The translations under genes and the position numbers were made by a program. A DNA stretch of 64,000 nt from an uncultured Clostridia bacterium (lineage in GTDB: Bacteria > Bacillota > Clostridia > Christensenellales > Borkfalkiaceae), in contig CAJFQM010000004.1 of the NCBI GenBank assembly GCA_904419075.1, positions 1-64,000 on the forward strand. Reading direction: 5' to 3'. The notes under the pieces were generated by a model that ran no database searches, had not been told where the DNA came from, and was given only the letters and a program-made list of their open reading frames with translations. Position 1 is the first letter of the stretch, and the number at the start of each line of letters is the position of its first letter. This document shows, one piece after another, positions 1 through 64,000 of this stretch.

Positions 1-161
1 ATGATGAACAGAGTCGGGCGGTTAATTTCAGAATTGTGATCATCAGAAAAGAGCGATAAAAAACAGAATATAAAATAACCGCCTATTATCATAATAGGCA
101 GCCAAAAAAACGGAAAGAAATCAGTCTGTAACGCGTTGTCGGAAAAGGGAAAAAGAGAAAA
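1..161. other. left-edge non-coding stretch
   Basis: The first 39 bases can be read as the last 12 codons of a gene entering from the left (ending SEL then TGA), but nothing confirms this. An inverted repeat lies at 81-99 (GCCTATT arms around ATCAT). No ribosome site or promoter stands out. Confidence 0.2.
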
Positions 162-314
162 ATGGCGATAAAACTGTATGAACACAATCGAGTTGCATAT
201 GAAACCGCGAAAGCCTTGCTTGAAAGAGAGGGCAAAGCGACGATAGTCCATCCTACGGGGACGGGAAAATCTTTTATTGCCTTTAAGCTTTCCATAGAAG
301 ACGAACGGAGATAA
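162..314 (+). pseudogene. truncated DEAD/DEAH-type helicase N-terminus
   Basis: A 50-codon frame starts at ATG 162 behind AAAAGAGAAAA and stops at TAA 312. Its residues 28-42 contain HPTGTGKSFIAF, a Walker A motif in the form seen at the start of large superfamily 2 helicases of Bacillota, which hydrolyse ATP to move along nucleic acid. The preceding residues (LYEHNRVAYETA) look like the usual Q-motif-like start. Everything after motif I is missing, and non-coding sequence plus a terminator follow at once. I read this as a remnant left by deletion, not a functional small protein. A genuine 50-residue peptide cannot be excluded but would lack motif II and all later helicase motifs. Confidence 0.6.
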
Positions 315-342
315 ATGGCTCTTTTGGCATAAGCGGAACAAA

Positions 343-371
343 AGCGGCGAGGAATTTTCCTCGCCGTTTTT
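343..371 (+). terminator. intrinsic terminator
   Basis: A 10-bp perfect stem (CGGCGAGGAA at 345-354 with TTCCTCGCCG at 357-366) is followed by TTTTT at 367-371. It is in the right place to end transcription through the helicase remnant and sits 119 bases beyond the 3' end of the converging regulator gene. Confidence 0.8.
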
Positions 372-489
372 GTGTTATTATTGGTAAATAATACCGACGG
401 ATTTATCGAAAAACAGTCACGGCTCTTATTGCGGCAATTGTCAAACGAAAGAAAACGGCAGGGATTTAAATACGGAAGAAAGATGAGGT

Positions 490-1584
490 TTACAGCTTGC
501 GTACCGTATACCCCTCCACGATTTCAAAGGGGATATATATTTTATTGCTTACCATCTTATTGGAAATTTTTGCGAGAAGCGTTTCAAACGCCATTCTCCC
601 GATTTCCATTTGATTTTGTTTTATATGTGTGGCAATCGGCAACTCGGCGGATTCGTATTCGTCGAATACGATGAGAGAATAATCCTCCGGAATCTTTTTG
701 TGTAATTCCCGAATCGCCTTCATCACCAATTGCGTTACAGTAAATTCCGAGGAAACCAGAGCAGTGATGTCCTTGTTGCGGCATAAATACTCTTTTATCG
801 TCTCCACGTCCTTTTGGAATACGTCCGAATTGTCGGAAGTATGAGGACTGAGAATCGTATTGAGAACGTTTGACTCGCTGAGAGAATGGTTGTTTAAAAT
901 CTGTGCCGAAGTAAATCCGTCTATCCGATCCTGAATGGTGGAAGTATTTTGCTGTGGGCTGCAAATAAAACCGATTCCCGTATGCCCTTTGTCGAAAAGA
1001 TATTGTGTAGCGGCTTGGGCTGCTTCAAAGTTGTTCGTGCTGATGCTCGGAATCGCAAATCCCGAAAAACAACGGTCTACCAATACAATGGGAAAATGAT
1101 TGAAATGCATCTGAATCAGCGTTTCATTATAAAATTCTTTGTGTACGGGTTGAATGATGATTCCGTCCACACCGAGCGCGACAAGGTCGTTGATGGCCTT
1201 CGTTTCCTCTTCTGCCGAGTCTACGGAATTTTTGAAGATGACGTGATAACCGTGTTTTGAGGCACAACGCTCCACCGAAGTAAGAATCCGCAGTCCGAAA
1301 CTGTAAGAAATATTGCAAAGTATGATTCCGATCGTGTGCTGCTGCGGTTTCGTCGGAATATTTTCCACGAAAGTCCCTTTTCCTGCCGTCCGGGAAATAT
1401 ATCCTTCGTTTTTCAAAAGCTGCATGGCTTTTTGTATGGTGATTCTTGAAACATAGAAGGATTCCGCAAGTTCCAGCTCCGACGGAAGCATAGACCCTGG
1501 CGGATATACGCCGAGAATAATATCCTCTTTGAGTTTATTATAAATTTCTACGTATAAAGAATGTTTTGATGGTTGATATTTCAT
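490..1584 (-). CDS. GntR-type regulator with LacI-like sensor domain
   Basis: This 364-residue repressor-type protein joins an N-terminal GntR winged helix (about residues 8-75; LPSELELAESFYVSRITIQ is the recognition region) to a periplasmic-binding-like sugar sensor of the LacI/GalR kind (about 85-360, with GVDGIIIQPV and IVLVDRC strands). The pairing is that of AraR. It is divergent from the importer and mannanase operon and probably represses it until an oligosaccharide binds. I chose ATG 1584, preceded by AGGGAG. A GTG at 1605 is in frame, but its AAGGA lies at the expected transcription start of the promoter at 1625-1654, so it is less likely. The name AraR is not assigned because the inducer is unknown and the neighbours point to mannan. 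Confidence 0.88.
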   Translation of the reverse strand: MKYQPSKHSLYVEIYNKLKEDIILGVYPPGSMLPSELELAESFYVSRITIQKAMQLLKNEGYISRTAGKGTFVENIPTKPQQHTIGIILCNISYSFGLRILTSVERCASKHGYHVIFKNSVDSAEEETKAINDLVALGVDGIIIQPVHKEFYNETLIQMHFNHFPIVLVDRCFSGFAIPSISTNNFEAAQAATQYLFDKGHTGIGFICSPQQNTSTIQDRIDGFTSAQILNNHSLSESNVLNTILSPHTSDNSDVFQKDVETIKEYLCRNKDITALVSSEFTVTQLVMKAIRELHKKIPEDYSLIVFDEYESAELPIATHIKQNQMEIGRMAFETLLAKISNKMVSNKIYIPFEIVEGYTVRKL

Positions 1585-1624
1585 ACTCTCCCTGTCGGTA
1601 AACACAAATTGATTGTCCTTATAT

Positions 1625-1654
1625 ATAATATCACGAAATGAATTCTCCCGTCAA
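1625..1654 (-). promoter_or_regulatory. promoter of the GntR/LacI-type regulator
   Basis: On the minus strand TTGACG (1649-1654) and TATTAT (1625-1630) are separated by 18 bases, giving a start near 1618. It is back to back with the importer promoter at 1734-1762. The AT-rich stretch between them (1655-1733) is where shared operators would lie, but I see no convincing dyad. Confidence 0.6.
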
Positions 1655-1733
1655 TTATTTTGACCTTGATTTTTATTAATGTAATATAAATGTATTAAAT
1701 CTATAATAAATGATATATAATGTTATTTTAGTA

Positions 1734-1762
1734 TTGCTTTTTTCAAAAAACCGTGCTATGAT
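1734..1762 (+). promoter_or_regulatory. promoter of the mannan operon
   Basis: TTGCTT (1734-1739) and TATGAT (1757-1762) are separated by 17 bases and lie 60 bases before the first start codon. The spacer holds a T6-C-A6 dyad (TTTTTTCAAAAAA), a possible but unproven operator. Confidence 0.6.
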
Positions 1763-1821
1763 AAGTGCGCTAAAAAACGACGGGGAACGTCATATTTTCA
1801 AAGGTAAAGGAGGTATAGTTG

Positions 1822-3282
1822 ATGAAAAAACTATTTTGCACGGTTTTGTCTTCGGTGATGCTGTTAGGGGTGTGTGCCTGCGGTGGTACGACGGCAAACG
1901 ATTACAGTCAGTATGAAGACGGGCGCCTGATTTTGAATATCTGGGCTCCGGATCAGTATGCGGGCAGCGCGGTCAAGCAGAAGTTCCAATCGTTTTTGGA
2001 TAAGTTCAACGAGACGGAAGAGATGAAAGAGTTGAACGTCAAGCTGAAATTTCAGGCGATGACGCAGCTTCCCACTTCGTTGAAAACGGCGTGTATGAGC
2101 GGACCGCAGAAAATGCCGGATATCGTTATCTGGGACAGATTTGCGACGCCGTCCAATACAAATTATCTGCTTCCGCTGGACGATATGATCGCGGAAGATA
2201 AGGTAGACACGACGAAATTTTTCGCCGAAGCGTATACGGAATTGACGGTGGAAGGAAAGCAATACGGTCTGCCTTTGGACGCCGATCCTTGGGGGATCTA
2301 TGTCAACATGGATTTGGTGGACGAATATAACGAAAGCGCGGCCGAAGCGGATAAAATCGACGTCGATAATCTGGATACGTGGACGAAACTTTTGGACGCG
2401 GCGGATAAGCTCACCGTGCGCGAGGGAACGAACGTCACGCGTTCGGGACTGAATACGACCAGTGCGGACGGACAATTTTTCTCGTTTATCTATACGGGTA
2501 CGGGGGAATTGATCGATACGAATCAAGACAGCGAGACCTACGGCGATACCGTCATGAAAGAAGGCGCCGCAAACATGATGAACGACGGGCAATCTCTGCG
2601 CGTGTACGATACGCTGGCGTTTTTTAACGAGTTGTATGCCAAAAATCTCTGCAATACCGGTCACGGAGGCACGGACGCGTTCGGAAACGGATATTGCGCA
2701 ATGACCTACGGTTCCATTTACTTCCCTCAGGAGCTTTCGGGATATCCTTTGAAAAATTATAAGATGATTCCTTATCCCGCCCGCGACAGAACCTATTTGC
2801 AAGGTGAAAACAACGCGGAAGTGCTCGCTCCCGACGAAGAAGATAAATTCGGCATGAAAAACGGTCAGGTGGGCGGCATGCTCGGCGGTTACGGACTTGC
2901 GATTCCTCAGCCCGTAAATAAGGCCATGCAGACGCAGGAATGGAAAAATCATGTGGATAAGGCTTGGGAAGTCATTAAACTTTGGCTGATGAACGACGAA
3001 ATGAACGAATTGTATTTCACCGAAAACGAGGCGATTACCTGTCGTCAGGATTTGTGGACGAACGAATTTTATTCTCAGGACGGAGTCATGAAGGATATTA
3101 TTCCTTATCTTTCCTATTATAAAATGCGCCCGGGCGTAGCCGGATACGAAACGTTTGAATCCAGCGTAGTGCGTTCGGAGATTCAGGCTCTGCGCGAGGG
3201 CAGTCAGACGGTGCTCACTACATACGAAAATATCCGTTCTCAGGGCAATACTCTGCTGCGTCAGGCGCAGGGGAGGGCATAA
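1822..3282 (+). CDS. sugar ABC importer binding lipoprotein
   Basis: This 486-residue extracellular solute-binding protein of the family-1 carbohydrate type captures an oligosaccharide at the membrane surface and delivers it to the next two permeases. The signal peptide ends in a lipobox with Cys20 (VCAC). The mature part keeps family hallmarks such as LILNIWAPDQYA, PDIVIWDRFA and YGLPLDADPWGIYVN. ATG 1822 follows AAAGGAGGT at 1806-1814; a TTG just before it is ignored. It is the first gene of an operon with permeases, a surface repeat protein, GH125 and two GH76 genes, so an alpha-mannan oligosaccharide is the likely ligand. No ATPase gene accompanies it. Confidence 0.9.
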   Translation: MKKLFCTVLSSVMLLGVCACGGTTANDYSQYEDGRLILNIWAPDQYAGSAVKQKFQSFLDKFNETEEMKELNVKLKFQAMTQLPTSLKTACMSGPQKMPDIVIWDRFATPSNTNYLLPLDDMIAEDKVDTTKFFAEAYTELTVEGKQYGLPLDADPWGIYVNMDLVDEYNESAAEADKIDVDNLDTWTKLLDAADKLTVREGTNVTRSGLNTTSADGQFFSFIYTGTGELIDTNQDSETYGDTVMKEGAANMMNDGQSLRVYDTLAFFNELYAKNLCNTGHGGTDAFGNGYCAMTYGSIYFPQELSGYPLKNYKMIPYPARDRTYLQGENNAEVLAPDEEDKFGMKNGQVGGMLGGYGLAIPQPVNKAMQTQEWKNHVDKAWEVIKLWLMNDEMNELYFTENEAITCRQDLWTNEFYSQDGVMKDIIPYLSYYKMRPGVAGYETFESSVVRSEIQALREGSQTVLTTYENIRSQGNTLLRQAQGRA

Positions 3283-4185
3283 ATGATTTCATTGCGCAAA
3301 AAATTATCGATAAAGGCTCAGAAAAATATTGTCGGTTACATTTTTGTTGCGCCCGCCCTGTTGTTCTTTTTGATTTTTGTACTCATTCCGCTTGTTCTTT
3401 CGTTGGTACTCAGCTTTTTCAAGACGGACATGTTTTTCATGGACATGGAATTCGTCCGCTTCGATAACTTTCAGCGCGTATTTCAGGACAGCCTTTTCTG
3501 GCGGAGCATCGGCAATATTCTGCTGTATACCCTGATGGCGGTACCTTTGAACGTGATCTGCGCGCTCGTGCTGGCGTCCCTCGTGAATACTCAGCTCCGC
3601 GGGGTGAAGATCTTCCGGGTCTTATTTTACCTTCCCAGCATAACGAGCGCCGTCGCCGCGAGTACGGTCTGGTTGTGGCTGATGAATCCCTCTTACGGAC
3701 TTTTGAACAATATTCTGAATGCGTTGGGACTCCCGTCCGCAACTTGGCTTTCCCATTCAAAGACGGCGCTCGTATCGGTGACGCTCATTACGGTATGGCA
3801 GGGAGTCGGCGCGAACATGATTATTTTCCTCGCCGCACTGCAAAATATGCCCGTGCAGGTATATGAGGCGGCGAAACTGGACGGCGCGGGGCCGCTCACG
3901 GTATTTTTCCGCATGACGATTCCCCTGATTGCGCCCACGATGTATTTTATCCTGACGATGACGCTGATCGGCGCGTTCCAGCTCTACGATCAGGTATATG
4001 TCCTTACGAGCGGCGGTCCCGCCAATTCGACGTTGACCCCCGTCTATCTAATTTGGCAGAATTCGTTCGGGGACAACGCAGGGCCTCAGGCGGGGTACGC
4101 GGCGGCGCAGTCGTTCGTGCTGTTTGTCATCATCATGCTGGTGACCGTTCTCGTCCGTCGCTTCGACCGCGACAACGCAAAATAA
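3283..4185 (+). CDS. sugar ABC importer permease, MalF type
   Basis: This 300-residue inner-membrane permease has about six membrane helices (first at about 18-45). The EAA loop YEAAKLDGAGPLTVFFR at about 194-210 contacts the ATPase. The start codon follows the stop of the binding protein directly, so translation is probably coupled. It pairs with the MalG-type permease beginning 13 bases after its end. The ATPase partner is not in the window and is probably a shared multi-sugar ATPase. Confidence 0.92.
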   Translation: MISLRKKLSIKAQKNIVGYIFVAPALLFFLIFVLIPLVLSLVLSFFKTDMFFMDMEFVRFDNFQRVFQDSLFWRSIGNILLYTLMAVPLNVICALVLASLVNTQLRGVKIFRVLFYLPSITSAVAASTVWLWLMNPSYGLLNNILNALGLPSATWLSHSKTALVSVTLITVWQGVGANMIIFLAALQNMPVQVYEAAKLDGAGPLTVFFRMTIPLIAPTMYFILTMTLIGAFQLYDQVYVLTSGGPANSTLTPVYLIWQNSFGDNAGPQAGYAAAQSFVLFVIIMLVTVLVRRFDRDNAK

Positions 4186-4198
4186 GGAGGTGGAGATT

Positions 4199-5131
4199 AT
4201 GGAAAATACGACGACGGTACAGACTCCGCTTTCTCCCGAAGCTCTGCGCGAACACCGCAAGCGGCAAATTCATCGCATCGCGTATAAAGTGCTGCTCTAT
4301 TTTGTACTTGTGCTTTGCGCGCTTGTGATGGTACTGCCTTTTTATTGGTCGCTGATCACTTCCCTCCGTCCGAAGGAAGAAATTTTGAAATTGCCCGTCA
4401 CTTGGTTTCCCAGTCGTTTTACGACGGAACATTACGCTTACGTATTTGAAACGATTCCGTTTTGGAACATGCTGGGAAACAGCCTGATTACCACGGGCGT
4501 CGGATTGTTCACGAATCTGTTCTTCGGCTCGATGGCGGCGTACGCCTTTTCAAAAATCCGCTTTTCGGGACATAAGGTCATCTTCAATATTTTGTTGAGC
4601 TCTATGATGATTCCCGGCGTAATTACCCTTATTCCCACCTTTTTCGTATTGCTTCGTTTCCCTCTGGCGGGAGGAAACAATATCATAGGGCAGGGCGGTA
4701 TCGGATTTTACGACAATTTGGCGGCGGTCATTCTGCCGGGCGCGATCGGGGTATACGGAATTTTCTTCATGCGCCAGTTCTTCGCGTCCCTCGCGGACGA
4801 TATGGCGGAAAGTGCGCGCATGGACGGCGCGGGAGAGTTTACTATCTTTTTCAGAATTTATCTCCCGTTGGTCGTTCCCGGACTGCTCACGCTGGGCATC
4901 TTCACCTTCCAGAGCGGCTGGAATAACTTCATGTGGCCGAATATCGTATTGCAGAGCCCCGAGAATCAACTTCTCACCATGGCTTTCAAATTTTTCAAAA
5001 CGCCTACGCAGGTCGATTACGGACCTTTGATGGCAGTCTCTCTTCTCATGTCCGTTCCGATTCTGCTCTTGTATATATTCATGCAGAGATATTTCGTTCA
5101 GGGTGTGGCTCTGGGCGGTGTCAAAGATTAA
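4199..5131 (+). CDS. sugar ABC importer permease, MalG type
   Basis: This 310-residue second permease of the importer has six predicted helices, a MalG-like beginning (LVMVLPFYWSLITSLRP), and the EAA loop AESARMDGAGEFTIFFR in its second half. It ends in YFVQGVALGGVKD, the usual C-terminus of this family. ATG 4199 follows AAGGAGG (4184-4190) at 8 bases. A GTG at 4190 lies inside that ribosome site and was rejected as the start. Confidence 0.92.
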   Translation: MENTTTVQTPLSPEALREHRKRQIHRIAYKVLLYFVLVLCALVMVLPFYWSLITSLRPKEEILKLPVTWFPSRFTTEHYAYVFETIPFWNMLGNSLITTGVGLFTNLFFGSMAAYAFSKIRFSGHKVIFNILLSSMMIPGVITLIPTFFVLLRFPLAGGNNIIGQGGIGFYDNLAAVILPGAIGVYGIFFMRQFFASLADDMAESARMDGAGEFTIFFRIYLPLVVPGLLTLGIFTFQSGWNNFMWPNIVLQSPENQLLTMAFKFFKTPTQVDYGPLMAVSLLMSVPILLLYIFMQRYFVQGVALGGVKD

Positions 5132-5150
5132 TTTTATGGAGGAAACTTCG

Positions 5151-7850
5151 ATGAAAAAGTTACTCGTAAGTGCGCTTCTTACGCTTACAATGGCAGCGGG
5201 CGCCGCCGGTACCGTACTGGCTGCGTCTGCCGATGATGCGTTCGCCGCAGATTCGGAAGGTTCTGCCGTATTTCCCGCGGGCAGGAGCGAGGAAGAGGTT
5301 CTCGCCGCGCTCGACGAAAAAGTCGCCGATCTCAATGCGGATATCAAGGCGGTCATAGATGCCGACGGCGATCTCGAAGAGGCGTATGCCGACGGAGAAA
5401 TTCTCGCCTATTCCATCGCTTCCGGCAGCGACGGTACGATTACCGCCGCCAACAAACGTTCCGGTTGGAAGGTATGGGAAGGTACCGCCGTTATCGACCT
5501 TAAATATATCAACGACGGATACAGCGGCTGGGGCGACAATTACGTCGCATGGCTCAGTTATAACGGTATAGACGACGAAGCCTATATCATTACCGGCAAA
5601 TTTGCCGACCAGTATCAGAAAGACAGCTCCCAAAAACTCGGTTCCGCCGCGGGGGATATGTTCCGCGTCGATACCGTAAAAGGGGGATATATCGCTTATC
5701 AGAATTTCACGAACGGCTACATAAAGCTGGAAAACGGTCAGACGAGCGTCGTCAACAAAAAGAACGTCGTTCTCAACGAAGAGGGGACGGAGGTCACGGA
5801 AGTGGACGCCGATCCGACCTCGACGGGCATGATCGGCGCCGCCACCTCGGAGACTTTGAAAAAGGCAGGCGTCGATTCCGAGGTGTTCGCGCAGGCGTTT
5901 GTAGATGCCTATAACGGTTATAAGGAGAAAGGTTACAATGTCGGCTATCCCTTCTCGCCCGTCATGGACAACGGTCAAAACAGCAGCGGCGAAAGCCGTT
6001 ACGGTACGATTTGCACGCAGAATTTCCGTTGGGGAGACAGCAAGTCCGATCCTTGGAACGACACAGGCCGCAGCCAATGGGCGTTCCTCGCGTACAATTT
6101 CGAGCAGGGCAGGGTTTATCTGATTGCAGACGAATTCCAGTATACTTTTGAAAAAGCGGAAAATGCGGACGCGCAACAGCTCGGCGATCCGATTTCGGAT
6201 GCTTTTACGGCTACGGACGGCAACCGCTATCAGAATTTTGAAAAGGGCTATATGAAGGCGGTCGGTTCGACGGCGCAGAATACAGCGGCGGAAGTCGTTC
6301 TGAATAAGAACGTCGACGGCGACGGCGTCGCTTCCGATATAGACATGACTTCTAAGATCGGAATGCTGGGCAAAACGGTAACGGACGACGTCCTTCCCGA
6401 AGGCTATACGGCGGACGAATTCACGGAGGCGTTCAAAGCCGCTTATGCGGAAAAAGTGGAATATGCGGACGGCGAGGAGCTCGCCAGCGTGGATCTCGTG
6501 GCGTATGAAAACGGATTTCTTTCCCAAAAATATACCGATAATAAAGGAAAGACGCATATGCTTGCGTATGTGGCGGACAGCGACTCGTTCGTGTACCTGC
6601 GTCCGGAAGTCGTATCCAAGTATCAGACAAACACCTTTCTCGGTTCTCCCGTGAGCGATCGCATCCATGTCGCGGAGACGGATTCGCAGGATATTTATGC
6701 TTATCCGTTTACCAACGGATATATCCGCCTCACCGTGAGCGCTCAGGAAACGATCGAGGGCGGGGAGGTCGTAATGATTATTCAGGAATCGGCGGCAATC
6801 ACCGTCGGCGCACAGTATGACGCGGAAAACAATTTCTTTGAAACGGTGAGTTATGCCGACAGAATCGACGAATCGATTGTCAATGCTTCCGTTGCCGACG
6901 CTTACGATTTCCTGAATATTCCCGATAATGCCACGCTTGCGGCGGCGTTCAAGGAAGAATATGAAAAGGCTTTTGAAATGGGCTTCTCCGCGGGTGAACC
7001 CGCTTCCGAAGGCATTACCTGGTGGACGACGGGAAACTCCGGAATCGTCAAACTGACGCTGAAAGGCGGAAACGGCAACGCGAGCTTCTGGGGCGATAAC
7101 ACGCTTATGACCTATAATCCCGTAGACGGAAAGGTCTATATTACGACGGGCGATATCGGAAACGCGTACGCTTCCGGCGGCGCATCGGGCAACGGCTGGG
7201 CGCTCGGAGAAATGAAAATCAATACAAAGACGGGTGTTATCGTACAGGAATTTGATATTCACGATACCGTCGTGGAGAGCCGCCCCGTCTACTTTATCTC
7301 GGCAAACGGCTCTACGAGTAAGGTCGAGGGAAGATACGACTTCGAGGCGAATGCCAACGGCGGAGAATGGGTAGATTATATTTCGCAGTTCGGCGGAAGC
7401 ATTTCTTCCAAGGTCGTAGACGTAGAGGATTCTTATAAGACGGGTACGCCCATCATCATCGATTTTGCTCAATATATCGACAACGAGGACGGATATTTCG
7501 TAGATTATGAACTTCTTTCCGATACCGGCGAACTCAGCGACGCGGGCGTGTTCACGATTACGCCTTCCGAAGCGGGTAAAATCACCGTTCGGGTACAGGC
7601 GAGCAGCGCGTTCGATAAACTCGTATTCGAAGTGGAATTAAACGTAACGGCGGACGGAAGCGAAAATCCGGGGGACTCTTCTTCCGATCCGTCGAATCCA
7701 TCCGACTCTTCCGGCTCTGCTTCTAACGATTCGGGAAGCTCGGATGAGGGCGGCTGCGGAAGCAGCGTGACAGGACTTGCTTCGGCGGCGATCGCGGCGA
7801 CGGCAGCCGTTGCGGCAACAATCATCATCAGAAAGAAAAGAGAGGACTAA
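5151..7850 (+). CDS. secreted LGFP-repeat protein with Cys-containing C-terminal anchor
   Basis: An 899-residue exported protein with a signal peptide (residues 1-about 25), no lipobox, and repeats of LGFP type near residues 164-194, 344-370 and 498-528 (for example LGSPVSDR followed by YPFTNGYIRL). LGFP repeats are known from cell-wall-associated proteins. A Ser/Pro/Asp/Gly-rich linker (about 838-866) leads to a tail with GGCGSS at 867-872, one hydrophobic segment and RKKRED at the end. That tail resembles Cys-containing C-terminal sorting signals such as Synergist-CTERM; the resemblance is by eye. ATG 5151 follows ATGGAGGAAAC. Lying between the importer and the mannanases, it may bind mannan or hold the complex at the wall. 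No catalytic motif was recognised. Confidence 0.75.
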   Translation: MKKLLVSALLTLTMAAGAAGTVLAASADDAFAADSEGSAVFPAGRSEEEVLAALDEKVADLNADIKAVIDADGDLEEAYADGEILAYSIASGSDGTITAANKRSGWKVWEGTAVIDLKYINDGYSGWGDNYVAWLSYNGIDDEAYIITGKFADQYQKDSSQKLGSAAGDMFRVDTVKGGYIAYQNFTNGYIKLENGQTSVVNKKNVVLNEEGTEVTEVDADPTSTGMIGAATSETLKKAGVDSEVFAQAFVDAYNGYKEKGYNVGYPFSPVMDNGQNSSGESRYGTICTQNFRWGDSKSDPWNDTGRSQWAFLAYNFEQGRVYLIADEFQYTFEKAENADAQQLGDPISDAFTATDGNRYQNFEKGYMKAVGSTAQNTAAEVVLNKNVDGDGVASDIDMTSKIGMLGKTVTDDVLPEGYTADEFTEAFKAAYAEKVEYADGEELASVDLVAYENGFLSQKYTDNKGKTHMLAYVADSDSFVYLRPEVVSKYQTNTFLGSPVSDRIHVAETDSQDIYAYPFTNGYIRLTVSAQETIEGGEVVMIIQESAAITVGAQYDAENNFFETVSYADRIDESIVNASVADAYDFLNIPDNATLAAAFKEEYEKAFEMGFSAGEPASEGITWWTTGNSGIVKLTLKGGNGNASFWGDNTLMTYNPVDGKVYITTGDIGNAYASGGASGNGWALGEMKINTKTGVIVQEFDIHDTVVESRPVYFISANGSTSKVEGRYDFEANANGGEWVDYISQFGGSISSKVVDVEDSYKTGTPIIIDFAQYIDNEDGYFVDYELLSDTGELSDAGVFTITPSEAGKITVRVQASSAFDKLVFEVELNVTADGSENPGDSSSDPSNPSDSSGSASNDSGSSDEGGCGSSVTGLASAAIAATAAVAATIIIRKKRED

Positions 7851-7852
7851 TT

Positions 7853-9193
7853 TTGCAGTACACTGAAATTTCTTCGCGGGGGCGGGATAACGCCCCCGTC
7901 AAGGAAATCCCTTATAAAAATTTGTGCGGAAAAATGCGCGCCGAAATTGCAGGCTATGCCGAGACTCTTTCCGACGCGAAAGTCCGCGAAATGTTTTTGA
8001 ATTGCTTCTTTTCCTCCTTGGATACGGCGGCAAAACGCCTGTCCGACGGCAGTACGTTCATGCTCACGGGGGATATTCCCGCCATGTGGCTGCGCGATTC
8101 TGCCGTACAGGTAATGGGGTATCTTCCCTACTGCAAGGAGGACGACGATGTTCGTGCGCTCATTACGGGACTTTTACGGCGTCAATTCTACTATATTGGT
8201 TTAGACCCGTACGCAAACGCCTTCAATGAGGAGCCGAACAATCGCGGACATAAGGACGACGTCACCGATTGGGACAGTCCTTGGGTTTGGGAGCGCAAGT
8301 TTGAAATAGATTCGCTTTGTTACCCCCTTTGGCTGTTGCAAAAGTATATCGATTTCACGGAGGATTATTCGGTCGCAGACGACGGATTCCGTTTTGCGCT
8401 GAGCCGAATTCTCGATACTTTTGAGACGGAGCAGTATCATGCGGAACGTTCGAGATACATCCACAGCCGCCCGAAGTATCCGGAATTTCCCACCCTTCAA
8501 AACGGCGGGAAAGGCACGCCCGTAGGCTATACGGGAATGGTTTGGAACGGTTATCGTCCCAGCGACGATGTCTGCGATTACGGCTATCTCGTTCCGGCAA
8601 ACATGTTTGCCGTAGTCGTACTCCGCTGGCTGGAATCGCACGCCGAACGCACGGGCATTCTTTCCGAAAAGGAACGGATCAGCGCGCTGCGCGGACAGAT
8701 CGAAGACGGTTTGCAGAAATTTGCCGTATACGATCATCCGGATTTCGGAAAAATTTACGCCTATGAGACGGACGGGCTCGGACATTTCAATATCATGGAC
8801 GATGCCAACGTTCCCAGCCTGCTCAGCCTGCCTTACCTCGGTTATTGCCCGAAGAACGACCCGATTTACCTCAATACCCGTCGATTTATTCTGAGCCGTG
8901 CAAATCCGTATTATTTCGACGGCAAAATCGCCCGCGGCGTGGGCAGTCCGCATACGCCGGATAAATATATCTGGCATATCGGAATCGTCATGCAGCTTTT
9001 GACTTCTGACGATAAAGCGGAGCGCGAGAAATGTTTCCGCACACTCCTGAATACGGATGCGGGGTGTAAAGTCATGCACGAAGGCTTCCACTGCGACGAC
9101 GCCTCGCATTACACGAGACCGTGGTTCTGTTGGGCGAATACGCTGTTTGCAATGGCGGTTACCGATATGAAAGAAAAAGGAGAATTGGAATGA
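7853..9193 (+). CDS. GH125 exo-alpha-1,6-mannosidase
   Basis: This 446-residue enzyme has no signal peptide, so it should act in the cytoplasm, releasing mannose from alpha-1,6-linked mannooligosaccharides after import. Family signatures are GDIPAMWLRDSAVQV (about 73-87), the acidic cluster KDDVTDWDSPWVWERK (about 134-149), FEIDSLCYPLW, and DDANVPSLLSLPYLG further on. The length is normal for GH125. I took a TTG start at 7853, three bases after the previous stop, because GAGGA lies 6 bases before it and the first ATG would cut off 27 residues. The end overlaps the next start by four bases (ATGA), so the two are translationally coupled. Confidence 0.9.
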   Translation: MQYTEISSRGRDNAPVKEIPYKNLCGKMRAEIAGYAETLSDAKVREMFLNCFFSSLDTAAKRLSDGSTFMLTGDIPAMWLRDSAVQVMGYLPYCKEDDDVRALITGLLRRQFYYIGLDPYANAFNEEPNNRGHKDDVTDWDSPWVWERKFEIDSLCYPLWLLQKYIDFTEDYSVADDGFRFALSRILDTFETEQYHAERSRYIHSRPKYPEFPTLQNGGKGTPVGYTGMVWNGYRPSDDVCDYGYLVPANMFAVVVLRWLESHAERTGILSEKERISALRGQIEDGLQKFAVYDHPDFGKIYAYETDGLGHFNIMDDANVPSLLSLPYLGYCPKNDPIYLNTRRFILSRANPYYFDGKIARGVGSPHTPDKYIWHIGIVMQLLTSDDKAEREKCFRTLLNTDAGCKVMHEGFHCDDASHYTRPWFCWANTLFAMAVTDMKEKGELE

Positions 9194-10419
9194 AAAAAAT
9201 TCTTTCCGTTTTGATGGTTCCCTTGTTTTGTACCGCGTGCTTTGCGGGGTGCAACTCGGAGCCGGAAGATCCGCTCGCTTCGCTGAAAAGCGAACAGGCG
9301 CGTACGTATGCCGAACGGAGCATTTCTCTCAACGAATCAGTAAAAGAAAAATATTGGCAGAACGACGCTCTGTTCATGTATCACTATTACCCGAATTTTA
9401 CGACCGACGCGACGGGAGATATGAGTACGGCTTTTGTATGGCCATACACGGAAAACGTCGCCGCGAGCTGGCGTATCGCCACACTTTCCGACGGCGCAAA
9501 GGAGCAGGTAAGCGATTATTACAAAGCTCTTTTGGACGGGTTTGAATATTATCGCGCGTTCAGAACCGATTATCAGGTATATTGCGCCTCGCGCAGTACG
9601 GAAATCGGAATGGCGGCGGGAGATACATACTACGACGATAATATATGGATCAGTCGCGAATTTTTGAACGCATACGAAATATTCGGAGACGAAGAATATC
9701 TGGAATCGTCCGAAGGAGTCGCAAAATTTGTTTGGAGCGGCTGGGCAGACGACGAATTGGGCGGCATCTATTGGTGCGAGCAGAAGAAAAATTCGAGAAA
9801 TACCTGTTCCAATGCTCCGGCCGCATTGCTGTTCGCACGTCTGTACGAGGCGACGGGCGACGAGGAATGGCTGGATCGCGCCAAACGGGTGTACCAATGG
9901 ACTTACGATACTCTGCGCGACCCTGCCGATAACGTATATTGGGACAATATCAGCAACGAAGGAAATATCCAGACTTGGAAATTTACCTATAATACGGGCA
10001 GTATGATCGCCGCAGGGGTCAAACTGTACGAAATCACGAAAGAACAGGCCTATCTCGACCAGGCAAAGGCCAGTGCCGCGGGAGCTTACGGATATTGGTT
10101 CAAGGATAAAGAGGGGTTCGATTACAAGACGATCGATTCCGTCAATCCTTGGTTCAACGTACTGTTGTTCGATGCGTGGGTAGAACTTTACGAATACGAC
10201 CCCGAAACCACGCTCGTATACATCGAGGCGTATGAGGCTAACCTCAACCATGCCTATGATATGCTGCACGACGGATTGATGCCTTCGGACTGGGTTAACG
10301 GCTGGCCGAAAGACGACTCGGGAAATCCCGTCATCGAAAAAGCCGATGTGCTCGATATGGCGGCAAATTCCGAAAATTTCGGTACGCTCGCGTATTTTTA
10401 TGAATATGTTAAGGAGTAA
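9190..10419 (+). CDS. GH76 endo-alpha-1,6-mannanase lipoprotein
   Basis: This 409-residue surface enzyme has lipobox Cys21 (FAGC). The GH76 catalytic pair is Asp149-Asp150 in TYYDDNIWISREF. Other family blocks are FVWPYTENV, SNAPAALLFARLYEATG and WKFTYNTGSMIAAG. It should cut the alpha-1,6-mannose backbone of mannan outside the membrane, supplying oligosaccharides to the importer and GH125. The ATG overlaps the GH125 stop (ATGA) with AAGGAG upstream. A second GH76 follows after four bases; the two are clearly diverged, so they may prefer different branch patterns. Confidence 0.9.
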   Translation: MKKILSVLMVPLFCTACFAGCNSEPEDPLASLKSEQARTYAERSISLNESVKEKYWQNDALFMYHYYPNFTTDATGDMSTAFVWPYTENVAASWRIATLSDGAKEQVSDYYKALLDGFEYYRAFRTDYQVYCASRSTEIGMAAGDTYYDDNIWISREFLNAYEIFGDEEYLESSEGVAKFVWSGWADDELGGIYWCEQKKNSRNTCSNAPAALLFARLYEATGDEEWLDRAKRVYQWTYDTLRDPADNVYWDNISNEGNIQTWKFTYNTGSMIAAGVKLYEITKEQAYLDQAKASAAGAYGYWFKDKEGFDYKTIDSVNPWFNVLLFDAWVELYEYDPETTLVYIEAYEANLNHAYDMLHDGLMPSDWVNGWPKDDSGNPVIEKADVLDMAANSENFGTLAYFYEYVKE

Positions 10420-10423
10420 ATAA

Positions 10424-12127
10424 ATGAGAAAATTTGCAAAAGTTTTGGCTGCGACGTTTTCGTTTGTCTTTCTTTGCAGTGTATTCGTTTCCTGCGGAGG
10501 GGGAACGGATTCTTCTTCCGATTCGGGGGGAGAATCTACCTCTCAGGCGACGCCGGAGGAAGTATATTATACCGTCACGTATGATGCTGACGGCGGGAGC
10601 TTGGACGGAGAGGCGTCCGTTCAGGTAGAGAAAGGCAAGAGCATAACGTTGCCGTCTGCGGAGAAACAGGATTTTAAACTGAGCGGCTGGTATGACGGAG
10701 AGACGCTCGCAGGGGGTGCGGGGGAATCTTATACTCCCTCGGGGGACGTTACCTTAAAGGCGCACTGGGAGAGCGCTTTGCCCGATTACGCCGTCGTGAA
10801 CGAGGCGCGTGCGATTGAGTACGGAAAACTGATAAAAGAGCTGTATTGGAATTCTGAAACCAAACTGTCCAATCTGACTCCGGGCGGAGGGGTTCCGTTT
10901 TGCTGGCCGTTTACCGAACAGCTTTCCATGGTGAACGGAATTTTGCTGACGATGGACGAAACGCACGAAGATTATGAATTTTTCAGCAACTATTTGGTTG
11001 AGCTGATTGAAGGAATACGGCATTATCGGGTCAAGACCGTGAACATGAGCGACGGTGAATCGTGGGAGAATCCCGATTATTTCATAGCGGAATTCGGAGA
11101 GAATGACGGCAGTGCAAATTCGTATGCCATCTATAATTCAGGCAGGAACGACGGAGCGGTGGACAGCGTGAGTACGGGGCCGGACGGAATTTTCTTTGAC
11201 GACAATGTTTGGGTTGCAAAAGAATTTTATTATGCCTATATCAATCTCGGCGACGTAAAATACCTGAACGAATCCATTAATATCTTAAACTGGATTGTCG
11301 GAGAAGGTTACGAGGAGACGAAAGGCCTGAACGGTATTTATTGGAAATGGGCGGCAAAATTCAAATTCGAGGACAAGGCGGGCGGAGGCGGCTTGGATGA
11401 CAATAACCATGCTTCTCTGAACGCGTGCTCGTCCGCGCCTACGGCGATGATGCTCGTAAAATTGTATAACGCGATGGGCGACGAGAGTCTGAACGGGAAA
11501 TTTGAAACTCTGCGTACGGATTATCTTGCCAAGGCACAGAATATTTATGAATTCTGCTATTCCGTGCTCCGCAATCCCGAATCCGGCTGCCTGCGCGATA
11601 AAATATTCCTCAGAGAGGGCTTTGAAAGCATGACCGACCAGAACCAGCAGATTCAATTGGTGGATCAGCAGGAATTGGCTTATAATACCGGTACGTTCAT
11701 GACGGCGGGGGCCGAGCTGTATAATCAGGCAGTCGCGGCGGGCAAAGACGCCGTGGCGGAAGTATATCTTGGCAGAAACGAGCAGGTCGCGGAAGATGCC
11801 GACAGAAAGTTTGCCAACACACAAGTCGTAGAGGGACAGTATTCTTATGGAAATCACAGTTGGTTCACTTCGTTCCTGTTGGAAGGCTTTATCGATTTGA
11901 GCGACACCGTTCCCGCTTGTGCGGAATATATCGAACACATGCGCAGTTCGCTCGATTACGCTTGGAACAATAATCGCGCGGAGGATAAACTTGTCAGTCC
12001 CGCATGGATAGAGGGCTGGGATAGTTTCAGCGATAACGGAGTCAACAGCGAGGGCAACCCCCGTCAGATTCTGCTTCAATCCGCCAATGCACATTGTTAC
12101 GCCATGCTCGCGCGCTATTACGCCTGA
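10424..12127 (+). CDS. GH76 mannanase lipoprotein with InlB-type repeat
   Basis: This 567-residue lipoprotein (Cys24 in FVSC) has a Ser-rich linker, then a module at about 48-116 of the Listeria-Bacteroides (InlB B) type (YTVTYDADGG ... GWYDGE ... LKAHWE), then a GH76 domain with the catalytic pair Asp259-Asp260 in IFFDDNVWVAKEF. It is longer than its neighbour, with extra loops in the catalytic domain (about 400-470). The B-repeat probably lifts the enzyme off the membrane through the wall or binds glycan; that is an inference. It is the last gene of the operon and is followed by a strong hairpin at 12165-12209. Confidence 0.88.
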   Translation: MRKFAKVLAATFSFVFLCSVFVSCGGGTDSSSDSGGESTSQATPEEVYYTVTYDADGGSLDGEASVQVEKGKSITLPSAEKQDFKLSGWYDGETLAGGAGESYTPSGDVTLKAHWESALPDYAVVNEARAIEYGKLIKELYWNSETKLSNLTPGGGVPFCWPFTEQLSMVNGILLTMDETHEDYEFFSNYLVELIEGIRHYRVKTVNMSDGESWENPDYFIAEFGENDGSANSYAIYNSGRNDGAVDSVSTGPDGIFFDDNVWVAKEFYYAYINLGDVKYLNESINILNWIVGEGYEETKGLNGIYWKWAAKFKFEDKAGGGGLDDNNHASLNACSSAPTAMMLVKLYNAMGDESLNGKFETLRTDYLAKAQNIYEFCYSVLRNPESGCLRDKIFLREGFESMTDQNQQIQLVDQQELAYNTGTFMTAGAELYNQAVAAGKDAVAEVYLGRNEQVAEDADRKFANTQVVEGQYSYGNHSWFTSFLLEGFIDLSDTVPACAEYIEHMRSSLDYAWNNNRAEDKLVSPAWIEGWDSFSDNGVNSEGNPRQILLQSANAHCYAMLARYYA

Positions 12128-12164
12128 AACATTGCACAAAGCATGAGTTATGAGTTCAAAAGTT

Positions 12165-12214
12165 TTGCGAAAGAGGTCGGAAACCTTTGGCGCCCGACCT
12201 CTTTCGCAAATTTC
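12165..12214 (+). terminator. terminator of the mannan operon
   Basis: A perfect 16-bp stem (12165-12180 with 12194-12209; TTGCGAAAGAGGTCGG on the left arm) around a 13-base loop. The tail is ATTTCCTTTC, so the T-run is interrupted. Confidence 0.75.
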
Positions 12215-12361
12215 CTTTCTCTCGGAATTGTACCTTAGAATTGGGTGCGAGAATGCAAAAAAACTCTGAATTTCTTTCTTAACGAGGCTGGCGGTACGGC
12301 AGGTATCCATTCAAAATTGTAAATCTAAAATACGATTATTAATATGATAAACTCTTAAAGA

Positions 12362-12394
12362 TGAAAATTGTGTGAAAATTGTGTGGAAACTGTT
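12362..12394 (+). repeat. three tandem 11-bp units at a -35 box
   Basis: TGAAAATTGTG occurs twice back to back (12362-12372, 12373-12383), then once degenerate (TGGAAACTGTT, 12384-12394) running into the -35 box. The spacing equals one helical turn. A related TCAAAATTGTA lies at 12311-12321. This looks like an array of regulator half-sites on one face of the DNA. Confidence 0.5.
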
Positions 12395-12421
12395 GACAAT
12401 TCGAAAAGGTAGTGATAAGAT
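12393..12421 (+). promoter_or_regulatory. promoter of the LacI-family gene
   Basis: Consensus TTGACA (12393-12398), 17-base spacer, TAAGAT (12416-12421). The transcript would start near 12428 and carry about 180 untranslated bases that include the operator at 12554-12567. Confidence 0.7.
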
Positions 12422-12553
12422 ATGATTGTATCACAAAAGAATTGTTTTTTGGCTTAGAGAAAGAAGTTTTCACATGATTTGTGAATGCCTCGAAAAGCAG
12501 AACGTAAATACCCGATCGACCAATAAGTGTAGATTCGGGTAAAAAATTACAGG

Positions 12554-12567
12554 CCGTTAACGATAAC
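12554..12567. promoter_or_regulatory. LacI-family operator, copy 1
   Basis: CCGTTAACGATAAC contains the dyad GTTAAC/GATAAC centred on CG, the usual form of a LacI-family operator. The same 14 bases recur at 13671-13684, and CAAAAAT follows at the same distance in both copies. Its position in the leader of the LacI gene suggests self-control, by blocking elongation or an unseen promoter. Confidence 0.65.
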
Positions 12568-12607
12568 AATTGCAAAAATCGATCAATTAATTGAGATAAA
12601 AGGGGGG

Positions 12608-13624
12608 ATGAAAGAAACAGGGCGACGGGAGTTGCCAAAGGTGTGGTGGAATATGAAAAAGATGAGAGTGACTGTAAGAGATGTGGCGCGGGTGGCAAAC
12701 GTGACGCCGCAGACAGTATCTCGGGCAATTCGAAATGCACCCGAAGTTTCGGCGGAGACGCGGGAGAAGGTGCTGAAAGTTGCTGCGGAGTTGAACTATG
12801 TGAAAAACAATTCGGCGAGTTCGCTCCGTTGCGGAAACAGCAAACTGATCGTTATCATCTACGATCATCTCGTCAACGTATATTTCTCTATCATGATTGA
12901 TTATCTGCAAGCGTGTTTCAGGGAACGGGATTATTCTATTTTGATGATGTCCGTAACCAAACATCGGCTCGACCGTGCGGATTACGAGTTTGCGGTATCG
13001 CACAATGTCGCGGGGATTATAAGTTTCCTTGAACCCAGCGAAGAAGTGACGGAAATGCTGGATAGTTTTGTCGTACCGATACTTCTTTTCGGCAGACGGA
13101 CGGACGTCAAATCGATTGATTACATTTGCATGGATGACGAAAAGGGAGGCAGATTGGCGGCTCGGCGTTTTCTTGAAGAGGGATGCAGGCGTTCCGTGTA
13201 TGTGAGCGTCGGAACTGCTTCCTGTGCATACGATCGTTTTATGGGGTTCAAAAGAGAATTGGAAAACGCGGGCGCGCGGACTCCCGTTCTCTTAGATTCC
13301 ATGGAGAATTTCGAGGAAAAATTTTTTGCTCTGTTTGCAAATTCCGAAACGAGTCCCGATTCGTTCTTTTGTTTCAGCGATATGATCGCGTTTGACATTG
13401 TCTGCCGTTTGGAAAAAGCAGGCATCGAAAATGTGCAGGTTATCGGTTTCGACGATATCCAAAAAGAAATCCGCATTCCTCGCCGCCTCGTTTCCGTCGG
13501 AACGGATAAACGCGCGATGGCGGAACGGGCAGTAAATGTTCTCGTTTCTCGTATAGAAAAAGGACGCGGCCCGCGCGTATCCGATACGTTCGACGTCTAT
13601 TTGGACGAAAATCTTGTTTTTTGA
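12608..13624 (+). CDS. LacI-family transcriptional regulator
   Basis: A 338-residue repressor with an N-terminal helix-turn-helix (VTVRDVARVANVTPQTVSRA, about residues 21-40), the hinge-helix region (to about 75) and a periplasmic-binding-like effector domain (SKLIVIIYDHL, SHNVAGIISF, DRFMGFKREL, VIGFDDIQKEI). It probably controls the arabinan operon that follows, and itself, through the duplicated operator at 12554 and 13671. Start choice: ATG 12608 has AGGGGGG directly against it, which is very close. ATG 12653 (MKKMRVTVRDVA) gives the usual family N-terminus with GGTGG upstream and may be the real start. The effector is unknown; an arabinooligosaccharide is the contextual guess. Confidence 0.9.
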   Translation: MKETGRRELPKVWWNMKKMRVTVRDVARVANVTPQTVSRAIRNAPEVSAETREKVLKVAAELNYVKNNSASSLRCGNSKLIVIIYDHLVNVYFSIMIDYLQACFRERDYSILMMSVTKHRLDRADYEFAVSHNVAGIISFLEPSEEVTEMLDSFVVPILLFGRRTDVKSIDYICMDDEKGGRLAARRFLEEGCRRSVYVSVGTASCAYDRFMGFKRELENAGARTPVLLDSMENFEEKFFALFANSETSPDSFFCFSDMIAFDIVCRLEKAGIENVQVIGFDDIQKEIRIPRRLVSVGTDKRAMAERAVNVLVSRIEKGRGPRVSDTFDVYLDENLVF

Positions 13625-13670
13625 AATTTTAAAAAAGAATTTTTGTTGTTCCTAATATTTTTATTTTACT

Positions 13671-13684
13671 CCGTTAACGATAAC
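13671..13684. promoter_or_regulatory. LacI-family operator, copy 2
   Basis: CCGTTAACGATAAC is identical to the copy at 12554-12567. It covers the -35 box of the promoter for the next operon, so a bound repressor would exclude RNA polymerase. Confidence 0.7.
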
Positions 13685-13702
13685 GATCTCAAAAATTAAA
13701 AT
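13674..13702 (+). promoter_or_regulatory. promoter of the arabinan operon
   Basis: TTAACG (13674-13679) lies inside the operator, followed by a 17-base spacer and TAAAAT (13697-13702). The -35 match is moderate. The transcript would start near 13709 and enter the paired palindromes about 10 bases later. Confidence 0.5.
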
Positions 13703-13717
13703 TGTGCAAGTTGCTCC

Positions 13718-13763
13718 AAAAGGCCTAGGCCTTTTGTTAATTCAAGGTTTTGAATTAACAAAA
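13718..13763. repeat. two overlapping palindromes in operon leader
   Basis: AAAAGGCCTAGGCCTTTT (13718-13735) is a perfect 18-bp palindrome. Its last TTTT begins a second dyad, TTTTGTTAATTCAA (13732-13745) with TTGAATTAACAAAA (13750-13763), a 14-bp stem around GGTT. The same design with different sequence occurs at 24451-24496. The shared TTTT means the two hairpins compete for four bases. Either could act in attenuation or as a binding site. Confidence 0.6.
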
Positions 13764-13893
13764 AAACTTATCCGGCAACAACCGCAAGCGGCAGACGGGC
13801 GGCAGAAAAAGGTTATTGCAACGGAGAGAAAAAATAAGGAAAAAGCCTGAAAGGGTAGATATAGAAATCAAAAAACGAGGAGGAACAGGGAAA

Positions 13894-13929
13894 ATGGTAT
13901 GGTTTAGTATAAAAACATTTTTTATGTAA
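13894..13929 (+). other. possible 11-codon leader peptide
   Basis: ATG 13894 follows GAGGAGG (13877-13883) at 10 bases and reads MVWFSIKTFFM before TAA. It lies in the leader of the arabinan operon. The strong ribosome site is the only support, and a chance frame is quite possible. Confidence 0.25.
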
Positions 13930-14028
13930 GTTCGTAACCTTGTAGTTCCGTTCGTCCGGAACGCAAATTTTAGTGAAAAAGGAATGAAAATTCCAAATAA
14001 ATAAAAAACTATGATTCAGGAGGCAATT

Positions 14029-16059
14029 ATGAAAAAGACACTGAAATTCGTATGTTCTTCCGTGCTCACTCTGTGTTTGGCGGCGGGTGTTCTTGCTGGA
14101 TGCGGGGAGAAGAAAAACAACAGCGAAGAAGATACCGAGTTCACTTGGTCGGGAATGACCGAAGCCACGGTAGTAGCAGGAACGCCGTTTGATCTGTTAG
14201 ACGGCGTAAAAGTCACGAATGCGGCGGGGGAAGATATTTCGTCGTCGGTCACGGTACTCACTCTTGACGAGAACGAAGCCGAATTGACGGAACTGGGGGT
14301 ATATGACGATTATGACGATTTCGACTACCATATTACGGGCGTCTATACCGTTTATTATATGGCTACCGATGACGGAGTAAAGGATTTTGAATCCCGTGAA
14401 ATTACGGTAGAACAGCAATATAATCTTTCTAACGGGGATTTTGCCGTGGAGAGCAATGACGGTTTTTACGGTTGGCAGCTCGATACCCCGGGCGGAAGCG
14501 CGACTATGGAAAAAGTGACCGAAAATGGAGTGAAAAAGCCCAAGTTCAGCATCGAGGGGCTGGGGAATGCGTGGTATTCGCTGCAATATATGTCCTCCGT
14601 CAATCTGCTTGAAGGAGAAACATATAAAATCACCGTCAACGCCAAGTCCGACAGCGGAAAATCCGTTTCTTTCGGATTTGAAAACCCTGCCACGAATTAT
14701 TCTATGATGCAGGGGCTTACGCCTTATAAGTTGAGCTCCGAATATGCGGATTATGTCAGCTATTATACGGCGGATAAAGATTATACCAATGCCAAAGCGG
14801 TGCTTTATTTCGGTTATATTTTGGAAGAGGATACGACGAAAGCCTATGACGTGACCATTAACAGCATCAAGATCGAAAAAGTGCAAAGATGCGGCGAGGT
14901 GACGTTTGAAGGGCTCGACAGCGTTACGTATTATGCGGAATCCGAAGAACTTAAAGAGTTTATAGCAAATCCCAAGGCGGGTGTGACGGCGAAGAGCGGA
15001 GATACCGATCTTACCGATCGAATTACCGTGATGGGACAGGTTTCCGAACAAATCATGGAGGGTACAAATTATACCCTTGCTTATGTAGTCGAAAACGAAA
15101 ACGGGCCTTCGGCTATCGGTTATCGTTCGATCAAAGTGCGTTTGCAGAAGGAACATCCTTACAGTTTAAGCAACGGGACGTTCGACAACGATATCAAATA
15201 TTGGACTCAGGACGTCAATGCACAAAATCCCGGCAAAGCGACATTTGAATGGGTAGAAGGCGATGAAAAAGAAGGGGCGGCAAAAATCACCATTGAAAAT
15301 CCTTCGACCGATGGATGGCACATTCAATTCCGCCAAGACGTCTCCATGGAAAAGAATACCAACTATATCATCAAAATCCGCGCGAAAGCGAGCCGCAACC
15401 GTTCGATGAATCTCGAACTTAACGCGGGAACCAATTATTCTTATGCAATCAATTTGACTACAGAATATACCGTAACGGAAATTTATTATTCCGCGCCCAA
15501 TAATACGACGGGCTTCCGTTTCCTGCTCGGCGGCGGAGGATCGGAAAACAACGGAAGCGTCATTTGGATCGATTATGCGGAAATTACGCTCGACCCCGAC
15601 ACGACGAAATACGAGGGCTGGCAGTTGAAGAATTCTGACTTTGAATACGGCATGAGACATTGGGGGTCGGAAGGTTCTTCCTTCGTAGAAGGTTCGGATG
15701 ATAACGGTACTTATGTTTCCACAACTTTTGAAAACGATACGGGCGCCGATTGGAATATTCAGCTTCGCCAGGACGGAAAAGAGTTTGAAGCGGGCAAGAC
15801 CTATAAATTGATCGTAAAAGCGTCGTCCACGGTGGCCAGAAACATCAAAGTGGAAATCAACCCGAATCAGGATTCGTCAAAAGGCAAAAATACGACGTTT
15901 GCGTTAACCGAAGAAATCCAGACGTTTGAATTTGAATTTTCGTTCGACGAAGCTGCGAGCGGAACGCGCGTCGGAATGTTGCTCGGCGGCAGCGGAATCA
16001 AGGGTTCCACGGTCAAAATTTACCAGTTCGAGATCGTGGAAGTTTCGGCGGACGCTTAA
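14029..16059 (+). CDS. carbohydrate-binding lipoprotein with repeated CBM4/9-like modules
   Basis: A 676-residue lipoprotein (Cys25 in LAGC) with no recognisable catalytic domain. An N-terminal Ig-like segment (about 45-125) resembles Cry22/DUF5011 domains (ATVVAGTPFDLLDGV ... GVYTVYYMATDDG). Then come three beta-sandwich modules like CBM_4_9 at about 130-290, 375-525 and 530-675; the last two share the pattern NGTFD/NSDFE...W ... WHIQFRQD/WNIQLRQD. A second Ig-like segment (about 295-370) separates the first two modules. It should hold polysaccharide at the cell surface for the GH43 enzymes and importer of its operon. ATG 14029 follows CAGGAGG; an upstream in-frame ATG at 14011 lies before that ribosome site. 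Confidence 0.8.
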   Translation: MKKTLKFVCSSVLTLCLAAGVLAGCGEKKNNSEEDTEFTWSGMTEATVVAGTPFDLLDGVKVTNAAGEDISSSVTVLTLDENEAELTELGVYDDYDDFDYHITGVYTVYYMATDDGVKDFESREITVEQQYNLSNGDFAVESNDGFYGWQLDTPGGSATMEKVTENGVKKPKFSIEGLGNAWYSLQYMSSVNLLEGETYKITVNAKSDSGKSVSFGFENPATNYSMMQGLTPYKLSSEYADYVSYYTADKDYTNAKAVLYFGYILEEDTTKAYDVTINSIKIEKVQRCGEVTFEGLDSVTYYAESEELKEFIANPKAGVTAKSGDTDLTDRITVMGQVSEQIMEGTNYTLAYVVENENGPSAIGYRSIKVRLQKEHPYSLSNGTFDNDIKYWTQDVNAQNPGKATFEWVEGDEKEGAAKITIENPSTDGWHIQFRQDVSMEKNTNYIIKIRAKASRNRSMNLELNAGTNYSYAINLTTEYTVTEIYYSAPNNTTGFRFLLGGGGSENNGSVIWIDYAEITLDPDTTKYEGWQLKNSDFEYGMRHWGSEGSSFVEGSDDNGTYVSTTFENDTGADWNIQLRQDGKEFEAGKTYKLIVKASSTVARNIKVEINPNQDSSKGKNTTFALTEEIQTFEFEFSFDEAASGTRVGMLLGGSGIKGSTVKIYQFEIVEVSADA

Positions 16060-16088
16060 CGCCGATGCGGAAAAAAGGACGCATAACA

Positions 16089-17222
16089 ATGAAAAAAATA
16101 GTTGGTATATTGCTGACGGTTATCATGTTGACGGCGGGCTTCGGGGGGTGCGGCGAAAGCGCACCTTCCCAAAGCTCCGAAAGCTCGGGAAATACGCAGA
16201 CGGAGTACGATAATCCCGTCTACGAACCGGTATTCGCCGATCCTTGCATCATCGAATACGAGGGCAAATATTACGCTTATGCGACGGAAGACTACGGGCA
16301 GTGGAAGCCGAGCGACGATCCGCTCGAAAATATATCGAATAAGCAGATCGTACCCATTCTCGAATCGGATGACCTCGTGCATTGGTATTTCAAAAACGCC
16401 GCGTTCACCGCACGGGAAAAACCCGATTGGGGTACCTACGGTGCAAATGTCTGGGCTCCCGACGTCGTAAAAATCGGGGATACGTTCGTCATGTATTATG
16501 CTCTGTCGGTATGGGGAGATTCCGATCCCGGAATCGGCATAGCGACCGCGCCTCATCCTTTGGGGCCTTGGACGGATCAGGGAAAATTGTTCAAGTCCAG
16601 CGAAATCGGCGTGAACAATTCCATCGATCCTGCCGTGTTTCCTGATCAGGAAGGAAATTACTACATGATTTGGGGTAGTTTCCGCGGTCTGTACGGAGTG
16701 CGGTTGACGGATGACGGATTGGGATTGGAAGGCGGTTTAGAAAACGCGAAGGCGAATAAGACGCTCGTCGCGGGACTGGATACGAGTACGGCGTTTAATA
16801 TTGCCACGTATGAGGCACCCTATATCGTGTATAAAGACGGATATTATTATATGTTCGTATCCAGCGGTTCCTGCTGTGAGGGCTTGAATTCCACTTATCA
16901 TGTGCGCGTGGCAAGATCCAAGCAACCGCTCGGCCCGTACGTTGACGACGAAGGCAGGGATATGCTCGGAGAAAACCGTGGGGCGATCGTTTTGCAGGCG
17001 AGCGATGATTTCGTCGGAGTCGGGCATAATGCCGTCATTCAGGACGACGCGGGAAATTGGTATATCGTCTATCACGGATTCGATACGGAAGAACCGGGCA
17101 CTTACGGAAATTCCAACCGCAGATCGTTGCTCATAGATAAATTGGAATGGGACGGGGAATTCCCGCAGACCAAGGATAAAATCGCGGGCAAGAGCGGAAT
17201 GCCGCTTCCCGTCATTAAATAG
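16089..17222 (+). CDS. GH43 endo-arabinanase-like lipoprotein
   Basis: A 377-residue surface enzyme, lipobox Cys21 (FGGC). The five-bladed propeller residues of GH43 are visible: base Asp51 (FADPCI), pKa-setting Asp180 (NNSIDPAVF) and acid Glu242 (TYEAPYIVY). The paired cysteines in SSGSCCEGLNSTYHVRVARS and the GVGHN motif match 1,5-alpha-L-arabinanases. It should cut arabinan chains outside the cell. ATG 16089 follows AAAGGA; an upstream ATG at 16065 precedes that site. A hairpin at 17244-17268 separates it from the importer genes, probably setting relative expression within one operon. It is a paralogue of the lipoprotein at 21388-22455. Confidence 0.87.
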   Translation: MKKIVGILLTVIMLTAGFGGCGESAPSQSSESSGNTQTEYDNPVYEPVFADPCIIEYEGKYYAYATEDYGQWKPSDDPLENISNKQIVPILESDDLVHWYFKNAAFTAREKPDWGTYGANVWAPDVVKIGDTFVMYYALSVWGDSDPGIGIATAPHPLGPWTDQGKLFKSSEIGVNNSIDPAVFPDQEGNYYMIWGSFRGLYGVRLTDDGLGLEGGLENAKANKTLVAGLDTSTAFNIATYEAPYIVYKDGYYYMFVSSGSCCEGLNSTYHVRVARSKQPLGPYVDDEGRDMLGENRGAIVLQASDDFVGVGHNAVIQDDAGNWYIVYHGFDTEEPGTYGNSNRRSLLIDKLEWDGEFPQTKDKIAGKSGMPLPVIK

Positions 17223-17243
17223 TATCCGAACCCCGAAAAAACT

Positions 17244-17268
17244 TTCCGCGGCGATTCCTGCCGCGGAA
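17244..17268 (+). other. intergenic hairpin inside the operon
   Basis: A perfect 9-bp stem, TTCCGCGGC with GCCGCGGAA, around GATTCCT, without a T-run after it. It more likely protects the upstream mRNA end or tunes read-through than stops transcription fully. Confidence 0.5.
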
Positions 17269-17309
17269 GAAATTGCGCTATCAAATTTATAGACAGAGAG
17301 GTTTATTTT

Positions 17310-18611
17310 ATGAAAAAGAAATTTTTGACAGGTTTAATTTCCGTTTTGTTGGCTGGAACCATGTCGTTGGGCTTCGCTGCATGCGGAGGCGGGGGAGGCG
17401 ATGACGGCGACGATTCCGCTTCGGGAGGCACCGTATCCCTCAAACTTTGGACGCCCATCACGGGAGCCGATTTGACGGTGTTTGAACGCATGATCACGAA
17501 GTTCAATCAAGAATATGAGGGACAAATTCATATAGACCACCATTCGGATGTACGCGACACGCATTACAATAATCTTAAAAATAACATTCCCAATAACGGG
17601 CCGGATCTTGCGATTATTCACAGTCAGCTCGTCAAAAACTATGCGGTGAACGACTACATCGTTCCCATCGACGAGAGTTTCTTTACCAAGGAAACGATCA
17701 ATCCCGACGATTATCAGCAGAATGTCATGTCCACCCTTATCGCGGGCGAAAATTCTTATTACGGGTTCCCCCTTGACATTCATCCGATTGTCCTGTATTA
17801 CAACAAAGAAATCGTAGGCGATAACCCGTTGCCCACCAGTTATTCCGAACTGATGACTCTTGCTCAGAAACTTACGGGCGGAGACGTATGGGGGCTTCCT
17901 ATTTCCACGCTTTGGCCGACCGAATTCACTTATACCACCGCGCTTTATCAGGCAGGAGGGGAAGAAATAGATACGGAGACCAGTCAGCCCAAGTTCAATT
18001 CGGAGGCCGGGGCGGAAGCTGCGGAAAATTTGCGCGATATCATCTATAAGTATAAAGTTTCCCCCGCAAATTTACAGACGGACGCCGATCTTCAGCTCTT
18101 CACTTCTGGAAAAGCGGCGTTTCATATTCAGGGTTGCTGGCAGCTGCTTGCGCTTGAAGATGCGCTCGGAGACGACCTCGGAGTGATGAGTCTTTCCGGA
18201 TTGCTTACGGATAAAAAGGACGGAAATTATCGTCAGGTTATGGCGCGTTCGCACGTATTTACCGTAGCGAGACAAAAGCGAAACATCAGTCAGCGCAAGA
18301 AAGAAGCGATGGTTACTTTTATCAAATGGATGGGCGAAAACTCCGCCGAATGGTCGAACGCGGGACAAATTCCCGCATTCAACGCCGCGCGCGAAACAGA
18401 CGAATTCAAAAATGCACCTTATGTCAACGATTTCGGCGATCCTTCCGTATTCCGTACCGCGGCTTCCGCTGCTTATTTCGAATCGGGATACGAAACCGTG
18501 TTCCAGTATGTGACGACCATTATGACGAGTGCAACCTCCAACATTGCCGAACAGCTTCAAAAGGCAGAAGAGGAAGCGAAAAAGGCCGTCAATACCGAAA
18601 TGAACGGTTAA
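17310..18611 (+). CDS. sugar ABC importer binding lipoprotein
   Basis: This 433-residue solute-binding protein has lipobox Cys25 (FAAC) and a Gly/Asp-rich linker, then the fold of the family-1 sugar-binding proteins (VSLKLWTPITGADLTVFERM, GPDLAIIHSQLV, YGFPLDIHPIVLYYNKE, GKAAFHIQGCWQL). It should pass arabinooligosaccharides to the two permeases downstream. It belongs to the LacI-controlled operon, between the exported and the cytoplasmic GH43 genes. The C-terminus is a charged helix (about 415-433). Confidence 0.9.
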   Translation: MKKKFLTGLISVLLAGTMSLGFAACGGGGGDDGDDSASGGTVSLKLWTPITGADLTVFERMITKFNQEYEGQIHIDHHSDVRDTHYNNLKNNIPNNGPDLAIIHSQLVKNYAVNDYIVPIDESFFTKETINPDDYQQNVMSTLIAGENSYYGFPLDIHPIVLYYNKEIVGDNPLPTSYSELMTLAQKLTGGDVWGLPISTLWPTEFTYTTALYQAGGEEIDTETSQPKFNSEAGAEAAENLRDIIYKYKVSPANLQTDADLQLFTSGKAAFHIQGCWQLLALEDALGDDLGVMSLSGLLTDKKDGNYRQVMARSHVFTVARQKRNISQRKKEAMVTFIKWMGENSAEWSNAGQIPAFNAARETDEFKNAPYVNDFGDPSVFRTAASAAYFESGYETVFQYVTTIMTSATSNIAEQLQKAEEEAKKAVNTEMNG

Positions 18612-18639
18612 TTGCGGGCAACTTTCAGAGGTGGCGCAC

Positions 18640-19554
18640 ATGAATGAAAAAAACACGGATATTTCCGGAAAAACCGTTCTTAGGAAGCTGAAACTCTTCA
18701 AACGGCAATTTTACGGCTTTCTGTTCGCGGTGCCTTTCCTTGTGATTTTTGCTGTATTCTTCATCTATCCCTTTTTCAACGGGATTATACAGAGCTTTCT
18801 CAATAAACGCGGGGAATTCGTCGGCTTTCAAAATTATAAAAACATTTTATTCAGCCAAGACTTCACCTATCGTGCGGACTTTTTCCGCGGACTGAAAAAT
18901 ACATTGATCTTTGTCGTATTTTCTGTCCCTTTGCTCATCGTCATCCCGCTCTTTATCGCTATTTTGATTGATATTCAACCCAAGGGATATAAGTTCTTCC
19001 GCGCTTTGCTGTTCATGCCGACGGTATTTTCCATTTCTTCGGTCATTCTCATGTGGAAGCGCGTGCTTGAAGTGGAGACGGGGTTCATTAACGGCGTTTT
19101 GAAATTTCTTAATTTGAGCCAGATCAATTTTTTGGGCTCTCAGCCATGGGCGTGGATTTCTTTGCTGCTCGTCACCGTATGGTGGACGATGGGTACGAAT
19201 ATCGTCATTCTCGGCGCGGGACTGAAAAATATCGATAAATCCGTATATGAGGCTGCATCGATTGACGGAGCATCGTATATCCGAACAGTGTTTTCAATTA
19301 CGCTTCCGCTGTTGGTCGGACAGCTTATCGTCGTGTTGATCATGACCCTGCTCGCTTCTTTCAACGTATACGGACAGCCGGCTCTTCTGACTACGGGTGG
19401 CCCCGAACGGAGTACTCAGGTGCTTCTCATGGTCATTCTCGACAACTTGTACGACCGTCCTTACGTCGCGGCAGCGATGTCGCTCATGCTCGGCGCCGTT
19501 ATGATTGTGATCAGTGTGGCTCAGGCGGCTATCATGCGTAGGAGGAGGGATTGA
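18640..19554 (+). CDS. sugar ABC importer permease, MalF type
   Basis: This 304-residue membrane permease has the EAA loop YEAASIDGASYIRTVFS at about 205-221 and typical MalF helices (FYGFLFAVPFLVIFAVFFIYPF). ATG 18640 lies just downstream of AGAGGTGG. A GTG at 18631 overlaps that ribosome site and was rejected. The following permease begins one base after this gene ends. Confidence 0.92.
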   Translation: MNEKNTDISGKTVLRKLKLFKRQFYGFLFAVPFLVIFAVFFIYPFFNGIIQSFLNKRGEFVGFQNYKNILFSQDFTYRADFFRGLKNTLIFVVFSVPLLIVIPLFIAILIDIQPKGYKFFRALLFMPTVFSISSVILMWKRVLEVETGFINGVLKFLNLSQINFLGSQPWAWISLLLVTVWWTMGTNIVILGAGLKNIDKSVYEAASIDGASYIRTVFSITLPLLVGQLIVVLIMTLLASFNVYGQPALLTTGGPERSTQVLLMVILDNLYDRPYVAAAMSLMLGAVMIVISVAQAAIMRRRRD

Positions 19555-19555
19555 T

Positions 19556-20422
19556 ATGGCGACGGCGAAAGCGAAGATGAAGACAAAATTCAATATGGGC
19601 GAACGTCGCCGCAAACTCATAGCATTTATCTTACTGACAATCATCAGCATTTTCTGCGTGTTGCCTCTTTTATGGGCGTTCGGTACCTCGTTCAAGAAAA
19701 ATGCGCTGACCGATGTCGCTTCGATTATCCCGAAAGAATTCACTTTCGACAATTATGTACAGCTCTTTTCCAATAAAGACGCACCCGTGTTTCGCTGGAT
19801 GCTGAACAGTGTGTTTATTTCCAGCGTACACACGATACTTTATCTGATCGTCGCCGCGCTGGCGGGCTTTGCTTTCGGCGTGGCGGAGTGGAAAGGGCGC
19901 AACGTCGTGTTCGGATTGTTGCTCGCGACGGCCATGATCCCTAACGTCATCAATCTTGTTCCTCTCTATAAGCTCATTACCAACATGGAACTGAACGGCA
20001 ATCCTTTGGCGCTCATTCTCCCCGGTTTGGGCGGAGTACTGTACATGATGCTGATTCGTCAATATTTCCTTTCCGTACCCAAAGAACTCGTTGAAGCGGC
20101 TCAATTGGAAGGAGCGGGAATGTTCAGAATTTTTTTGCAGATCGAAGTTCCGCTCTGTAAGTCCGTGTTTATGGTCGCGGCAATGATGACTTTTATCGGA
20201 AACTGGAACGATTACCTTTGGCCGTCCATTGCCATGGCCGGCGTAGAGAGCGACTATCTTACTCTTCCGCTCGGCATTGCGAAGCTGCTTGGCGATAACA
20301 ACATTCAGTACGGCATGACCATGGCGGGTGCCGTGACGTCTATGCTTCCTACCCTCATCGTATACTTGTTCCTGCAAAACAAGGTTATAGAGAGCGTCGC
20401 AAACAGCGGTTCAAAATCTTAA
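19556..20422 (+). CDS. sugar ABC importer permease, MalG type
   Basis: This 288-residue permease partners the gene before it. It has the EAA loop VEAAQLEGAGMFRIFLQ at about 180-196 and the MalG-like start LIAFILLTIISIFCVLPLLWAFGTSFK. ATG 19556 follows AGGAGGGA, which lies in the end of the upstream gene. It is the last transport gene of the arabinan operon; the ATPase must come from elsewhere. Confidence 0.92.
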   Translation: MATAKAKMKTKFNMGERRRKLIAFILLTIISIFCVLPLLWAFGTSFKKNALTDVASIIPKEFTFDNYVQLFSNKDAPVFRWMLNSVFISSVHTILYLIVAALAGFAFGVAEWKGRNVVFGLLLATAMIPNVINLVPLYKLITNMELNGNPLALILPGLGGVLYMMLIRQYFLSVPKELVEAAQLEGAGMFRIFLQIEVPLCKSVFMVAAMMTFIGNWNDYLWPSIAMAGVESDYLTLPLGIAKLLGDNNIQYGMTMAGAVTSMLPTLIVYLFLQNKVIESVANSGSKS

Positions 20423-20452
20423 TGCGTTTAATTTATCGGAGAAATTGATTTT

Positions 20453-21343
20453 ATGAATCTCAAAAACATTACCGTAACGGATGTTACCAATATCGGAGAT
20501 CCCTTTGTCCTGCGTGTAGGCAATAAGTATTATCTCTATGCAACTTGTTTCAAGAGCGGGTTCGATTATCGTACTTCTAACGATCTCGTTCATTGGTCCG
20601 CTCCCGAAAAAGCGTATACGCCGGGAGAACGGAGCTTCGGCTACACCGATTTTTGGGCTCCCGAAGTCGTCGAACATAACGGGCGGTATCTCATGCACTA
20701 CACCGCCCGCCGAAAGGGCGACGACACTTTGCTGATCGGGGTGGCTGTTGCAGATCGTCCGGAAGGACCGTTTGTCGATGTTTTCGACGGCCCGATGTTC
20801 GATTTCGGTTATGCCGCGATCGACGGACACGTATTCCGCGACGGAAAAGACAATTATCTTTTTTATTCGAGAGACTGCTCTCAGAATTTTGTCGAAGGCA
20901 GACGGGAAAGTCATATTTATGCCGTGCGTCTCGACGAATCGCTTACGCGCACGCAGGGAGATCCCGTACTCATCTCCAAGCCCGATTGTCCGTGGGAAAC
21001 CGTAACGGGAGATACGCGCTGGAACGAAGGCCCGTTCGTCGTAAAACACGACGGTCTCTATTATATGATGTATTCATCGGGATTTTTCGCTTCTCCGACC
21101 TATTCGCTCGGTTATGCCGTTTCGGAAAACGTACTCGGCCCTTATAAAAAATCTGCGGACAATCCGTTGCTTCATTCGGAAGGAAATCTCAGCGGCCCCG
21201 GACACAATAGCGTCGTGGTCGCCGAGGACGGGACGAATTATTGTGTGTTTCACGTTCATACCGATCCCGCTCATCCCGGCGAGAACAGGCGTATGTGCTT
21301 TTGTCCCATAACATTCGACAAAGGGATTATCCGTCAGCTTTGA
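20453..21343 (+). CDS. cytoplasmic GH43 glycosidase
   Basis: A 296-residue single-domain GH43 enzyme without signal peptide, so it acts on imported oligosaccharides. Catalytic residues by pattern are Asp16 (IGDPFVL), Asp124 (AAIDGHVF) and Glu192 (WNEGPFV). The GPGHNSVV motif near the end is typical. The sequence looks more like the beta-xylosidase/alpha-L-arabinofuranosidase branch than the two arabinanase-like lipoproteins around it. In this operon alpha-L-arabinofuranosidase or exo-arabinanase activity is the best guess. ATG 20453 follows CGGAGAAATTGATTTT. Confidence 0.88.
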   Translation: MNLKNITVTDVTNIGDPFVLRVGNKYYLYATCFKSGFDYRTSNDLVHWSAPEKAYTPGERSFGYTDFWAPEVVEHNGRYLMHYTARRKGDDTLLIGVAVADRPEGPFVDVFDGPMFDFGYAAIDGHVFRDGKDNYLFYSRDCSQNFVEGRRESHIYAVRLDESLTRTQGDPVLISKPDCPWETVTGDTRWNEGPFVVKHDGLYYMMYSSGFFASPTYSLGYAVSENVLGPYKKSADNPLLHSEGNLSGPGHNSVVVAEDGTNYCVFHVHTDPAHPGENRRMCFCPITFDKGIIRQL

Positions 21344-21387
21344 GCGGCACGGCGTTGCTCCGTTCGATGTATAGAAGGAGTATCATT

Positions 21388-22455
21388 ATGAAAAAACATT
21401 TTTTTGGACGTATTTTTTGTTGTCTGTGCGCCGTAGTGTTTTGTCTTGCCGGCTGTTCCGGCGGCGCGGACGACTCTGAAAATAGTTCCGAATCTTCGGA
21501 ACCGGAACCTGTCTATGTTACCAATCCTCTTACCGATTACGATACGGCGGATCCTCATATTCTGCGTTGGGAAGACTCTCTTTACATTTATTCGACCGGC
21601 GGCAAGATTTCTCGTTCCGATGACGGAATAACGTGGAAAGAAGTCGGAAACGTAGATATTTCTCCGTCATGGGGAACGCCCGGCGCAGGCTTTTGGGCAC
21701 CCGATATCGTGCGTATCGGAGATAAACTTTTACTGTATTATTCCTTGTCCACCTGGGGGGATTCGAATCCCGGCATAGGAGTCGCTTCCGCGGATCATCC
21801 GGAAGGACCTTGGACGGATCACGGGAAATTATTTACCTCTCAAGAGATCGGTGTCAACAATTCCATTGATCCTTGTGTTTTTGTCGGTCAGGACGAAAAA
21901 GTATACATGATTTGGGGCAGCTTTTACGGCTGTTTCGGGATTGAATTGACGGAGAACGGACTCGGGGTAAAAAACGGATTGGATTATGCCAGGGAAAACA
22001 AAGTGCTCGTCGCGGGCGCGGCGGGTTCGTCTTGGGACGGATCCATGTTTGAAGGTTCGTACGTCATTTTCAGAGACGGTTGGTACTATTATTTCGGTTC
22101 CAGCGGAACCTGTTGCGAGGAACTGAGAAGTACTTATCATGTCCGCATCGGACGCTCGAAAAATCCTCTTGGACCGTATGTGGATTCGCGCGGAAGAGAA
22201 CTTGCCGGCGCGGGAAACGTGGGGGACACGATTCTTGCGGGATCGGGAAATTTCGTGGGGCCGGGACATAATTCCGTGCTCGTCGACGATCTCGGATATT
22301 ATTATATCGTCTATCATGTTTGGGTGAACGACAACGGAGAGGGCAAGGGAAGATATCTAGCGATGTCCCGTTTGGACTGGACGGAAGACGGTTGGTGTGA
22401 AGTTAAAGGGAATGCACCGAGCAAACGCGTCATCGCTCCCTATATTGACAAATAG
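21388..22455 (+). CDS. GH43 endo-arabinanase-like lipoprotein, second copy
   Basis: A 355-residue surface enzyme, lipobox Cys23 (LAGC), Ser/Glu linker, then a GH43 propeller with Asp55 (TADPHIL), Asp161 (NNSIDPCVF) and Glu222 (MFEGSYVIF). The SSGTCCEELRSTYHVRIGRS block matches the arabinanase-like lipoprotein at 16089-17222, so the two are paralogues. Here the acid Glu is followed by GS where the other has AP, a small difference near the active site. ATG 21388 follows AGAAGGAG. A hairpin at 22495-22514 closes the operon. Confidence 0.87.
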   Translation: MKKHFFGRIFCCLCAVVFCLAGCSGGADDSENSSESSEPEPVYVTNPLTDYDTADPHILRWEDSLYIYSTGGKISRSDDGITWKEVGNVDISPSWGTPGAGFWAPDIVRIGDKLLLYYSLSTWGDSNPGIGVASADHPEGPWTDHGKLFTSQEIGVNNSIDPCVFVGQDEKVYMIWGSFYGCFGIELTENGLGVKNGLDYARENKVLVAGAAGSSWDGSMFEGSYVIFRDGWYYYFGSSGTCCEELRSTYHVRIGRSKNPLGPYVDSRGRELAGAGNVGDTILAGSGNFVGPGHNSVLVDDLGYYYIVYHVWVNDNGEGKGRYLAMSRLDWTEDGWCEVKGNAPSKRVIAPYIDK

Positions 22456-22494
22456 AAATAAAATTAAAAATTTTTTGATATCCGAAAAGCAGGT

Positions 22495-22514
22495 CGCCCG
22501 TTTTTTAACGGGCG
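22495..22514 (+). terminator. hairpin ending the arabinan operon
   Basis: CGCCCGTT (22495-22502) pairs perfectly with AACGGGCG (22507-22514) around TTTT. The following bases (CCCCGTTGTTTT) give only a weak T-rich tail, so termination may be partial. Confidence 0.55.
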
Positions 22515-22691
22515 CCCCGTTGTTTTGACAAATGAAAAATCTCCGCTTCGTCGCGGGAATTGAACGGAAGTTTGTCTTGCGAAATTGATAATAGTAAACT
22601 ACCGATTTATTTTTCCGCCTCGTATCTTTGTTGTCAGACAATCATACGTTGAATCGGCTAAAAATTGCAGAGCATTTCACTGCGGAACACA

Positions 22692-23117
22692 TTATTTGTC
22701 GGGGAACTCGTGCATAGGATCGTTACAGTCAACGTAAATGATATTGACCGATTTCGTCGCTTTTACGTTTTGCCCGCAAATAGGGCAAATGTATTTGTAT
22801 ACTTAAAATTTTGACCGTCTGACCTTTCATAACAACGGGTAACCGATAGACCATCTTTACCTAATCTGCTATCATTTCCGCCGTTTCGTCCGTCAATTCG
22901 GTAGTGACCGATTGTTTGCGCTTGCAAACTGACGGCACATTTCGTGAATGAACGGCGTTGTAATATTACCGACGAGATGGTTGTTTTTTGTCCCCGTTAT
23001 GTTCAATTCGTGTTCGCCTTCGTTCTTGCTAATATACAAGCCCGAAATTTGATGCTCTTTTGTCGGTTTCCATACTTTCGTTAACCATATTTCCCGAACA
23101 TAATCACTGTTGTTTAA
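22692..23117 (-). pseudogene. decayed SprT-like zinc metalloprotease gene
   Basis: Read on the minus strand, one frame from about 23117 gives a SprT-like core (EIWLTKVWKPTKEHQISGLY, then HELNITGTKNNHLVGNITTP and HEMCRQF). Another frame near the end gives a zinc-ribbon tail, YKYICPICGQNVKATKSVN, ending in DCNDPMHEF and TAA at 22692. SprT-like proteins normally have HExxH for zinc; here it reads HEMCR, and stops and frame changes separate the pieces. The gene is therefore dead. Such genes are common on plasmids and integrative elements, so this may be the scar of one. No start codon or promoter remains. Confidence 0.6.
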
Positions 23118-23278
23118 CTTATTTGTTCACCTATTTTTAATACGGTTTCCGTTTTTTGCTTAATACCGCCGTCCCTCTTAGAACAATAAAAAAACGGTAT
23201 AGAGCGGTTCCTTTACTGCCGTACACAATTATAAAACTTTACAACAGAATCAATATGAAGAATTTTATTGATAACGTA

Positions 23279-23307
23279 TTGACATAAAGGAAAAAATATG
23301 TTATATT
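23279..23307 (+). promoter_or_regulatory. promoter of the ArsR-type regulator
   Basis: Consensus TTGACA (23279-23284), a 17-base spacer and TATATT (23302-23307), about 33 bases before the GTG start of the regulator. Confidence 0.7.
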
Positions 23308-23339
23308 GAAGCAAACTAAAACTATACGGTGGAAAAAAA

Positions 23340-24269
23340 GTGGCAAAACGAGAATTTGATTTGAAAATAGACGACGAAGATAGACTGGGGGAAATCATAC
23401 AAGCCTTGGACGCTACCGTCCGTAGGCGCATTATGTGTATGTTGCGTTCTTCGTGTTATTCCATAGCCGAACTTGCGAAGCGGTTGAAGCTTCCTGTTTC
23501 GACTGTTTCTTTTCACATTAATATTTTGCGAAAAGCCGGATTAATCAATGTTACGATAAAACGCAATACCCGAGGAAATGCCAAATTGATTTCCCGACAG
23601 ATAGACCGCTTTTCTTTGGATTTTACTACGGATATACATTCCAATAAAAGTTTTCAGTTTTCCCAGGAGATTCCTTTGGGCAGCTTTACCGATGCTTGCG
23701 TCGAGGCAGGGTGCGGTATGGCGAGCGAACACGGAATCATAATTGCCGACGATATGCCGGGAGCCTTTTTCAGCCCGTTGCGTTATGAGGCGCAAATGAT
23801 TTGGTTTAGTAAAGGATATTTGGAGTATCGCGTTCCCAATTATATGTTGAAGGATAAACATGTCAATGCCGTGATATTCAGTATGGAGATTTGCAGTGAA
23901 GCCCCCAATTATCGCAATGATTGGGAAAGCGATATTACGTTTTGGATCAACGGAATAGAGGTGGCTACCTATCTGTCTCCCGGCGATTTCGGGGGACGAA
24001 GAGGGCGTCTCAATCCCGATTGGTGGTCAGACTATTCTACTCAATACGGCATTATAAAGACTTTGAGAATCACTCCGGATTGTATTTATCTGGATGAAAT
24101 GGCAGTCAGTACGCACACGATCGGAACACTTGGTTTACAAGAGGGAAACTATATTACGTTCCGAATAGGAGTAAAGGAAAACGCTCGCCATCAAGGAGGC
24201 GTCAATCTTTTCGGAGAAAAATTCGGGGACTTTGCGCAAGGCCTCGTTTATATGGTCGATTACAGTTAA
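23340..24269 (+). CDS. ArsR-type regulator with large C-terminal domain
   Basis: A 309-residue DNA-binding protein with an N-terminal winged helix of ArsR type (about 15-85; RRRIMCMLRSSCYSIAELAKRL, then LPVSTVSFHINILRKAGLI). A C-terminal region of some 200 residues (about 105-309) is rich in predicted beta strands and aromatic residues and resembles the predicted-regulator group COG4189. That domain probably senses a carbohydrate; this is an inference. The GTG start at 23340 follows GGTGG, and the promoter position supports it. It has its own terminator and precedes the third importer operon, which it probably controls. Confidence 0.8.
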   Translation: MAKREFDLKIDDEDRLGEIIQALDATVRRRIMCMLRSSCYSIAELAKRLKLPVSTVSFHINILRKAGLINVTIKRNTRGNAKLISRQIDRFSLDFTTDIHSNKSFQFSQEIPLGSFTDACVEAGCGMASEHGIIIADDMPGAFFSPLRYEAQMIWFSKGYLEYRVPNYMLKDKHVNAVIFSMEICSEAPNYRNDWESDITFWINGIEVATYLSPGDFGGRRGRLNPDWWSDYSTQYGIIKTLRITPDCIYLDEMAVSTHTIGTLGLQEGNYITFRIGVKENARHQGGVNLFGEKFGDFAQGLVYMVDYS

Positions 24270-24272
24270 AAT

Positions 24273-24303
24273 AAAGGCGTCGAAAGTTCTCGGCGCCTTT
24301 TTA
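24273..24303 (+). terminator. terminator of the ArsR-type gene
   Basis: AAAGGCG pairs with CGCCTTT, with the stem continuing inward through CGA/TCG around AAGTTC, followed by TTTTTATTT. Confidence 0.75.
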
Positions 24304-24359
24304 TTTCAACAAGTTTCATATAACTAAAATAAGAATTTTTGCAATTTTTCAAAAACCTA

Positions 24360-24388
24360 TTGACAAGCCGAAAAGGATACTATAAAAT
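24360..24388 (+). promoter_or_regulatory. promoter of the third importer operon
   Basis: TTGACA (24360-24365), 17-base spacer, TAAAAT (24383-24388). The leader of about 170 bases carries the paired palindromes at 24451-24496. Confidence 0.7.
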
Positions 24389-24450
24389 AAGGGCAAATAA
24401 AAAGGTTGAAAAAAAATGTAAAGTAAATTCGAACGGAAATTTTATAAATC

Positions 24451-24496
24451 AAAACAGGGATATCCCTGTTTTCGTAATACAGGCGTATTACGAAAA
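24451..24496. repeat. two overlapping palindromes in operon leader
   Basis: The 22 bases at 24451-24472 are a perfect palindrome (AAAACAGGGAT and its complement). Its final TTTT starts a second dyad, TTTTCGTAATAC (24469-24480) with GTATTACGAAAA (24485-24496), a 12-bp stem around AGGC. The order and the shared TTTT are the same as at 13718-13763, with unrelated core sequence. It lies 68 bases before the start codon of the binding protein. Confidence 0.6.
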
Positions 24497-24564
24497 CAAT
24501 TTTTACTCGGAAAAAACGCTGGAGACAGCGAAGAAAAAAAATTTTGTTCCAGGAGGAAAAGAAA

Positions 24565-25974
24565 ATGAAAAGATTAGCTGTTTTATTATTGGCCGGTGCG
24601 ATGATGTTTGGAATCAGTTCCTGCGGCGGAAAGTCGGACAATGATGAAAGCGGAACCGAAGGCGGAAATGTCACCATTGAATTTTTCGGCTGGGGAGACC
24701 CTGCGGAACAGGAAAATTATCAGACACTGGTGAATCTCTTTATGGAAGAAAATTCTGATATCACGGTAGTTTATAGGGCGGAGAGTGCTTCCACCTATAT
24801 GACTACGTTAACAAACCGTGCAAATAAATTGCCCGAATTATTTTATATGCCGGATTATGATTTTCTTCAATGGGTGGCGAACGGAAAGTTAAAGGATATT
24901 TCGTCCTATGTTACGGAGGAGGAGCTTTCTCAGCTTTGGCCGCAGGCGGTGGACGAGTATTATTTCAATCCCGATACAATGACGCTCGGGAAGTCTGAAG
25001 GGGCGGCTCTTTACGGCCTTCCGAAAGACCTTGGTCCCTTTACGCTCGTATATAATAAAACCTTGTTGGATCAGCAGATTCAGAAATACAATTTGAACAG
25101 CGAAGAAATTTATGCGAAGCTCAGTCCGACGGATCCTATGACTTGGTCGGAATTCCGAGCTCTGCTCAAACAGATTGACCCGGACGGCGGTGCGGATAAT
25201 ATTTACGGTATTTCTCACTATGAAATCGAGGCGGCGGTCTATTCTAACAACGCGTCATTCTTCAATGAGGATGCAAGCGAGGAACGCATTTCGGATCCCC
25301 GTTTCTATGAAGCGTTGCAGTTTATTGCGGATCTCACGCTGGTAGATAACGTAATGCCGACGGCCGCGGATCAGGTTTCGACCAACGGTTATCAGCGTTT
25401 CAAGGGACAAGGCTGTATATTCAGCTTCATGGGACCTTGGGACTGTGCGGAATTTTGGAAGACGGCAAATTTTGAGTACGACATCCTTCCCGTTCCTTAC
25501 AACGGAGACAATCCCGATGCGCAAAGCACCGCATGGGTCGGTTCGATGGCGTATTGCGTCAGTGCCGACGCCAATAATGCAAAAACACAGGCCGCGTTGA
25601 AACTTGCAAAGTATCTTTGCTATAACGAACAGGCACAGCGCAAGTTCTATGAGCTGGGTCAACAGGTGCCTAATCTTACCGAAATGGCAAACGACGAATA
25701 TATCAACGATACGCAGGGGCTTTTGGAAAATAAAAATCCGCCCTCGCGTTCGGTTTGGGTAGATACGATTAACGGCACGAGCGATACGGATAAAATCGGC
25801 GGAAAAGTCCGTTCGCGTTATTATACGTATTCTTCCGATTGGTTTGATTCCTTTACGGAATATCTCACATCGGTGAAGATGTGGGACGGAAACGTGACGG
25901 CGGAAAAAGCCTGCAAGGATTATGCTTCTACCTTCCAGGCCGCACTCGATGAAATGCGTGCCAATTTAGGGTGA
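24565..25974 (+). CDS. sugar ABC importer binding lipoprotein
   Basis: A 469-residue solute-binding lipoprotein with Cys20 (ISSC). Family-1 features are VTIEFFGWGDPAEQENYQTL, LPELFYMPDYDFLQWV, YGLPKDLGPFTLVYNK and the C-terminal FQAALDEMRANL helix. It feeds the two permeases that follow. The operon encodes multidomain GH43 enzymes and a GH2, so the ligand is probably an oligosaccharide of a branched plant or host glycan. ATG 24565 follows AGGAGG; an earlier in-frame codon at 24544 lies before that site. Confidence 0.9.
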   Translation: MKRLAVLLLAGAMMFGISSCGGKSDNDESGTEGGNVTIEFFGWGDPAEQENYQTLVNLFMEENSDITVVYRAESASTYMTTLTNRANKLPELFYMPDYDFLQWVANGKLKDISSYVTEEELSQLWPQAVDEYYFNPDTMTLGKSEGAALYGLPKDLGPFTLVYNKTLLDQQIQKYNLNSEEIYAKLSPTDPMTWSEFRALLKQIDPDGGADNIYGISHYEIEAAVYSNNASFFNEDASEERISDPRFYEALQFIADLTLVDNVMPTAADQVSTNGYQRFKGQGCIFSFMGPWDCAEFWKTANFEYDILPVPYNGDNPDAQSTAWVGSMAYCVSADANNAKTQAALKLAKYLCYNEQAQRKFYELGQQVPNLTEMANDEYINDTQGLLENKNPPSRSVWVDTINGTSDTDKIGGKVRSRYYTYSSDWFDSFTEYLTSVKMWDGNVTAEKACKDYASTFQAALDEMRANLG

Positions 25975-25977
25975 GAT

Positions 25978-26868
25978 ATGATTAGACAAAAGGTGAATAA
26001 ACTTACGCGACGGGAAAATATTATTGCCTTTTTGTTCATTCTCCCGCCAATTATCGGGTTTTGTATTTTTACTATCGGCGCCATGGCGTTTTCGTTCATA
26101 TACAGCTTTCAAAAGTATAATATCCTCACGGGCGAATCGACGTGGCTGGGCTGGCAGAATTACAAGGATCTGTTTACGCACATTTTATATTCCAAGAGTT
26201 TTTATACTTCTATCGTCAACACCCTGGTTCTTCTTCTCAGCATTCCGCTGAGCATGATTTTGGGGTTGAGTCTCGCGGGATTACTGCGGATGGGGAATAT
26301 AAAGGGCGCAAAAGTTTTCCAGGTACTCTATTATCTTCCCGCGGTATCCAGCGCCGTGGCGATGAATATTGTTTGGAGATATATCTTCAATAACGAATTC
26401 GGTATTATCAATTTAATTATCGGAAAGAAAATTCCCTGGTTGAGCGACGACACGTTGATTAAGGTGGCGATTATCATAAAAAATTCTCTCAACGGAATGG
26501 GAACGGCTATGATTTTATATCTTGCGGGTATGCTGAGCGTCCCCAAAGATTATTATGAAGCCTCCGAGCTGGACGGTGCGGGAAAGGTCAAGCAATTTTT
26601 CTCTATCACTTTGCCCTTGATTACTCCCATTACCTTTTATCTTTTGATCACGGGGCTGATCGGCGGTTTGCAATCGTATGCGGATTCGCAGATTTTCGGC
26701 GCGGGAGTACAGGGTTCTCAAACAATCGTCTACTTTATTTGGGCGAGGGGAATTAATCAGAGCCGTTACGGTCTGGCATCCGCCGCTTCCGTATTGCTGG
26801 CTGTGGTGATTATGATTGTTACTCTGATTCAATTCAAACTTTCGGATAAATGGGTTTACGAGGAATGA
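25978..26868 (+). CDS. sugar ABC importer permease, MalF type
   Basis: This 296-residue membrane permease has EAA loop YEASELDGAGKVKQFFS at about 195-211. It begins three bases after the stop of the binding protein and overlaps the start region of the next permease, so the three genes are tightly coupled. Helices include FLFILPPIIGFCIFTIGAMA near the N-terminus. Confidence 0.92.
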   Translation: MIRQKVNKLTRRENIIAFLFILPPIIGFCIFTIGAMAFSFIYSFQKYNILTGESTWLGWQNYKDLFTHILYSKSFYTSIVNTLVLLLSIPLSMILGLSLAGLLRMGNIKGAKVFQVLYYLPAVSSAVAMNIVWRYIFNNEFGIINLIIGKKIPWLSDDTLIKVAIIIKNSLNGMGTAMILYLAGMLSVPKDYYEASELDGAGKVKQFFSITLPLITPITFYLLITGLIGGLQSYADSQIFGAGVQGSQTIVYFIWARGINQSRYGLASAASVLLAVVIMIVTLIQFKLSDKWVYEE

Positions 26869-26873
26869 CGACT

Positions 26874-27746
26874 ATGGAGAATGTAAAACAAATCAATACG
26901 GACGCAGCGCGTAAGGGCTTGCATATCGCTTCGAGAGTGCTTATTTATCTGGTGCTCATTTTAGGCGCGTTCGTTCTCATGTTTCCCTATATCTGGATGC
27001 TGTTGACTTCCTTCAAGGACGATTACGAGGCGATGAGTCTCACCCTCGTGCTTTTTCCGAAACACTGGATTTTCAGCAATTATAAAGAAATATGGACGAT
27101 CGTTCCACTGCTCAGGGGCGTGGGGAATACTTTTATCGTCGAAGTTTCCGTTATCGTGGTGGGGACCTTCGTCTCCTCCATGGCGGCGTTCAGCTTCGCG
27201 AAGCTGAAATTGCGCCATAAGAATTTTTGGCTGCTCTTTTTGATGAGCGGCATGATGGTGCCGTATGCGGCGCTTATGATGCCGCAATTCAGGGCTTTTA
27301 TGGCACTCAATATGTTTGATACGCTGTGGCCGCTGATTTTGCCGGGCTTGTTCGGAAACATCTCGATGATGTTCTTTCTTATTCAGTATATGCGCGGGAT
27401 TTCCAATGCCTTTTTTGAGGCGGCGAAGATAGACGGCGCGGGCTATATGCGCATGTTTGTTTCCGTCATGCTTCCCATGGTCAAGACGGCGCTTGCCGCC
27501 CAGATCATCTTTTGGTTTATCGGTATCTGGAACGATTATTTTGCGCCTGCAATTTATCTGAAAAGCTATGAGAGCATGACCCTTCAACCCATGATGGCGC
27601 GCATTAATTCGGACAATTCCGGCGGAACCAACCTGCCGCTCATCATGGCCGGAGCAGTGCTTTCGAGCATTCCCATGTTCGTCATCTATATTACATGTCA
27701 GAAATATTTTATCGAATCTTTGGCGATTTCCGGAGTAAAAGGCTGA
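26874..27746 (+). CDS. sugar ABC importer permease, MalG type
   Basis: This 290-residue permease has EAA loop FEAAKIDGAGYMRMFVS at about 183-199 and ends YFIESLAISGVKG as usual. I prefer ATG 26874, 10 bases after the GAGG at 26860-26863. ATG 26865 overlaps the previous stop (ATGA) and would add three residues, but sits against the ribosome site. It completes the third importer, again without an ATPase. Confidence 0.91.
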   Translation: MENVKQINTDAARKGLHIASRVLIYLVLILGAFVLMFPYIWMLLTSFKDDYEAMSLTLVLFPKHWIFSNYKEIWTIVPLLRGVGNTFIVEVSVIVVGTFVSSMAAFSFAKLKLRHKNFWLLFLMSGMMVPYAALMMPQFRAFMALNMFDTLWPLILPGLFGNISMMFFLIQYMRGISNAFFEAAKIDGAGYMRMFVSVMLPMVKTALAAQIIFWFIGIWNDYFAPAIYLKSYESMTLQPMMARINSDNSGGTNLPLIMAGAVLSSIPMFVIYITCQKYFIESLAISGVKG

Positions 27747-27790
27747 TTCGACGGAACGCCGTAAAAAATAAAGGATACAGGAGGCAAAAA

Positions 27791-30700
27791 ATGAGAAAAA
27801 AGTGGATTCGTACGGTTGCAGTGCTGACGACGGCGTTTTCTCTGCTGGCCGCGGCTTGCGGCGAAAGCGGCGGGATCGGCGGCGGAAACGGAGACTCTTA
27901 TCAGGATTATAATCCCGATAAGGAAGCGGGCGACGATCAATTTGATTTCGACGGGAATTATGCGGCTCCGGAGCTCGTCATCGACGGTAAAGGCGACGAC
28001 GAGGCATGGAAAAACACGGAAGTTTTGGCTACTTTCGGCCACGGCGGAGCGGCTACCGTAAAGGCATATCGCGGCGAGGAAGCGCTGTTCTTCTTTTTCG
28101 AGGTGGAGGATACGATTCTTCTCACCGAGGGCAACGCGAACGATGATTCCGTCACGCGCAGCGACAGTATAGAATTTTATCTCGATACCTTGGCGGACGG
28201 CGGCTTAAAGCCTCAAAACGACGATTATCAAATCAATCTCGGAATCCACGGCAAGACCAGAATCATGCAGGGTTCCGGCAGCGGTTGGGGAAATTGGAAC
28301 GGACTCATCGACTATGAGGTTGCACTTGACGGAACTCTCAACGACGGCACGGAGGCAAACGACAGGGGATATAGCGTAGAAGTCATGGTTCCGTATTCGC
28401 AAATCGGCATAGAGAAGGACGATACGGTAGCCGTATCTTTCGGACAGGTGGACAAATTCGGTTCGGGCAGTGCCTCGGGTACGGATTGGGATTGGTACGG
28501 CTGGGAGTTTGAAGGTAAGCTGTGCGAGCCGCAGACGCCCGATAATTATATTCTGCTCGATAAGGACAATAATCTTCTTTCCCGCGACAGCGAGGAGAAG
28601 CCCGATGCGGATATGGCGGGTTACGTTTTAGACAGCGTCACGGAAGAGCCCGTGGAGGGCGCCGCCGTCACGGTTACCGTGGACGGAGAACCCCTCTCCT
28701 ATACGACGGATTCTCAGGGTTATTTCATTATCGAAAAGGTAGATCCCGATTATGACTATGTCGTAACGGTGACAAAAGACGGCTATATCGGCAATTCCGA
28801 AACGTATTTCAGCAGCGAACTCCGCGCGAGCGACGGGGGCAGGGTTCTGAAGAACATATATATCAAGAACGAAGAATCCGTTAAAAAGACCGCGTTGACG
28901 GGAACGGTGAAAAACATCGTCAACGGAGCGGTTTCGGGTGCGACGGTGCGCGTGGACGGTACACTCCTTCAAGCGGAGACGGCGGCGGACGGTTCTTTCC
29001 GCATCGAGGGCGTTCCCGCGGAAGAAGATATCGTTTTGACTGTAAGCAAATCCGGTTACGGGGACAGTGAAACGCGGATTGCCAAGGATGATCTCGTGAC
29101 GGAAGGGGATGCGGTTTCCGCCCTGGGCGACGTCAACCTCAACCTTCCTTACGGAGAAACGGGTTCTTTCGGCAATAAATCGGAAAGTTTCGCGGATAGT
29201 TCCATGAAGATTTCCCGCGCTTTGAACGGTATAGAAATGAACCTTGTCGGGACGAGGGAGCTTTCCGGGCATCTCGAAATTTATTTGGATACGAAAGAAT
29301 GTGCGGATCACAGAGACAACGACACGACTTGCTGGCGCTTTGATCTGAACGCCGACGGAACCATCGGCGGCACCCATTTCGCGGGCGGAGCTTTTGTGAC
29401 GGCAGGTCTGGAATACGATTTGTATTCCAACGGACAGAACGGTTACGAGGCGCGTTTCTTTATTCCTTATGAATATCTCGATATCACGCCTCTCGAAGTA
29501 TTCGGTATCTCCTTGGGACAGTGGTCCGATTCGGCCAGCGATTGGGACGGCTGGGGCTTTGCAGGGCAATTCGTGGCGCCCGAAACGCCGAAGACCTTCA
29601 TTCGTCTCAGTGCGATAAACGAATTGTACCGTCAGGAAAACAACACTTCCATGGTCAATTTATCCGGCAATGCGGGAATGGGCGGCGTCCGCGTTGCGGT
29701 GGGCGAATATTCCACGACGACGGGCACGAACGGCGCATGGTCTATGAAAGTTCCCGCGGGCTCGGATAAGATGGAAGTCGTCTATTCCCGCCAAGGGTAT
29801 CTCACAAAGACGACGGAAATCCCCGCAGGCTATTTCGATACGCATTATTCCTGGTCAGAGAACGTCACGCTCGAATCGGAAACGGTTCTTCTTTCGGGCG
29901 AGGTGACGGACAGCGTTACGGGAACGGCGATAAAAGGCGTTACAGTCTCCGTCAAAGGAACCGATTTGACGACTTTGACGGATGCAGAGGGCAAATATAC
30001 GCTTTCCGGCGTCTCTACGGCAGAAGATATCGTCATTCGTTTTGAAAAGGAAGGCTATGCGGCAAGCGAAGTGACAAAGACCGCCGAGGATCTTTCGGGC
30101 GCTTCCTCGCATGAGATTGACGTCAAACTCATTTCCGAATCCTCCATTCATTACGTAACGGCGACGGGTACGGTAACCAACGTAAACGGCCCCGTGTCCG
30201 ATGCTTTGGTAACGGTTTCGGGCAACAGCGAACTGACGGCGACGACGGACGCGGAAGGAAAATTTGTCATTGAAAATTTCCCCGCGGTAGATTGTACGGT
30301 TCTCGTTGAAAAGGACGGCTATATTTCCGTCGAACTCAACTTCAAGGCAGGAGACGTCGAAAGCACGGAAACGGATTTTGATTTCGGAACTGTGGATATG
30401 ATGCTCGACTATGCGAAGATGAGCGGACTGATTGCGGATAAGAGCGACGATTTCTCCCATTTTACCGGTTATGTGACCCGTTCTGCGACGGGGTTTGAGT
30501 TCAAATTTATCGGAGAAAAGGCATTTACGGGCAGAATCGAATTGTTCGTAGATACGAAGGCGAGTGCCGCGGACAATGCACGGGATACGAGCGATTATCT
30601 TTTCAATCTCAATGCGGACGGCACTTTTACGATCGTCAATTGGGGCGAGGGCACGAAGAACGAAACGGCTCCCGCAGATATGAAATTGACCGTTCTCAAT

Positions 30701-31567
30701 AAAGATACAAAGCCGGAAGTTTACTTTACCCTGCCGTATGCCTTCTTTGGTCAGAGAAATGCCGAGGAAGGAATAACGCCAACGGAAGTCATCGGAATTT
30801 CTTTGGGGCAGTGGTCCACGAGCGCGAATAACGGCGCCGGCGATTGGGACGGCTGGGATAATTTTGCGCTTCCCGGCGCGAACGGAGAGGCGTTCGTCAA
30901 GCCCGAAATGCCGCAGGACTATGTGCGTATCGGGGCTTATAACGAGATGTATGCAAAAGCGGATAACATCGCGCTGGATTTACACTCTTATGAAATTCAT
31001 TTTGCCACGGGCGAAAATACAGATACGGCGGCGGGCAGTCGTCCCGTCAATGAAGCGGACGATTTTTACGCAAGGATATCGAAACGTGACGGAGAAGGCG
31101 TAACGTTTGAATTTATCACGACGGGCGATTTCTCGAAAGAAGGAACCGAGAATGAAATGGTGCTCATCTATTTCGATACGGGAGCGACCGAAGATAAATC
31201 GGATTGGAACGGCGTGGATTATTTAATTAAAATTTCGTCGGACGGAACGGTATACGGAAAGGCGGGGAGACCGTGGTGGAGCGCGACCGAAGCGGATAAA
31301 ATCGGATCGATCGAAATTTCGAGAGAGGGCGGCGTCACGACGTTCAGTCTGACGGTAGAGTATTCGACTCTCGGTATCGGCGCAGAGGACGTGTTCGGGG
31401 TAGCCATGAGAGAAGCGTCGCATAATGCAGGCGACCATCATCTGTACGATCCCGCTTACGATTGCTATTTCGACGGTGAAAAGATAGACGCCGCTATGCC
31501 GACACAGTATGTGCGCGTTGCAGCGGACGGAACTTTGTACAAGGCAGACAATAATGAAAAGGCCTGA
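27791..31567 (+). CDS. giant CBM9-like and carboxypeptidase-regulatory-like lipoprotein
   Basis: A 1258-residue lipoprotein (Cys23 in AAAC), the largest gene here. Domains by eye: CBM9-like sandwich 1 (about 60-258; LVIDGKGDDEAWKNTE, SIEFYLDT), carboxypeptidase-regulatory-like modules (about 275-345, 366-432), CBM9-like 2 (about 458-608), three more regulatory-like modules (about 620-860; patterns GVTVSVKGTDLTTLTDAEGKY, DALVTVSG), and two further CBM9-like stretches (about 870-1060 and 1075-1250). Recurring ISLGQWS and DWDGWGF/DWDGWDNF mark related modules. No catalytic site was recognised. It probably acts as an extended polysaccharide-binding scaffold beside the GH43 lipoproteins and importer. 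ATG 27791 follows ACAGGAGG. Confidence 0.8.
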   Translation: MRKKWIRTVAVLTTAFSLLAAACGESGGIGGGNGDSYQDYNPDKEAGDDQFDFDGNYAAPELVIDGKGDDEAWKNTEVLATFGHGGAATVKAYRGEEALFFFFEVEDTILLTEGNANDDSVTRSDSIEFYLDTLADGGLKPQNDDYQINLGIHGKTRIMQGSGSGWGNWNGLIDYEVALDGTLNDGTEANDRGYSVEVMVPYSQIGIEKDDTVAVSFGQVDKFGSGSASGTDWDWYGWEFEGKLCEPQTPDNYILLDKDNNLLSRDSEEKPDADMAGYVLDSVTEEPVEGAAVTVTVDGEPLSYTTDSQGYFIIEKVDPDYDYVVTVTKDGYIGNSETYFSSELRASDGGRVLKNIYIKNEESVKKTALTGTVKNIVNGAVSGATVRVDGTLLQAETAADGSFRIEGVPAEEDIVLTVSKSGYGDSETRIAKDDLVTEGDAVSALGDVNLNLPYGETGSFGNKSESFADSSMKISRALNGIEMNLVGTRELSGHLEIYLDTKECADHRDNDTTCWRFDLNADGTIGGTHFAGGAFVTAGLEYDLYSNGQNGYEARFFIPYEYLDITPLEVFGISLGQWSDSASDWDGWGFAGQFVAPETPKTFIRLSAINELYRQENNTSMVNLSGNAGMGGVRVAVGEYSTTTGTNGAWSMKVPAGSDKMEVVYSRQGYLTKTTEIPAGYFDTHYSWSENVTLESETVLLSGEVTDSVTGTAIKGVTVSVKGTDLTTLTDAEGKYTLSGVSTAEDIVIRFEKEGYAASEVTKTAEDLSGASSHEIDVKLISESSIHYVTATGTVTNVNGPVSDALVTVSGNSELTATTDAEGKFVIENFPAVDCTVLVEKDGYISVELNFKAGDVESTETDFDFGTVDMMLDYAKMSGLIADKSDDFSHFTGYVTRSATGFEFKFIGEKAFTGRIELFVDTKASAADNARDTSDYLFNLNADGTFTIVNWGEGTKNETAPADMKLTVLNKDTKPEVYFTLPYAFFGQRNAEEGITPTEVIGISLGQWSTSANNGAGDWDGWDNFALPGANGEAFVKPEMPQDYVRIGAYNEMYAKADNIALDLHSYEIHFATGENTDTAAGSRPVNEADDFYARISKRDGEGVTFEFITTGDFSKEGTENEMVLIYFDTGATEDKSDWNGVDYLIKISSDGTVYGKAGRPWWSATEADKIGSIEISREGGVTTFSLTVEYSTLGIGAEDVFGVAMREASHNAGDHHLYDPAYDCYFDGEKIDAAMPTQYVRVAADGTLYKADNNEKA

Positions 31568-31586
31568 CGGCGGGAGGAAAAAATCG

Positions 31587-34088
31587 ATGAAAATATTCAA
31601 AAAAGTATCGGTTCTGGCTTTATCGGCCGCGTTGCTTCTTAGCGGTGCGGCTTGCGGAAAAAGCGGTTCGACAAGTTCCGGCGGCGGTTCTTCCGACGGG
31701 AACTATACCGACCCGAATACGCTGTTCTCCACTTACGATAATAAGGATTATAACGAATATCTGATGGGAGATAAAGCGACCATCTCCAATCAATGGGAAG
31801 GCTACGGCATCGGCGACCCCTTTGTCATGAGATATAACGGCGTTTATTATCTCTATTGTTCCACCCTCGATTCAGAGCTCGGCGTACGCGCATATAAATC
31901 CGCCGACCTCATCCATTGGACTCCCATAACGGGCGAGGGACTCCGCGAAGGCTATGTTTCCCAAGATCCCGTTACGAAGGCGGCTTATGCCCCCGAGGTA
32001 TATTACTGGAACGGAACGTTCTATATGTATACCTCTCCCGCGGGCAGCGGACACTATATTCTCACCTCGGACAAACCGGAAGGTCCCTTTGTCAAAGCGA
32101 CGAATAATTTCGGTATGTCCATCGACGGATCCGTCTTAATCGACGACGATGAATCGATGTACTTTACCTATGCCTCCGACGGTGGAATCCGCATGGCGAA
32201 AATGGATTCCATGCTCAGCGTAAATCCTTCCTCCACTCCTCAGCTCAACAATACTTCCATCGGCGGCTGGACGGAAGGTTCCTATATCCTCAAACGGGAC
32301 GGGATCTATTATCTCACTTATACGGGCAACCACGTGGCGTCTGACGGTTATCGCATCGCTTACTCCACGGCGGATTCCCTTACCACATCTTCGGGCGGAA
32401 TTGACAGAAACGCCTTTACGCGGGCTGCGAATAATCCCATGATTCTGGAAACGGAAGGCTCTTTGAAAGGCATCGGGCATTCTTCCACGGTAATGGGGCC
32501 GGATATGGATTCTTATTATCTCGTGTACCATATGCTCAATTCCTCCGGCGGACCCAACAGAAGTCTGGGAATAGACCGCTTGTTGTTCAACGGTACTCAG
32601 ATGGCCGCTTCGGCAAACTTGGAGGGCAGCATAGCTCCCACGCTTCCCGAATTTTACGCGACGGGAACGGATGCGGAAAAGTTCGATACGCAAGGGGACT
32701 TTATTCTCAGCAATACGGCTGCGGAAGCGAATTTTACCGTGGAATATAACCTCTCGGGCGCATCTTCCTCGGAGTATGTGTTCTCTTGGCAGGACGCCGA
32801 TAATTATGCGAGCGTTACCGTCGATTTGAGCGCAAAGACAATCGTCCTTTCCGAATGTAAATCGGGTACGATTTCGACGGTGGCGACGGGCACGCTCGTC
32901 AACGATTTCGATGCTTCCAAACTGCATACCGTCCGCGTATCTTCGCGCGACGGGAAAGTAGACGTCGTTTTCGATAACATGACGAAAATCGACGACGCCT
33001 CGCTGAGTACGTCTGCCGGAAAGATCGGCTATAAAGGACTTTCGGAATCCGCGGCAGTCGGATATACCGCTTACAGCAACGTCGCCATGGGCATGAGCGA
33101 TCAAAGAGAAGCGAAGCAGGCACTGGGTACGATAGGCGCTTCCGATTATCTCTATGAAAATACCTATAACGTCCCCGTAAAACTGGGAGACGAGAGCGGC
33201 ATTTCCACGATAGAGGACGGCGGTTCTCTCAACGGCGTCAAATCCCTGACGTTAGGCGCGCAAAACGATTATGCTTCCTATCTCGTGAACTTCAAGGAGT
33301 CGGGGAGATACGGACTGGAACTCGTCTATCGTGCGGAGGACGGCGGCAAAAAAATCGGCATAAAGCTCGATGACGGGACGGTTATCCGTTGTACGCTTCC
33401 CGAGATACAGACGGACGAAACGTACGTTAAAGCGCTCGTCGGAGAGATTGAGGCGGAGAAGGGCATTCGGGTTTTGCGTCTGGAAAACACGGGAAAGGAA
33501 GCGATCAATTTTGCTTGTTTCCGCTTTGTGGAAACGAGCGACGTGACTCCTTCCTATGAACAGTCTCTTTCGGAATATGCGGAAAAAGGTGCCGACTATA
33601 AAACGATTTGGAAACTGAAAGACGGCGGGCATTACGCCAAAGCAGGTACGCGTCAATTGGTATATTTCGGGGACAATACGATTACCGATTTCACTTTGGA
33701 GGTGGAAATCAAGCTGGAAGGCAAGACGGGCACCTCGACGGCGGGAATCGTATTCCATGCCAAAAATTACGCGGCCTCCTCGTATGACAATTATATGAGC
33801 TTGCAGGGCTATTATCTGGCGGTCAATAATAATCAAATCGTTCTCGAAAGCCTCAATTATTCGGACGGTTCTCAGACGATAGGAACGATGGTTCAAAATA
33901 ATCCGTTTGCGACGAGCGACGAATTTATTCCTTTGAAAATACAGGTTCGCGGTAACCATATCGTCGTATGGTCGGGCGAAACAAAACTCATTGACGTGAC
34001 CGATTCATGGGCGTTTGTCAACGGCAAAATAGGCCTTTATACCAACGGGGCGGCGGCCGTGTTCCGCAATCTGAAAGTTTCCGCCTGA
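31587..34088 (+). CDS. multidomain GH43 lipoprotein
   Basis: An 833-residue surface enzyme, lipobox Cys23 (GAAC). A GH43 propeller spans about 68-370: Asp77 (IGDPFVM), Asp180 (SIDGSVL), Glu230 (WTEGSYI). Next comes a concanavalin/laminin-G-like sandwich (about 375-510), a CBM6-like module (about 535-660), and a C-terminal sandwich (about 680-833) resembling the 3-keto-disaccharide hydrolase/LamG group (GIVFHAKNYA, GYYLAVNNNQIVLESL). Substrate is uncertain: arabinofuranosidase, xylosidase or galactosidase activities all occur in such GH43 proteins. ATG 31587 follows GGGAGG. The next gene is a paralogue of the same design, after a hairpin at 34113-34142. Confidence 0.83.
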   Translation: MKIFKKVSVLALSAALLLSGAACGKSGSTSSGGGSSDGNYTDPNTLFSTYDNKDYNEYLMGDKATISNQWEGYGIGDPFVMRYNGVYYLYCSTLDSELGVRAYKSADLIHWTPITGEGLREGYVSQDPVTKAAYAPEVYYWNGTFYMYTSPAGSGHYILTSDKPEGPFVKATNNFGMSIDGSVLIDDDESMYFTYASDGGIRMAKMDSMLSVNPSSTPQLNNTSIGGWTEGSYILKRDGIYYLTYTGNHVASDGYRIAYSTADSLTTSSGGIDRNAFTRAANNPMILETEGSLKGIGHSSTVMGPDMDSYYLVYHMLNSSGGPNRSLGIDRLLFNGTQMAASANLEGSIAPTLPEFYATGTDAEKFDTQGDFILSNTAAEANFTVEYNLSGASSSEYVFSWQDADNYASVTVDLSAKTIVLSECKSGTISTVATGTLVNDFDASKLHTVRVSSRDGKVDVVFDNMTKIDDASLSTSAGKIGYKGLSESAAVGYTAYSNVAMGMSDQREAKQALGTIGASDYLYENTYNVPVKLGDESGISTIEDGGSLNGVKSLTLGAQNDYASYLVNFKESGRYGLELVYRAEDGGKKIGIKLDDGTVIRCTLPEIQTDETYVKALVGEIEAEKGIRVLRLENTGKEAINFACFRFVETSDVTPSYEQSLSEYAEKGADYKTIWKLKDGGHYAKAGTRQLVYFGDNTITDFTLEVEIKLEGKTGTSTAGIVFHAKNYAASSYDNYMSLQGYYLAVNNNQIVLESLNYSDGSQTIGTMVQNNPFATSDEFIPLKIQVRGNHIVVWSGETKLIDVTDSWAFVNGKIGLYTNGAAAVFRNLKVSA

Positions 34089-34112
34089 CGGAGGAAAGAT
34101 TCGGAATAAAGG

Positions 34113-34143
34113 AAACCGCGCGGAAGTAATTCGGCGCGGTTTT
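34113..34143 (+). terminator. hairpin between the two GH43 paralogues
   Basis: AAACCGCGC pairs with GCGCGGTTT around a 12-base loop, with one more T before CC. The next start codon is only 20 bases away, so this is probably a partial terminator or an mRNA stability element. Confidence 0.45.
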
Positions 34144-34163
34144 CCGAAAAACGGAGAAAAATT

Positions 34164-36605
34164 ATGAAAAGGAGAGACATTGTTTTGGCGATACTTGCCG
34201 CGGCGCTGATGACGGGTACAGGCTGTTCGGACGGAAAGACGGACAGAGGAGAAGAAATCGAATATCTTCCCGTCGAAACGGAGCGCTATGAAAACCATAT
34301 AGAGATAGAAGGTCAGTGGGGTTCTTCCGCCGCAACGGGACCGGAGGGAGAATACGGAATCGGAGATCCTTTCGTCATGCGGTATAACGGGAAATACTAC
34401 CTTTATCCTTCTACCTCCGACCCTTGCGACGGAATCAAAGTTTTTGAATCGGAAGATCTCATCCATTGGACGTACAAAGGGCTGGCGGTAGCGGAGACGG
34501 AGGCGACTTCTCACGGGGCCTACGCACCCGAAGTAATTTATTATAACGGTTGGTTTTATATGTGTCAGTCCCGCGGCGGAAAGGGGCATTATATCTATCG
34601 TTCCGAAAGTCCGACGGAAGGCTTTAAGCTGTTCAGTAAATCGGATAACGGAGCTCCCGGGGATATCGATTACGGCAATCTCGGAATGGGAATAGACGGA
34701 TCGTTTTATCTGTCGGACGAGGGGAAATTGTATCTTTTGCATACTTCTACGCCGGCAGGATTAAAATACAACGAGATTACGGATTCGGAAAATATCAGTC
34801 CCTCCACGCTGGGAAAGACGGGAGTTCTCGGGGATGCCAATCTCAGGCATTGGATAGAGGGACCTGGAATTTTTCGGCGCGGCGATTACAGTTATCTGAC
34901 GTATACGGGAAATCATGTCATTTCCAAGGGATACAGGGTGGCATATTCCTATGCGGAAAATCTGACGGATTTGTCGGGATTTATACAGCCCGTCGATAAT
35001 GTTACGCTCATCGATACCGACGACGAACATTACGGCTTGGGGCATAGCAGTAACGTGATCGGCCCCGACCTCGATTCTGTCTATACGGCGTATCATAGCT
35101 TGGTTGGGAACGGTCCTGCCCGCAGATATAATGTGGACAGGTATTTGTCGAGCGGAAGCGTCCTTACATCGAATGGTACGACGCACCGTCCCGTGATGGT
35201 TCCAGCTTCCCCTACGGCGGAAGCGAGAGACGGAAACAGTTTGAAAAATGAAGACGGCAGGTATGTCCTCGGGGAGACGGGCGAATATTTTACCGCAGAA
35301 TATAACTTCTTTCCCTCGGAAGGACAGGAATTATATTTCGGCGCGACAGACAAAGAATATATTATCCGATTCACGGATTCGGGAATCATTCTTTCAAGGA
35401 AATCCGGCGGAACGGAGAGCGTTATCGCGGAAAAAGAGGTTTCTTATCCGAAGTCGAGATTAAACACGGTGCGCGTCGAAAACGGAGACGGAGTCGGATA
35501 CGTGTACCTTAACGGCATGCGAATCATTTCCTATGCCGCCGAAGCATCGGCGGGCGCGGTAGGATATAAAATGCAAACGGGCGTGGAGTATACCGCTTTT
35601 ACAAACGATGTATTCGGAACGTCGGACTTTGAAGCCGTCAAAAACTTTCCGACAAAATTCCCCGCGACGGCATATCTGAAAGGCGAAAACAGGGGCTTTT
35701 CCATTGCGGGGGCGGAGAGGGAATCCGGCGGACTCCGCGTCGGGGAAAAACAGAAAATCCGCAAGATAGATTCGGAAGACGCCTATGCGGTCGTCCTCGG
35801 AAAAGAGGATTGGGTCAAATACGGCGTGGACGTTCCCTCCGACGGAAAATATTCCGTTGCGGCGCGCGTGAGCACGGAAAGCGGCGGTGCAAAATTAAAA
35901 ATTACCGTCGGGGATTCCGAGCTTTTGTGTACAATCCCCGATACAGCCTCTAACGGGAGCGAGACGGTCAAAGTTTCCCTGGGCAGACTGGATCTGAAAA
36001 AAGGCGTACAGGCCATGCGGGTAGAGGTGATTTCTGGAAAAGCGGAGTTAGTGACGTTTGAAGTCTATGAACACGCGGAAAATAATGCCGAAGAGAACGT
36101 AGATTTATCCGAGTTTGAAAAAGTCCGCGGCGACGTGGAATACGACGGAAGCGCTCTCGCGGTGACGGGAGAGGATACTCACAGCGTGGCGCTTTGGGGA
36201 AATTCCGGGATTTCGGATTTCGAGGCGGAAATTTCATTCCGTTGCGAGCTTTCCAACAATTCCGACCTGGGAATTATGCTTCGTGCAGAGAACTATTCTT
36301 ATCATTCCCAGCAACCCGTTCAATCCTGGCAGGGGTATTATCTGCAACTAAGCAGGCAGCTCATTACGCTCAATCGTTACGATTACGGAGAGGAGACGTT
36401 ACAGGCGGCAAGAATCGGAGATGTTTCCGACGGAGCTTCGCATACGCTTTCCATTCGTGCCGAGAGCAACCGTTTTGTTGTCGTTTTGGACGATAAATAT
36501 CGTATAGAAGTCTCGGACGACTGCGCTTTTATGAGCGGTCAGCTAGGCATATTCTCGACGTCGGGAAGGATAGAAATTCTGGCGCTCCGCTATCGGGCGT
36601 TATGA
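34164..36605 (+). CDS. multidomain GH43 lipoprotein, second copy
   Basis: An 813-residue surface enzyme, lipobox Cys21 (GTGC). The GH43 residues are Asp68 (IGDPFVM), Asp178 (GIDGSFY) and Glu232 (WIEGPGI). After the propeller come the same three modules as in the upstream paralogue: a LamG-like sandwich (about 380-510), a CBM6-like module (about 530-640) and a C-terminal LamG/DUF1080-like sandwich (about 655-813; LGIMLRAENYS, GYYLQLSRQLITL). The two proteins are clearly diverged, so this is an old duplication. ATG 34164 follows ACGGAG. Confidence 0.83.
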   Translation: MKRRDIVLAILAAALMTGTGCSDGKTDRGEEIEYLPVETERYENHIEIEGQWGSSAATGPEGEYGIGDPFVMRYNGKYYLYPSTSDPCDGIKVFESEDLIHWTYKGLAVAETEATSHGAYAPEVIYYNGWFYMCQSRGGKGHYIYRSESPTEGFKLFSKSDNGAPGDIDYGNLGMGIDGSFYLSDEGKLYLLHTSTPAGLKYNEITDSENISPSTLGKTGVLGDANLRHWIEGPGIFRRGDYSYLTYTGNHVISKGYRVAYSYAENLTDLSGFIQPVDNVTLIDTDDEHYGLGHSSNVIGPDLDSVYTAYHSLVGNGPARRYNVDRYLSSGSVLTSNGTTHRPVMVPASPTAEARDGNSLKNEDGRYVLGETGEYFTAEYNFFPSEGQELYFGATDKEYIIRFTDSGIILSRKSGGTESVIAEKEVSYPKSRLNTVRVENGDGVGYVYLNGMRIISYAAEASAGAVGYKMQTGVEYTAFTNDVFGTSDFEAVKNFPTKFPATAYLKGENRGFSIAGAERESGGLRVGEKQKIRKIDSEDAYAVVLGKEDWVKYGVDVPSDGKYSVAARVSTESGGAKLKITVGDSELLCTIPDTASNGSETVKVSLGRLDLKKGVQAMRVEVISGKAELVTFEVYEHAENNAEENVDLSEFEKVRGDVEYDGSALAVTGEDTHSVALWGNSGISDFEAEISFRCELSNNSDLGIMLRAENYSYHSQQPVQSWQGYYLQLSRQLITLNRYDYGEETLQAARIGDVSDGASHTLSIRAESNRFVVVLDDKYRIEVSDDCAFMSGQLGIFSTSGRIEILALRYRAL

Positions 36606-36653
36606 TTTGAATAAATATTACAGTAATACAGTAAAGGAACGAAAAGAAAAGCT

Positions 36654-38384
36654 ATGAATCATACGAAATGTTATATTGCAGGATATCCCCGCCCTCAGCT
36701 TGTTCGCAGGGATTGGAAGGACTTAAACGGCGAATGGAAATTCGGGTTTGGCGAAGAGACGACTGTGGAAGCGGCGCTGGCCGGCAATCTTCCGCGGAAA
36801 ATACTCGTCCCCTTTTCCTACGAATGTAAGGCAAGCGGAATAGGTGAACAGCAGCCGCATTCCGTCGTTTGGTATTCCAGGCGGATAGAGGGAAAAGGGG
36901 ACAAGAGAGCAATACTTTATTTTGAAGGAGCGGATTACGATACAGAGGTATATATCGACGGACGCCTGATCGGAAAACATCGCGGAGCGTACACCCGTTT
37001 TTCCTTTGACGTTACGGAGTATCTTTCCGAGTCCGGAAATATTCTTACCGTGCGCTGCGAGGATAAAAACTTGCCGATACAGGTACGCGGTAAACAGCGC
37101 TGGGAAGAGAAAAGTTTCGGCTGTTGGTATGTTCAGACGACGGGTATTTATAAAAGCGTATGGATGGAGTACGTCGGAGAAACATACCTTACGGCATTGA
37201 AAATAACGCCTTCGTTGAAGGATAACACCGTACGGTTCGATGCGAGCGTTTCTCAGCCCGGCGAGGATGTAGAAGTGCGGTTTGATATTTCTTTTCGCGG
37301 AAAACATGTACAGACGGTCGGAATATCCGCCGCAGACGTTGAAAACAGCGTTTCCGTAAGGCTGGACAGCAACAGCCTCACTTATCAGGTAGAGCAATGG
37401 AGCGTAGAAAATCCGGCGCTCTATGATGTAGATATCACGGTATATAAAAACGGTCGGACGACGGATCGTGCGGGAAGCTATTTCGGACTCAGGGAGTTTG
37501 TGGCAAAGGACGGAAAATTACTTTTGAATAACGTCCCTTTCTACGCCCGTATGCTTCTCGACCAGGGTTATTGGCCGGATACGGGAATCACGCCGCCCGA
37601 CGAGTCCGCCCTCGTCAAGGACATTGAACTCGCAAAATCCATGGGCTTCAACGGCTTCCGAAAGCATCAGAAAGTAGAGGACGAGCGTGCGCTCTATTAT
37701 GCGGATATCATGGGTTTTGTCATTTGGTGCGAACTTCCTTCCAATCATTGGAGTTCAGACTTTGTCTCCGCGCAGATTACGGAGGAATGGCTGGGAATCG
37801 TGCGCCAAAATTATAACCATCCTTCTTTGGTGACGTGGGTCATTTTCAACGAGAGCTGGGGAGTGCGTAATATCTATACGAACGAAAGACAAAGCAATCT
37901 GGCGACGGGACTCTATTATCTTACAAAGAGTATAGATCCCATGCGCCCCGTGGTGTCCAACGACGGCTGGATGCACGCCGAAAGCGATATTTTGACTCTG
38001 CACCATTACGAGCAGGACGGAAAAAAGCTGTATTCCTTTTACGACAATTTTGAAAAGTTGGTTAAAGGTTTTTCGGGAAATGCGCAATATCAACCGTTTG
38101 CGCAAGGCTATGCTTATAGAGGTCAGCCCATTGTCATGAGTGAATTCGGCGGCACTGCTTATGTTCGTGACGAGGCTTCGGGCTGGGGCTACGGCAATGG
38201 CGTAAAAAGCGACGAGGAATTTCTTGACCGTTTCGGCGGCCTCATCGAAGCGGTGAAAAAAATGGATATAAGCGGCTATTGCTATACCCAATTGACGGAT
38301 GTAGAGCAGGAGGTCAACGGACTTCTCAAAGCGGACAGATCGACGAAAATCGCGCCCGAAAAAATCGCGGAACGCAATCGTTGA
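36654..38384 (+). CDS. cytoplasmic GH2 glycosidase
   Basis: A 576-residue GH2 enzyme without signal peptide. The N-terminal sugar-binding sandwich (about 15-175; DLNGEWKFGF, DTEVYIDGRLIGKHRGAYTR) is followed by an Ig-like domain (about 178-280) and a TIM barrel (about 285-570). The catalytic acid/base is Glu400 (IFNESWGV) and the nucleophile Glu497 (VMSEFGG). It is short for GH2, close to the beta-glucuronidase-sized members, and would remove a beta-linked terminal sugar from imported oligosaccharides; the exact sugar cannot be told. ATG 36654 follows AAAGGAAC. It ends the third operon, before a bidirectional terminator. Confidence 0.88.
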   Translation: MNHTKCYIAGYPRPQLVRRDWKDLNGEWKFGFGEETTVEAALAGNLPRKILVPFSYECKASGIGEQQPHSVVWYSRRIEGKGDKRAILYFEGADYDTEVYIDGRLIGKHRGAYTRFSFDVTEYLSESGNILTVRCEDKNLPIQVRGKQRWEEKSFGCWYVQTTGIYKSVWMEYVGETYLTALKITPSLKDNTVRFDASVSQPGEDVEVRFDISFRGKHVQTVGISAADVENSVSVRLDSNSLTYQVEQWSVENPALYDVDITVYKNGRTTDRAGSYFGLREFVAKDGKLLLNNVPFYARMLLDQGYWPDTGITPPDESALVKDIELAKSMGFNGFRKHQKVEDERALYYADIMGFVIWCELPSNHWSSDFVSAQITEEWLGIVRQNYNHPSLVTWVIFNESWGVRNIYTNERQSNLATGLYYLTKSIDPMRPVVSNDGWMHAESDILTLHHYEQDGKKLYSFYDNFEKLVKGFSGNAQYQPFAQGYAYRGQPIVMSEFGGTAYVRDEASGWGYGNGVKSDEEFLDRFGGLIEAVKKMDISGYCYTQLTDVEQEVNGLLKADRSTKIAPEKIAERNR

Positions 38385-38425
38385 GGAAAAGATTTTTTGA
38401 AAAAGAACAGTACCGAATAATAAAC

Positions 38426-38459
38426 AAAAATCCGTGCGAGTTTTCTCACACGGATTTTT
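38426..38459. terminator. bidirectional terminator
   Basis: AAAAATCCGTG pairs with CACGGATTTTT, and the inner GAG/CTC extends the stem around TTTT with one mismatch. Flanking A and T runs let it work in both directions, between the GH2 gene and the converging esterase genes. Confidence 0.8.
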
Positions 38460-38647
38460 ATTTGTAAATTTGACGGAAAAGCAGGAAATGAGAGATTGTA
38501 TAATCAGAGAGCTCTTTAATGGGGGGTAGCAGGAAGTCGGAAGGAGAAAAACGAATACTTACCCCGTATATTTACTCTTTTGCTGACGGTTGCGATTAGT
38601 TTGCCTTTGGGCTATATTTTGAGCTTTTCAAAAGAGCGGGATAGGGT

Positions 38648-39781
38648 TTACAAAGAAGAATATCCCAAATATTTTTGTAAATAGGAAACTAATGTTGCGC
38701 TTTGTTTTTTCGCTCCTTCGGCAGACGGGTGTGTATCCGCGCCGTTGCCGTCGGCGGGCAATTTACAGTAACCGATGCGGGAATCTTGTTGCGATTTGAC
38801 GGCTTGTTGTATACCTGCTTCTATTTTTTCGTTGACTCCCATCATTCCGTATACGCATACGATTTTTGCATCTTTGTTTCTGTTTCGGATTTGATTGAGC
38901 AGTTCTCGATAATCGGTGACGAACCGATCGGTTGTATATTCGGGGTGAGAATCCATGTACCAACCGTCGTTTTGTCCTAAACCGACGATAACAATATCGT
39001 AAGGCTCTTCTTGGGGGTAAGAATTCGGGGTTACGGAAGAAACGTTTTGATACATTTCGCACATATTGACGTAGGGCAAAGCATCTTTGGCTTTTACGCA
39101 AATGCCTTCGGTGGCAACGACGGAACAATATGCGCCGAGCGCCTGAGCGGTAAGATAGGCATAACTTTTTGTGACGTCGGAATTTTCGGCGGAACAAGCT
39201 TGACCGCTCTTCCCGAATACTCCCGCGCCGACGGTGATCGAGTCTCCGACAAATTCCATTCTCAAAGAGGAAGAAGTTTCGGAACGCAGGAATTTTCCGT
39301 CTGTGGAAAAGTTTTCGATAACAATTTTTCCGTTTTGCGAACTGGTAGATTTAATAATTTTTACCGTGTGAACGCCTTCCGAAAGATCTTTTGCAAGTTT
39401 ATATTCGTCATTCCCTCCGATTTTAAGGAAAGATCCTTCGGGATCTCCGTCTATAAAAACCCGACAAAACATTGTAACCGATGCGGCGATAATGTTTGCG
39501 GTAAGATTTGTTCCGAAAAAACAAATTTCCGCACCGGTGGAGGCGTTTTCTAATGCAAGTCCTTTTGAGGTCGTATAAGTTCTGCCGAACAGCCGAATCG
39601 CGTTTTCGTTGAAAGCATTCACTTCTTCGGCGGAAACGACTTCCTTCCCTTCGATAGATTCTTTCGTGGTTTCCGAATCGTTTTGGAAATGATTTCCCGA
39701 CGAGGAACAAGCTCCGAAGGAAAATAAGAAACAGAAAAGAACAGAGAGTAAGAAACAAAAATTTCTGAATTTGGTTTTCAT
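38648..39781 (-). CDS. SGNH/GDSL esterase lipoprotein, CE2-like
   Basis: A 377-residue lipoprotein (Cys25 in FGAC). An N-terminal beta-sandwich (about 55-165) precedes an SGNH hydrolase domain with nucleophile Ser181 (VGDSITVGAG), block III Asn271 (LGQNDGW) and the catalytic His351 with Asp349 (DTHPSAEG). Sandwich plus SGNH is the layout of CE2 deacetylases, which remove acetyl groups from xylan, mannan and other glycans. It should strip acetyl decorations at the surface. It follows another SGNH lipoprotein by 40 bases in the same direction. The ribosome site (GCGAGAAAAAA) is weak. Confidence 0.85.
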   Translation of the reverse strand: MKTKFRNFCFLLSVLFCFLFSFGACSSSGNHFQNDSETTKESIEGKEVVSAEEVNAFNENAIRLFGRTYTTSKGLALENASTGAEICFFGTNLTANIIAASVTMFCRVFIDGDPEGSFLKIGGNDEYKLAKDLSEGVHTVKIIKSTSSQNGKIVIENFSTDGKFLRSETSSSLRMEFVGDSITVGAGVFGKSGQACSAENSDVTKSYAYLTAQALGAYCSVVATEGICVKAKDALPYVNMCEMYQNVSSVTPNSYPQEEPYDIVIVGLGQNDGWYMDSHPEYTTDRFVTDYRELLNQIRNRNKDAKIVCVYGMMGVNEKIEAGIQQAVKSQQDSRIGYCKLPADGNGADTHPSAEGAKKQSATLVSYLQKYLGYSSL

Positions 39782-39821
39782 TTTTTTCTCGCAATTGTCC
39801 GTAGTCGTCTATCGGGACTTT

Positions 39822-40952
39822 TTATTGTTTTTCATAAGAGGCCGTCGGAAGTTTTTTTAATTCTTCCGTGGCGACGCCGTCATTTAAAATAAATCTGGTG
39901 ATTACGGTATAGCCGTTATCGTTCGGATGCAATCCGTCATCGGTGTAAAAGATACCCGTATCCTGGCTTAATCCTTTTGCCCGCATTTCACGTATCGTAA
40001 ATAAACTGAACATATCTAAAAGTCTAACCTTATACATGGAAGCGACGGCGGCGATTGCGTCGTTGTATGCGATTTGATCTTTTTCCTTTACCGCGCCGTT
40101 TTCTGTATTGCACGAACGAGCTAGAAGGTTGGAGACGATTATTTTTGCGTTTGGGTTATATTCGAGGATTTTGCTTAATCCGTATTTCATGCCGCCTGTA
40201 AACGTAGATTCCTTTTCGCAGGAATCTATGACGTCTTCCGTCGAACCGATTTCATAAAACTCATGGTAATCGTTTGTTCCGTACCATATGAAGACGTAAT
40301 CGGCGTTTTTAATGGCTGTTTCGTTATGTTCTGCGCAATAAGAGAAACATTTGTAAATTTGTCTGGTTTTGGAGTTTTTCGGCGGCGTCGCCATCGTTCC
40401 TCCGGACCAGGCGCAGTTTTCGACGTTTGCAAAACGGCAAAAATTATTCATCTGTACGATATAGTGCGAGGGATACCCTAAAGAATCGGTATCGTTTACG
40501 ACGGTATTGTCTCCGTTGGGGTATTTCATCCAGTTATGAGTTATGGAATCTCCGAAAAATAAGATCTTTTTATTATATAATCTGCCTACGTCGATGCTCA
40601 TCTTGCTCATGTCGTATTGATCGGACGCGACAATATTCAGGCTGATTTTTTGTTCGAGCTCGCCTTGTTTCAAAGAGAGCGTACATGTTCCCGTCTTTTT
40701 CGGGACGACTATGCCGTTTTCATAAGTCGCGATGTCGGAAGAGAGCGAAACATCGATACGGTCTGCGGATTCAGGGCCGAGTTTGTATTCCAGCATTTGT
40801 TTAAGGTAATAGATTTCGTCGTCGGCCAAATATAGATCTTGGTATCCGACGATAAAGGCTTCTTTGTTTTGCTCGTTTGACCCGTTTGTGCCGCAGGCTA
40901 CAAAAGAGAAGAGCATTAAAACCGATAAACATAAAGTACTGATTTTTTTCAT
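39822..40952 (-). CDS. SGNH/GDSL hydrolase lipoprotein with Ig-like domain
   Basis: A 376-residue lipoprotein (Cys20 in FVAC). After an Ig-like segment of BIG2 type (about 55-108; YENGIVVPKKTGTCTLSL) comes an SGNH hydrolase: Ser136 (FFGDSITHNW), Asn227 (WYGTNDYHEF), and Asp339/His342 (DDGLHPNDNG). The substrate is unknown; a surface carbohydrate esterase is likely. ATG 40952 follows GAGGAAAAAA. The frame stays open upstream as far as 41243, but that part is the remnant of another esterase and not the N-terminus of this one, since the signal peptide and ribosome site are at 40952. Confidence 0.85.
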   Translation of the reverse strand: MKKISTLCLSVLMLFSFVACGTNGSNEQNKEAFIVGYQDLYLADDEIYYLKQMLEYKLGPESADRIDVSLSSDIATYENGIVVPKKTGTCTLSLKQGELEQKISLNIVASDQYDMSKMSIDVGRLYNKKILFFGDSITHNWMKYPNGDNTVVNDTDSLGYPSHYIVQMNNFCRFANVENCAWSGGTMATPPKNSKTRQIYKCFSYCAEHNETAIKNADYVFIWYGTNDYHEFYEIGSTEDVIDSCEKESTFTGGMKYGLSKILEYNPNAKIIVSNLLARSCNTENGAVKEKDQIAYNDAIAAVASMYKVRLLDMFSLFTIREMRAKGLSQDTGIFYTDDGLHPNDNGYTVITRFILNDGVATEELKKLPTASYEKQ

Positions 40953-40971
40953 GATTTTTTCCTCGATGCTT

Positions 40972-41243
40972 TTATAAAGAAGCGATATGCTCCGTAAGTT
41001 TTTCGGCGTAAATTTATAGCTTCTTGCTTCGTTGGAGCGGGTTCCACCGCCCGCCGTGGCAGGCAATGCGCGCAGAGGACTGAGGTTTTTGTCGGGAAAA
41101 GACTTTATGGCGGGTTTGTATACCGAGTTCATATAGTTGTCCGAATGACCCGTCATACCATAAAGACATATAACGGAGACGGTCGGGTGAGTTTTTCTGA
41201 TCAATCGCAACATTTCGGCCGAATCTGTTTTTGATTGATCCAC
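40972..41243 (-). pseudogene. C-terminal remnant of a CE2-like esterase
   Basis: The minus strand reads MLRLIRKTHPTVSVICLYGM (41213-41154) and then SVYKPAIKSFPDK, matching the segment after block III of CE2 esterases (compare IRNRNKDAKIVCVYGMMG in the esterase encoded at 38648-39781). After two frame changes it continues as PTKQEA and YAEKLTEHIASL then TAA at 40972, the expected family C-terminus. The serine block and the N-terminal half are gone. It lies between the promoter at 41303-41331 and the intact SGNH gene, so it is probably transcribed as leader. Confidence 0.65.
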
Positions 41244-41302
41244 GGTTATTTAAACTGTAATGAAAGGGAATGTGTTCTTCGTATAGATCGCTTGTGATTA
41301 CA

Positions 41303-41331
41303 AGTTTATCACGCTTTGCGGCAAAAGTCAA
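41303..41331 (-). promoter_or_regulatory. promoter of the esterase genes
   Basis: On the minus strand TTGACT (41326-41331), 17-base spacer, TAAACT (41303-41308). An AT element at 41341-41360 lies 9 bases upstream of the -35 box and matches, in reverse orientation, elements before two other promoters here. Confidence 0.65.
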
Positions 41332-41340
41332 TACTTTGCG

Positions 41341-41360
41341 AAAAAAAATAAAAATTTTTT
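41341..41360 (-). promoter_or_regulatory. A/T-tract upstream element
   Basis: On the plus strand this is A8-T-A5-T6, the reverse complement type of the elements at 41526-41545 and 48184-48204. It sits at the position of an UP element that binds the RNA polymerase alpha subunit. Confidence 0.5.
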
Positions 41361-41663
41361 CCAATACAAAAAATGAAAGATCCATATTAGAAAAGGATAA
41401 CTACTTGAATAATTTAATACTAAGATAAAAAATATTAATTTTTAGAGTGTAATAGATAATATATATATAATTTATGAATATTTTATACAAATACATTTAA
41501 AGGCTATATTTTTAAGTTCCAAAATAAAAAAATAAAAATTTTTTTAATATTTTATTGACAAGTGCTGTCGATTATGCTATAATGCCAATGTGTATGAAAG
41601 AAATTTTTTTGCTTATCCTTGTATTTAATTAAAAAATCGGAATACGGATAAGAAGGAGGAATC
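41361..41663. other. AT-rich divergent intergenic region
   Basis: No gene is seen. Positions 41361-41525 are very AT-rich without clear motifs; the rest carries the UP-type element, promoter and ribosome site of the rightward lipoprotein gene. Confidence 0.6.
41526..41583 (+). promoter_or_regulatory. UP element and consensus promoter
   Basis: A7-T-A5-T7 (41526-41545), then TTGACA (41555-41560), 17-base spacer and perfect TATAAT (41578-41583). This is the strongest promoter by eye together with 48213-48241, which has the same upstream element at the same distance (29 bases from its first A to TTGACA). Confidence 0.8.
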
Positions 41664-43556
41664 ATGAAAAAGATGAGATGGTTGGCGTTGTGTTTGAGCG
41701 TAGTGTCTGCAATTTCGTTCAGTATTTTTGCGGCATGTTCGTCGGGAGGCGGAGAGAGTATGGACGGATCGGGCGGTGATTCGCAGTCGGGGGGAGGCTC
41801 TTCTTCATCCATACATACACATTCTTATACTTATCATGAAACGGAACTTCCCACCAAAACGGAGGACGGTACGTGGGGACATTATACCTGCGACGGGTGC
41901 GATAAAATTTTTGATTTGAGCAAAACGGAAACGACGACGGACGCTTTGAAGATCACGGAGCATTTGGCGGAAAACAGCATATATGCGGAGGCCGCCGTTC
42001 TGAACGATTATGATGATGAGAGGATTTCCGTATATAATGCGGACTCCGGCGTGTCGGTCAGCGAAGTGAAAGGCAGCTATATGATCGCCGTCGATGACAC
42101 GGGAAAAATCGTTTATGCTTCCAATTTTGAGAGCGGATACGGCGGTCCCGCAGATGATATTTATCATGACGGTTTAGATGCTCCGGAAGCGGGAAAACAG
42201 TTTGGGATTTTTTTTCTGTATGACGATTTTGCTCCTTGGCCGGAAACAACGGAAGACGGACAGAACGCATGGGAGCGTTACGAGATAGACCTTCCTGTCG
42301 GATGGCATATTATATCAGGTTCGGCAAGTTCGATGAAAGAGATGATTTTTTCGTTTACGGATAGGGATATTACCGTTGTTGACGCGGGGGATAATAAAAA
42401 TCAATTGTTTGGCAAGGATATCGGCGACGGTTTTTATAACGATATCGTCAAGATCAATGTCATAGAGGGTGCGGGATCGGCTTTTATCGATGTCGGCGAA
42501 ACGCTCCCGGAAAAAACGGAAGGGATTACCTATTCCGTTTCGGGCGGCGCGGCGACCGCGTTTGAGAAGAAGTCGGACGGAACATATGTAGCGGAGGTGG
42601 AACTCGGTACGTGGGATACTATATCTCTCGTCTATACAGATGCCGAATTGAACGAAAGCATTATTTGGTATGATAATACGAGTGTTACCGGTATGGTATC
42701 CAAAGAAGAACAGGAAGGCTGTACATGGGTAAAAGACGTCCTTTATCATGAAGGCGATAAGAAGGCTTGGTATCATGATAACGGAGTGCCTACGACGTAT
42801 CGCTTTATTTATAATCCCGCGGAAAAAACGTTGATGGTAAACGCGCTTTCGGAGGGCATTTATTATTCCGTTTCGGGCGGCGCGACTGTTCCGTTCAGTC
42901 TTGGAACAAGCGGCAAATATGAAGCGCAGGTAGAACTTTTCGCGGGGGCAAAGATTTCGTTTACTTATATAGACTCGGAAAAGAAGGAGACGACGATCTG
43001 GTATGACAATACGGCGGTCAGCGGTGCGGTTTCAGGAGAAGAGCAGGAAGGAAGCCAAGGCGTGGAAGATCAGCTCTTCCACGAAGGGGATAAGAGAGAG
43101 TGGTGTTACGATACGACGGAAGGGGCCTCCACAACTTACATATTCGTTTATGACGCGAGTGCCAAGACTTTGGAAGTCAATGTTTATGAAGGCGGCTTTT
43201 CTTATGCCATCGGTTCCAACAGCCCTACAATGGTGGAAGCACGGGAGGACGGAACTTACGAAGCTGTGGTGACTCTTTCGCAGTGGGGGCGGATTACCCT
43301 TACTTACAAAGATCCGAAAACACAGGAAGAGATAACGATCTGGTATGACAATACGACGGTTACCGGAGCCGTGGAGGACGAAGAAACTTATGGTTGCCAA
43401 TGGGCGATAGATAAACTTTATCATGAAAAGAACAGCGACGGCAGCGTAATAAAGGCTTGGAACAACTATTGTAAAGATGGTGCCGTCACGACTTATAAAA
43501 TCGTTTATAATCCCACGGCAAAAACGTTGAATATAACCGTCGTGACCGAAGCCTGA
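41664..43556 (+). CDS. repeat lipoprotein of unknown function
   Basis: A 630-residue lipoprotein (Cys25 in FAAC) transcribed alone from a consensus promoter. A Gly/Ser linker is followed by a small module with HTHSYTYHE and CDGC (about 50-95), a type often seen in Bacillota surface proteins and perhaps zinc-binding. A unique region (about 100-280) follows, then three repeats of 110-117 residues (288-397, 399-509, 512-628). Each repeat carries IWYDNTxVxGxV, a LYHE/LFHE motif and a final KTLxV strand, which suggests a beta-rich binding domain like starch-binding modules; this is not established. No catalytic residues were recognised. ATG 41664 follows AAGGAGG. Confidence 0.75.
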   Translation: MKKMRWLALCLSVVSAISFSIFAACSSGGGESMDGSGGDSQSGGGSSSSIHTHSYTYHETELPTKTEDGTWGHYTCDGCDKIFDLSKTETTTDALKITEHLAENSIYAEAAVLNDYDDERISVYNADSGVSVSEVKGSYMIAVDDTGKIVYASNFESGYGGPADDIYHDGLDAPEAGKQFGIFFLYDDFAPWPETTEDGQNAWERYEIDLPVGWHIISGSASSMKEMIFSFTDRDITVVDAGDNKNQLFGKDIGDGFYNDIVKINVIEGAGSAFIDVGETLPEKTEGITYSVSGGAATAFEKKSDGTYVAEVELGTWDTISLVYTDAELNESIIWYDNTSVTGMVSKEEQEGCTWVKDVLYHEGDKKAWYHDNGVPTTYRFIYNPAEKTLMVNALSEGIYYSVSGGATVPFSLGTSGKYEAQVELFAGAKISFTYIDSEKKETTIWYDNTAVSGAVSGEEQEGSQGVEDQLFHEGDKREWCYDTTEGASTTYIFVYDASAKTLEVNVYEGGFSYAIGSNSPTMVEAREDGTYEAVVTLSQWGRITLTYKDPKTQEEITIWYDNTTVTGAVEDEETYGCQWAIDKLYHEKNSDGSVIKAWNNYCKDGAVTTYKIVYNPTAKTLNITVVTEA

Positions 43557-43604
43557 CGACGGCGGGATTTATCGGGGCGTGTTCGGTTTTCAAAACGGAC
43601 GCGG

Positions 43605-43656
43605 AAAGAACGGGTCATTGCGAACTTTCGCGAAAGACCCGTTCTTTGTATATCCT
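43605..43656 (+). terminator. terminator of the repeat lipoprotein
   Basis: AAAGAACGGGTC (43605-43616) pairs perfectly with GACCCGTTCTTT (43636-43647); an inner GCGAA/TTCGC can extend it. The tail is GTATATCC then TTTTT. Confidence 0.8.
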
Positions 43657-43710
43657 TTTTCGTGATTTGAAAAAAAATTTCATTTTGGCCGGGGAAATGC
43701 AAAACGATTA

Positions 43711-43739
43711 TTGACATAGAGACATTTTTATGTTAAAAT
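43711..43739 (+). promoter_or_regulatory. promoter of the ROK kinase gene
   Basis: TTGACA (43711-43716), 17-base spacer, TAAAAT (43734-43739). The -10 box overlaps an in-frame ATG at 43738, which therefore cannot be the start codon of this transcript. Confidence 0.7.
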
Positions 43740-43755
43740 GAAAAGGAGGACGGAG

Positions 43756-44616
43756 ATGAAAGCAATCGGGGCCGACATTGGCGGAACGACGATTAAAGGC
43801 GGACTGTTTGAATTCGGTATAGGTGCGGACACACCCCGACTGATTCGAGAAATCAATTTTCCCACGCATGGAAAAGAAGGTCGGGAAAAGATATTGGAAT
43901 CGTTATTCGGGGTAATTTCCGCATTAAAAGAAGAGGGAGTGGAAAAAATCGGGATTTCTTCTGCCGGAAATATCGATAACGAACGGGGAATTTGCGTGTA
44001 TGCGACGGATAATCTGCTCGGGTGGAGCGGTATAGATTTGAAGCGCATAGTGGAGGAGAAGTTCAGGATTCCATGCATGGCGGATAACGACGCCGTTTGT
44101 GCATTGAAGGGTGAACTGATGGCCTATCCGACCGTTTTAAATGCGACTATGCTCACTTTGGGCACGGGAGTGGGCGGTGCAAGTTTGGTAAACGGGAAAA
44201 TCGTGCGCGGTAAAAATTTCGACGCGGGGCGTTGGGGGCATGTTTGTCTCGTGAAAAACGGGCGGAAATGCAATTGCGGAAAACGCGGCTGTGCGGAAAC
44301 GTATCTCTCTGCTACCGCTTTATTAAAAGACGGGCGAAAAAAGATTAAAAATTTAACGGATACGAAAGCCCTTTTTCAGCTCGCTCGTTGCGGCGACGAA
44401 AGAGCGGAATCGGTATTGGCGACGTTCGGGGAAAATCTGAATTTGTTGCTCGACGATATTCGGACGGCGCTGGCTCCCGAACGGATTATTCTCGGCGGCG
44501 GCGTGGCACAGTCGGAAGCATTGATTTTGGATTTGATAAAACGCAAGGATGACGTCGCATTTGCTCGGCTCGGGAATCGTGCGGGGATGTTTGGTGCGAT
44601 TTCCGATATGAGATAA
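43756..44616 (+). CDS. ROK-family sugar kinase
   Basis: A 286-residue cytoplasmic kinase that phosphorylates a hexose or N-acetylhexosamine with ATP. The N-terminal phosphate loop is GADIGGTTIKGG (5-16), the catalytic Asp is 112 (NDAVCAL), and the zinc motif is His162 with Cys172, Cys174 and Cys179 (CNCGKRGC). Absence of a DNA-binding domain makes it a kinase, not a ROK repressor. The start is ATG 43756 behind AAGGAGGACGGAG; the ATG at 43738 lies in the promoter. With the GH20-type gene after it and NanE further right, an N-acetylglucosamine or N-acetylmannosamine kinase is plausible, but glucose cannot be excluded. Confidence 0.88.
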   Translation: MKAIGADIGGTTIKGGLFEFGIGADTPRLIREINFPTHGKEGREKILESLFGVISALKEEGVEKIGISSAGNIDNERGICVYATDNLLGWSGIDLKRIVEEKFRIPCMADNDAVCALKGELMAYPTVLNATMLTLGTGVGGASLVNGKIVRGKNFDAGRWGHVCLVKNGRKCNCGKRGCAETYLSATALLKDGRKKIKNLTDTKALFQLARCGDERAESVLATFGENLNLLLDDIRTALAPERIILGGGVAQSEALILDLIKRKDDVAFARLGNRAGMFGAISDMR

Positions 44617-44638
44617 TGTTTTTCAGGAGAACGGAATT

Positions 44639-46519
44639 ATGAATTTCAATGTAAAAACAGCGGACGGGCAATTAAAAAAGGCTTTGGAAGAGCTTTCGGA
44701 AAAGTTCGGATTTTCTATTTCCGAGAACGGCATAGAGGTTTTGGTCAAGGAAAGTCCCGACGAATTTTTTGTGGAAGAAAAAAACGGCGCGGCGGTTGTT
44801 TCGTTCTTTAAGCGTCAGCAGGTTTTTGTTGCGCTTAAACGTTTGTCGGATTTGTTTGATAAAAGCGGAAAAATCGAAAAGGGATATCGTTATGCTCCGG
44901 AGATAAATTTTGACGATCTTACTTATATGTTGGATTGTTCGAGAAACGCCGTTCCGAAAATCGATACGGTGGAAAAGCTCGTAAGACAGCTCGCCGTTTT
45001 GGGGTACGATAGTTTTATGTTATATACCGAAGATACTTTTGTGGTGAAAAACAGAGAGTATTTCGGCTATCTTCGCAATCCGTTCACGAAAGAGGATATT
45101 CGGCGGATTGACGAGTATTGTAGACTGTTCGGGATAGAACTGATTCCCTGTATTCAGACTTTGGCGCATTTCAATACTCTTACGAGACATTACGCCATGG
45201 ATTATTTATTCGACGTAAACGATATTTTAATGGTCGGGGAGGAATCGACCTATGAATTTATCGAGGATCTCATTTCTACTTGCGCCGATTATTTTTCATC
45301 CCGCCGCATCAATATCGGCATGGATGAAGCGTATATGTTGGGCAGGGGCAGGTATATGGATAAACATGGCGCTCGCCCCCGTTTTGACATTATGCTCGAA
45401 CATCTTAAACGGGTGAACGCAATTTGCGGAAAATACGGATTTCGTCCCATGATGTGGTCGGATATGTTTTTCTCTCTGGCTTTGAACGCACAATATACCG
45501 ATAAACTTCCCGAAGAAATCGTGGACAGAATTCCCGCCGATATCGATTTGATTTATTGGGATTATTGCAGCTCGTCGGTAAAGCATTACGACGAACTCAT
45601 CAAAAAACATCTTTGTTTCAAAAATAAAATTGCCTTTGCCGGAGCGGCCTGGAAATGGGCGGGCTATACCCCGGACAACCGTTATTCTTTTGCCTGTAAC
45701 GGTGCGGCGGGTAAGGCTTGCAAAATGAATTCCATTCGTCAATACATCGTGACCGGTTGGGGGGACAACGGGGCGGATTGCTCGGTGTTTGCTTCTCTGC
45801 CCGCGTTGTTATACTGTTCGCGTATTAAATTCGACGAATTTGAAGCAGATGAAGCGTATAAGACCGCTTTTTACAATTTTTCGGGAATGCCTTTCGAAGA
45901 ATACATGACGATCGATTTGGGAAATCGGCTTACGGATAATCCCGATCCCGAGGAACGCAATACGGCGAATAAATATCTTCTTTTCAACGACGTTCTTCTC
46001 GGAACGTTGGATACAATCACGGTGGACGGCGTGGGCGAAACGTATGCCGAGCATTCCAAAAAACTCGCCGCGGCAAAAAAGACGGCGGGGGAATGGGCAT
46101 ATCTTTTCGATACGCAGTATAAATTGTGCAGAACTTTATCCATCAAAGCGGATATCGGCATTAAGCTGCGCAAGGCTTACGCGGCCTCGGATAAAGAAGA
46201 ATTGAAAAAATTGCTCAAAAAATTAAGGACGATGTACAGATATATCGGGGATTTTTATAAAGCATTGAAAACGCAGTGGGATAAAGAAAATCGTCCTAAC
46301 GGTTTCGACGTGCAAGATATTCGTATCGGAGCATTAAAACAAAGAGTACTGGCTGCGATTGAAAAGACGGAAAAATATTTGAACGGCGAAGCGCCGTCCG
46401 TTCCCGAACTGGGAGAAAAATTGCTTTGTTTTATGGGACACGGCGAAGAGTTTGAAAAGGATTTCGATCAGTGCGAATATCGTTGGAGAAGAATGACTTC
46501 CGTAAATGTGAACGAATGA
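44639..46519 (+). CDS. GH20-type beta-N-acetylhexosaminidase
   Basis: A 626-residue cytoplasmic protein. The N-terminal alpha/beta domain (about 1-85) is followed by a TIM barrel whose catalytic pair is Asp229-Glu230 in RINIGMDEAYMLGRGRY, the GH20 Asp-Glu motif. Upstream barrel blocks (YMLDCSRNAVPKID, ELIPCIQTLAHF) fit this family. The C-terminal 200 residues are helical and charged. It should release beta-linked GlcNAc or GalNAc from imported oligosaccharides, feeding the ROK kinase gene 22 bases upstream. ATG 44639 follows CAGGAG. The sequence belongs to a divergent GH20 branch, so the exact specificity is uncertain. Confidence 0.8.
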   Translation: MNFNVKTADGQLKKALEELSEKFGFSISENGIEVLVKESPDEFFVEEKNGAAVVSFFKRQQVFVALKRLSDLFDKSGKIEKGYRYAPEINFDDLTYMLDCSRNAVPKIDTVEKLVRQLAVLGYDSFMLYTEDTFVVKNREYFGYLRNPFTKEDIRRIDEYCRLFGIELIPCIQTLAHFNTLTRHYAMDYLFDVNDILMVGEESTYEFIEDLISTCADYFSSRRINIGMDEAYMLGRGRYMDKHGARPRFDIMLEHLKRVNAICGKYGFRPMMWSDMFFSLALNAQYTDKLPEEIVDRIPADIDLIYWDYCSSSVKHYDELIKKHLCFKNKIAFAGAAWKWAGYTPDNRYSFACNGAAGKACKMNSIRQYIVTGWGDNGADCSVFASLPALLYCSRIKFDEFEADEAYKTAFYNFSGMPFEEYMTIDLGNRLTDNPDPEERNTANKYLLFNDVLLGTLDTITVDGVGETYAEHSKKLAAAKKTAGEWAYLFDTQYKLCRTLSIKADIGIKLRKAYAASDKEELKKLLKKLRTMYRYIGDFYKALKTQWDKENRPNGFDVQDIRIGALKQRVLAAIEKTEKYLNGEAPSVPELGEKLLCFMGHGEEFEKDFDQCEYRWRRMTSVNVNE

Positions 46520-47191
46520 TTCGGAAAAAAGTAAAACGTCGAAGAATATTTTGAAACGGATGCGGCGATAAAAAGAAGTGTATCATGCGAAGGTGTTAAA
46601 ATATTTTACCGCTTTGCGCGAACTCGGTGAGGATATTGCCGCTCGCCTTTCGGAAATGTTGCGGTTATAGTCCCGCCGTTTCCGAACCTCGCGGAACATC
46701 AGGGGAAGGTTTGTACGAAACGTATCGTTTTTTAACAATGACGGATCGGAAAGCGCACGTAATTTTGCGGGGTGATCTGACAAAATTATATATTCCGCCT
46801 CATCGGGTGTTCAAGGCGGCCGATTCCGAGCCATACCGTACGTTGAAAAACGATCTGCGGAGAAAAAATGCCGCTCGATATGATCTATAAGAATATAAAT
46901 AAGGGGAATTTTATATTGTTTTTCAAAATACAGACGAGGCTGGTTGCGGAAGCGTGACAGGTGGAGTGTCGCCTGACGTTTGGAACGAACGGATTTGTGT
47001 TTTTCTTGCGTGAAAATTGTGTTTTACCGTTTGCAAATCCTGCTTTGAATGCGAAAAAAATTGATCTCGGAGCTTTGCGATTTTTGCGGTTTCCCCGCGA
47101 AGCAAAGACAATATTCGGGCAGAAAATTGTGAAGGAAAGACAGGCGCTGCCTGCGGGATTAAAAATAAATCGAAAGAAAGAGGTGAAATTT
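46520..47191. other. 672-bp region with a gene remnant
   Basis: Apart from the remnant at 46578-46890, it holds about 300 bases before the RpiR gene with a long in-frame extension (from 46961) that lacks a ribosome site and looks non-coding. I saw no clear promoter or terminator. Confidence 0.5.
46578..46890 (+). pseudogene. frameshifted small gene of unknown function
   Basis: Two frames read like one broken protein of about 104 residues. From GTG 46578 the first gives HAKVLKYFTALRELGEDIAA and stops after SEMLRL. From about 46650 the second gives CGYSPAVSEPRGTSGEGLYE, then HVILRGDLTKLYIPPHRVF, ending at TAA 46890. The composition resembles real protein, and one frame change near 46650 would join them. 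I do not recognise the family. Chance reading frames remain possible. Confidence 0.35.
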
Positions 47192-48019
47192 ATGGAAACG
47201 ATTGAAGCAAGAATTAAACAATTGCAAAAAGGAAACGTAACAAAAGCTTATAAAAAGCTGATAAACTACCTGGAAGAAGTGGATTATCAGGATATCATTT
47301 ATTTATCGATTACGGAATTTGCCGAAAAAGTCGGCCTTGCCGAAGCGACGGTACTGCGGTTTTGCCGTGCATTGGGATTCAACGGGTATCATGAGTTTAA
47401 GATAAATCTTGCCCAGCACGATAAGAAAAACGATTTCGGAAAAGCGGACGGACTCGAATATATCTCCGACATTATGTTGGATTATCAGAATGCGATGCTG
47501 AATTGCAGAAAAAGTTTGTCCGTGGATTTGATTGACGCGGCTACGGATTTGATTTTTAACGCCCGGAACATCTGCTGCTTCGGCGCGGGAAATTCCTATA
47601 TCGTCGCGCTGGAACTGCATAACCGTTTGATGAAAATGGGGATTTATACCCAGTGCGAACGCGATTCCCATATGCAGAGTATCCTTTGTTCCACTTGCGG
47701 AGAAAAAGATTTGTTGATCGTATTCAGCGTTTCCGGTCAGACAAAAGATACTTTGGATGTCGTTTCTTTGGCGAAATACTGCGGAATGAAGGTGATAGCG
47801 GTCACGTGTCACGGCAAATCGCCCTTGACGCGATACGCCGATTTGGTGTTTTCGACGGGCTCCATGGAATCTCCCGCCGAACCCGGTTCTTTGACAAGCA
47901 GGATTATGCACCTTTTTATCGTAAACGTGCTGTGCGTCGCCATACGCCAAAAAGATCCCGAACGGTTTACACAGGCTCTTTCCACCACTACGTTCGCTAC
48001 GGCGTCTAAATTGCTTTGA
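47192..48019 (+). CDS. RpiR-family transcriptional regulator
   Basis: A 275-residue regulator with an N-terminal RpiR helix-turn-helix (about 15-75; SITEFAEKVGLAEATVLRFCRALGF) and a C-terminal SIS domain (about 115-250; CCFGAGNSYIVALELHNRL, FSVSGQTKDTLDVV) that binds a phosphosugar. The family often controls amino-sugar and sialic acid genes, which fits the ROK kinase and GH20 genes upstream and NanE downstream. ATG 47192 follows AAAGAGGTG. A strong terminator lies at 48066-48117. Confidence 0.88.
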   Translation: METIEARIKQLQKGNVTKAYKKLINYLEEVDYQDIIYLSITEFAEKVGLAEATVLRFCRALGFNGYHEFKINLAQHDKKNDFGKADGLEYISDIMLDYQNAMLNCRKSLSVDLIDAATDLIFNARNICCFGAGNSYIVALELHNRLMKMGIYTQCERDSHMQSILCSTCGEKDLLIVFSVSGQTKDTLDVVSLAKYCGMKVIAVTCHGKSPLTRYADLVFSTGSMESPAEPGSLTSRIMHLFIVNVLCVAIRQKDPERFTQALSTTTFATASKLL

Positions 48020-48065
48020 AGCTATTTGAAATCTCTCGGCCTTAAAAACGAGCAAGGCTCTTTAT

Positions 48066-48117
48066 AAAAAATGACGGACAAACAGTCATCGACTTGTCCG
48101 TCATTTTTTATTTTTTA
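48066..48117 (+). terminator. terminator of the RpiR gene
   Basis: A perfect 16-bp stem (AAAAAATGACGGACAA with its complement at 48094-48109) around 12 bases, followed by ATTTTTT. The A-run on the left would let it act in both directions. Confidence 0.85.
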
Positions 48118-48183
48118 GTGAAAAAATTTTTTATTTTAAGTCTTTTTGAGTGAGGAAAAGTAGAAAATAGATTCCAATAGCCT

Positions 48184-48241
48184 AAAAAAATAAAAATTTT
48201 TTTTATAAACTATTGACAAAGGATATAGGGTGTGATATAAT
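48184..48241 (+). promoter_or_regulatory. UP element and consensus promoter
   Basis: A7-T-A5-T8 (48184-48204), then TTGACA (48213-48218), 17-base spacer and perfect TATAAT (48236-48241). It drives the poly-G lipoprotein gene and possibly the importer operon after it. Confidence 0.8.
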
Positions 48242-48299
48242 ACAACCAACAGGAAGGAAATAACAGACGACTTTAAGTGGTCTGAAAGGAGTGTTTTAT

Positions 48300-50923
48300 A
48301 TGACAAGGAAACCTTTTGCATGTATGTTGGCAATGTTGTTTTGTGTAGCGACTGCTTCAGGTTTCGCCGCTTGCGGGAACCGAGGTGAAGATTCGTCAGG
48401 TTCCGGTTCGGCGAATAACTTTGAGGAAGGGGTTTACACGAATGCCGTTGAGGCGAAAACGGTGAAGCAAAATCCGGCGGACAGTCGGGAGGATGCGTAT
48501 GAGGCGTTTTCGACGGACGGTGAATCGCTGGGGACGTATAAGACGATTGCCGCCGCTATCAACGAAGCCGTTGCCAATGACGCCGCCGAGGAAAAATACG
48601 GCGGGTATGTTGAGAAACTCGGGGGGGGGGGCATAAACTTTTCACTAATAGAGAAGGATATGCCGAAGGAAACGACGATGTGTTCTGGTATTATGACGAG
48701 GGGACAAAACTTGCGGCGATGGATTGTTTCGATTCGACGGGGTCTATCTCCATGCTCCATAATTCGAATATGATAACGACAAACGTTACGGGTTATGGTT
48801 CCTATTCGACACAGAGCTGGAACGGATACAAAATGCTCGACGTTAACGGAGAGGAAGTAACGGGAAGAGTGGCGCAGACTTGGGAGTTGTCCTCGACGAT
48901 GGATTCGGCGGTAATGTATTTTACGGGGCGTTCTTCTTTCCCGGGAATCACTCGTCTTTCCTATACGATCGATATGTCCGAGGTTAAAATTGTACCGAAC
49001 TATGCGGGTACGGACGCCACATATGCGTTCATGGGCTTTTATGCATGGCAGGATTATTATGTTATCGCGATAGGCCTCGCTTGCGACGTTTCGACGGGGA
49101 ACTGGTATCTTTATGAAGGAACTTCCCGCGACGATTCTTTCTCCGACGTCGAATATAATTTGGGCGAATGCCTGATGACGTCCACTTGGAACGACGCGGA
49201 AGGCTGCTTTGAACCCGATCAGAATACGGTGACGCTTTCGATGGAAACGTTACAGCTGCAAGATCCCGACGATGCGGAATCGACCTATCAGGTGGATTGT
49301 TTGGATATTCAGTGCGGCGACACGGGATATAAGCGTTACATCACGGACGAATATATTTCTCAGCGTTTTGCGGGTGCGGCTCTTGCGTATAATAACGCAT
49401 ATGCGTTTACGGCGGGGCTGGATATCAAAAACGAAGTCGTGAAAGGTGTCAAGTCGGCTTCCGCGGATTACTTTAACGGCGCGAAGTTTGAAAACCTTAC
49501 GGTTACTTCCGCAACCGCGTATGTGCCCACGGAAGAGGAAATGTCCGATATTACTTACGGCTCCATAATCAATTCGGAATGGAGAGGAAAAGAACATAAC
49601 CTTGTCATGGCGAGCGGCGAACATACGGCCGAACTTTACGATTATACGATTTTGAATACTGCCGCGTTTGCGACGTATACGGCAAAGGACGGCAAAGATT
49701 GCTTCTCGTTCGATTATTCCAAAAGCGGGGTAAGCGATGAAGTTTTGTCGGGCGAAGCTAAGACGTATCAGGATGAAATCGACTCCTTAAAGGTAGTAAC
49801 ACCCGAAAACGCAGCGCAATATAAAGAAAAGATAAAGGAACTCAAAGCAAAATACAGTCCGGATAATGCAGAAATTCCTCAAAGATATTTTAACGTACTC
49901 GATCTTTCTCCCATTGAAGCCGCAAATGAAGCATTGATACAGTCCGCAACGAAGAGCGAAGGCGGAAAATTGGCGCTTCAAGTGAATGCGATGGGCAAGC
50001 TCCGGCTTTATAAATATAGCGGTTGGGAAACCGAAGAATCTTCGGAGGAATTGACGGGATATCTTTGGACGGATCTTCAAACCATGCAGAAGCTGTTGGC
50101 GCGTGCGGCCGAGCTTGAAACTACCGATAAGGAAGACTACGCGTCGGTGCTTGAACTGACGGATGCCGACATCGCTTATTGGACGGAAACCTACAATTTC
50201 GTGAAGGAGGCGTTGGCGGACGAAAGCCTTGCCCAAAAGATAACGGTCGTTTCCGAGGCTCCCGGCAAACACGGTACGGCTACGGCAAAAGAGGAAAAGA
50301 CCTATCTGCAACTCATTCAGGATATGTTCAAATATTCCTTTAAGATTGCGGCGGGCACGGAATGGGGGACGGAAAACGACGATCCCAACAGTGGGCACGT
50401 TACGCTTATGAACTTTGACAACAACGGATACCCGTCCTCTTATTTATGCACGATTGTGGATATGCTTAAAGCCCAGGGCGTTGAGATTCCCAAAGTTTTG
50501 ACGGACGAAGTGTTTAACGCGATAGCGTATGACGATTTCTATAACGGCGCTTACGCACCTATTTCGGGGATCGTGAAAATCGTCAATAAGATTTATGCAA
50601 GCGAGAACGGCACAAAACTTACGCTGAAAGATCTTACGGAAGAAGAGCTTGAATTCCTGAATACCGTTTGGACGGCGGATTATGAACTGAGCTCGCACAT
50701 CAGTTGGAACTGGGAAAGCGGAAATAAGTTTGAATCTTATTATATCGGCCGTATCGACAGAGTGATTGCCTATGCAGGAGGAACGTTGCCTCCCGCGGAA
50801 GAAGGCGATTATCACAAGTTTGCGCAATATGCCGATTATTTGAACGAATGGCTCGCCGCTCAGGGCTATGAGGCAAATACGAACGGTTGGGGCGTTAATG
50901 CGAATGAGATAGTTGCTGAATAA
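48300..50923 (+). CDS. large lipoprotein gene interrupted at an 11-G tract
   Basis: From ATG 48300 (AAAGGAG upstream) the frame encodes a lipoprotein signal (Cys25 in FAAC) and 106 sensible residues up to a run of 11 G at 48621-48631. There it leaves its natural frame and stops at 48773. The rest of the protein continues in another frame (HKLFTNREGYAEGNDDVFWY onward) to TAA at 50923. With 12 or 9 G the gene would be one frame of about 870 residues. The long second part (WELSSTMDSAVMYFTGR, LEFLNTVWTADYELSSHISW) matches no family I recognise. Explanations are phase variation by slippage, a sequencing error in the homopolymer, or a recent mutation. Later codons look unaffected by decay. It precedes the fourth importer operon. 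Confidence 0.75.
48621..48631 (+). repeat. poly-G tract of 11 bases
   Basis: Eleven G in a row within the coding region, just after the codons for VEKL. Its length decides whether the lipoprotein gene is in frame (9 or 12 G) or out of frame (10 or 11 G). Confidence 0.9.
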
Positions 50924-50937
50924 TTGCGGCGACGGGC

Positions 50938-50982
50938 GGCAGGTGGCAATTTTACAGCTATTGTCACCTGCCCGTATTTTAA
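50938..50982 (+). terminator. hairpin after the poly-G lipoprotein gene
   Basis: GGCAGGTGGCAAT (50938-50950) pairs with ATTGTCACCTGCC (50960-50972) with one G-T pair, then CGTATTTTAATAA. The T-run is short, so some read-through into the importer operon is likely; no separate promoter for that operon is obvious. Confidence 0.65.
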
Positions 50983-51015
50983 TAACCTGGATAAAAGTAA
51001 AAAAGGAGGAGTGAA

Positions 51016-52944
51016 ATGAATAAAAGGGTATGTTCTCTTTTTTCGGGAATTATTGCGGTAGCCTTGACGGCCGTGACAATTGCATCTTGCGGCGGCAAAA
51101 TGCCCGACGATACGTGGCAGGCGTCCAAAAACATCAATTGGGATGTCGATTTGACTAAACCTATTACAATAAACGGAATGTTTCCCGAAACGGGTATTTC
51201 GGGATTCGGAAACGATGATTCATCAAAGATTATTGAGGAAAAAACGGGTTATAAAACTGTTTATAAAGAACTTTCCGCTTCCAATGCCGACAACGACGTG
51301 GCAAATATCTTTTTGAATCAGGATAAATATCAATTCTTGAAATTGACGGAAGCGCAATATCATCCCAATGTGCGCGACGGACTTCTTCTCGATTTGACCG
51401 AATTGCTTCAAAAAAGTGAATCCGGACGGATTTTATATGCGTTGATCGATCTGATGCCCTACGGCTGGGATGCGGTGACTTATCAGAAGCCGGACGGTAC
51501 GGACGGTATATTTGCGATTCCCGATTTTGGTTATTGCATGATGGAGGATACCGCTTTCGTTTGGAATAAGGATCATTTGCAACAGGTCGGTATCACCAAG
51601 ATTCCCGAAACGATGACGGAATTCGATGTTGCTTTACATAAATTGCAGGATAAGTTCGGCTCTAACACGGAATATCATGCCCTCGGGATTGGCGGCAATA
51701 ACAACTCGAATATTTCGGCGATCATGTCTGCTTTCAATTGTCCGCTGGAATATTACGTGGACGAAGACGGAAAAATTCAGAAAGATATTTTCAGTGAGAC
51801 GATAGATAATTACGTTGAATATATGCATTCTCTTCGCGACGACGGAATTCTCGCGACGACCTGGCAGAATTCTTCGGCGGATGCGATTTGTCTGAATTTT
51901 GCGCAGGAAACGCATTCGGTCGTTTCCCTCTCTTACTGGTGGGTGGAATCGCTTGTCAAAACGATTGTCGCCAGCAACAAAATAGCGGCGAGCATGAACG
52001 TATCGAACGATTATCAGACTGTTCACGATGAATGCATAGGTTGGAATACCCGTTTGCGCATGGATGAGGAAATGGCCGCGGCATTAAACGCCAAAGATAA
52101 TTTCAAAAATGTAGAGGCGCAGGATAAGGCTCGCCTTCACGGCGGCGATGACGGCATTTCGTACTATACCGCGATTCCTTACTATATGGCGGGCGATGCA
52201 TTGTATACGATTGATTACCTTTCCAAAAAAATGCAGCATTTTGCCGATTTTTATGGCGGGGAAGAGGGTAAGCATTGGAATTTGACGGAAACGCCCGAGG
52301 GTGCCAAAGACTATTACGGCGTAGACGAAAACGGAAATCAGGATTACGGTTATCAGGAATTTGAAGATTACAGCAAAAAAATTATTTATCTCAGGCCTTA
52401 CGAATACACTTACAGCTATGAAATCGATCCGACTTTGGAACAGCCGTCCGGAACGACGACAGTGAATGCCGTGACGAAAACCTATACGCTGGAAGGAACT
52501 AAAATGACCGTAAACGTCAAGGGCGGCGGAATCTGGGTACAGCTTACCGACAGGTATATGGAACAGATCGTCGATAATTCTCAATATTGTAACGGTACGA
52601 ATCCCATTGAAGCGGATGTTTTGTTCCATCTGCGCGAAACGGGGTTTGATGCATGGCAGGTAACCGTTCCTCTCGACGATACGGTCATAACCAATCCCAT
52701 GACGATGAGTCCTCCGTTCTCTTCGTGGGCGCCCGTGTCCATCTTGTCGAGAACGGTGGCAAAAAGAGGAATTGCGACCGCGATAGACTCGAAAACGCCC
52801 ACGGCTTCTTTGGAACTTACGCGTGAGAGTCTCAAAACGTTGAACATCAAGGGGCAGGACGGTAAAAAATATTATTATTGGTCGGACGATATCGTAAATG
52901 AAATGACTAAGTGGTATACGGAAGTCAAGTTAAACAGAGATTGA
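51016..52944 (+). CDS. large ABC importer binding lipoprotein, Lpl type
   Basis: A 642-residue solute-binding lipoprotein (Cys25 in IASC), much longer than the other three in the window. Large binding proteins paired with LplB/LplC- or YteP/YtcP-type permeases are a known Bacillota group that imports bulky oligosaccharides such as uronic acid or mannan products. Visible blocks are YGWDAVTYQKPDGTDGIFAI and AFVWNKDHLQQVGI, followed by a long C-terminal lobe. ATG 51016 follows AAGGAGG. It is followed by its two permeases and by DUF4127, GH31, GDPD, GH26 and NanE genes. The ligand is unknown. Confidence 0.86.
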   Translation: MNKRVCSLFSGIIAVALTAVTIASCGGKMPDDTWQASKNINWDVDLTKPITINGMFPETGISGFGNDDSSKIIEEKTGYKTVYKELSASNADNDVANIFLNQDKYQFLKLTEAQYHPNVRDGLLLDLTELLQKSESGRILYALIDLMPYGWDAVTYQKPDGTDGIFAIPDFGYCMMEDTAFVWNKDHLQQVGITKIPETMTEFDVALHKLQDKFGSNTEYHALGIGGNNNSNISAIMSAFNCPLEYYVDEDGKIQKDIFSETIDNYVEYMHSLRDDGILATTWQNSSADAICLNFAQETHSVVSLSYWWVESLVKTIVASNKIAASMNVSNDYQTVHDECIGWNTRLRMDEEMAAALNAKDNFKNVEAQDKARLHGGDDGISYYTAIPYYMAGDALYTIDYLSKKMQHFADFYGGEEGKHWNLTETPEGAKDYYGVDENGNQDYGYQEFEDYSKKIIYLRPYEYTYSYEIDPTLEQPSGTTTVNAVTKTYTLEGTKMTVNVKGGGIWVQLTDRYMEQIVDNSQYCNGTNPIEADVLFHLRETGFDAWQVTVPLDDTVITNPMTMSPPFSSWAPVSILSRTVAKRGIATAIDSKTPTASLELTRESLKTLNIKGQDGKKYYYWSDDIVNEMTKWYTEVKLNRD

Positions 52945-52999
52945 TTCGTTTCATGTTCTCCCTCTGGTTGGACGGAGGGAGAATGTGAAGGGGGTGATT

Positions 53000-54046
53000 A
53001 TGGAAAATAGGAATATTGAAGAAAGACATACGGAAAACGACGGAAGACTCCTTTCCGCTCGCGTTGCGACAAAAGCGAGTGCGAATATGTACAGCCCTCC
53101 CGGTTTTTTCAAATTACAGATAAAGCGGTTGAAAAAACATCGCCTTATTCTTTGGTTTATTATTCCCGCCGCTCTGTTTACGCTTATTTTTTCGTATATA
53201 CCGATGATGGGTGTGCTGTTTGCCTTTAAAGATACGAAATTTGATTATGCGATGCGGGCGGGGGCGGATATTTTAGGCGCGTTGCAATATTCGGCGTGGA
53301 CGTTGGAAACGATAAAAGCGATTTTCAATTCAGACTTCCTTTCTGCGTTGTGGAATTCGGTGTTTATCAATTTGATTAAACTCGTTATTGTATTCCCGTT
53401 GTCCATTCTGATTGCCGTTCAGTTGTCCGAACTGAAAAATCAGACTTCGGCAAAACTCGTGCTGATCATAATATGTATTCCCAACTTTTTATCTTGGACG
53501 ACGGTAGTCGCGACGTGGAACGGCTTTTTAGACCCGAGCTTCGGATTTTTGGGAAAGATGTTGAAAGATTTGACAAAAGGTGAATCGTTGACTTATTACG
53601 AATGGTCGTTTAAGCCGCTGTTTGTATTCCTGAACGCGTGGAAGGGCGCGGGGTGGGGCTGTATCATGTATTATGCCGCCATTACCGCTATAGATAAAAC
53701 GTATTACGAATCGGCGACGATAGAAGGAGCCAATAAATTCCAAAAGACTCTTTATTTGACGATTCCTTCCATAGCTCCGACGATTGCGCTCATGCTTGTT
53801 ATGAATATAAGCGGATTTTTGGGCGTTGGTCTCGATCAAGTCAAACTTATGCTCGATAAAGCGTCGTATTACGACAGCCAGAAGACGTTGGATCTTTATA
53901 TTTATGAAATGTCGATAGGAAACGGCGCGGGGGTATCTTATGTGCAGGCTGCGGCGCTCGGTGTTTTCAACGGTTTGACCGGACTTATTCTGATGCTTGT
54001 GGGCAATAAGATTACTACCAAGACGCTGCATAAGAGTTTATGGTGA
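53000..54046 (+). CDS. ABC importer permease, LplB/YteP type
   Basis: A 348-residue permease with a hydrophilic N-terminus of about 50 residues, then six predicted helices (LILWFIIPAALFTLIFSYIP) and the EAA-type loop YESATIEGANKFQKTLYL near residue 240. ATG 53000 follows AAGGGGGTGATT; the GTG at 52985 lies before that site. It is distinct from the MalF-type permeases of the other three importers. Confidence 0.9.
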   Translation: MENRNIEERHTENDGRLLSARVATKASANMYSPPGFFKLQIKRLKKHRLILWFIIPAALFTLIFSYIPMMGVLFAFKDTKFDYAMRAGADILGALQYSAWTLETIKAIFNSDFLSALWNSVFINLIKLVIVFPLSILIAVQLSELKNQTSAKLVLIIICIPNFLSWTTVVATWNGFLDPSFGFLGKMLKDLTKGESLTYYEWSFKPLFVFLNAWKGAGWGCIMYYAAITAIDKTYYESATIEGANKFQKTLYLTIPSIAPTIALMLVMNISGFLGVGLDQVKLMLDKASYYDSQKTLDLYIYEMSIGNGAGVSYVQAAALGVFNGLTGLILMLVGNKITTKTLHKSLW

Positions 54047-54061
54047 CGGGGGTACGACAGA

Positions 54062-54961
54062 ATGAAAACTTTATTGAAAGCCAATCCCAACAAAATACGG
54101 GAAAGCAAGTTCGATCGTGCTTTTTCCGTTGTCAATATCATATTGCTTGTGTTTATGGTGATATTGGTCGGAGTCCCCGTTCTCAACTATTTTTCTCTTG
54201 CTTTCAATCATTACGCCTATAACAATAAAGTTTCGATTATTCCTGCGAAATTTAGCTTCCGGGCAATGGGTTATGTTTTGGGCGGAGAATATGACGGATT
54301 TTGGAGAGCGTTTTTAAATTCCGTAATCATTACTTTCGTCGTTACGTTCGTTTCTAATTTTGTCGAAGCGCTTGCGGCGTATCCCTTATCGAAATCGGAT
54401 TGTCCTTGTAAATCGGGGATTATGATGTATTTCATTATCACCATGTTGTTTTCGGCGGGTATAGTACCTATTTATCTTTTGATGCGTACGTTTAACCTGT
54501 TGAACAATATCTGGTCGATTATTCTGATTTCGATTAGCAATGTCATGAATTTATTGTTCTTCAAAACATTTTTTGAGGGGCTCCCCAACGACATAGAAGA
54601 AGCCGCCGTCCTTGACGGGGCAAGCAGTTTACAGCTTTTCGTTTTTGTAATTATTCCCATGTCGTTGCCGGTTTTCGGCAGTTGTTGCTTTTTTTCGATT
54701 GTCGGATGTTGGAACGGTATCGGTTCGGCGCTTATTTTTATCGATTCGCAGACGGTTAGCCAGCAGCCTTTGGCGTATTTCCTGTACATTAAACTTTCCG
54801 AAGGAAATTCGGCTGCCATGTATGACGATTTCCTTCGGGATTGGGGAAAAAACATCGAAGCGGCATCCATGTTTGTGAGCATTATTCCCATTCTCTTTAT
54901 TTATCCGTATGTTGTGAGATATATTAAAGGCGGTCTGACGATAGGATCGGTCAAAGGATAA
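54062..54961 (+). CDS. ABC importer permease, LplC/YtcP type
   Basis: A 299-residue permease partner of the gene 15 bases upstream, with loop EEAAVLDGASSLQLFVFV near residue 180 and the family's C-terminus IKGGLTIGSVKG. The region before its ATG (GGGGGTACGACAGA) offers only a weak ribosome site, suggesting translation coupled to the upstream gene. The ATPase is missing here too. Confidence 0.9.
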   Translation: MKTLLKANPNKIRESKFDRAFSVVNIILLVFMVILVGVPVLNYFSLAFNHYAYNNKVSIIPAKFSFRAMGYVLGGEYDGFWRAFLNSVIITFVVTFVSNFVEALAAYPLSKSDCPCKSGIMMYFIITMLFSAGIVPIYLLMRTFNLLNNIWSIILISISNVMNLLFFKTFFEGLPNDIEEAAVLDGASSLQLFVFVIIPMSLPVFGSCCFFSIVGCWNGIGSALIFIDSQTVSQQPLAYFLYIKLSEGNSAAMYDDFLRDWGKNIEAASMFVSIIPILFIYPYVVRYIKGGLTIGSVKG

Positions 54962-54965
54962 TCGC

Positions 54966-56477
54966 ATGAGAAAAAAAATATTGTTATTGCCGTTGGACGA
55001 AAGACCGTGCAATTTCAAATTCCCTTTGTTGATGCCTTCGGCGGATATTCGGATAATCCGTCCGCCGAGGGAGTTGCTCGGGAATAAGAAACTCCCCGCG
55101 GATTGTAAAGAAATAGCGCGTTGGGTTATTGAAAATGTTCGGGACGTCTATGCCGTCGTTTTGTCTATGGATATGCTGATTTACGGCGGACTTGTCCCTT
55201 CAAGGCTTCATTTCGACGATGTTCGTACGCTGGACGAACGCGCGGAGATAGTCAGGGAAATCAAAAAAATAAATCCGGACGCAAAACTTTACGGATTTCA
55301 GACGATTATGCGGTGTCCGTTCTATTCTTTGAGCAATGAAGAACCGGATTATTACGCCGAGTACGGCGCGGAAATTCATCTTTACGGCAGATATGCGCAT
55401 AAGCAAAGTTTGGGACTTCTTGCGGAATCGGAGGAAAGGGATTTTGCAAGGATCAAAGCATTGTTGCCGGACGAAGTGCTGCGGGACTTTATCGAGCGGA
55501 GAAAGGCAAATCTGCATACGCTTTTGAATACGCTCCGAATGGTCGGGGAGGATTTGTTCGACGGGTTTATCGTTTCGCAGGACGACAGCGCTCCGTATGG
55601 TTTTACCGCCATGGATCAATCGGAAGTTCGCGAGTATATCAAACGGAACAAGTTGCAGTTAAAAGCGCCGATTTATCCTTCCGCCGATGAGGCAGAAATG
55701 ACTTTGCTTGCGAGGGCCGTAAACGAACTGAATCGGATTGTGCCCAAAATTTACGTCTATTATGCGTCTGCTTTCGGGGCCACGGTGACGCCGGCATTCG
55801 AAGACAGGACAATCGACGCAACGGTAAAATGTCAAATCCTTTCGGCGGGTTGTCAACGTGTATACGAACCGTCGGAGTGCGATATTTTTCTCGCGGTGAA
55901 TATAGGGGCGGAAATGCCTTATCGTCCGACGAAAGAACAGCTGTACAGACCTTATGACGTAGAACGTAGCCTGGCGGAGTTTGTCTCCATGATTAAATAT
56001 GAGTTGGGACGCGGAAAAATCGTTGCCGTTGCGGACGTGGCGTATCCTTCCAACGCGGATGAAGAACTGCTGCGGATTTTGCACGATGAGGATCTGCTTT
56101 TGAAGATTCACGCTTATGCGGGGTGGAACACGTCGAGCAACACGCTGGGTACGGTAATCTGCGAAGCGTGTCTGTATAATGTCGGAAGGGATAGACTCGG
56201 AAACGAACATTTTTTGATTCACAGATATTACGATGACGTCGGGTATGTAAATCATGCGCGTGCATGGACAGACGTTCATGCGGCATTGGCTAACGGTTAC
56301 AGTGAAGAATGTTTGGACGGCGAACGCGGAATGTGTACGGAGATGGCGAAAGGAGAATTGATGCGATATATGCGGGAGAATTATCCCCGCATTGCCGACC
56401 GCGTTGAGGATATAGAAGTAAGTTCGCCCTGGAATCGATCTTTTGAAATGGATTTTTCGATAAAATATAAGGATTGA
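54966..56477 (+). CDS. DUF4127 family protein
   Basis: A 503-residue cytoplasmic protein matching the pattern of the DUF4127 family: it starts ILLLPLDERPCNF, then has PPRELLGNKKLPAD, VVLSMDMLIYGGLVPSRL, and IVSQDDSAPYGF. The conserved Asp, Arg and Gly clusters suggest an enzyme, but I know of no established activity. It begins 4 bases after the permease gene and ends 2 bases before the GH31 start, so it is firmly part of the glycan operon. A role in processing the imported compound is the contextual inference. Confidence 0.75.
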   Translation: MRKKILLLPLDERPCNFKFPLLMPSADIRIIRPPRELLGNKKLPADCKEIARWVIENVRDVYAVVLSMDMLIYGGLVPSRLHFDDVRTLDERAEIVREIKKINPDAKLYGFQTIMRCPFYSLSNEEPDYYAEYGAEIHLYGRYAHKQSLGLLAESEERDFARIKALLPDEVLRDFIERRKANLHTLLNTLRMVGEDLFDGFIVSQDDSAPYGFTAMDQSEVREYIKRNKLQLKAPIYPSADEAEMTLLARAVNELNRIVPKIYVYYASAFGATVTPAFEDRTIDATVKCQILSAGCQRVYEPSECDIFLAVNIGAEMPYRPTKEQLYRPYDVERSLAEFVSMIKYELGRGKIVAVADVAYPSNADEELLRILHDEDLLLKIHAYAGWNTSSNTLGTVICEACLYNVGRDRLGNEHFLIHRYYDDVGYVNHARAWTDVHAALANGYSEECLDGERGMCTEMAKGELMRYMRENYPRIADRVEDIEVSSPWNRSFEMDFSIKYKD

Positions 56478-56479
56478 CT

Positions 56480-58450
56480 ATGAAATTGCTGAGTGAGAAG
56501 GAAATTTTGGAAAAGGACGGAAAATTCGTCTTTACATTGAAACGGAAATACAACGCGGCATTCGGTTTTGGCGAAAAGTTTGACAGCGTGAATCAGAAAG
56601 GCAAAGTCGTTCGTGCCTGCGTTAGAGAAAAATGTTTTTATCAGGGCGAGTATACTTATCTTTCGATGCCTTTTTTCGTTACGCCGAACGGGTTCGGGAT
56701 TTATGTGGAAACTTATGTGGAAACGGTGTTCGACTTAACCAAAGAGGATGAAATTGTTATTTCCTATGAAGCGGGCAGTAACGGAGAAAAAGCAAAAATT
56801 TGGCTGTTGGAAGGTTCGATGAAAGAAATAATCGGCGAATTCAGGAAATTAGCCGGTATGCCGAGAGTTTTTCCGAAGTGGGTTTTAGGTGCGTGGATGA
56901 GTTCCAATCGTTGGAGCAGTCGTTCGGACGTGGAAGAACAACTTGCAAAGATGAAGAAATATCAGTTCCCTCACAACGTACTGGTCATCGAAAGATGGAG
57001 CGATTTGACGACGCATTGTATCTGGAAAGACGTGCGGGCGACGAGTATACCCATGGAAGAACCGATAAAATATGACGAATTGGATTTTTCCTCGGCGAAG
57101 GACTGGGACGATCCCAAGGAGATGATCCGCGAAATACATGAAGACGGGTTAAAGGCGTTACTTTGGGTGGTCCCTGTATATGCGCAGGATTCTTCGCTCG
57201 AAACAGATTGCAATGTCGAACGCTGTTTGGCCGAAAACGAATATGTCAAAGAACATAAATATTGTGTGATGAACGCCGACGGAACGCCGTATGAAATTCC
57301 GCATACTTGGTGTGTCGGATGCATGGTTCCCGATTTTACGAATCCCGAGGCTTCGGAACATTGGTTTGATCGGTTCGAGCATTTGAAAGAGTGCGGAATA
57401 GACGGTTTCAAAACGGACGGCGGGGAATTCATTCATGACCATACGGTGAAGTTTTTTGACGGCACCACGGGAAAAGAGGGGCAAAATGCTTATTGCGAGC
57501 AATACAGTAAGGCCTTTGCCGAATATGTCGGAGGGGATTCGATTGTATTTTCCCGCGCCGGAGGGGTAAAGAGTCCGACGTTTTCGGTTATTTGGGCGGG
57601 GGATCAGGAATCTACTTGGTCGGAATTTGCTTCGGTATTGAAAGCGGGGCTTTCTGCGGGAATTTCCGGCGTGAACTGTTGGGGATACGATATTGCCGGA
57701 TTTTCCGGATATTTACCGACCGCAGAGCTGTATTTGCGTGCCGTTCAGGCAGCGACGTTCGTTCCCGTAATGCAATGGCACAGCGATCCCGTGACAAACA
57801 ATCGTTGTGATTTTACGGGCGCATGGCAGATTAACGATCGCAGCCCTTGGAATATCTCCGCGTATCATAAAGATCCCGAACTGTTATCGTTGCTCCGCGA
57901 TTCGTTCAGATTGCACTATAATCTCATTCCTTATCAATATAATTTGATGTTGGAATCGTCCCGAACGGGCGTATCTCCTCTGCGGCATTTAAGCGTAGAA
58001 TTTCCGGAAGATGAAAAAACCTATGACATTGACGACGAGTTTATGCTCGGAGAAGCGTTATTGATAGCTCCGGTTTTGCGGGATTACGTTTCTTCGAGGA
58101 AAGTATATCTCCCCGAATGCAAATGGTATGGTTTGTTTGACGGAAAAACTTATTCCGGCGGGGTTTGCGAAGTGGCGTTAAAGCGTGCATATTCCCCTGT
58201 GTTCATGAGAGAAAATACCTGCGTCGCTTTGAACCTCAAAAACGGGAAACTTTTCTCCGATGTCGGGAACAGGCTGGACGGGTATGAAGAATTGACGTTT
58301 TTGGTTTGCGGAAAGGGCCGATATGTTTTTGCTGACGATTTGAATAACGAGATAGAAATATCTTGGACGGAGCATTCTGAAAAAATTGAAAGGAATCATG
58401 CCGATATACGAATTAAAATTTTGCATATAGAAAATTCAAAAATCGTTTAG
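56480..58450 (+). CDS. GH31 alpha-glycosidase
   Basis: A 656-residue cytoplasmic GH31 enzyme. The N-terminal galactose-mutarotase-like sandwich (about 1-130; FGFGEKFDSVNQKG) precedes a TIM barrel with nucleophile Asp313 (GFKTDGGEF) and acid/base Asp376 (WAGDQESTWSEF). Beta-sheet domains follow (about 520-656). It hydrolyses an alpha-linked glucose, xylose, galactose or sulfoquinovose; the active-site text does not settle which. ATG 56480 lies just after AAGGATTGACT; an in-frame TTG at 56474 is less likely. Confidence 0.88.
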   Translation: MKLLSEKEILEKDGKFVFTLKRKYNAAFGFGEKFDSVNQKGKVVRACVREKCFYQGEYTYLSMPFFVTPNGFGIYVETYVETVFDLTKEDEIVISYEAGSNGEKAKIWLLEGSMKEIIGEFRKLAGMPRVFPKWVLGAWMSSNRWSSRSDVEEQLAKMKKYQFPHNVLVIERWSDLTTHCIWKDVRATSIPMEEPIKYDELDFSSAKDWDDPKEMIREIHEDGLKALLWVVPVYAQDSSLETDCNVERCLAENEYVKEHKYCVMNADGTPYEIPHTWCVGCMVPDFTNPEASEHWFDRFEHLKECGIDGFKTDGGEFIHDHTVKFFDGTTGKEGQNAYCEQYSKAFAEYVGGDSIVFSRAGGVKSPTFSVIWAGDQESTWSEFASVLKAGLSAGISGVNCWGYDIAGFSGYLPTAELYLRAVQAATFVPVMQWHSDPVTNNRCDFTGAWQINDRSPWNISAYHKDPELLSLLRDSFRLHYNLIPYQYNLMLESSRTGVSPLRHLSVEFPEDEKTYDIDDEFMLGEALLIAPVLRDYVSSRKVYLPECKWYGLFDGKTYSGGVCEVALKRAYSPVFMRENTCVALNLKNGKLFSDVGNRLDGYEELTFLVCGKGRYVFADDLNNEIEISWTEHSEKIERNHADIRIKILHIENSKIV

Positions 58451-58464
58451 AGGAGGATAAGGGG

Positions 58465-59046
58465 GTGAAAAAATCTAAAATCGGAATCGGATTTACATTG
58501 ATGGCTCTTCTAATGGTATCGCTGATGTGTATATTCGGTGTGTCGTGCGCAGACAAAACGGAAGTTGTTCTTGACAATACCGAAATTTCTTTACAGTTGG
58601 GAGATTCCGCAGATATTAAGGCCGAGAATCCGAAAAATTTTGATCTGGAATGGACGGTTGAAAACGATAAGATCGTTTCGATTGTCATAGGAGAAAATAA
58701 GGTTTCGGTGACCGCTTTGGCGGTCGGGAAAACCGCGGTTTCGGTAAAGGTAAACGGCAAAACGACGGCGACTTGCAACGTTACGGTGGAACCTAAGGAC
58801 TTTTATGTCAATCTTCCGGAAAATTGTCTGGTATTAAAGAAAAATCATACGGCGAGCGTTCGTGTTTTATATTCCGGAACGCTTACGGAACGGCTGACGT
58901 GGGAGAGTTCGGACGAAACGATTGCTACGGTGGAGGCGCAAAATGAAGTGGCAATAGTGACAGCCGTGAAACGCGGCGAGTGCGAAATTTCCGTATCCGG
59001 CGGCGGTGTCGTCAAAACGTTTACCGTAATTGTAGGGATTACCTGA
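58465..59046 (+). CDS. small lipoprotein with two BIG2-like domains
   Basis: A 193-residue lipoprotein (Cys28 in GVSC) made of two bacterial Ig-like (BIG2) domains, about 35-110 (LDNTEISLQLGDSADI ... ALAVGKTAVSVKVNG) and 113-193 (LVLKKNHTASVRVL ... VKRGECEISVSGG). The GTG start at 58465 follows GAGGAGGATAAGG. It has no catalytic region. It lies 14 bases before the exported phosphodiesterase gene and may anchor or present that enzyme or its substrate; in related proteins such domains are often fused to enzymes. Confidence 0.78.
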   Translation: MKKSKIGIGFTLMALLMVSLMCIFGVSCADKTEVVLDNTEISLQLGDSADIKAENPKNFDLEWTVENDKIVSIVIGENKVSVTALAVGKTAVSVKVNGKTTATCNVTVEPKDFYVNLPENCLVLKKNHTASVRVLYSGTLTERLTWESSDETIATVEAQNEVAIVTAVKRGECEISVSGGGVVKTFTVIVGIT

Positions 59047-59059
59047 GGAGGCGAGGAAA

Positions 59060-60868
59060 ATGAAAAAAGTATTGAAAGCGGCGTTCGCGTTTTTGGCTTT
59101 CGGAGTGTTTGCGGTAAATACGGGTCCTCGGAATATTTCCGTCGGTGCCGCGGATGCTGTAAAAAAGGATACAAGCAGGGTAAATCTTTCTTCCTATGAC
59201 AGCGGGTTGATGATTGAACCCACAATGATTTTTGAACCGGAATCATATAGCGGGTTATCGGATGCTTTTTCCGAAAGAAAAAAACCTGCCTCCGTCATTC
59301 TCACGCCCGACGCATCGATGAACGTATCGCTCGGGAACGAAACGAAAACGCTGGAACAGGTTTACGACGATTATATTAAGGACAAATTTATTCCCATCGT
59401 ACGTATTGCAGATTCGACGGTCGATTCGTTTATAGAGTGGCAGAACGAAACATATGCGATCGACGATATGATGGTGCTGTCTTCCGATATTTCCGTTATC
59501 GGAAAAATATATCGCGATAAACGCTGTTCTCTTCTCAATACGGTTTACGATTTGACAGACGCGGAAATTTCTTCCGACAGATATGCGTCTGCGGAATATA
59601 TCGGTGAAGCGAACGCTTCGGGGTGCAATATCTTGATGCTTGACGCCTCGGATGAAAATTTCGGAACGGCGGCGGAATACATAAGCGCTTTGACAAAGTG
59701 CTGCTGGGGATATGTGGAAGATAAGACGGAGGCCGTTTCGGCGATTGCCGATGGCGCATACGGAATCGTAGCGAAAGATACTGCGATTTTGGAAGAATCG
59801 CTCGAAAATTTTTCCGAATCCGGTTTTGCGAGGGCGCAATATTTGGCGGCACACAGGGGGATTACGACTTATGCGAACGAAAATTCCCTGACTGCGATTT
59901 CCGCTTCCGTAAACGAAGGGGCAACGCATGTAGAGATCGATTTGCAAATCACTGCGGATCGGGAAATCGTTCTCTGTCATGACGGGGAAACGAATGCCAC
60001 TTCGATTGCGGGAACGTATTTTGAAAAGGCGACTTTGGCGCATCTTTCAAAACTCACTTTGGGGGATTATTCGGAAAAATACGGGGAGTCTTATCCGACG
60101 TTGCAAGAGGCTCTCGCGTTGGCCGAAAACAATGACCTGATTTTTATATTGGAACTGAAATTTTCGGGCGGATCCACGAACGTCGTCGATAATCTGAAAC
60201 CGATAGACCGACTGAAAGAGATTATGGAAGCGCATCCGGAAATGAAGGGAAGATGGTATGCGATAACGTTTTATGCACCTTTTGCCGAGCGAATGAAAGA
60301 AATTATGCCGGAAATTCCCGTGGGATATTTAGGCGGCGCTACCTCCGGGAAAGAGCAGGATTCCGGAGAAAGCGGCTGGGGAGGCGGACATGTCGATATG
60401 ACGAATATCTCCGGAAAAATCGCCTTTTTGAGAAAATATAATCTTGTGTTGGACGAATCCTATTATGCGGCGACGGACAATACCGCGGCGGCATATCTGG
60501 CGAGAGGATATACACAAAATACATGGACGTTTGAAAATGTATCTCATTTTAATGTAAAGGGGAATGTCGTTACCTCAAATGCCGCGGAAAAATGTTCAAT
60601 GCTCGTAAAGGAACTCGGGACGGGGGATTTACGGATAACCCGCGATGATATTTCAAAGGGACAGATAGAAGTGCCTTGCCGCACTTATAACGGCTGGATC
60701 GTAAATTTGAACTGTAATATTATCTTGACGGAGGAAACGTCAAAAGAGGCTTATATTCTGCTTTATTATCGGCAGAATTGGAGTTATGTTACTTCGAAAG
60801 ATCGGGAAGAGCAAACGATCGAAGGCTGTTACGGTATTTATAGCAAATTGTTGAAGGTTTCGTTTTGA
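59060..60868 (+). CDS. exported glycerophosphodiester phosphodiesterase
   Basis: A 602-residue secreted protein with a signal peptide (1-about 31, no lipobox). The catalytic GDPD barrel spans about 262-500: His265-Arg266 (AAHRGITTYANENS), Glu292 and Asp294 (HVEIDLQIT), His307-Asp308 (LCHDGE), the metal and acid/base sites of the family. Residues 45-260 resemble a second GDPD barrel without those residues (PIVRIADSTVDS, GAYGIVAKD), probably an inactive duplicate. It would release glycerol-3-phosphate or similar alcohol phosphates from glycerophosphodiesters or glycerol-phosphate polymers outside the cell. The C-terminal 100 residues are unassigned. Its neighbours are glycan enzymes, not lipid genes. 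Confidence 0.86.
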   Translation: MKKVLKAAFAFLAFGVFAVNTGPRNISVGAADAVKKDTSRVNLSSYDSGLMIEPTMIFEPESYSGLSDAFSERKKPASVILTPDASMNVSLGNETKTLEQVYDDYIKDKFIPIVRIADSTVDSFIEWQNETYAIDDMMVLSSDISVIGKIYRDKRCSLLNTVYDLTDAEISSDRYASAEYIGEANASGCNILMLDASDENFGTAAEYISALTKCCWGYVEDKTEAVSAIADGAYGIVAKDTAILEESLENFSESGFARAQYLAAHRGITTYANENSLTAISASVNEGATHVEIDLQITADREIVLCHDGETNATSIAGTYFEKATLAHLSKLTLGDYSEKYGESYPTLQEALALAENNDLIFILELKFSGGSTNVVDNLKPIDRLKEIMEAHPEMKGRWYAITFYAPFAERMKEIMPEIPVGYLGGATSGKEQDSGESGWGGGHVDMTNISGKIAFLRKYNLVLDESYYAATDNTAAAYLARGYTQNTWTFENVSHFNVKGNVVTSNAAEKCSMLVKELGTGDLRITRDDISKGQIEVPCRTYNGWIVNLNCNIILTEETSKEAYILLYYRQNWSYVTSKDREEQTIEGCYGIYSKLLKVSF

Positions 60869-60907
60869 TAACCAATCGTAAAAATAATAAGGTAAGGAGC
60901 AAATAAA

Positions 60908-62971
60908 ATGAAAAAGTTTTTTTCGTTGTTGTTAGGAGCGACAATGCTCTGTTGTTGCGCGGCGACGGCCGTCGGTTGTTCGTCTGACAAAGGGGACGAC
61001 GGCTCGACGCAGGGAGGCAATGAAATCGAAAAAGTTTACACAACGGATTCGGATACGTTAAAGTATATTTTTGAAAATATGTATAAAGACGGACAGATTG
61101 CCGATGCCAAAAACGGAATCGAAGATGCTGCGGATGTAGAAAAGGCCGCGGTGTTTGTCAACGGGGAGTATGTTAAAAACTTTACGGACATGACCAGCCG
61201 CAAGGATGTAAAAATGGAGCTGGTCAGCGGAGAAAACACGCGTATCGTAAACGTTTCTGCGGGAATAGCGTATACCCTGCCTTCCGCCGCGATTGAAAGC
61301 GATTACAGCATCGCGCATCTTAGATCGCAGTATTCATACGACGACGTTATCTTGTCGGTCAGTTACGAGTCCGGCAATCCGTATATGAATACTTCCGATC
61401 CTTGGGGAATTTATGCGGGAGAATGGTTGCTGCCGCATATCGATAACGATGAGTTTTGTAAAAATTGCGGGATAACGGTTCTCAATAAAACGGAAAACGT
61501 TTATCCCGATAAAGATAAACGCGTTGTCGGACACGGCGATCTGGAAATGAAACCGGGCTATGACATTTATATGTATGCTTTGCAGATACAAGACGAAGAA
61601 AAAACGATCGAACGTCCTTTCTATAACGTTGCCGTAATCAAGCAGGTGGACGATGACAAGACGTTTACGCTTATGGTTATGAAATCAAAATCGGATAAAA
61701 CCGAAGAGATGAAGGAAATTATAGCGGGGTACAACAAATTTACCTCCCGAGGTCAGGTAAAGAGCTATTTTAATCCGGGAGATCCGAAAGAAGATCCGAA
61801 TTGGAATGAGGAGACAAAGGCATATTTCGAACAATTGCAGACGACGCAATATGCCAATTGGGGTGCGTTCAGTTATTCTATGCCGGGCGGATATTTCGGC
61901 GAGGGAAAAGACGACGAAACCAATCCCCTCAATTCTACATATAAAAATATTCTGGATAAAAGCCGGCAGGTAAAACAAACGGTCGAAGATATTTGGGGAC
62001 ATACATACGAAATTTATCCTACATATACCCATATCGGAGGAGGGGTGGACTATACTAATTATACGCCTCATAATTTCCCGCTCGCTATGGCAAGAGAATT
62101 GGCGGGAGGGGACGGATCGAACGGTAAGCCGGTTTTACAGTTCACCTATCAGTTCACTTTGAACAATAACCTCGTAAACGACGAAGTGACGCCGATGTTC
62201 GATATTATGCGGGGTAAATATGACGAGCAATTCAGAAAACTTGCGCGAGACATCAGGGAATACCACTATCCTGTATTGTTCAGACTGAACAACGAGATGA
62301 ATACCGACTGGACGAGTTACAGCGGAATAATGACTTTGCTCGATCCGGATATTTTTACAATGACATGGCAGCGCCTGTATAATATCTTTACGGAAGAGGG
62401 GGTCGACAATTGCATTTGGATTTGGAATCCCATAGCGGTTTCGTGTCCGTATTCTTCGTGGGGCGAAGATCTTTGTTATTTTCCCGGGACGGATTACGTT
62501 CATCTTTTGGGCGGAACGAATTACGAAATGAACAACTATAACGATATTCCCGGCGGGGCAACGGCCGAAGAGCAGATTCTTTCTTTTAAAGAATGCTATA
62601 CTTCGCTCTATAATAAAAATCATGAAAATTTCCCCGATACATGGAGTTTGATTATAGCGGAAACGGCCTGCGGCTCAGGCGGAGACGCATCGGGAGCGCT
62701 GGGCAGAAACGCGGCTTCTCAGGCCAAATACGTAAGAGATATGTTTGCGGAGTTGAAGGCCGAAGAACCGGCGGCTTACATAAAACAAATAAAGGGTATC
62801 GTATGGTTTAACTGCAACGATTACGGGACGGGAACGAATCCCGATACCAATTTGCAGATTATCACAAATCGTTTGCAGTTCTGCAACAAACCGGGGGAAA
62901 ACTATAATTACGACGATCTTAAAGAGACTTGGGAAGCGTTTAAAGAGGGATTTACGAACTATAAAAAGTGA
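60908..62971 (+). CDS. GH26-like lipoprotein
   Basis: A 687-residue lipoprotein (Cys24 in AVGC). The N-terminal 290 residues are of unknown fold. The C-terminal barrel (about 310-685) has acid/base Glu463 (FRLNNEMNTDW, matching the GH26 block HEMNGxW) and nucleophile Glu585 (LIIAETACGS), with IWIWNPIAVS between them as in beta-mannanases. It probably cuts beta-mannan or a related beta-glycan at the surface. The His normally before the acid/base Glu is Asn here, so specificity may differ. ATG 60908 follows AAGGAGC. A long hairpin at 63012-63046 separates it from nanE. Confidence 0.8.
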   Translation: MKKFFSLLLGATMLCCCAATAVGCSSDKGDDGSTQGGNEIEKVYTTDSDTLKYIFENMYKDGQIADAKNGIEDAADVEKAAVFVNGEYVKNFTDMTSRKDVKMELVSGENTRIVNVSAGIAYTLPSAAIESDYSIAHLRSQYSYDDVILSVSYESGNPYMNTSDPWGIYAGEWLLPHIDNDEFCKNCGITVLNKTENVYPDKDKRVVGHGDLEMKPGYDIYMYALQIQDEEKTIERPFYNVAVIKQVDDDKTFTLMVMKSKSDKTEEMKEIIAGYNKFTSRGQVKSYFNPGDPKEDPNWNEETKAYFEQLQTTQYANWGAFSYSMPGGYFGEGKDDETNPLNSTYKNILDKSRQVKQTVEDIWGHTYEIYPTYTHIGGGVDYTNYTPHNFPLAMARELAGGDGSNGKPVLQFTYQFTLNNNLVNDEVTPMFDIMRGKYDEQFRKLARDIREYHYPVLFRLNNEMNTDWTSYSGIMTLLDPDIFTMTWQRLYNIFTEEGVDNCIWIWNPIAVSCPYSSWGEDLCYFPGTDYVHLLGGTNYEMNNYNDIPGGATAEEQILSFKECYTSLYNKNHENFPDTWSLIIAETACGSGGDASGALGRNAASQAKYVRDMFAELKAEEPAAYIKQIKGIVWFNCNDYGTGTNPDTNLQIITNRLQFCNKPGENYNYDDLKETWEAFKEGFTNYKK

Positions 62972-63011
62972 TGACGGCACTCCAAGTAAGGTTAACGGGC
63001 ATCTGATTTTT

Positions 63012-63046
63012 CGCTATGCCGCGGAAACGATTTCTGCGGCATAGCG
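63012..63046 (+). other. long hairpin upstream of nanE
   Basis: CGCTATGCCGCGGAAA pairs with TTTCTGCGGCATAGCG over 16 bp with a single G-T pair and a 3-base loop. No T-run follows, so an mRNA processing or stability element is likelier than a terminator. Confidence 0.55.
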
Positions 63047-63105
63047 GGAAATAAAAACGGTACGGATTGTCTTGATGAAAAATAAAATTCAGGAAGTAAA
63101 GATTC

Positions 63106-63810
63106 ATGAAAAAAGCATTACCGAGAGGGTTGATAGTATCTTGCCAGGCATTGAAAGACGAGCCGTTATACGGTGGCGATACGATTCCCAAAATGGCATT
63201 GGCGGCCGAATTGGGTGGTGCTGTTGGTATTCGGGCCAATACGGTGAAAGACATTAATGCGATTTATAAAAAATTGGACGGGAGATTGCCGATTATCGGT
63301 TTGATTAAAAAGAATTATTCCGATTCTCCCGTTTACATAACGCCGACGTTGAAAGAGGTTAAGGCTCTTATAAAATCCAAATGCTGTGCAATTGCTTTGG
63401 ACGCCACCAATCGTATTCGGCATAATGGTATAAAGCTGGCCGAACTGATCGAATATATTCGCGAAAACAGCGATAAACAGATCGTAGCGGATATCGCTTC
63501 TTACGAAGAAGCATTGGAAGCGGAAAGCCTCGGCGTCGATTATATTTCCACTACATTGTGCGGTTATACGGAAGATACAAAAGATGTCAAACTTCCGAAT
63601 ATAGATTTATGCCGAAAACTTAAAGAAAACATAAAACATGCAATAGTAATTGCGGAAGGCGGTATTCACGCGTATGAAGAACTCGATGAAATCCTTTCTT
63701 TGGGAATCGATCGGGTTATTATCGGCGGAGCGATCACCCGACCAAAATGCATTACCAGCAATTATGTTCAGATCATTCAGAATAACAGAGCCTTTAATCA
63801 GGTAATATAA
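63106..63810 (+). CDS. nanE: N-acetylmannosamine-6-phosphate 2-epimerase
   Basis: A 234-residue TIM-barrel enzyme that converts ManNAc-6-phosphate to GlcNAc-6-phosphate in the cytoplasm. Family blocks are GLIVSCQALKDEPLYG, VGIRANTVKDI, GLIKKNYSDSPVYITPT, IALDATNR (catalytic Lys and Asp region), and IAEGGIHAYEEL. The length is normal. No sialic acid lyase or ManNAc kinase gene is adjacent, though the ROK kinase at 43756 could serve. It implies that the glycan handled by this operon yields ManNAc or sialic acid. ATG 63106 follows AGGAAGTAAAG. Confidence 0.92.
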   Translation: MKKALPRGLIVSCQALKDEPLYGGDTIPKMALAAELGGAVGIRANTVKDINAIYKKLDGRLPIIGLIKKNYSDSPVYITPTLKEVKALIKSKCCAIALDATNRIRHNGIKLAELIEYIRENSDKQIVADIASYEEALEAESLGVDYISTTLCGYTEDTKDVKLPNIDLCRKLKENIKHAIVIAEGGIHAYEELDEILSLGIDRVIIGGAITRPKCITSNYVQIIQNNRAFNQVI

Positions 63811-63827
63811 AAGCGGGGAAATCATTG

Positions 63828-64000
63828 ATGAAAAAATTTTATAAAATTTTTTTGAGTTTAGCGATATGTTTGGCTTTGGGCATCTTAAATTTTGCGGGAT
63901 GCGCTCAAACGCCTGCCGATGACGGCTTTTCTTCTGTCTCGGGCGGACAGGAAGAGGACAACGTTTACGAACCCAAACTTTTTACGGTAAATGAAGAGGA
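63828..64000 (+). CDS. lipoprotein N-terminus, cut by the window edge
   Basis: ATG 63828 follows a GGGGAAATC ribosome site, 17 bases after nanE. The 57 visible residues hold a signal peptide with lipobox Cys25 (NFAGC), then a Ser/Gly/Asp/Glu linker and VYEPKLFTV. It belongs to the same operon by spacing. A binding protein or surface enzyme is expected, but the visible part does not show which. Confidence 0.75.
   Translation, partial: MKKFYKIFLSLAICLALGILNFAGCAQTPADDGFSSVSGGQEEDNVYEPKLFTVNEE

Follow-up and report, generated by a model that had tools for sequence, protein, structure and literature searches.

Phase variation by slippage on simple sequence repeats is known mostly from host-adapted pathogens, in which homopolymer tracts lie within reading frames or promoters of surface-related genes. 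Among the poly-G tracts of Campylobacter, lengths of 9 and 10 dominate, and homologues that lack a tract are normal (PMC6321876). The porA gene of Neisseria meningitidis shows how strongly one or two bases can matter, as surface expression is high at 11 G, falls about 2-fold at 10 G and is 13-fold lower at 9 G (PMC3639595). Bifidobacterium breve likewise has a G-tract in the gene that opens a pilus operon (PMC9187656). For Clostridia, the mechanism described is DNA inversion, and the accessible portion of a 2025 review mentions only inversion for phase variation in Clostridioides difficile (PMC11868660).

A poly-G tract inside a lipoprotein gene

The window considered here is a stretch of 64,000 nucleotides from an uncultured Clostridia bacterium, and it contains a glycan locus with a gene for a large lipoprotein. 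Only one G/C run in the window exceeds 6 nt, the length of the runner-up, and this is a run of eleven G. The decay of shorter runs predicts 0.003 G/C runs of 11 or more in 64 kb. The tract begins precisely at codon 108 of the lipoprotein gene, counted from the ATG at 48,300. The features of the gene and its surroundings are as follows.

43,738–48,019, plus strand: ROK-family sugar kinase, GH20-type hexosaminidase and RpiR/SIS regulator, upstream of the lipoprotein gene (Pfam and NCBIfam)
48,213–48,241, plus strand: sigma-70-type promoter, TTGACA and TATAAT with a 17-nt spacer and TG before the −10 element (12 of 12 consensus matches)
48,300–48,620, plus strand: 5' part of the lipoprotein gene, with a signal peptide, the lipobox FAAC at residues 22–25 and 107 codons before the tract
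48,621–48,631, plus strand: G11 tract, proposed to act as the switch; the two frames connect at 9 or 12 G and stay apart at 10 or 11 G
48,632–48,773, plus strand: off-frame tail followed at 11 G, with the stop at its end (from frame reading)
48,632–50,923, plus strand: intact 3' part of the lipoprotein gene, 763 open codons, 42% identity with a rumen homologue (L082)
50,938–50,972, plus strand: stem-loop of 13 bp with a short U-rich stretch behind it, a possible partial terminator before the next gene (z −2.3)
51,016–52,944, plus strand: second lipoprotein, probably the solute-binding protein of an ABC transporter, inferred from its position and the similar gene order at L082
52,985–54,961, plus strand: two sugar-type ABC transporter permeases (BPD_transp_1; UgpA/MalG-like)
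54,966–58,450, plus strand: DUF4127 protein and GH31 glycosidase, which also belong to the locus (domain matches)

With eleven G, the lipoprotein frame is broken and terminates at 48,773. From 48,632 to 50,923, one frame runs through 763 sense codons without interruption, whereas the two alternative frames contain 32 and 45 stops. Addition of one G (12 G) or removal of two (9 G) fuses the two parts into a single frame of 874 or 873 residues, respectively. A preliminary description of this DNA had reported eleven in-frame G near codon 108 with a stop at 48,773, a single frame of about 870 residues at 12 or 9 G, and an open remainder of 2.3 kb; the positions were recovered exactly, and the computed frames bear out the rest. 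Two of the marks of an ORF-type phase-variable gene are present, namely a homopolymer longer than chance would give within a reading frame and a change of one or two units that fuses 107 and 763 codons, both parts being conserved.

A ribosome-binding site, judged by eye, precedes the gene, and its own promoter has an ordinary spacer without a G-run. Searches of Pfam and NCBIfam assigned no family to this lipoprotein or to the second one, an AlphaFold model computed from a two-sequence alignment reached a mean pLDDT of only 36, and an Rfam scan of positions 46,000–54,000 found nothing. The hairpin behind the gene was not flagged by a terminator scan.

Relatives of the lipoprotein

No close relatives of the window lipoprotein were found in the genome collections searched, which yielded only two homologues. 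The first (L082), from a yak-rumen MAG labelled Bacilli, is intact, with 863 residues and 40–42% identity; it likewise precedes a lipoprotein and then a permease, and the N-terminal portion of the window protein resembles it by eye. It aligns to the window gene without gaps if the tract is taken as 9 G, encoding three glycines. The second (L081), from the same genus as the window, is 32% identical and carries an in-frame internal TGA in the region 1,938–2,050. Neither has a G-run, and both keep the frame across the tract site, reading KLGSTFKMFVN in L082 and TKGTADDVKLFIN in L081. Relatives that keep the frame without a G-run had been named beforehand as an outcome that would refute switching. 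This outcome is literally met by L082 and L081; switching is nevertheless not judged refuted, given that known phasomes normally include homologues without a tract (PMC6321876) and that neither relative is close.

Poly-G tracts throughout the genome

The genome, 2.33 Mb in 38 contigs, contains 19 runs of at least nine G, compared with about 2.6 expected by extrapolation from short-run counts. Four of them are 9 long, eleven are 10, two are 11, and one each is 12 and 13; runs of exactly 8 occur only twice. Within 342 kb around the tracts, the counts fall from 5171 at length 3 through 1176, 290 and 35 to a single run of length 7, and then reach 11 at length 10. These run-length statistics combine the 342 kb with genome-wide pattern counts, and since the 342 kb were selected around tracts, only the shape of the distribution is meaningful. 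The genes and promoters in which tracts lie include the following.

Out of frame (OFF) in the assembly: window lipoprotein, G11; secreted protein (L036), G10
Out of frame in the assembly: AraC regulator (L037), C10, divided into cupin and HTH parts
Out of frame in the assembly: giant BspA-LRR surface protein (L033), G8, among the two runs of exactly 8
Open: GH3 enzyme (L039); AraC regulator (L046); TM2 protein (L032)
Open: Asp/Glu racemase (L048), adjoining capsule-type genes
Open: hexapeptide acyltransferase (L049), adjoining a flippase-like gene
L034 (on contig 3), positions 7,978–7,986 and 8,066–8,078 of L034, minus strand: promoter tracts before an LPG-synthase-like gene, behind which lies a phosphatidylserine decarboxylase gene

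The tandem G9/G13 tracts on contig 3 lie exactly between TTGACA and TATAAT, with spacers of 17 and 22. Three further tracts lie at the very C-terminal end of proteins involved in signalling, namely a PocR-AraC regulator, a BY-kinase-like protein and a GHKL histidine kinase, where they perhaps switch the protein tail or couple it to the next gene. The other tracts of the genome are intergenic or have no assigned gene. A surplus of long G tracts with enrichment in surface and regulatory genes, which is what defines a phasome, is thus seen in the ratio of 19 to 2.6, in the gene functions and in the association of poly-G promoters with lipoproteins described below.

Several related observations were made along the way. 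C-terminal poly-G/C runs were recorded at L045 (8,022), L160 (1,979), L040 (7,958) and L041 (7,994), a set comprising two likely histidine kinases that precede response regulators, the PocR-AraC regulator and the BY-kinase-like protein. Runs directly before start codons occur at L038 (8,036), L109 (1,502) and L148 (2,012), where they may serve as the Shine-Dalgarno sequence or set its spacing. G-runs also stand at contig ends in congener MAGs (G008:C19:1-17, G017:C45:13-27 and similar), which reflects either assembly breaks at tracts or poly-G sequencing artefacts.

The genome-wide set bears directly on the alternative that survives best, an assembly or sequencing error that conceals a true length of 9 or 12 G and a gene that is permanently ON. 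Homopolymers are error-prone in assemblies, published and database G-tract lengths can be wrong (PMC9187656), and the gap-free alignment of L082 at 9 G would suit a fixed in-frame length. However, an error of one base leaves unexplained why a run of at least nine G exists here at all and why nineteen of them occur in promoters and surface genes, and the secreted protein, the AraC regulator L037 and the BspA-LRR protein are out of frame at their tracts as well. An error alone is regarded as unlikely.

Poly-G between the −35 and −10 elements

The arrangement found on contig 3 was sought elsewhere with the pattern TTGACA-N(2-14)-G8-N(0-4)-TATAAT, the same pattern read backwards serving as control. 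Among 398 genomes of the family, 111 contained it, and none matched the control. In an even sample of the order, four families carried it in 14 of 34, 14 of 33, 13 of 32 and 8 of 32 genomes (49 of 131), compared with 2 of 265 others, and a sample of the class showed it outside the order in four genomes only. The preliminary description had called slippage at such a tract unusual for a Clostridia glycan locus; the phase variation itself is supported, but the locus is no isolated oddity, the trait being shared by several related families.

In most poly-G promoters, the start codon follows 30–110 nt past the −10 element. Of 56 distinct cases, 37 have a lipoprotein as the product of the next gene, compared with 26 of 224 ORFs in the background (odds ratio 15, P = 8e-16); that background was taken from the window's own genome only, and paralogues were counted individually. 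Arrays of lipoprotein paralogues occur in which each copy has a separate poly-G spacer promoter (L128–L136 in genome G250 and L137–L143 in G247, with 18 and 8 counted sites preceding lipoprotein paralogues, respectively). In seven congeners, additional tracts follow TTGAC with a TATAAT-like sequence behind, and other congener tracts lie in a lipoprotein signal peptide (L111), in an out-of-frame acyltransferase (L145) and at the end of a likely kinase (L160). The porA-type arrangement, a homopolymer between −35 and −10 with a variable spacer, is accordingly realized by related loci and not by the window gene. A phage origin of these promoters was considered and rejected, as merely 4 matches were found in IMG/VR viral contigs.

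Tract length and spacer length

Spacers of poly-G promoters span 11 to 24 nt across genomes. Perfect promoters of the ordinary kind from the same loci cluster tightly at a spacer of 17 (22 of 36), whereas the poly-G spacers are scattered, with a variance of 5.2 against 0.57 (Levene P = 6e-9). No overall compensation between G-run length and the remaining spacer was detected across genomes. Over 187 distinct promoter sites, spacers of 16, 17 and 18 nt occurred 43, 14 and 40 times, so that 17 is avoided (P = 2e-5), and this held both within the family (24, 11 and 27) and outside it (19, 3 and 13). Promoter tracts have 9 G most often, ahead of 8 and 10, and at this length most sites stand one or two slips off the 17-nt optimum. 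This may mean that most populations are OFF or low and poised to switch, although the avoidance of 17 nt itself is left unexplained.

Differences of a single G were observed between near-identical loci. In L162 and L163, from different species, 1525 bp align at 98.1% identity and the sole indel is one G of the tract (G8/G9). L052 and L060, again from different species, differ as G9/G10 with a single additional 3-nt indel over 1.83 kb, and the tandem paralogues at L166 have tracts of G10 and G9. The two between-species pairs were selected for differing tract length; they show where indels fall, not how frequently. L164/L165, a candidate third pair between species, was discarded as too diverged to inform at 68% identity. 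Paralogous promoters within G250 and within G247 are uniform in length, all nine that were read in G250 being G8 and the G247 group G9, each with 15-nt spacers, which argues against fast drift.

Three further alternatives were weighed. Homopolymers can slip under RNA polymerase and the ribosome, and as the frame and promoter are intact, one allele might yield a fixed full-length fraction without any switching of the DNA; this would leave the promoter-spacer tracts and the one-G differences in DNA unexplained, and it is considered very unlikely. The uniform G8 and G9 promoters with 15-nt spacers would fit a G-run that is a fixed motif, such as a structural or regulator-binding promoter element, with changes in length only incidental, yet this is hardly tenable, given uncompensated spacers of 11 to 24 nt across genomes and runs of the same kind within coding sequence, to which a promoter motif is irrelevant. 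That the gene is a decaying pseudogene with the frameshift as its first lesion, as the out-of-frame allele might suggest, is scarcely credible beside 763 stop-free codons, 42% identity, a perfect promoter and a lesion that falls exactly on the poly-G.

Proposed switch

The G11 tract is held, with good confidence, to be a slipped-strand phase-variation switch in a large surface lipoprotein gene and a member of a phasome of about 19 tracts. Phase variation had been proposed from the window alone, and the proposal now has the support of some nineteen tracts and of one-G differences at near-identical loci of related species. The tract, its frames, the surplus in the genome, the placement in genes and promoters, and the one-G differences at promoter loci of related species are demonstrated. 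That G11 itself changes length in a living population is inferred, without reads and with its true length here uncertain.

Replication slippage on the poly-G would alter the tract length. At 11 or 10 G, translation is predicted to leave the frame at codons 108–112 and stop, so the assembled allele would be OFF, and a tract one G longer or two G shorter would restore the lipoprotein. By inference, the OFF state would remove the surface lipoprotein and perhaps lower expression of the downstream transporter genes, from which the hairpin at 50,938–50,972 may partially separate the lipoprotein gene.

Loss of mismatch repair is excluded as a cause, as MutS and MutL are intact in this genome, and the long tracts themselves must therefore provide the instability. 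A match to the MutS N-terminal domain was also noted in a separate 368-residue frame (G000:C9:4876-5142), apart from the intact mutS. Several points speak against switching: intact mismatch repair would slow slippage, the two homologues lack a G-run, and the promoter paralogues in G250 and G247 are uniform in length. Moreover, the evidence on length differences between loci concerns promoters rather than the window gene and comes from pairs picked for differing.

A broader reading, considered likely, is that of a lineage-wide phasome in several families of uncultured Clostridia. Promoter switches, whose commonest length is usually 1–2 bases off the 17-nt spacer, would control arrays of surface lipoproteins, while additional surface proteins and AraC regulators would be subject to frame switches, so that these gut commensals would vary their surfaces combinatorially; the effects on expression are inferred.

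Comparison with known systems

If this is true, random surface diversification occurs across many uncultured species and has been hidden by consensus assemblies, in which phase-variable genes appear broken or silent. The phasome also names candidate phage receptors and immune targets. A search of the open-access literature on phase variation, poly-G, Clostridia, gut Firmicutes and metagenomes found no poly-G phasome in Clostridia, which does not prove its absence. What appears to be new is the lineage, together with the scale and the architecture of the promoters; the type of mechanism is already known.

Clostridioides difficile shares with the present lineage a clostridial phase variation that includes surface and signalling genes, but according to the accessible part of the source it relies on site-specific DNA inversion (invertible promoters) and not on repeat slippage (PMC11868660). 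Bifidobacterium breve is likewise a Gram-positive gut commensal with G-tracts; it belongs to the Actinobacteria, its tracts concern pilus clusters only, and a promoter class is not described in the portion of the report available (PMC9187656). Campylobacter jejuni and its relatives are similar in having tens of poly-G tracts per genome, located in surface-related ORFs and most commonly 9 or 10 long (PMC6321876, PMC4965091). They represent another phylum, however, and their tracts are mostly in ORFs, whereas the present set includes a large class in promoter spacers and has lipoproteins as targets, and, in contrast to Campylobacter, MutS and MutL are present. The vlp genes of Mycoplasma hyorhinis resemble the lipoprotein arrays in that each gene of a surface-lipoprotein family has a promoter homopolymer that slips between ON and OFF (PMC10502178), although the homopolymer is poly-A there and poly-G here, and the proteins are unrelated. 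Neisserial porA has its poly-G in the same place, between −35 and −10 (PMC3639595), but it is a single gene, whereas the Clostridia lineages carry many such sites each, with spacers that avoid 17 nt.
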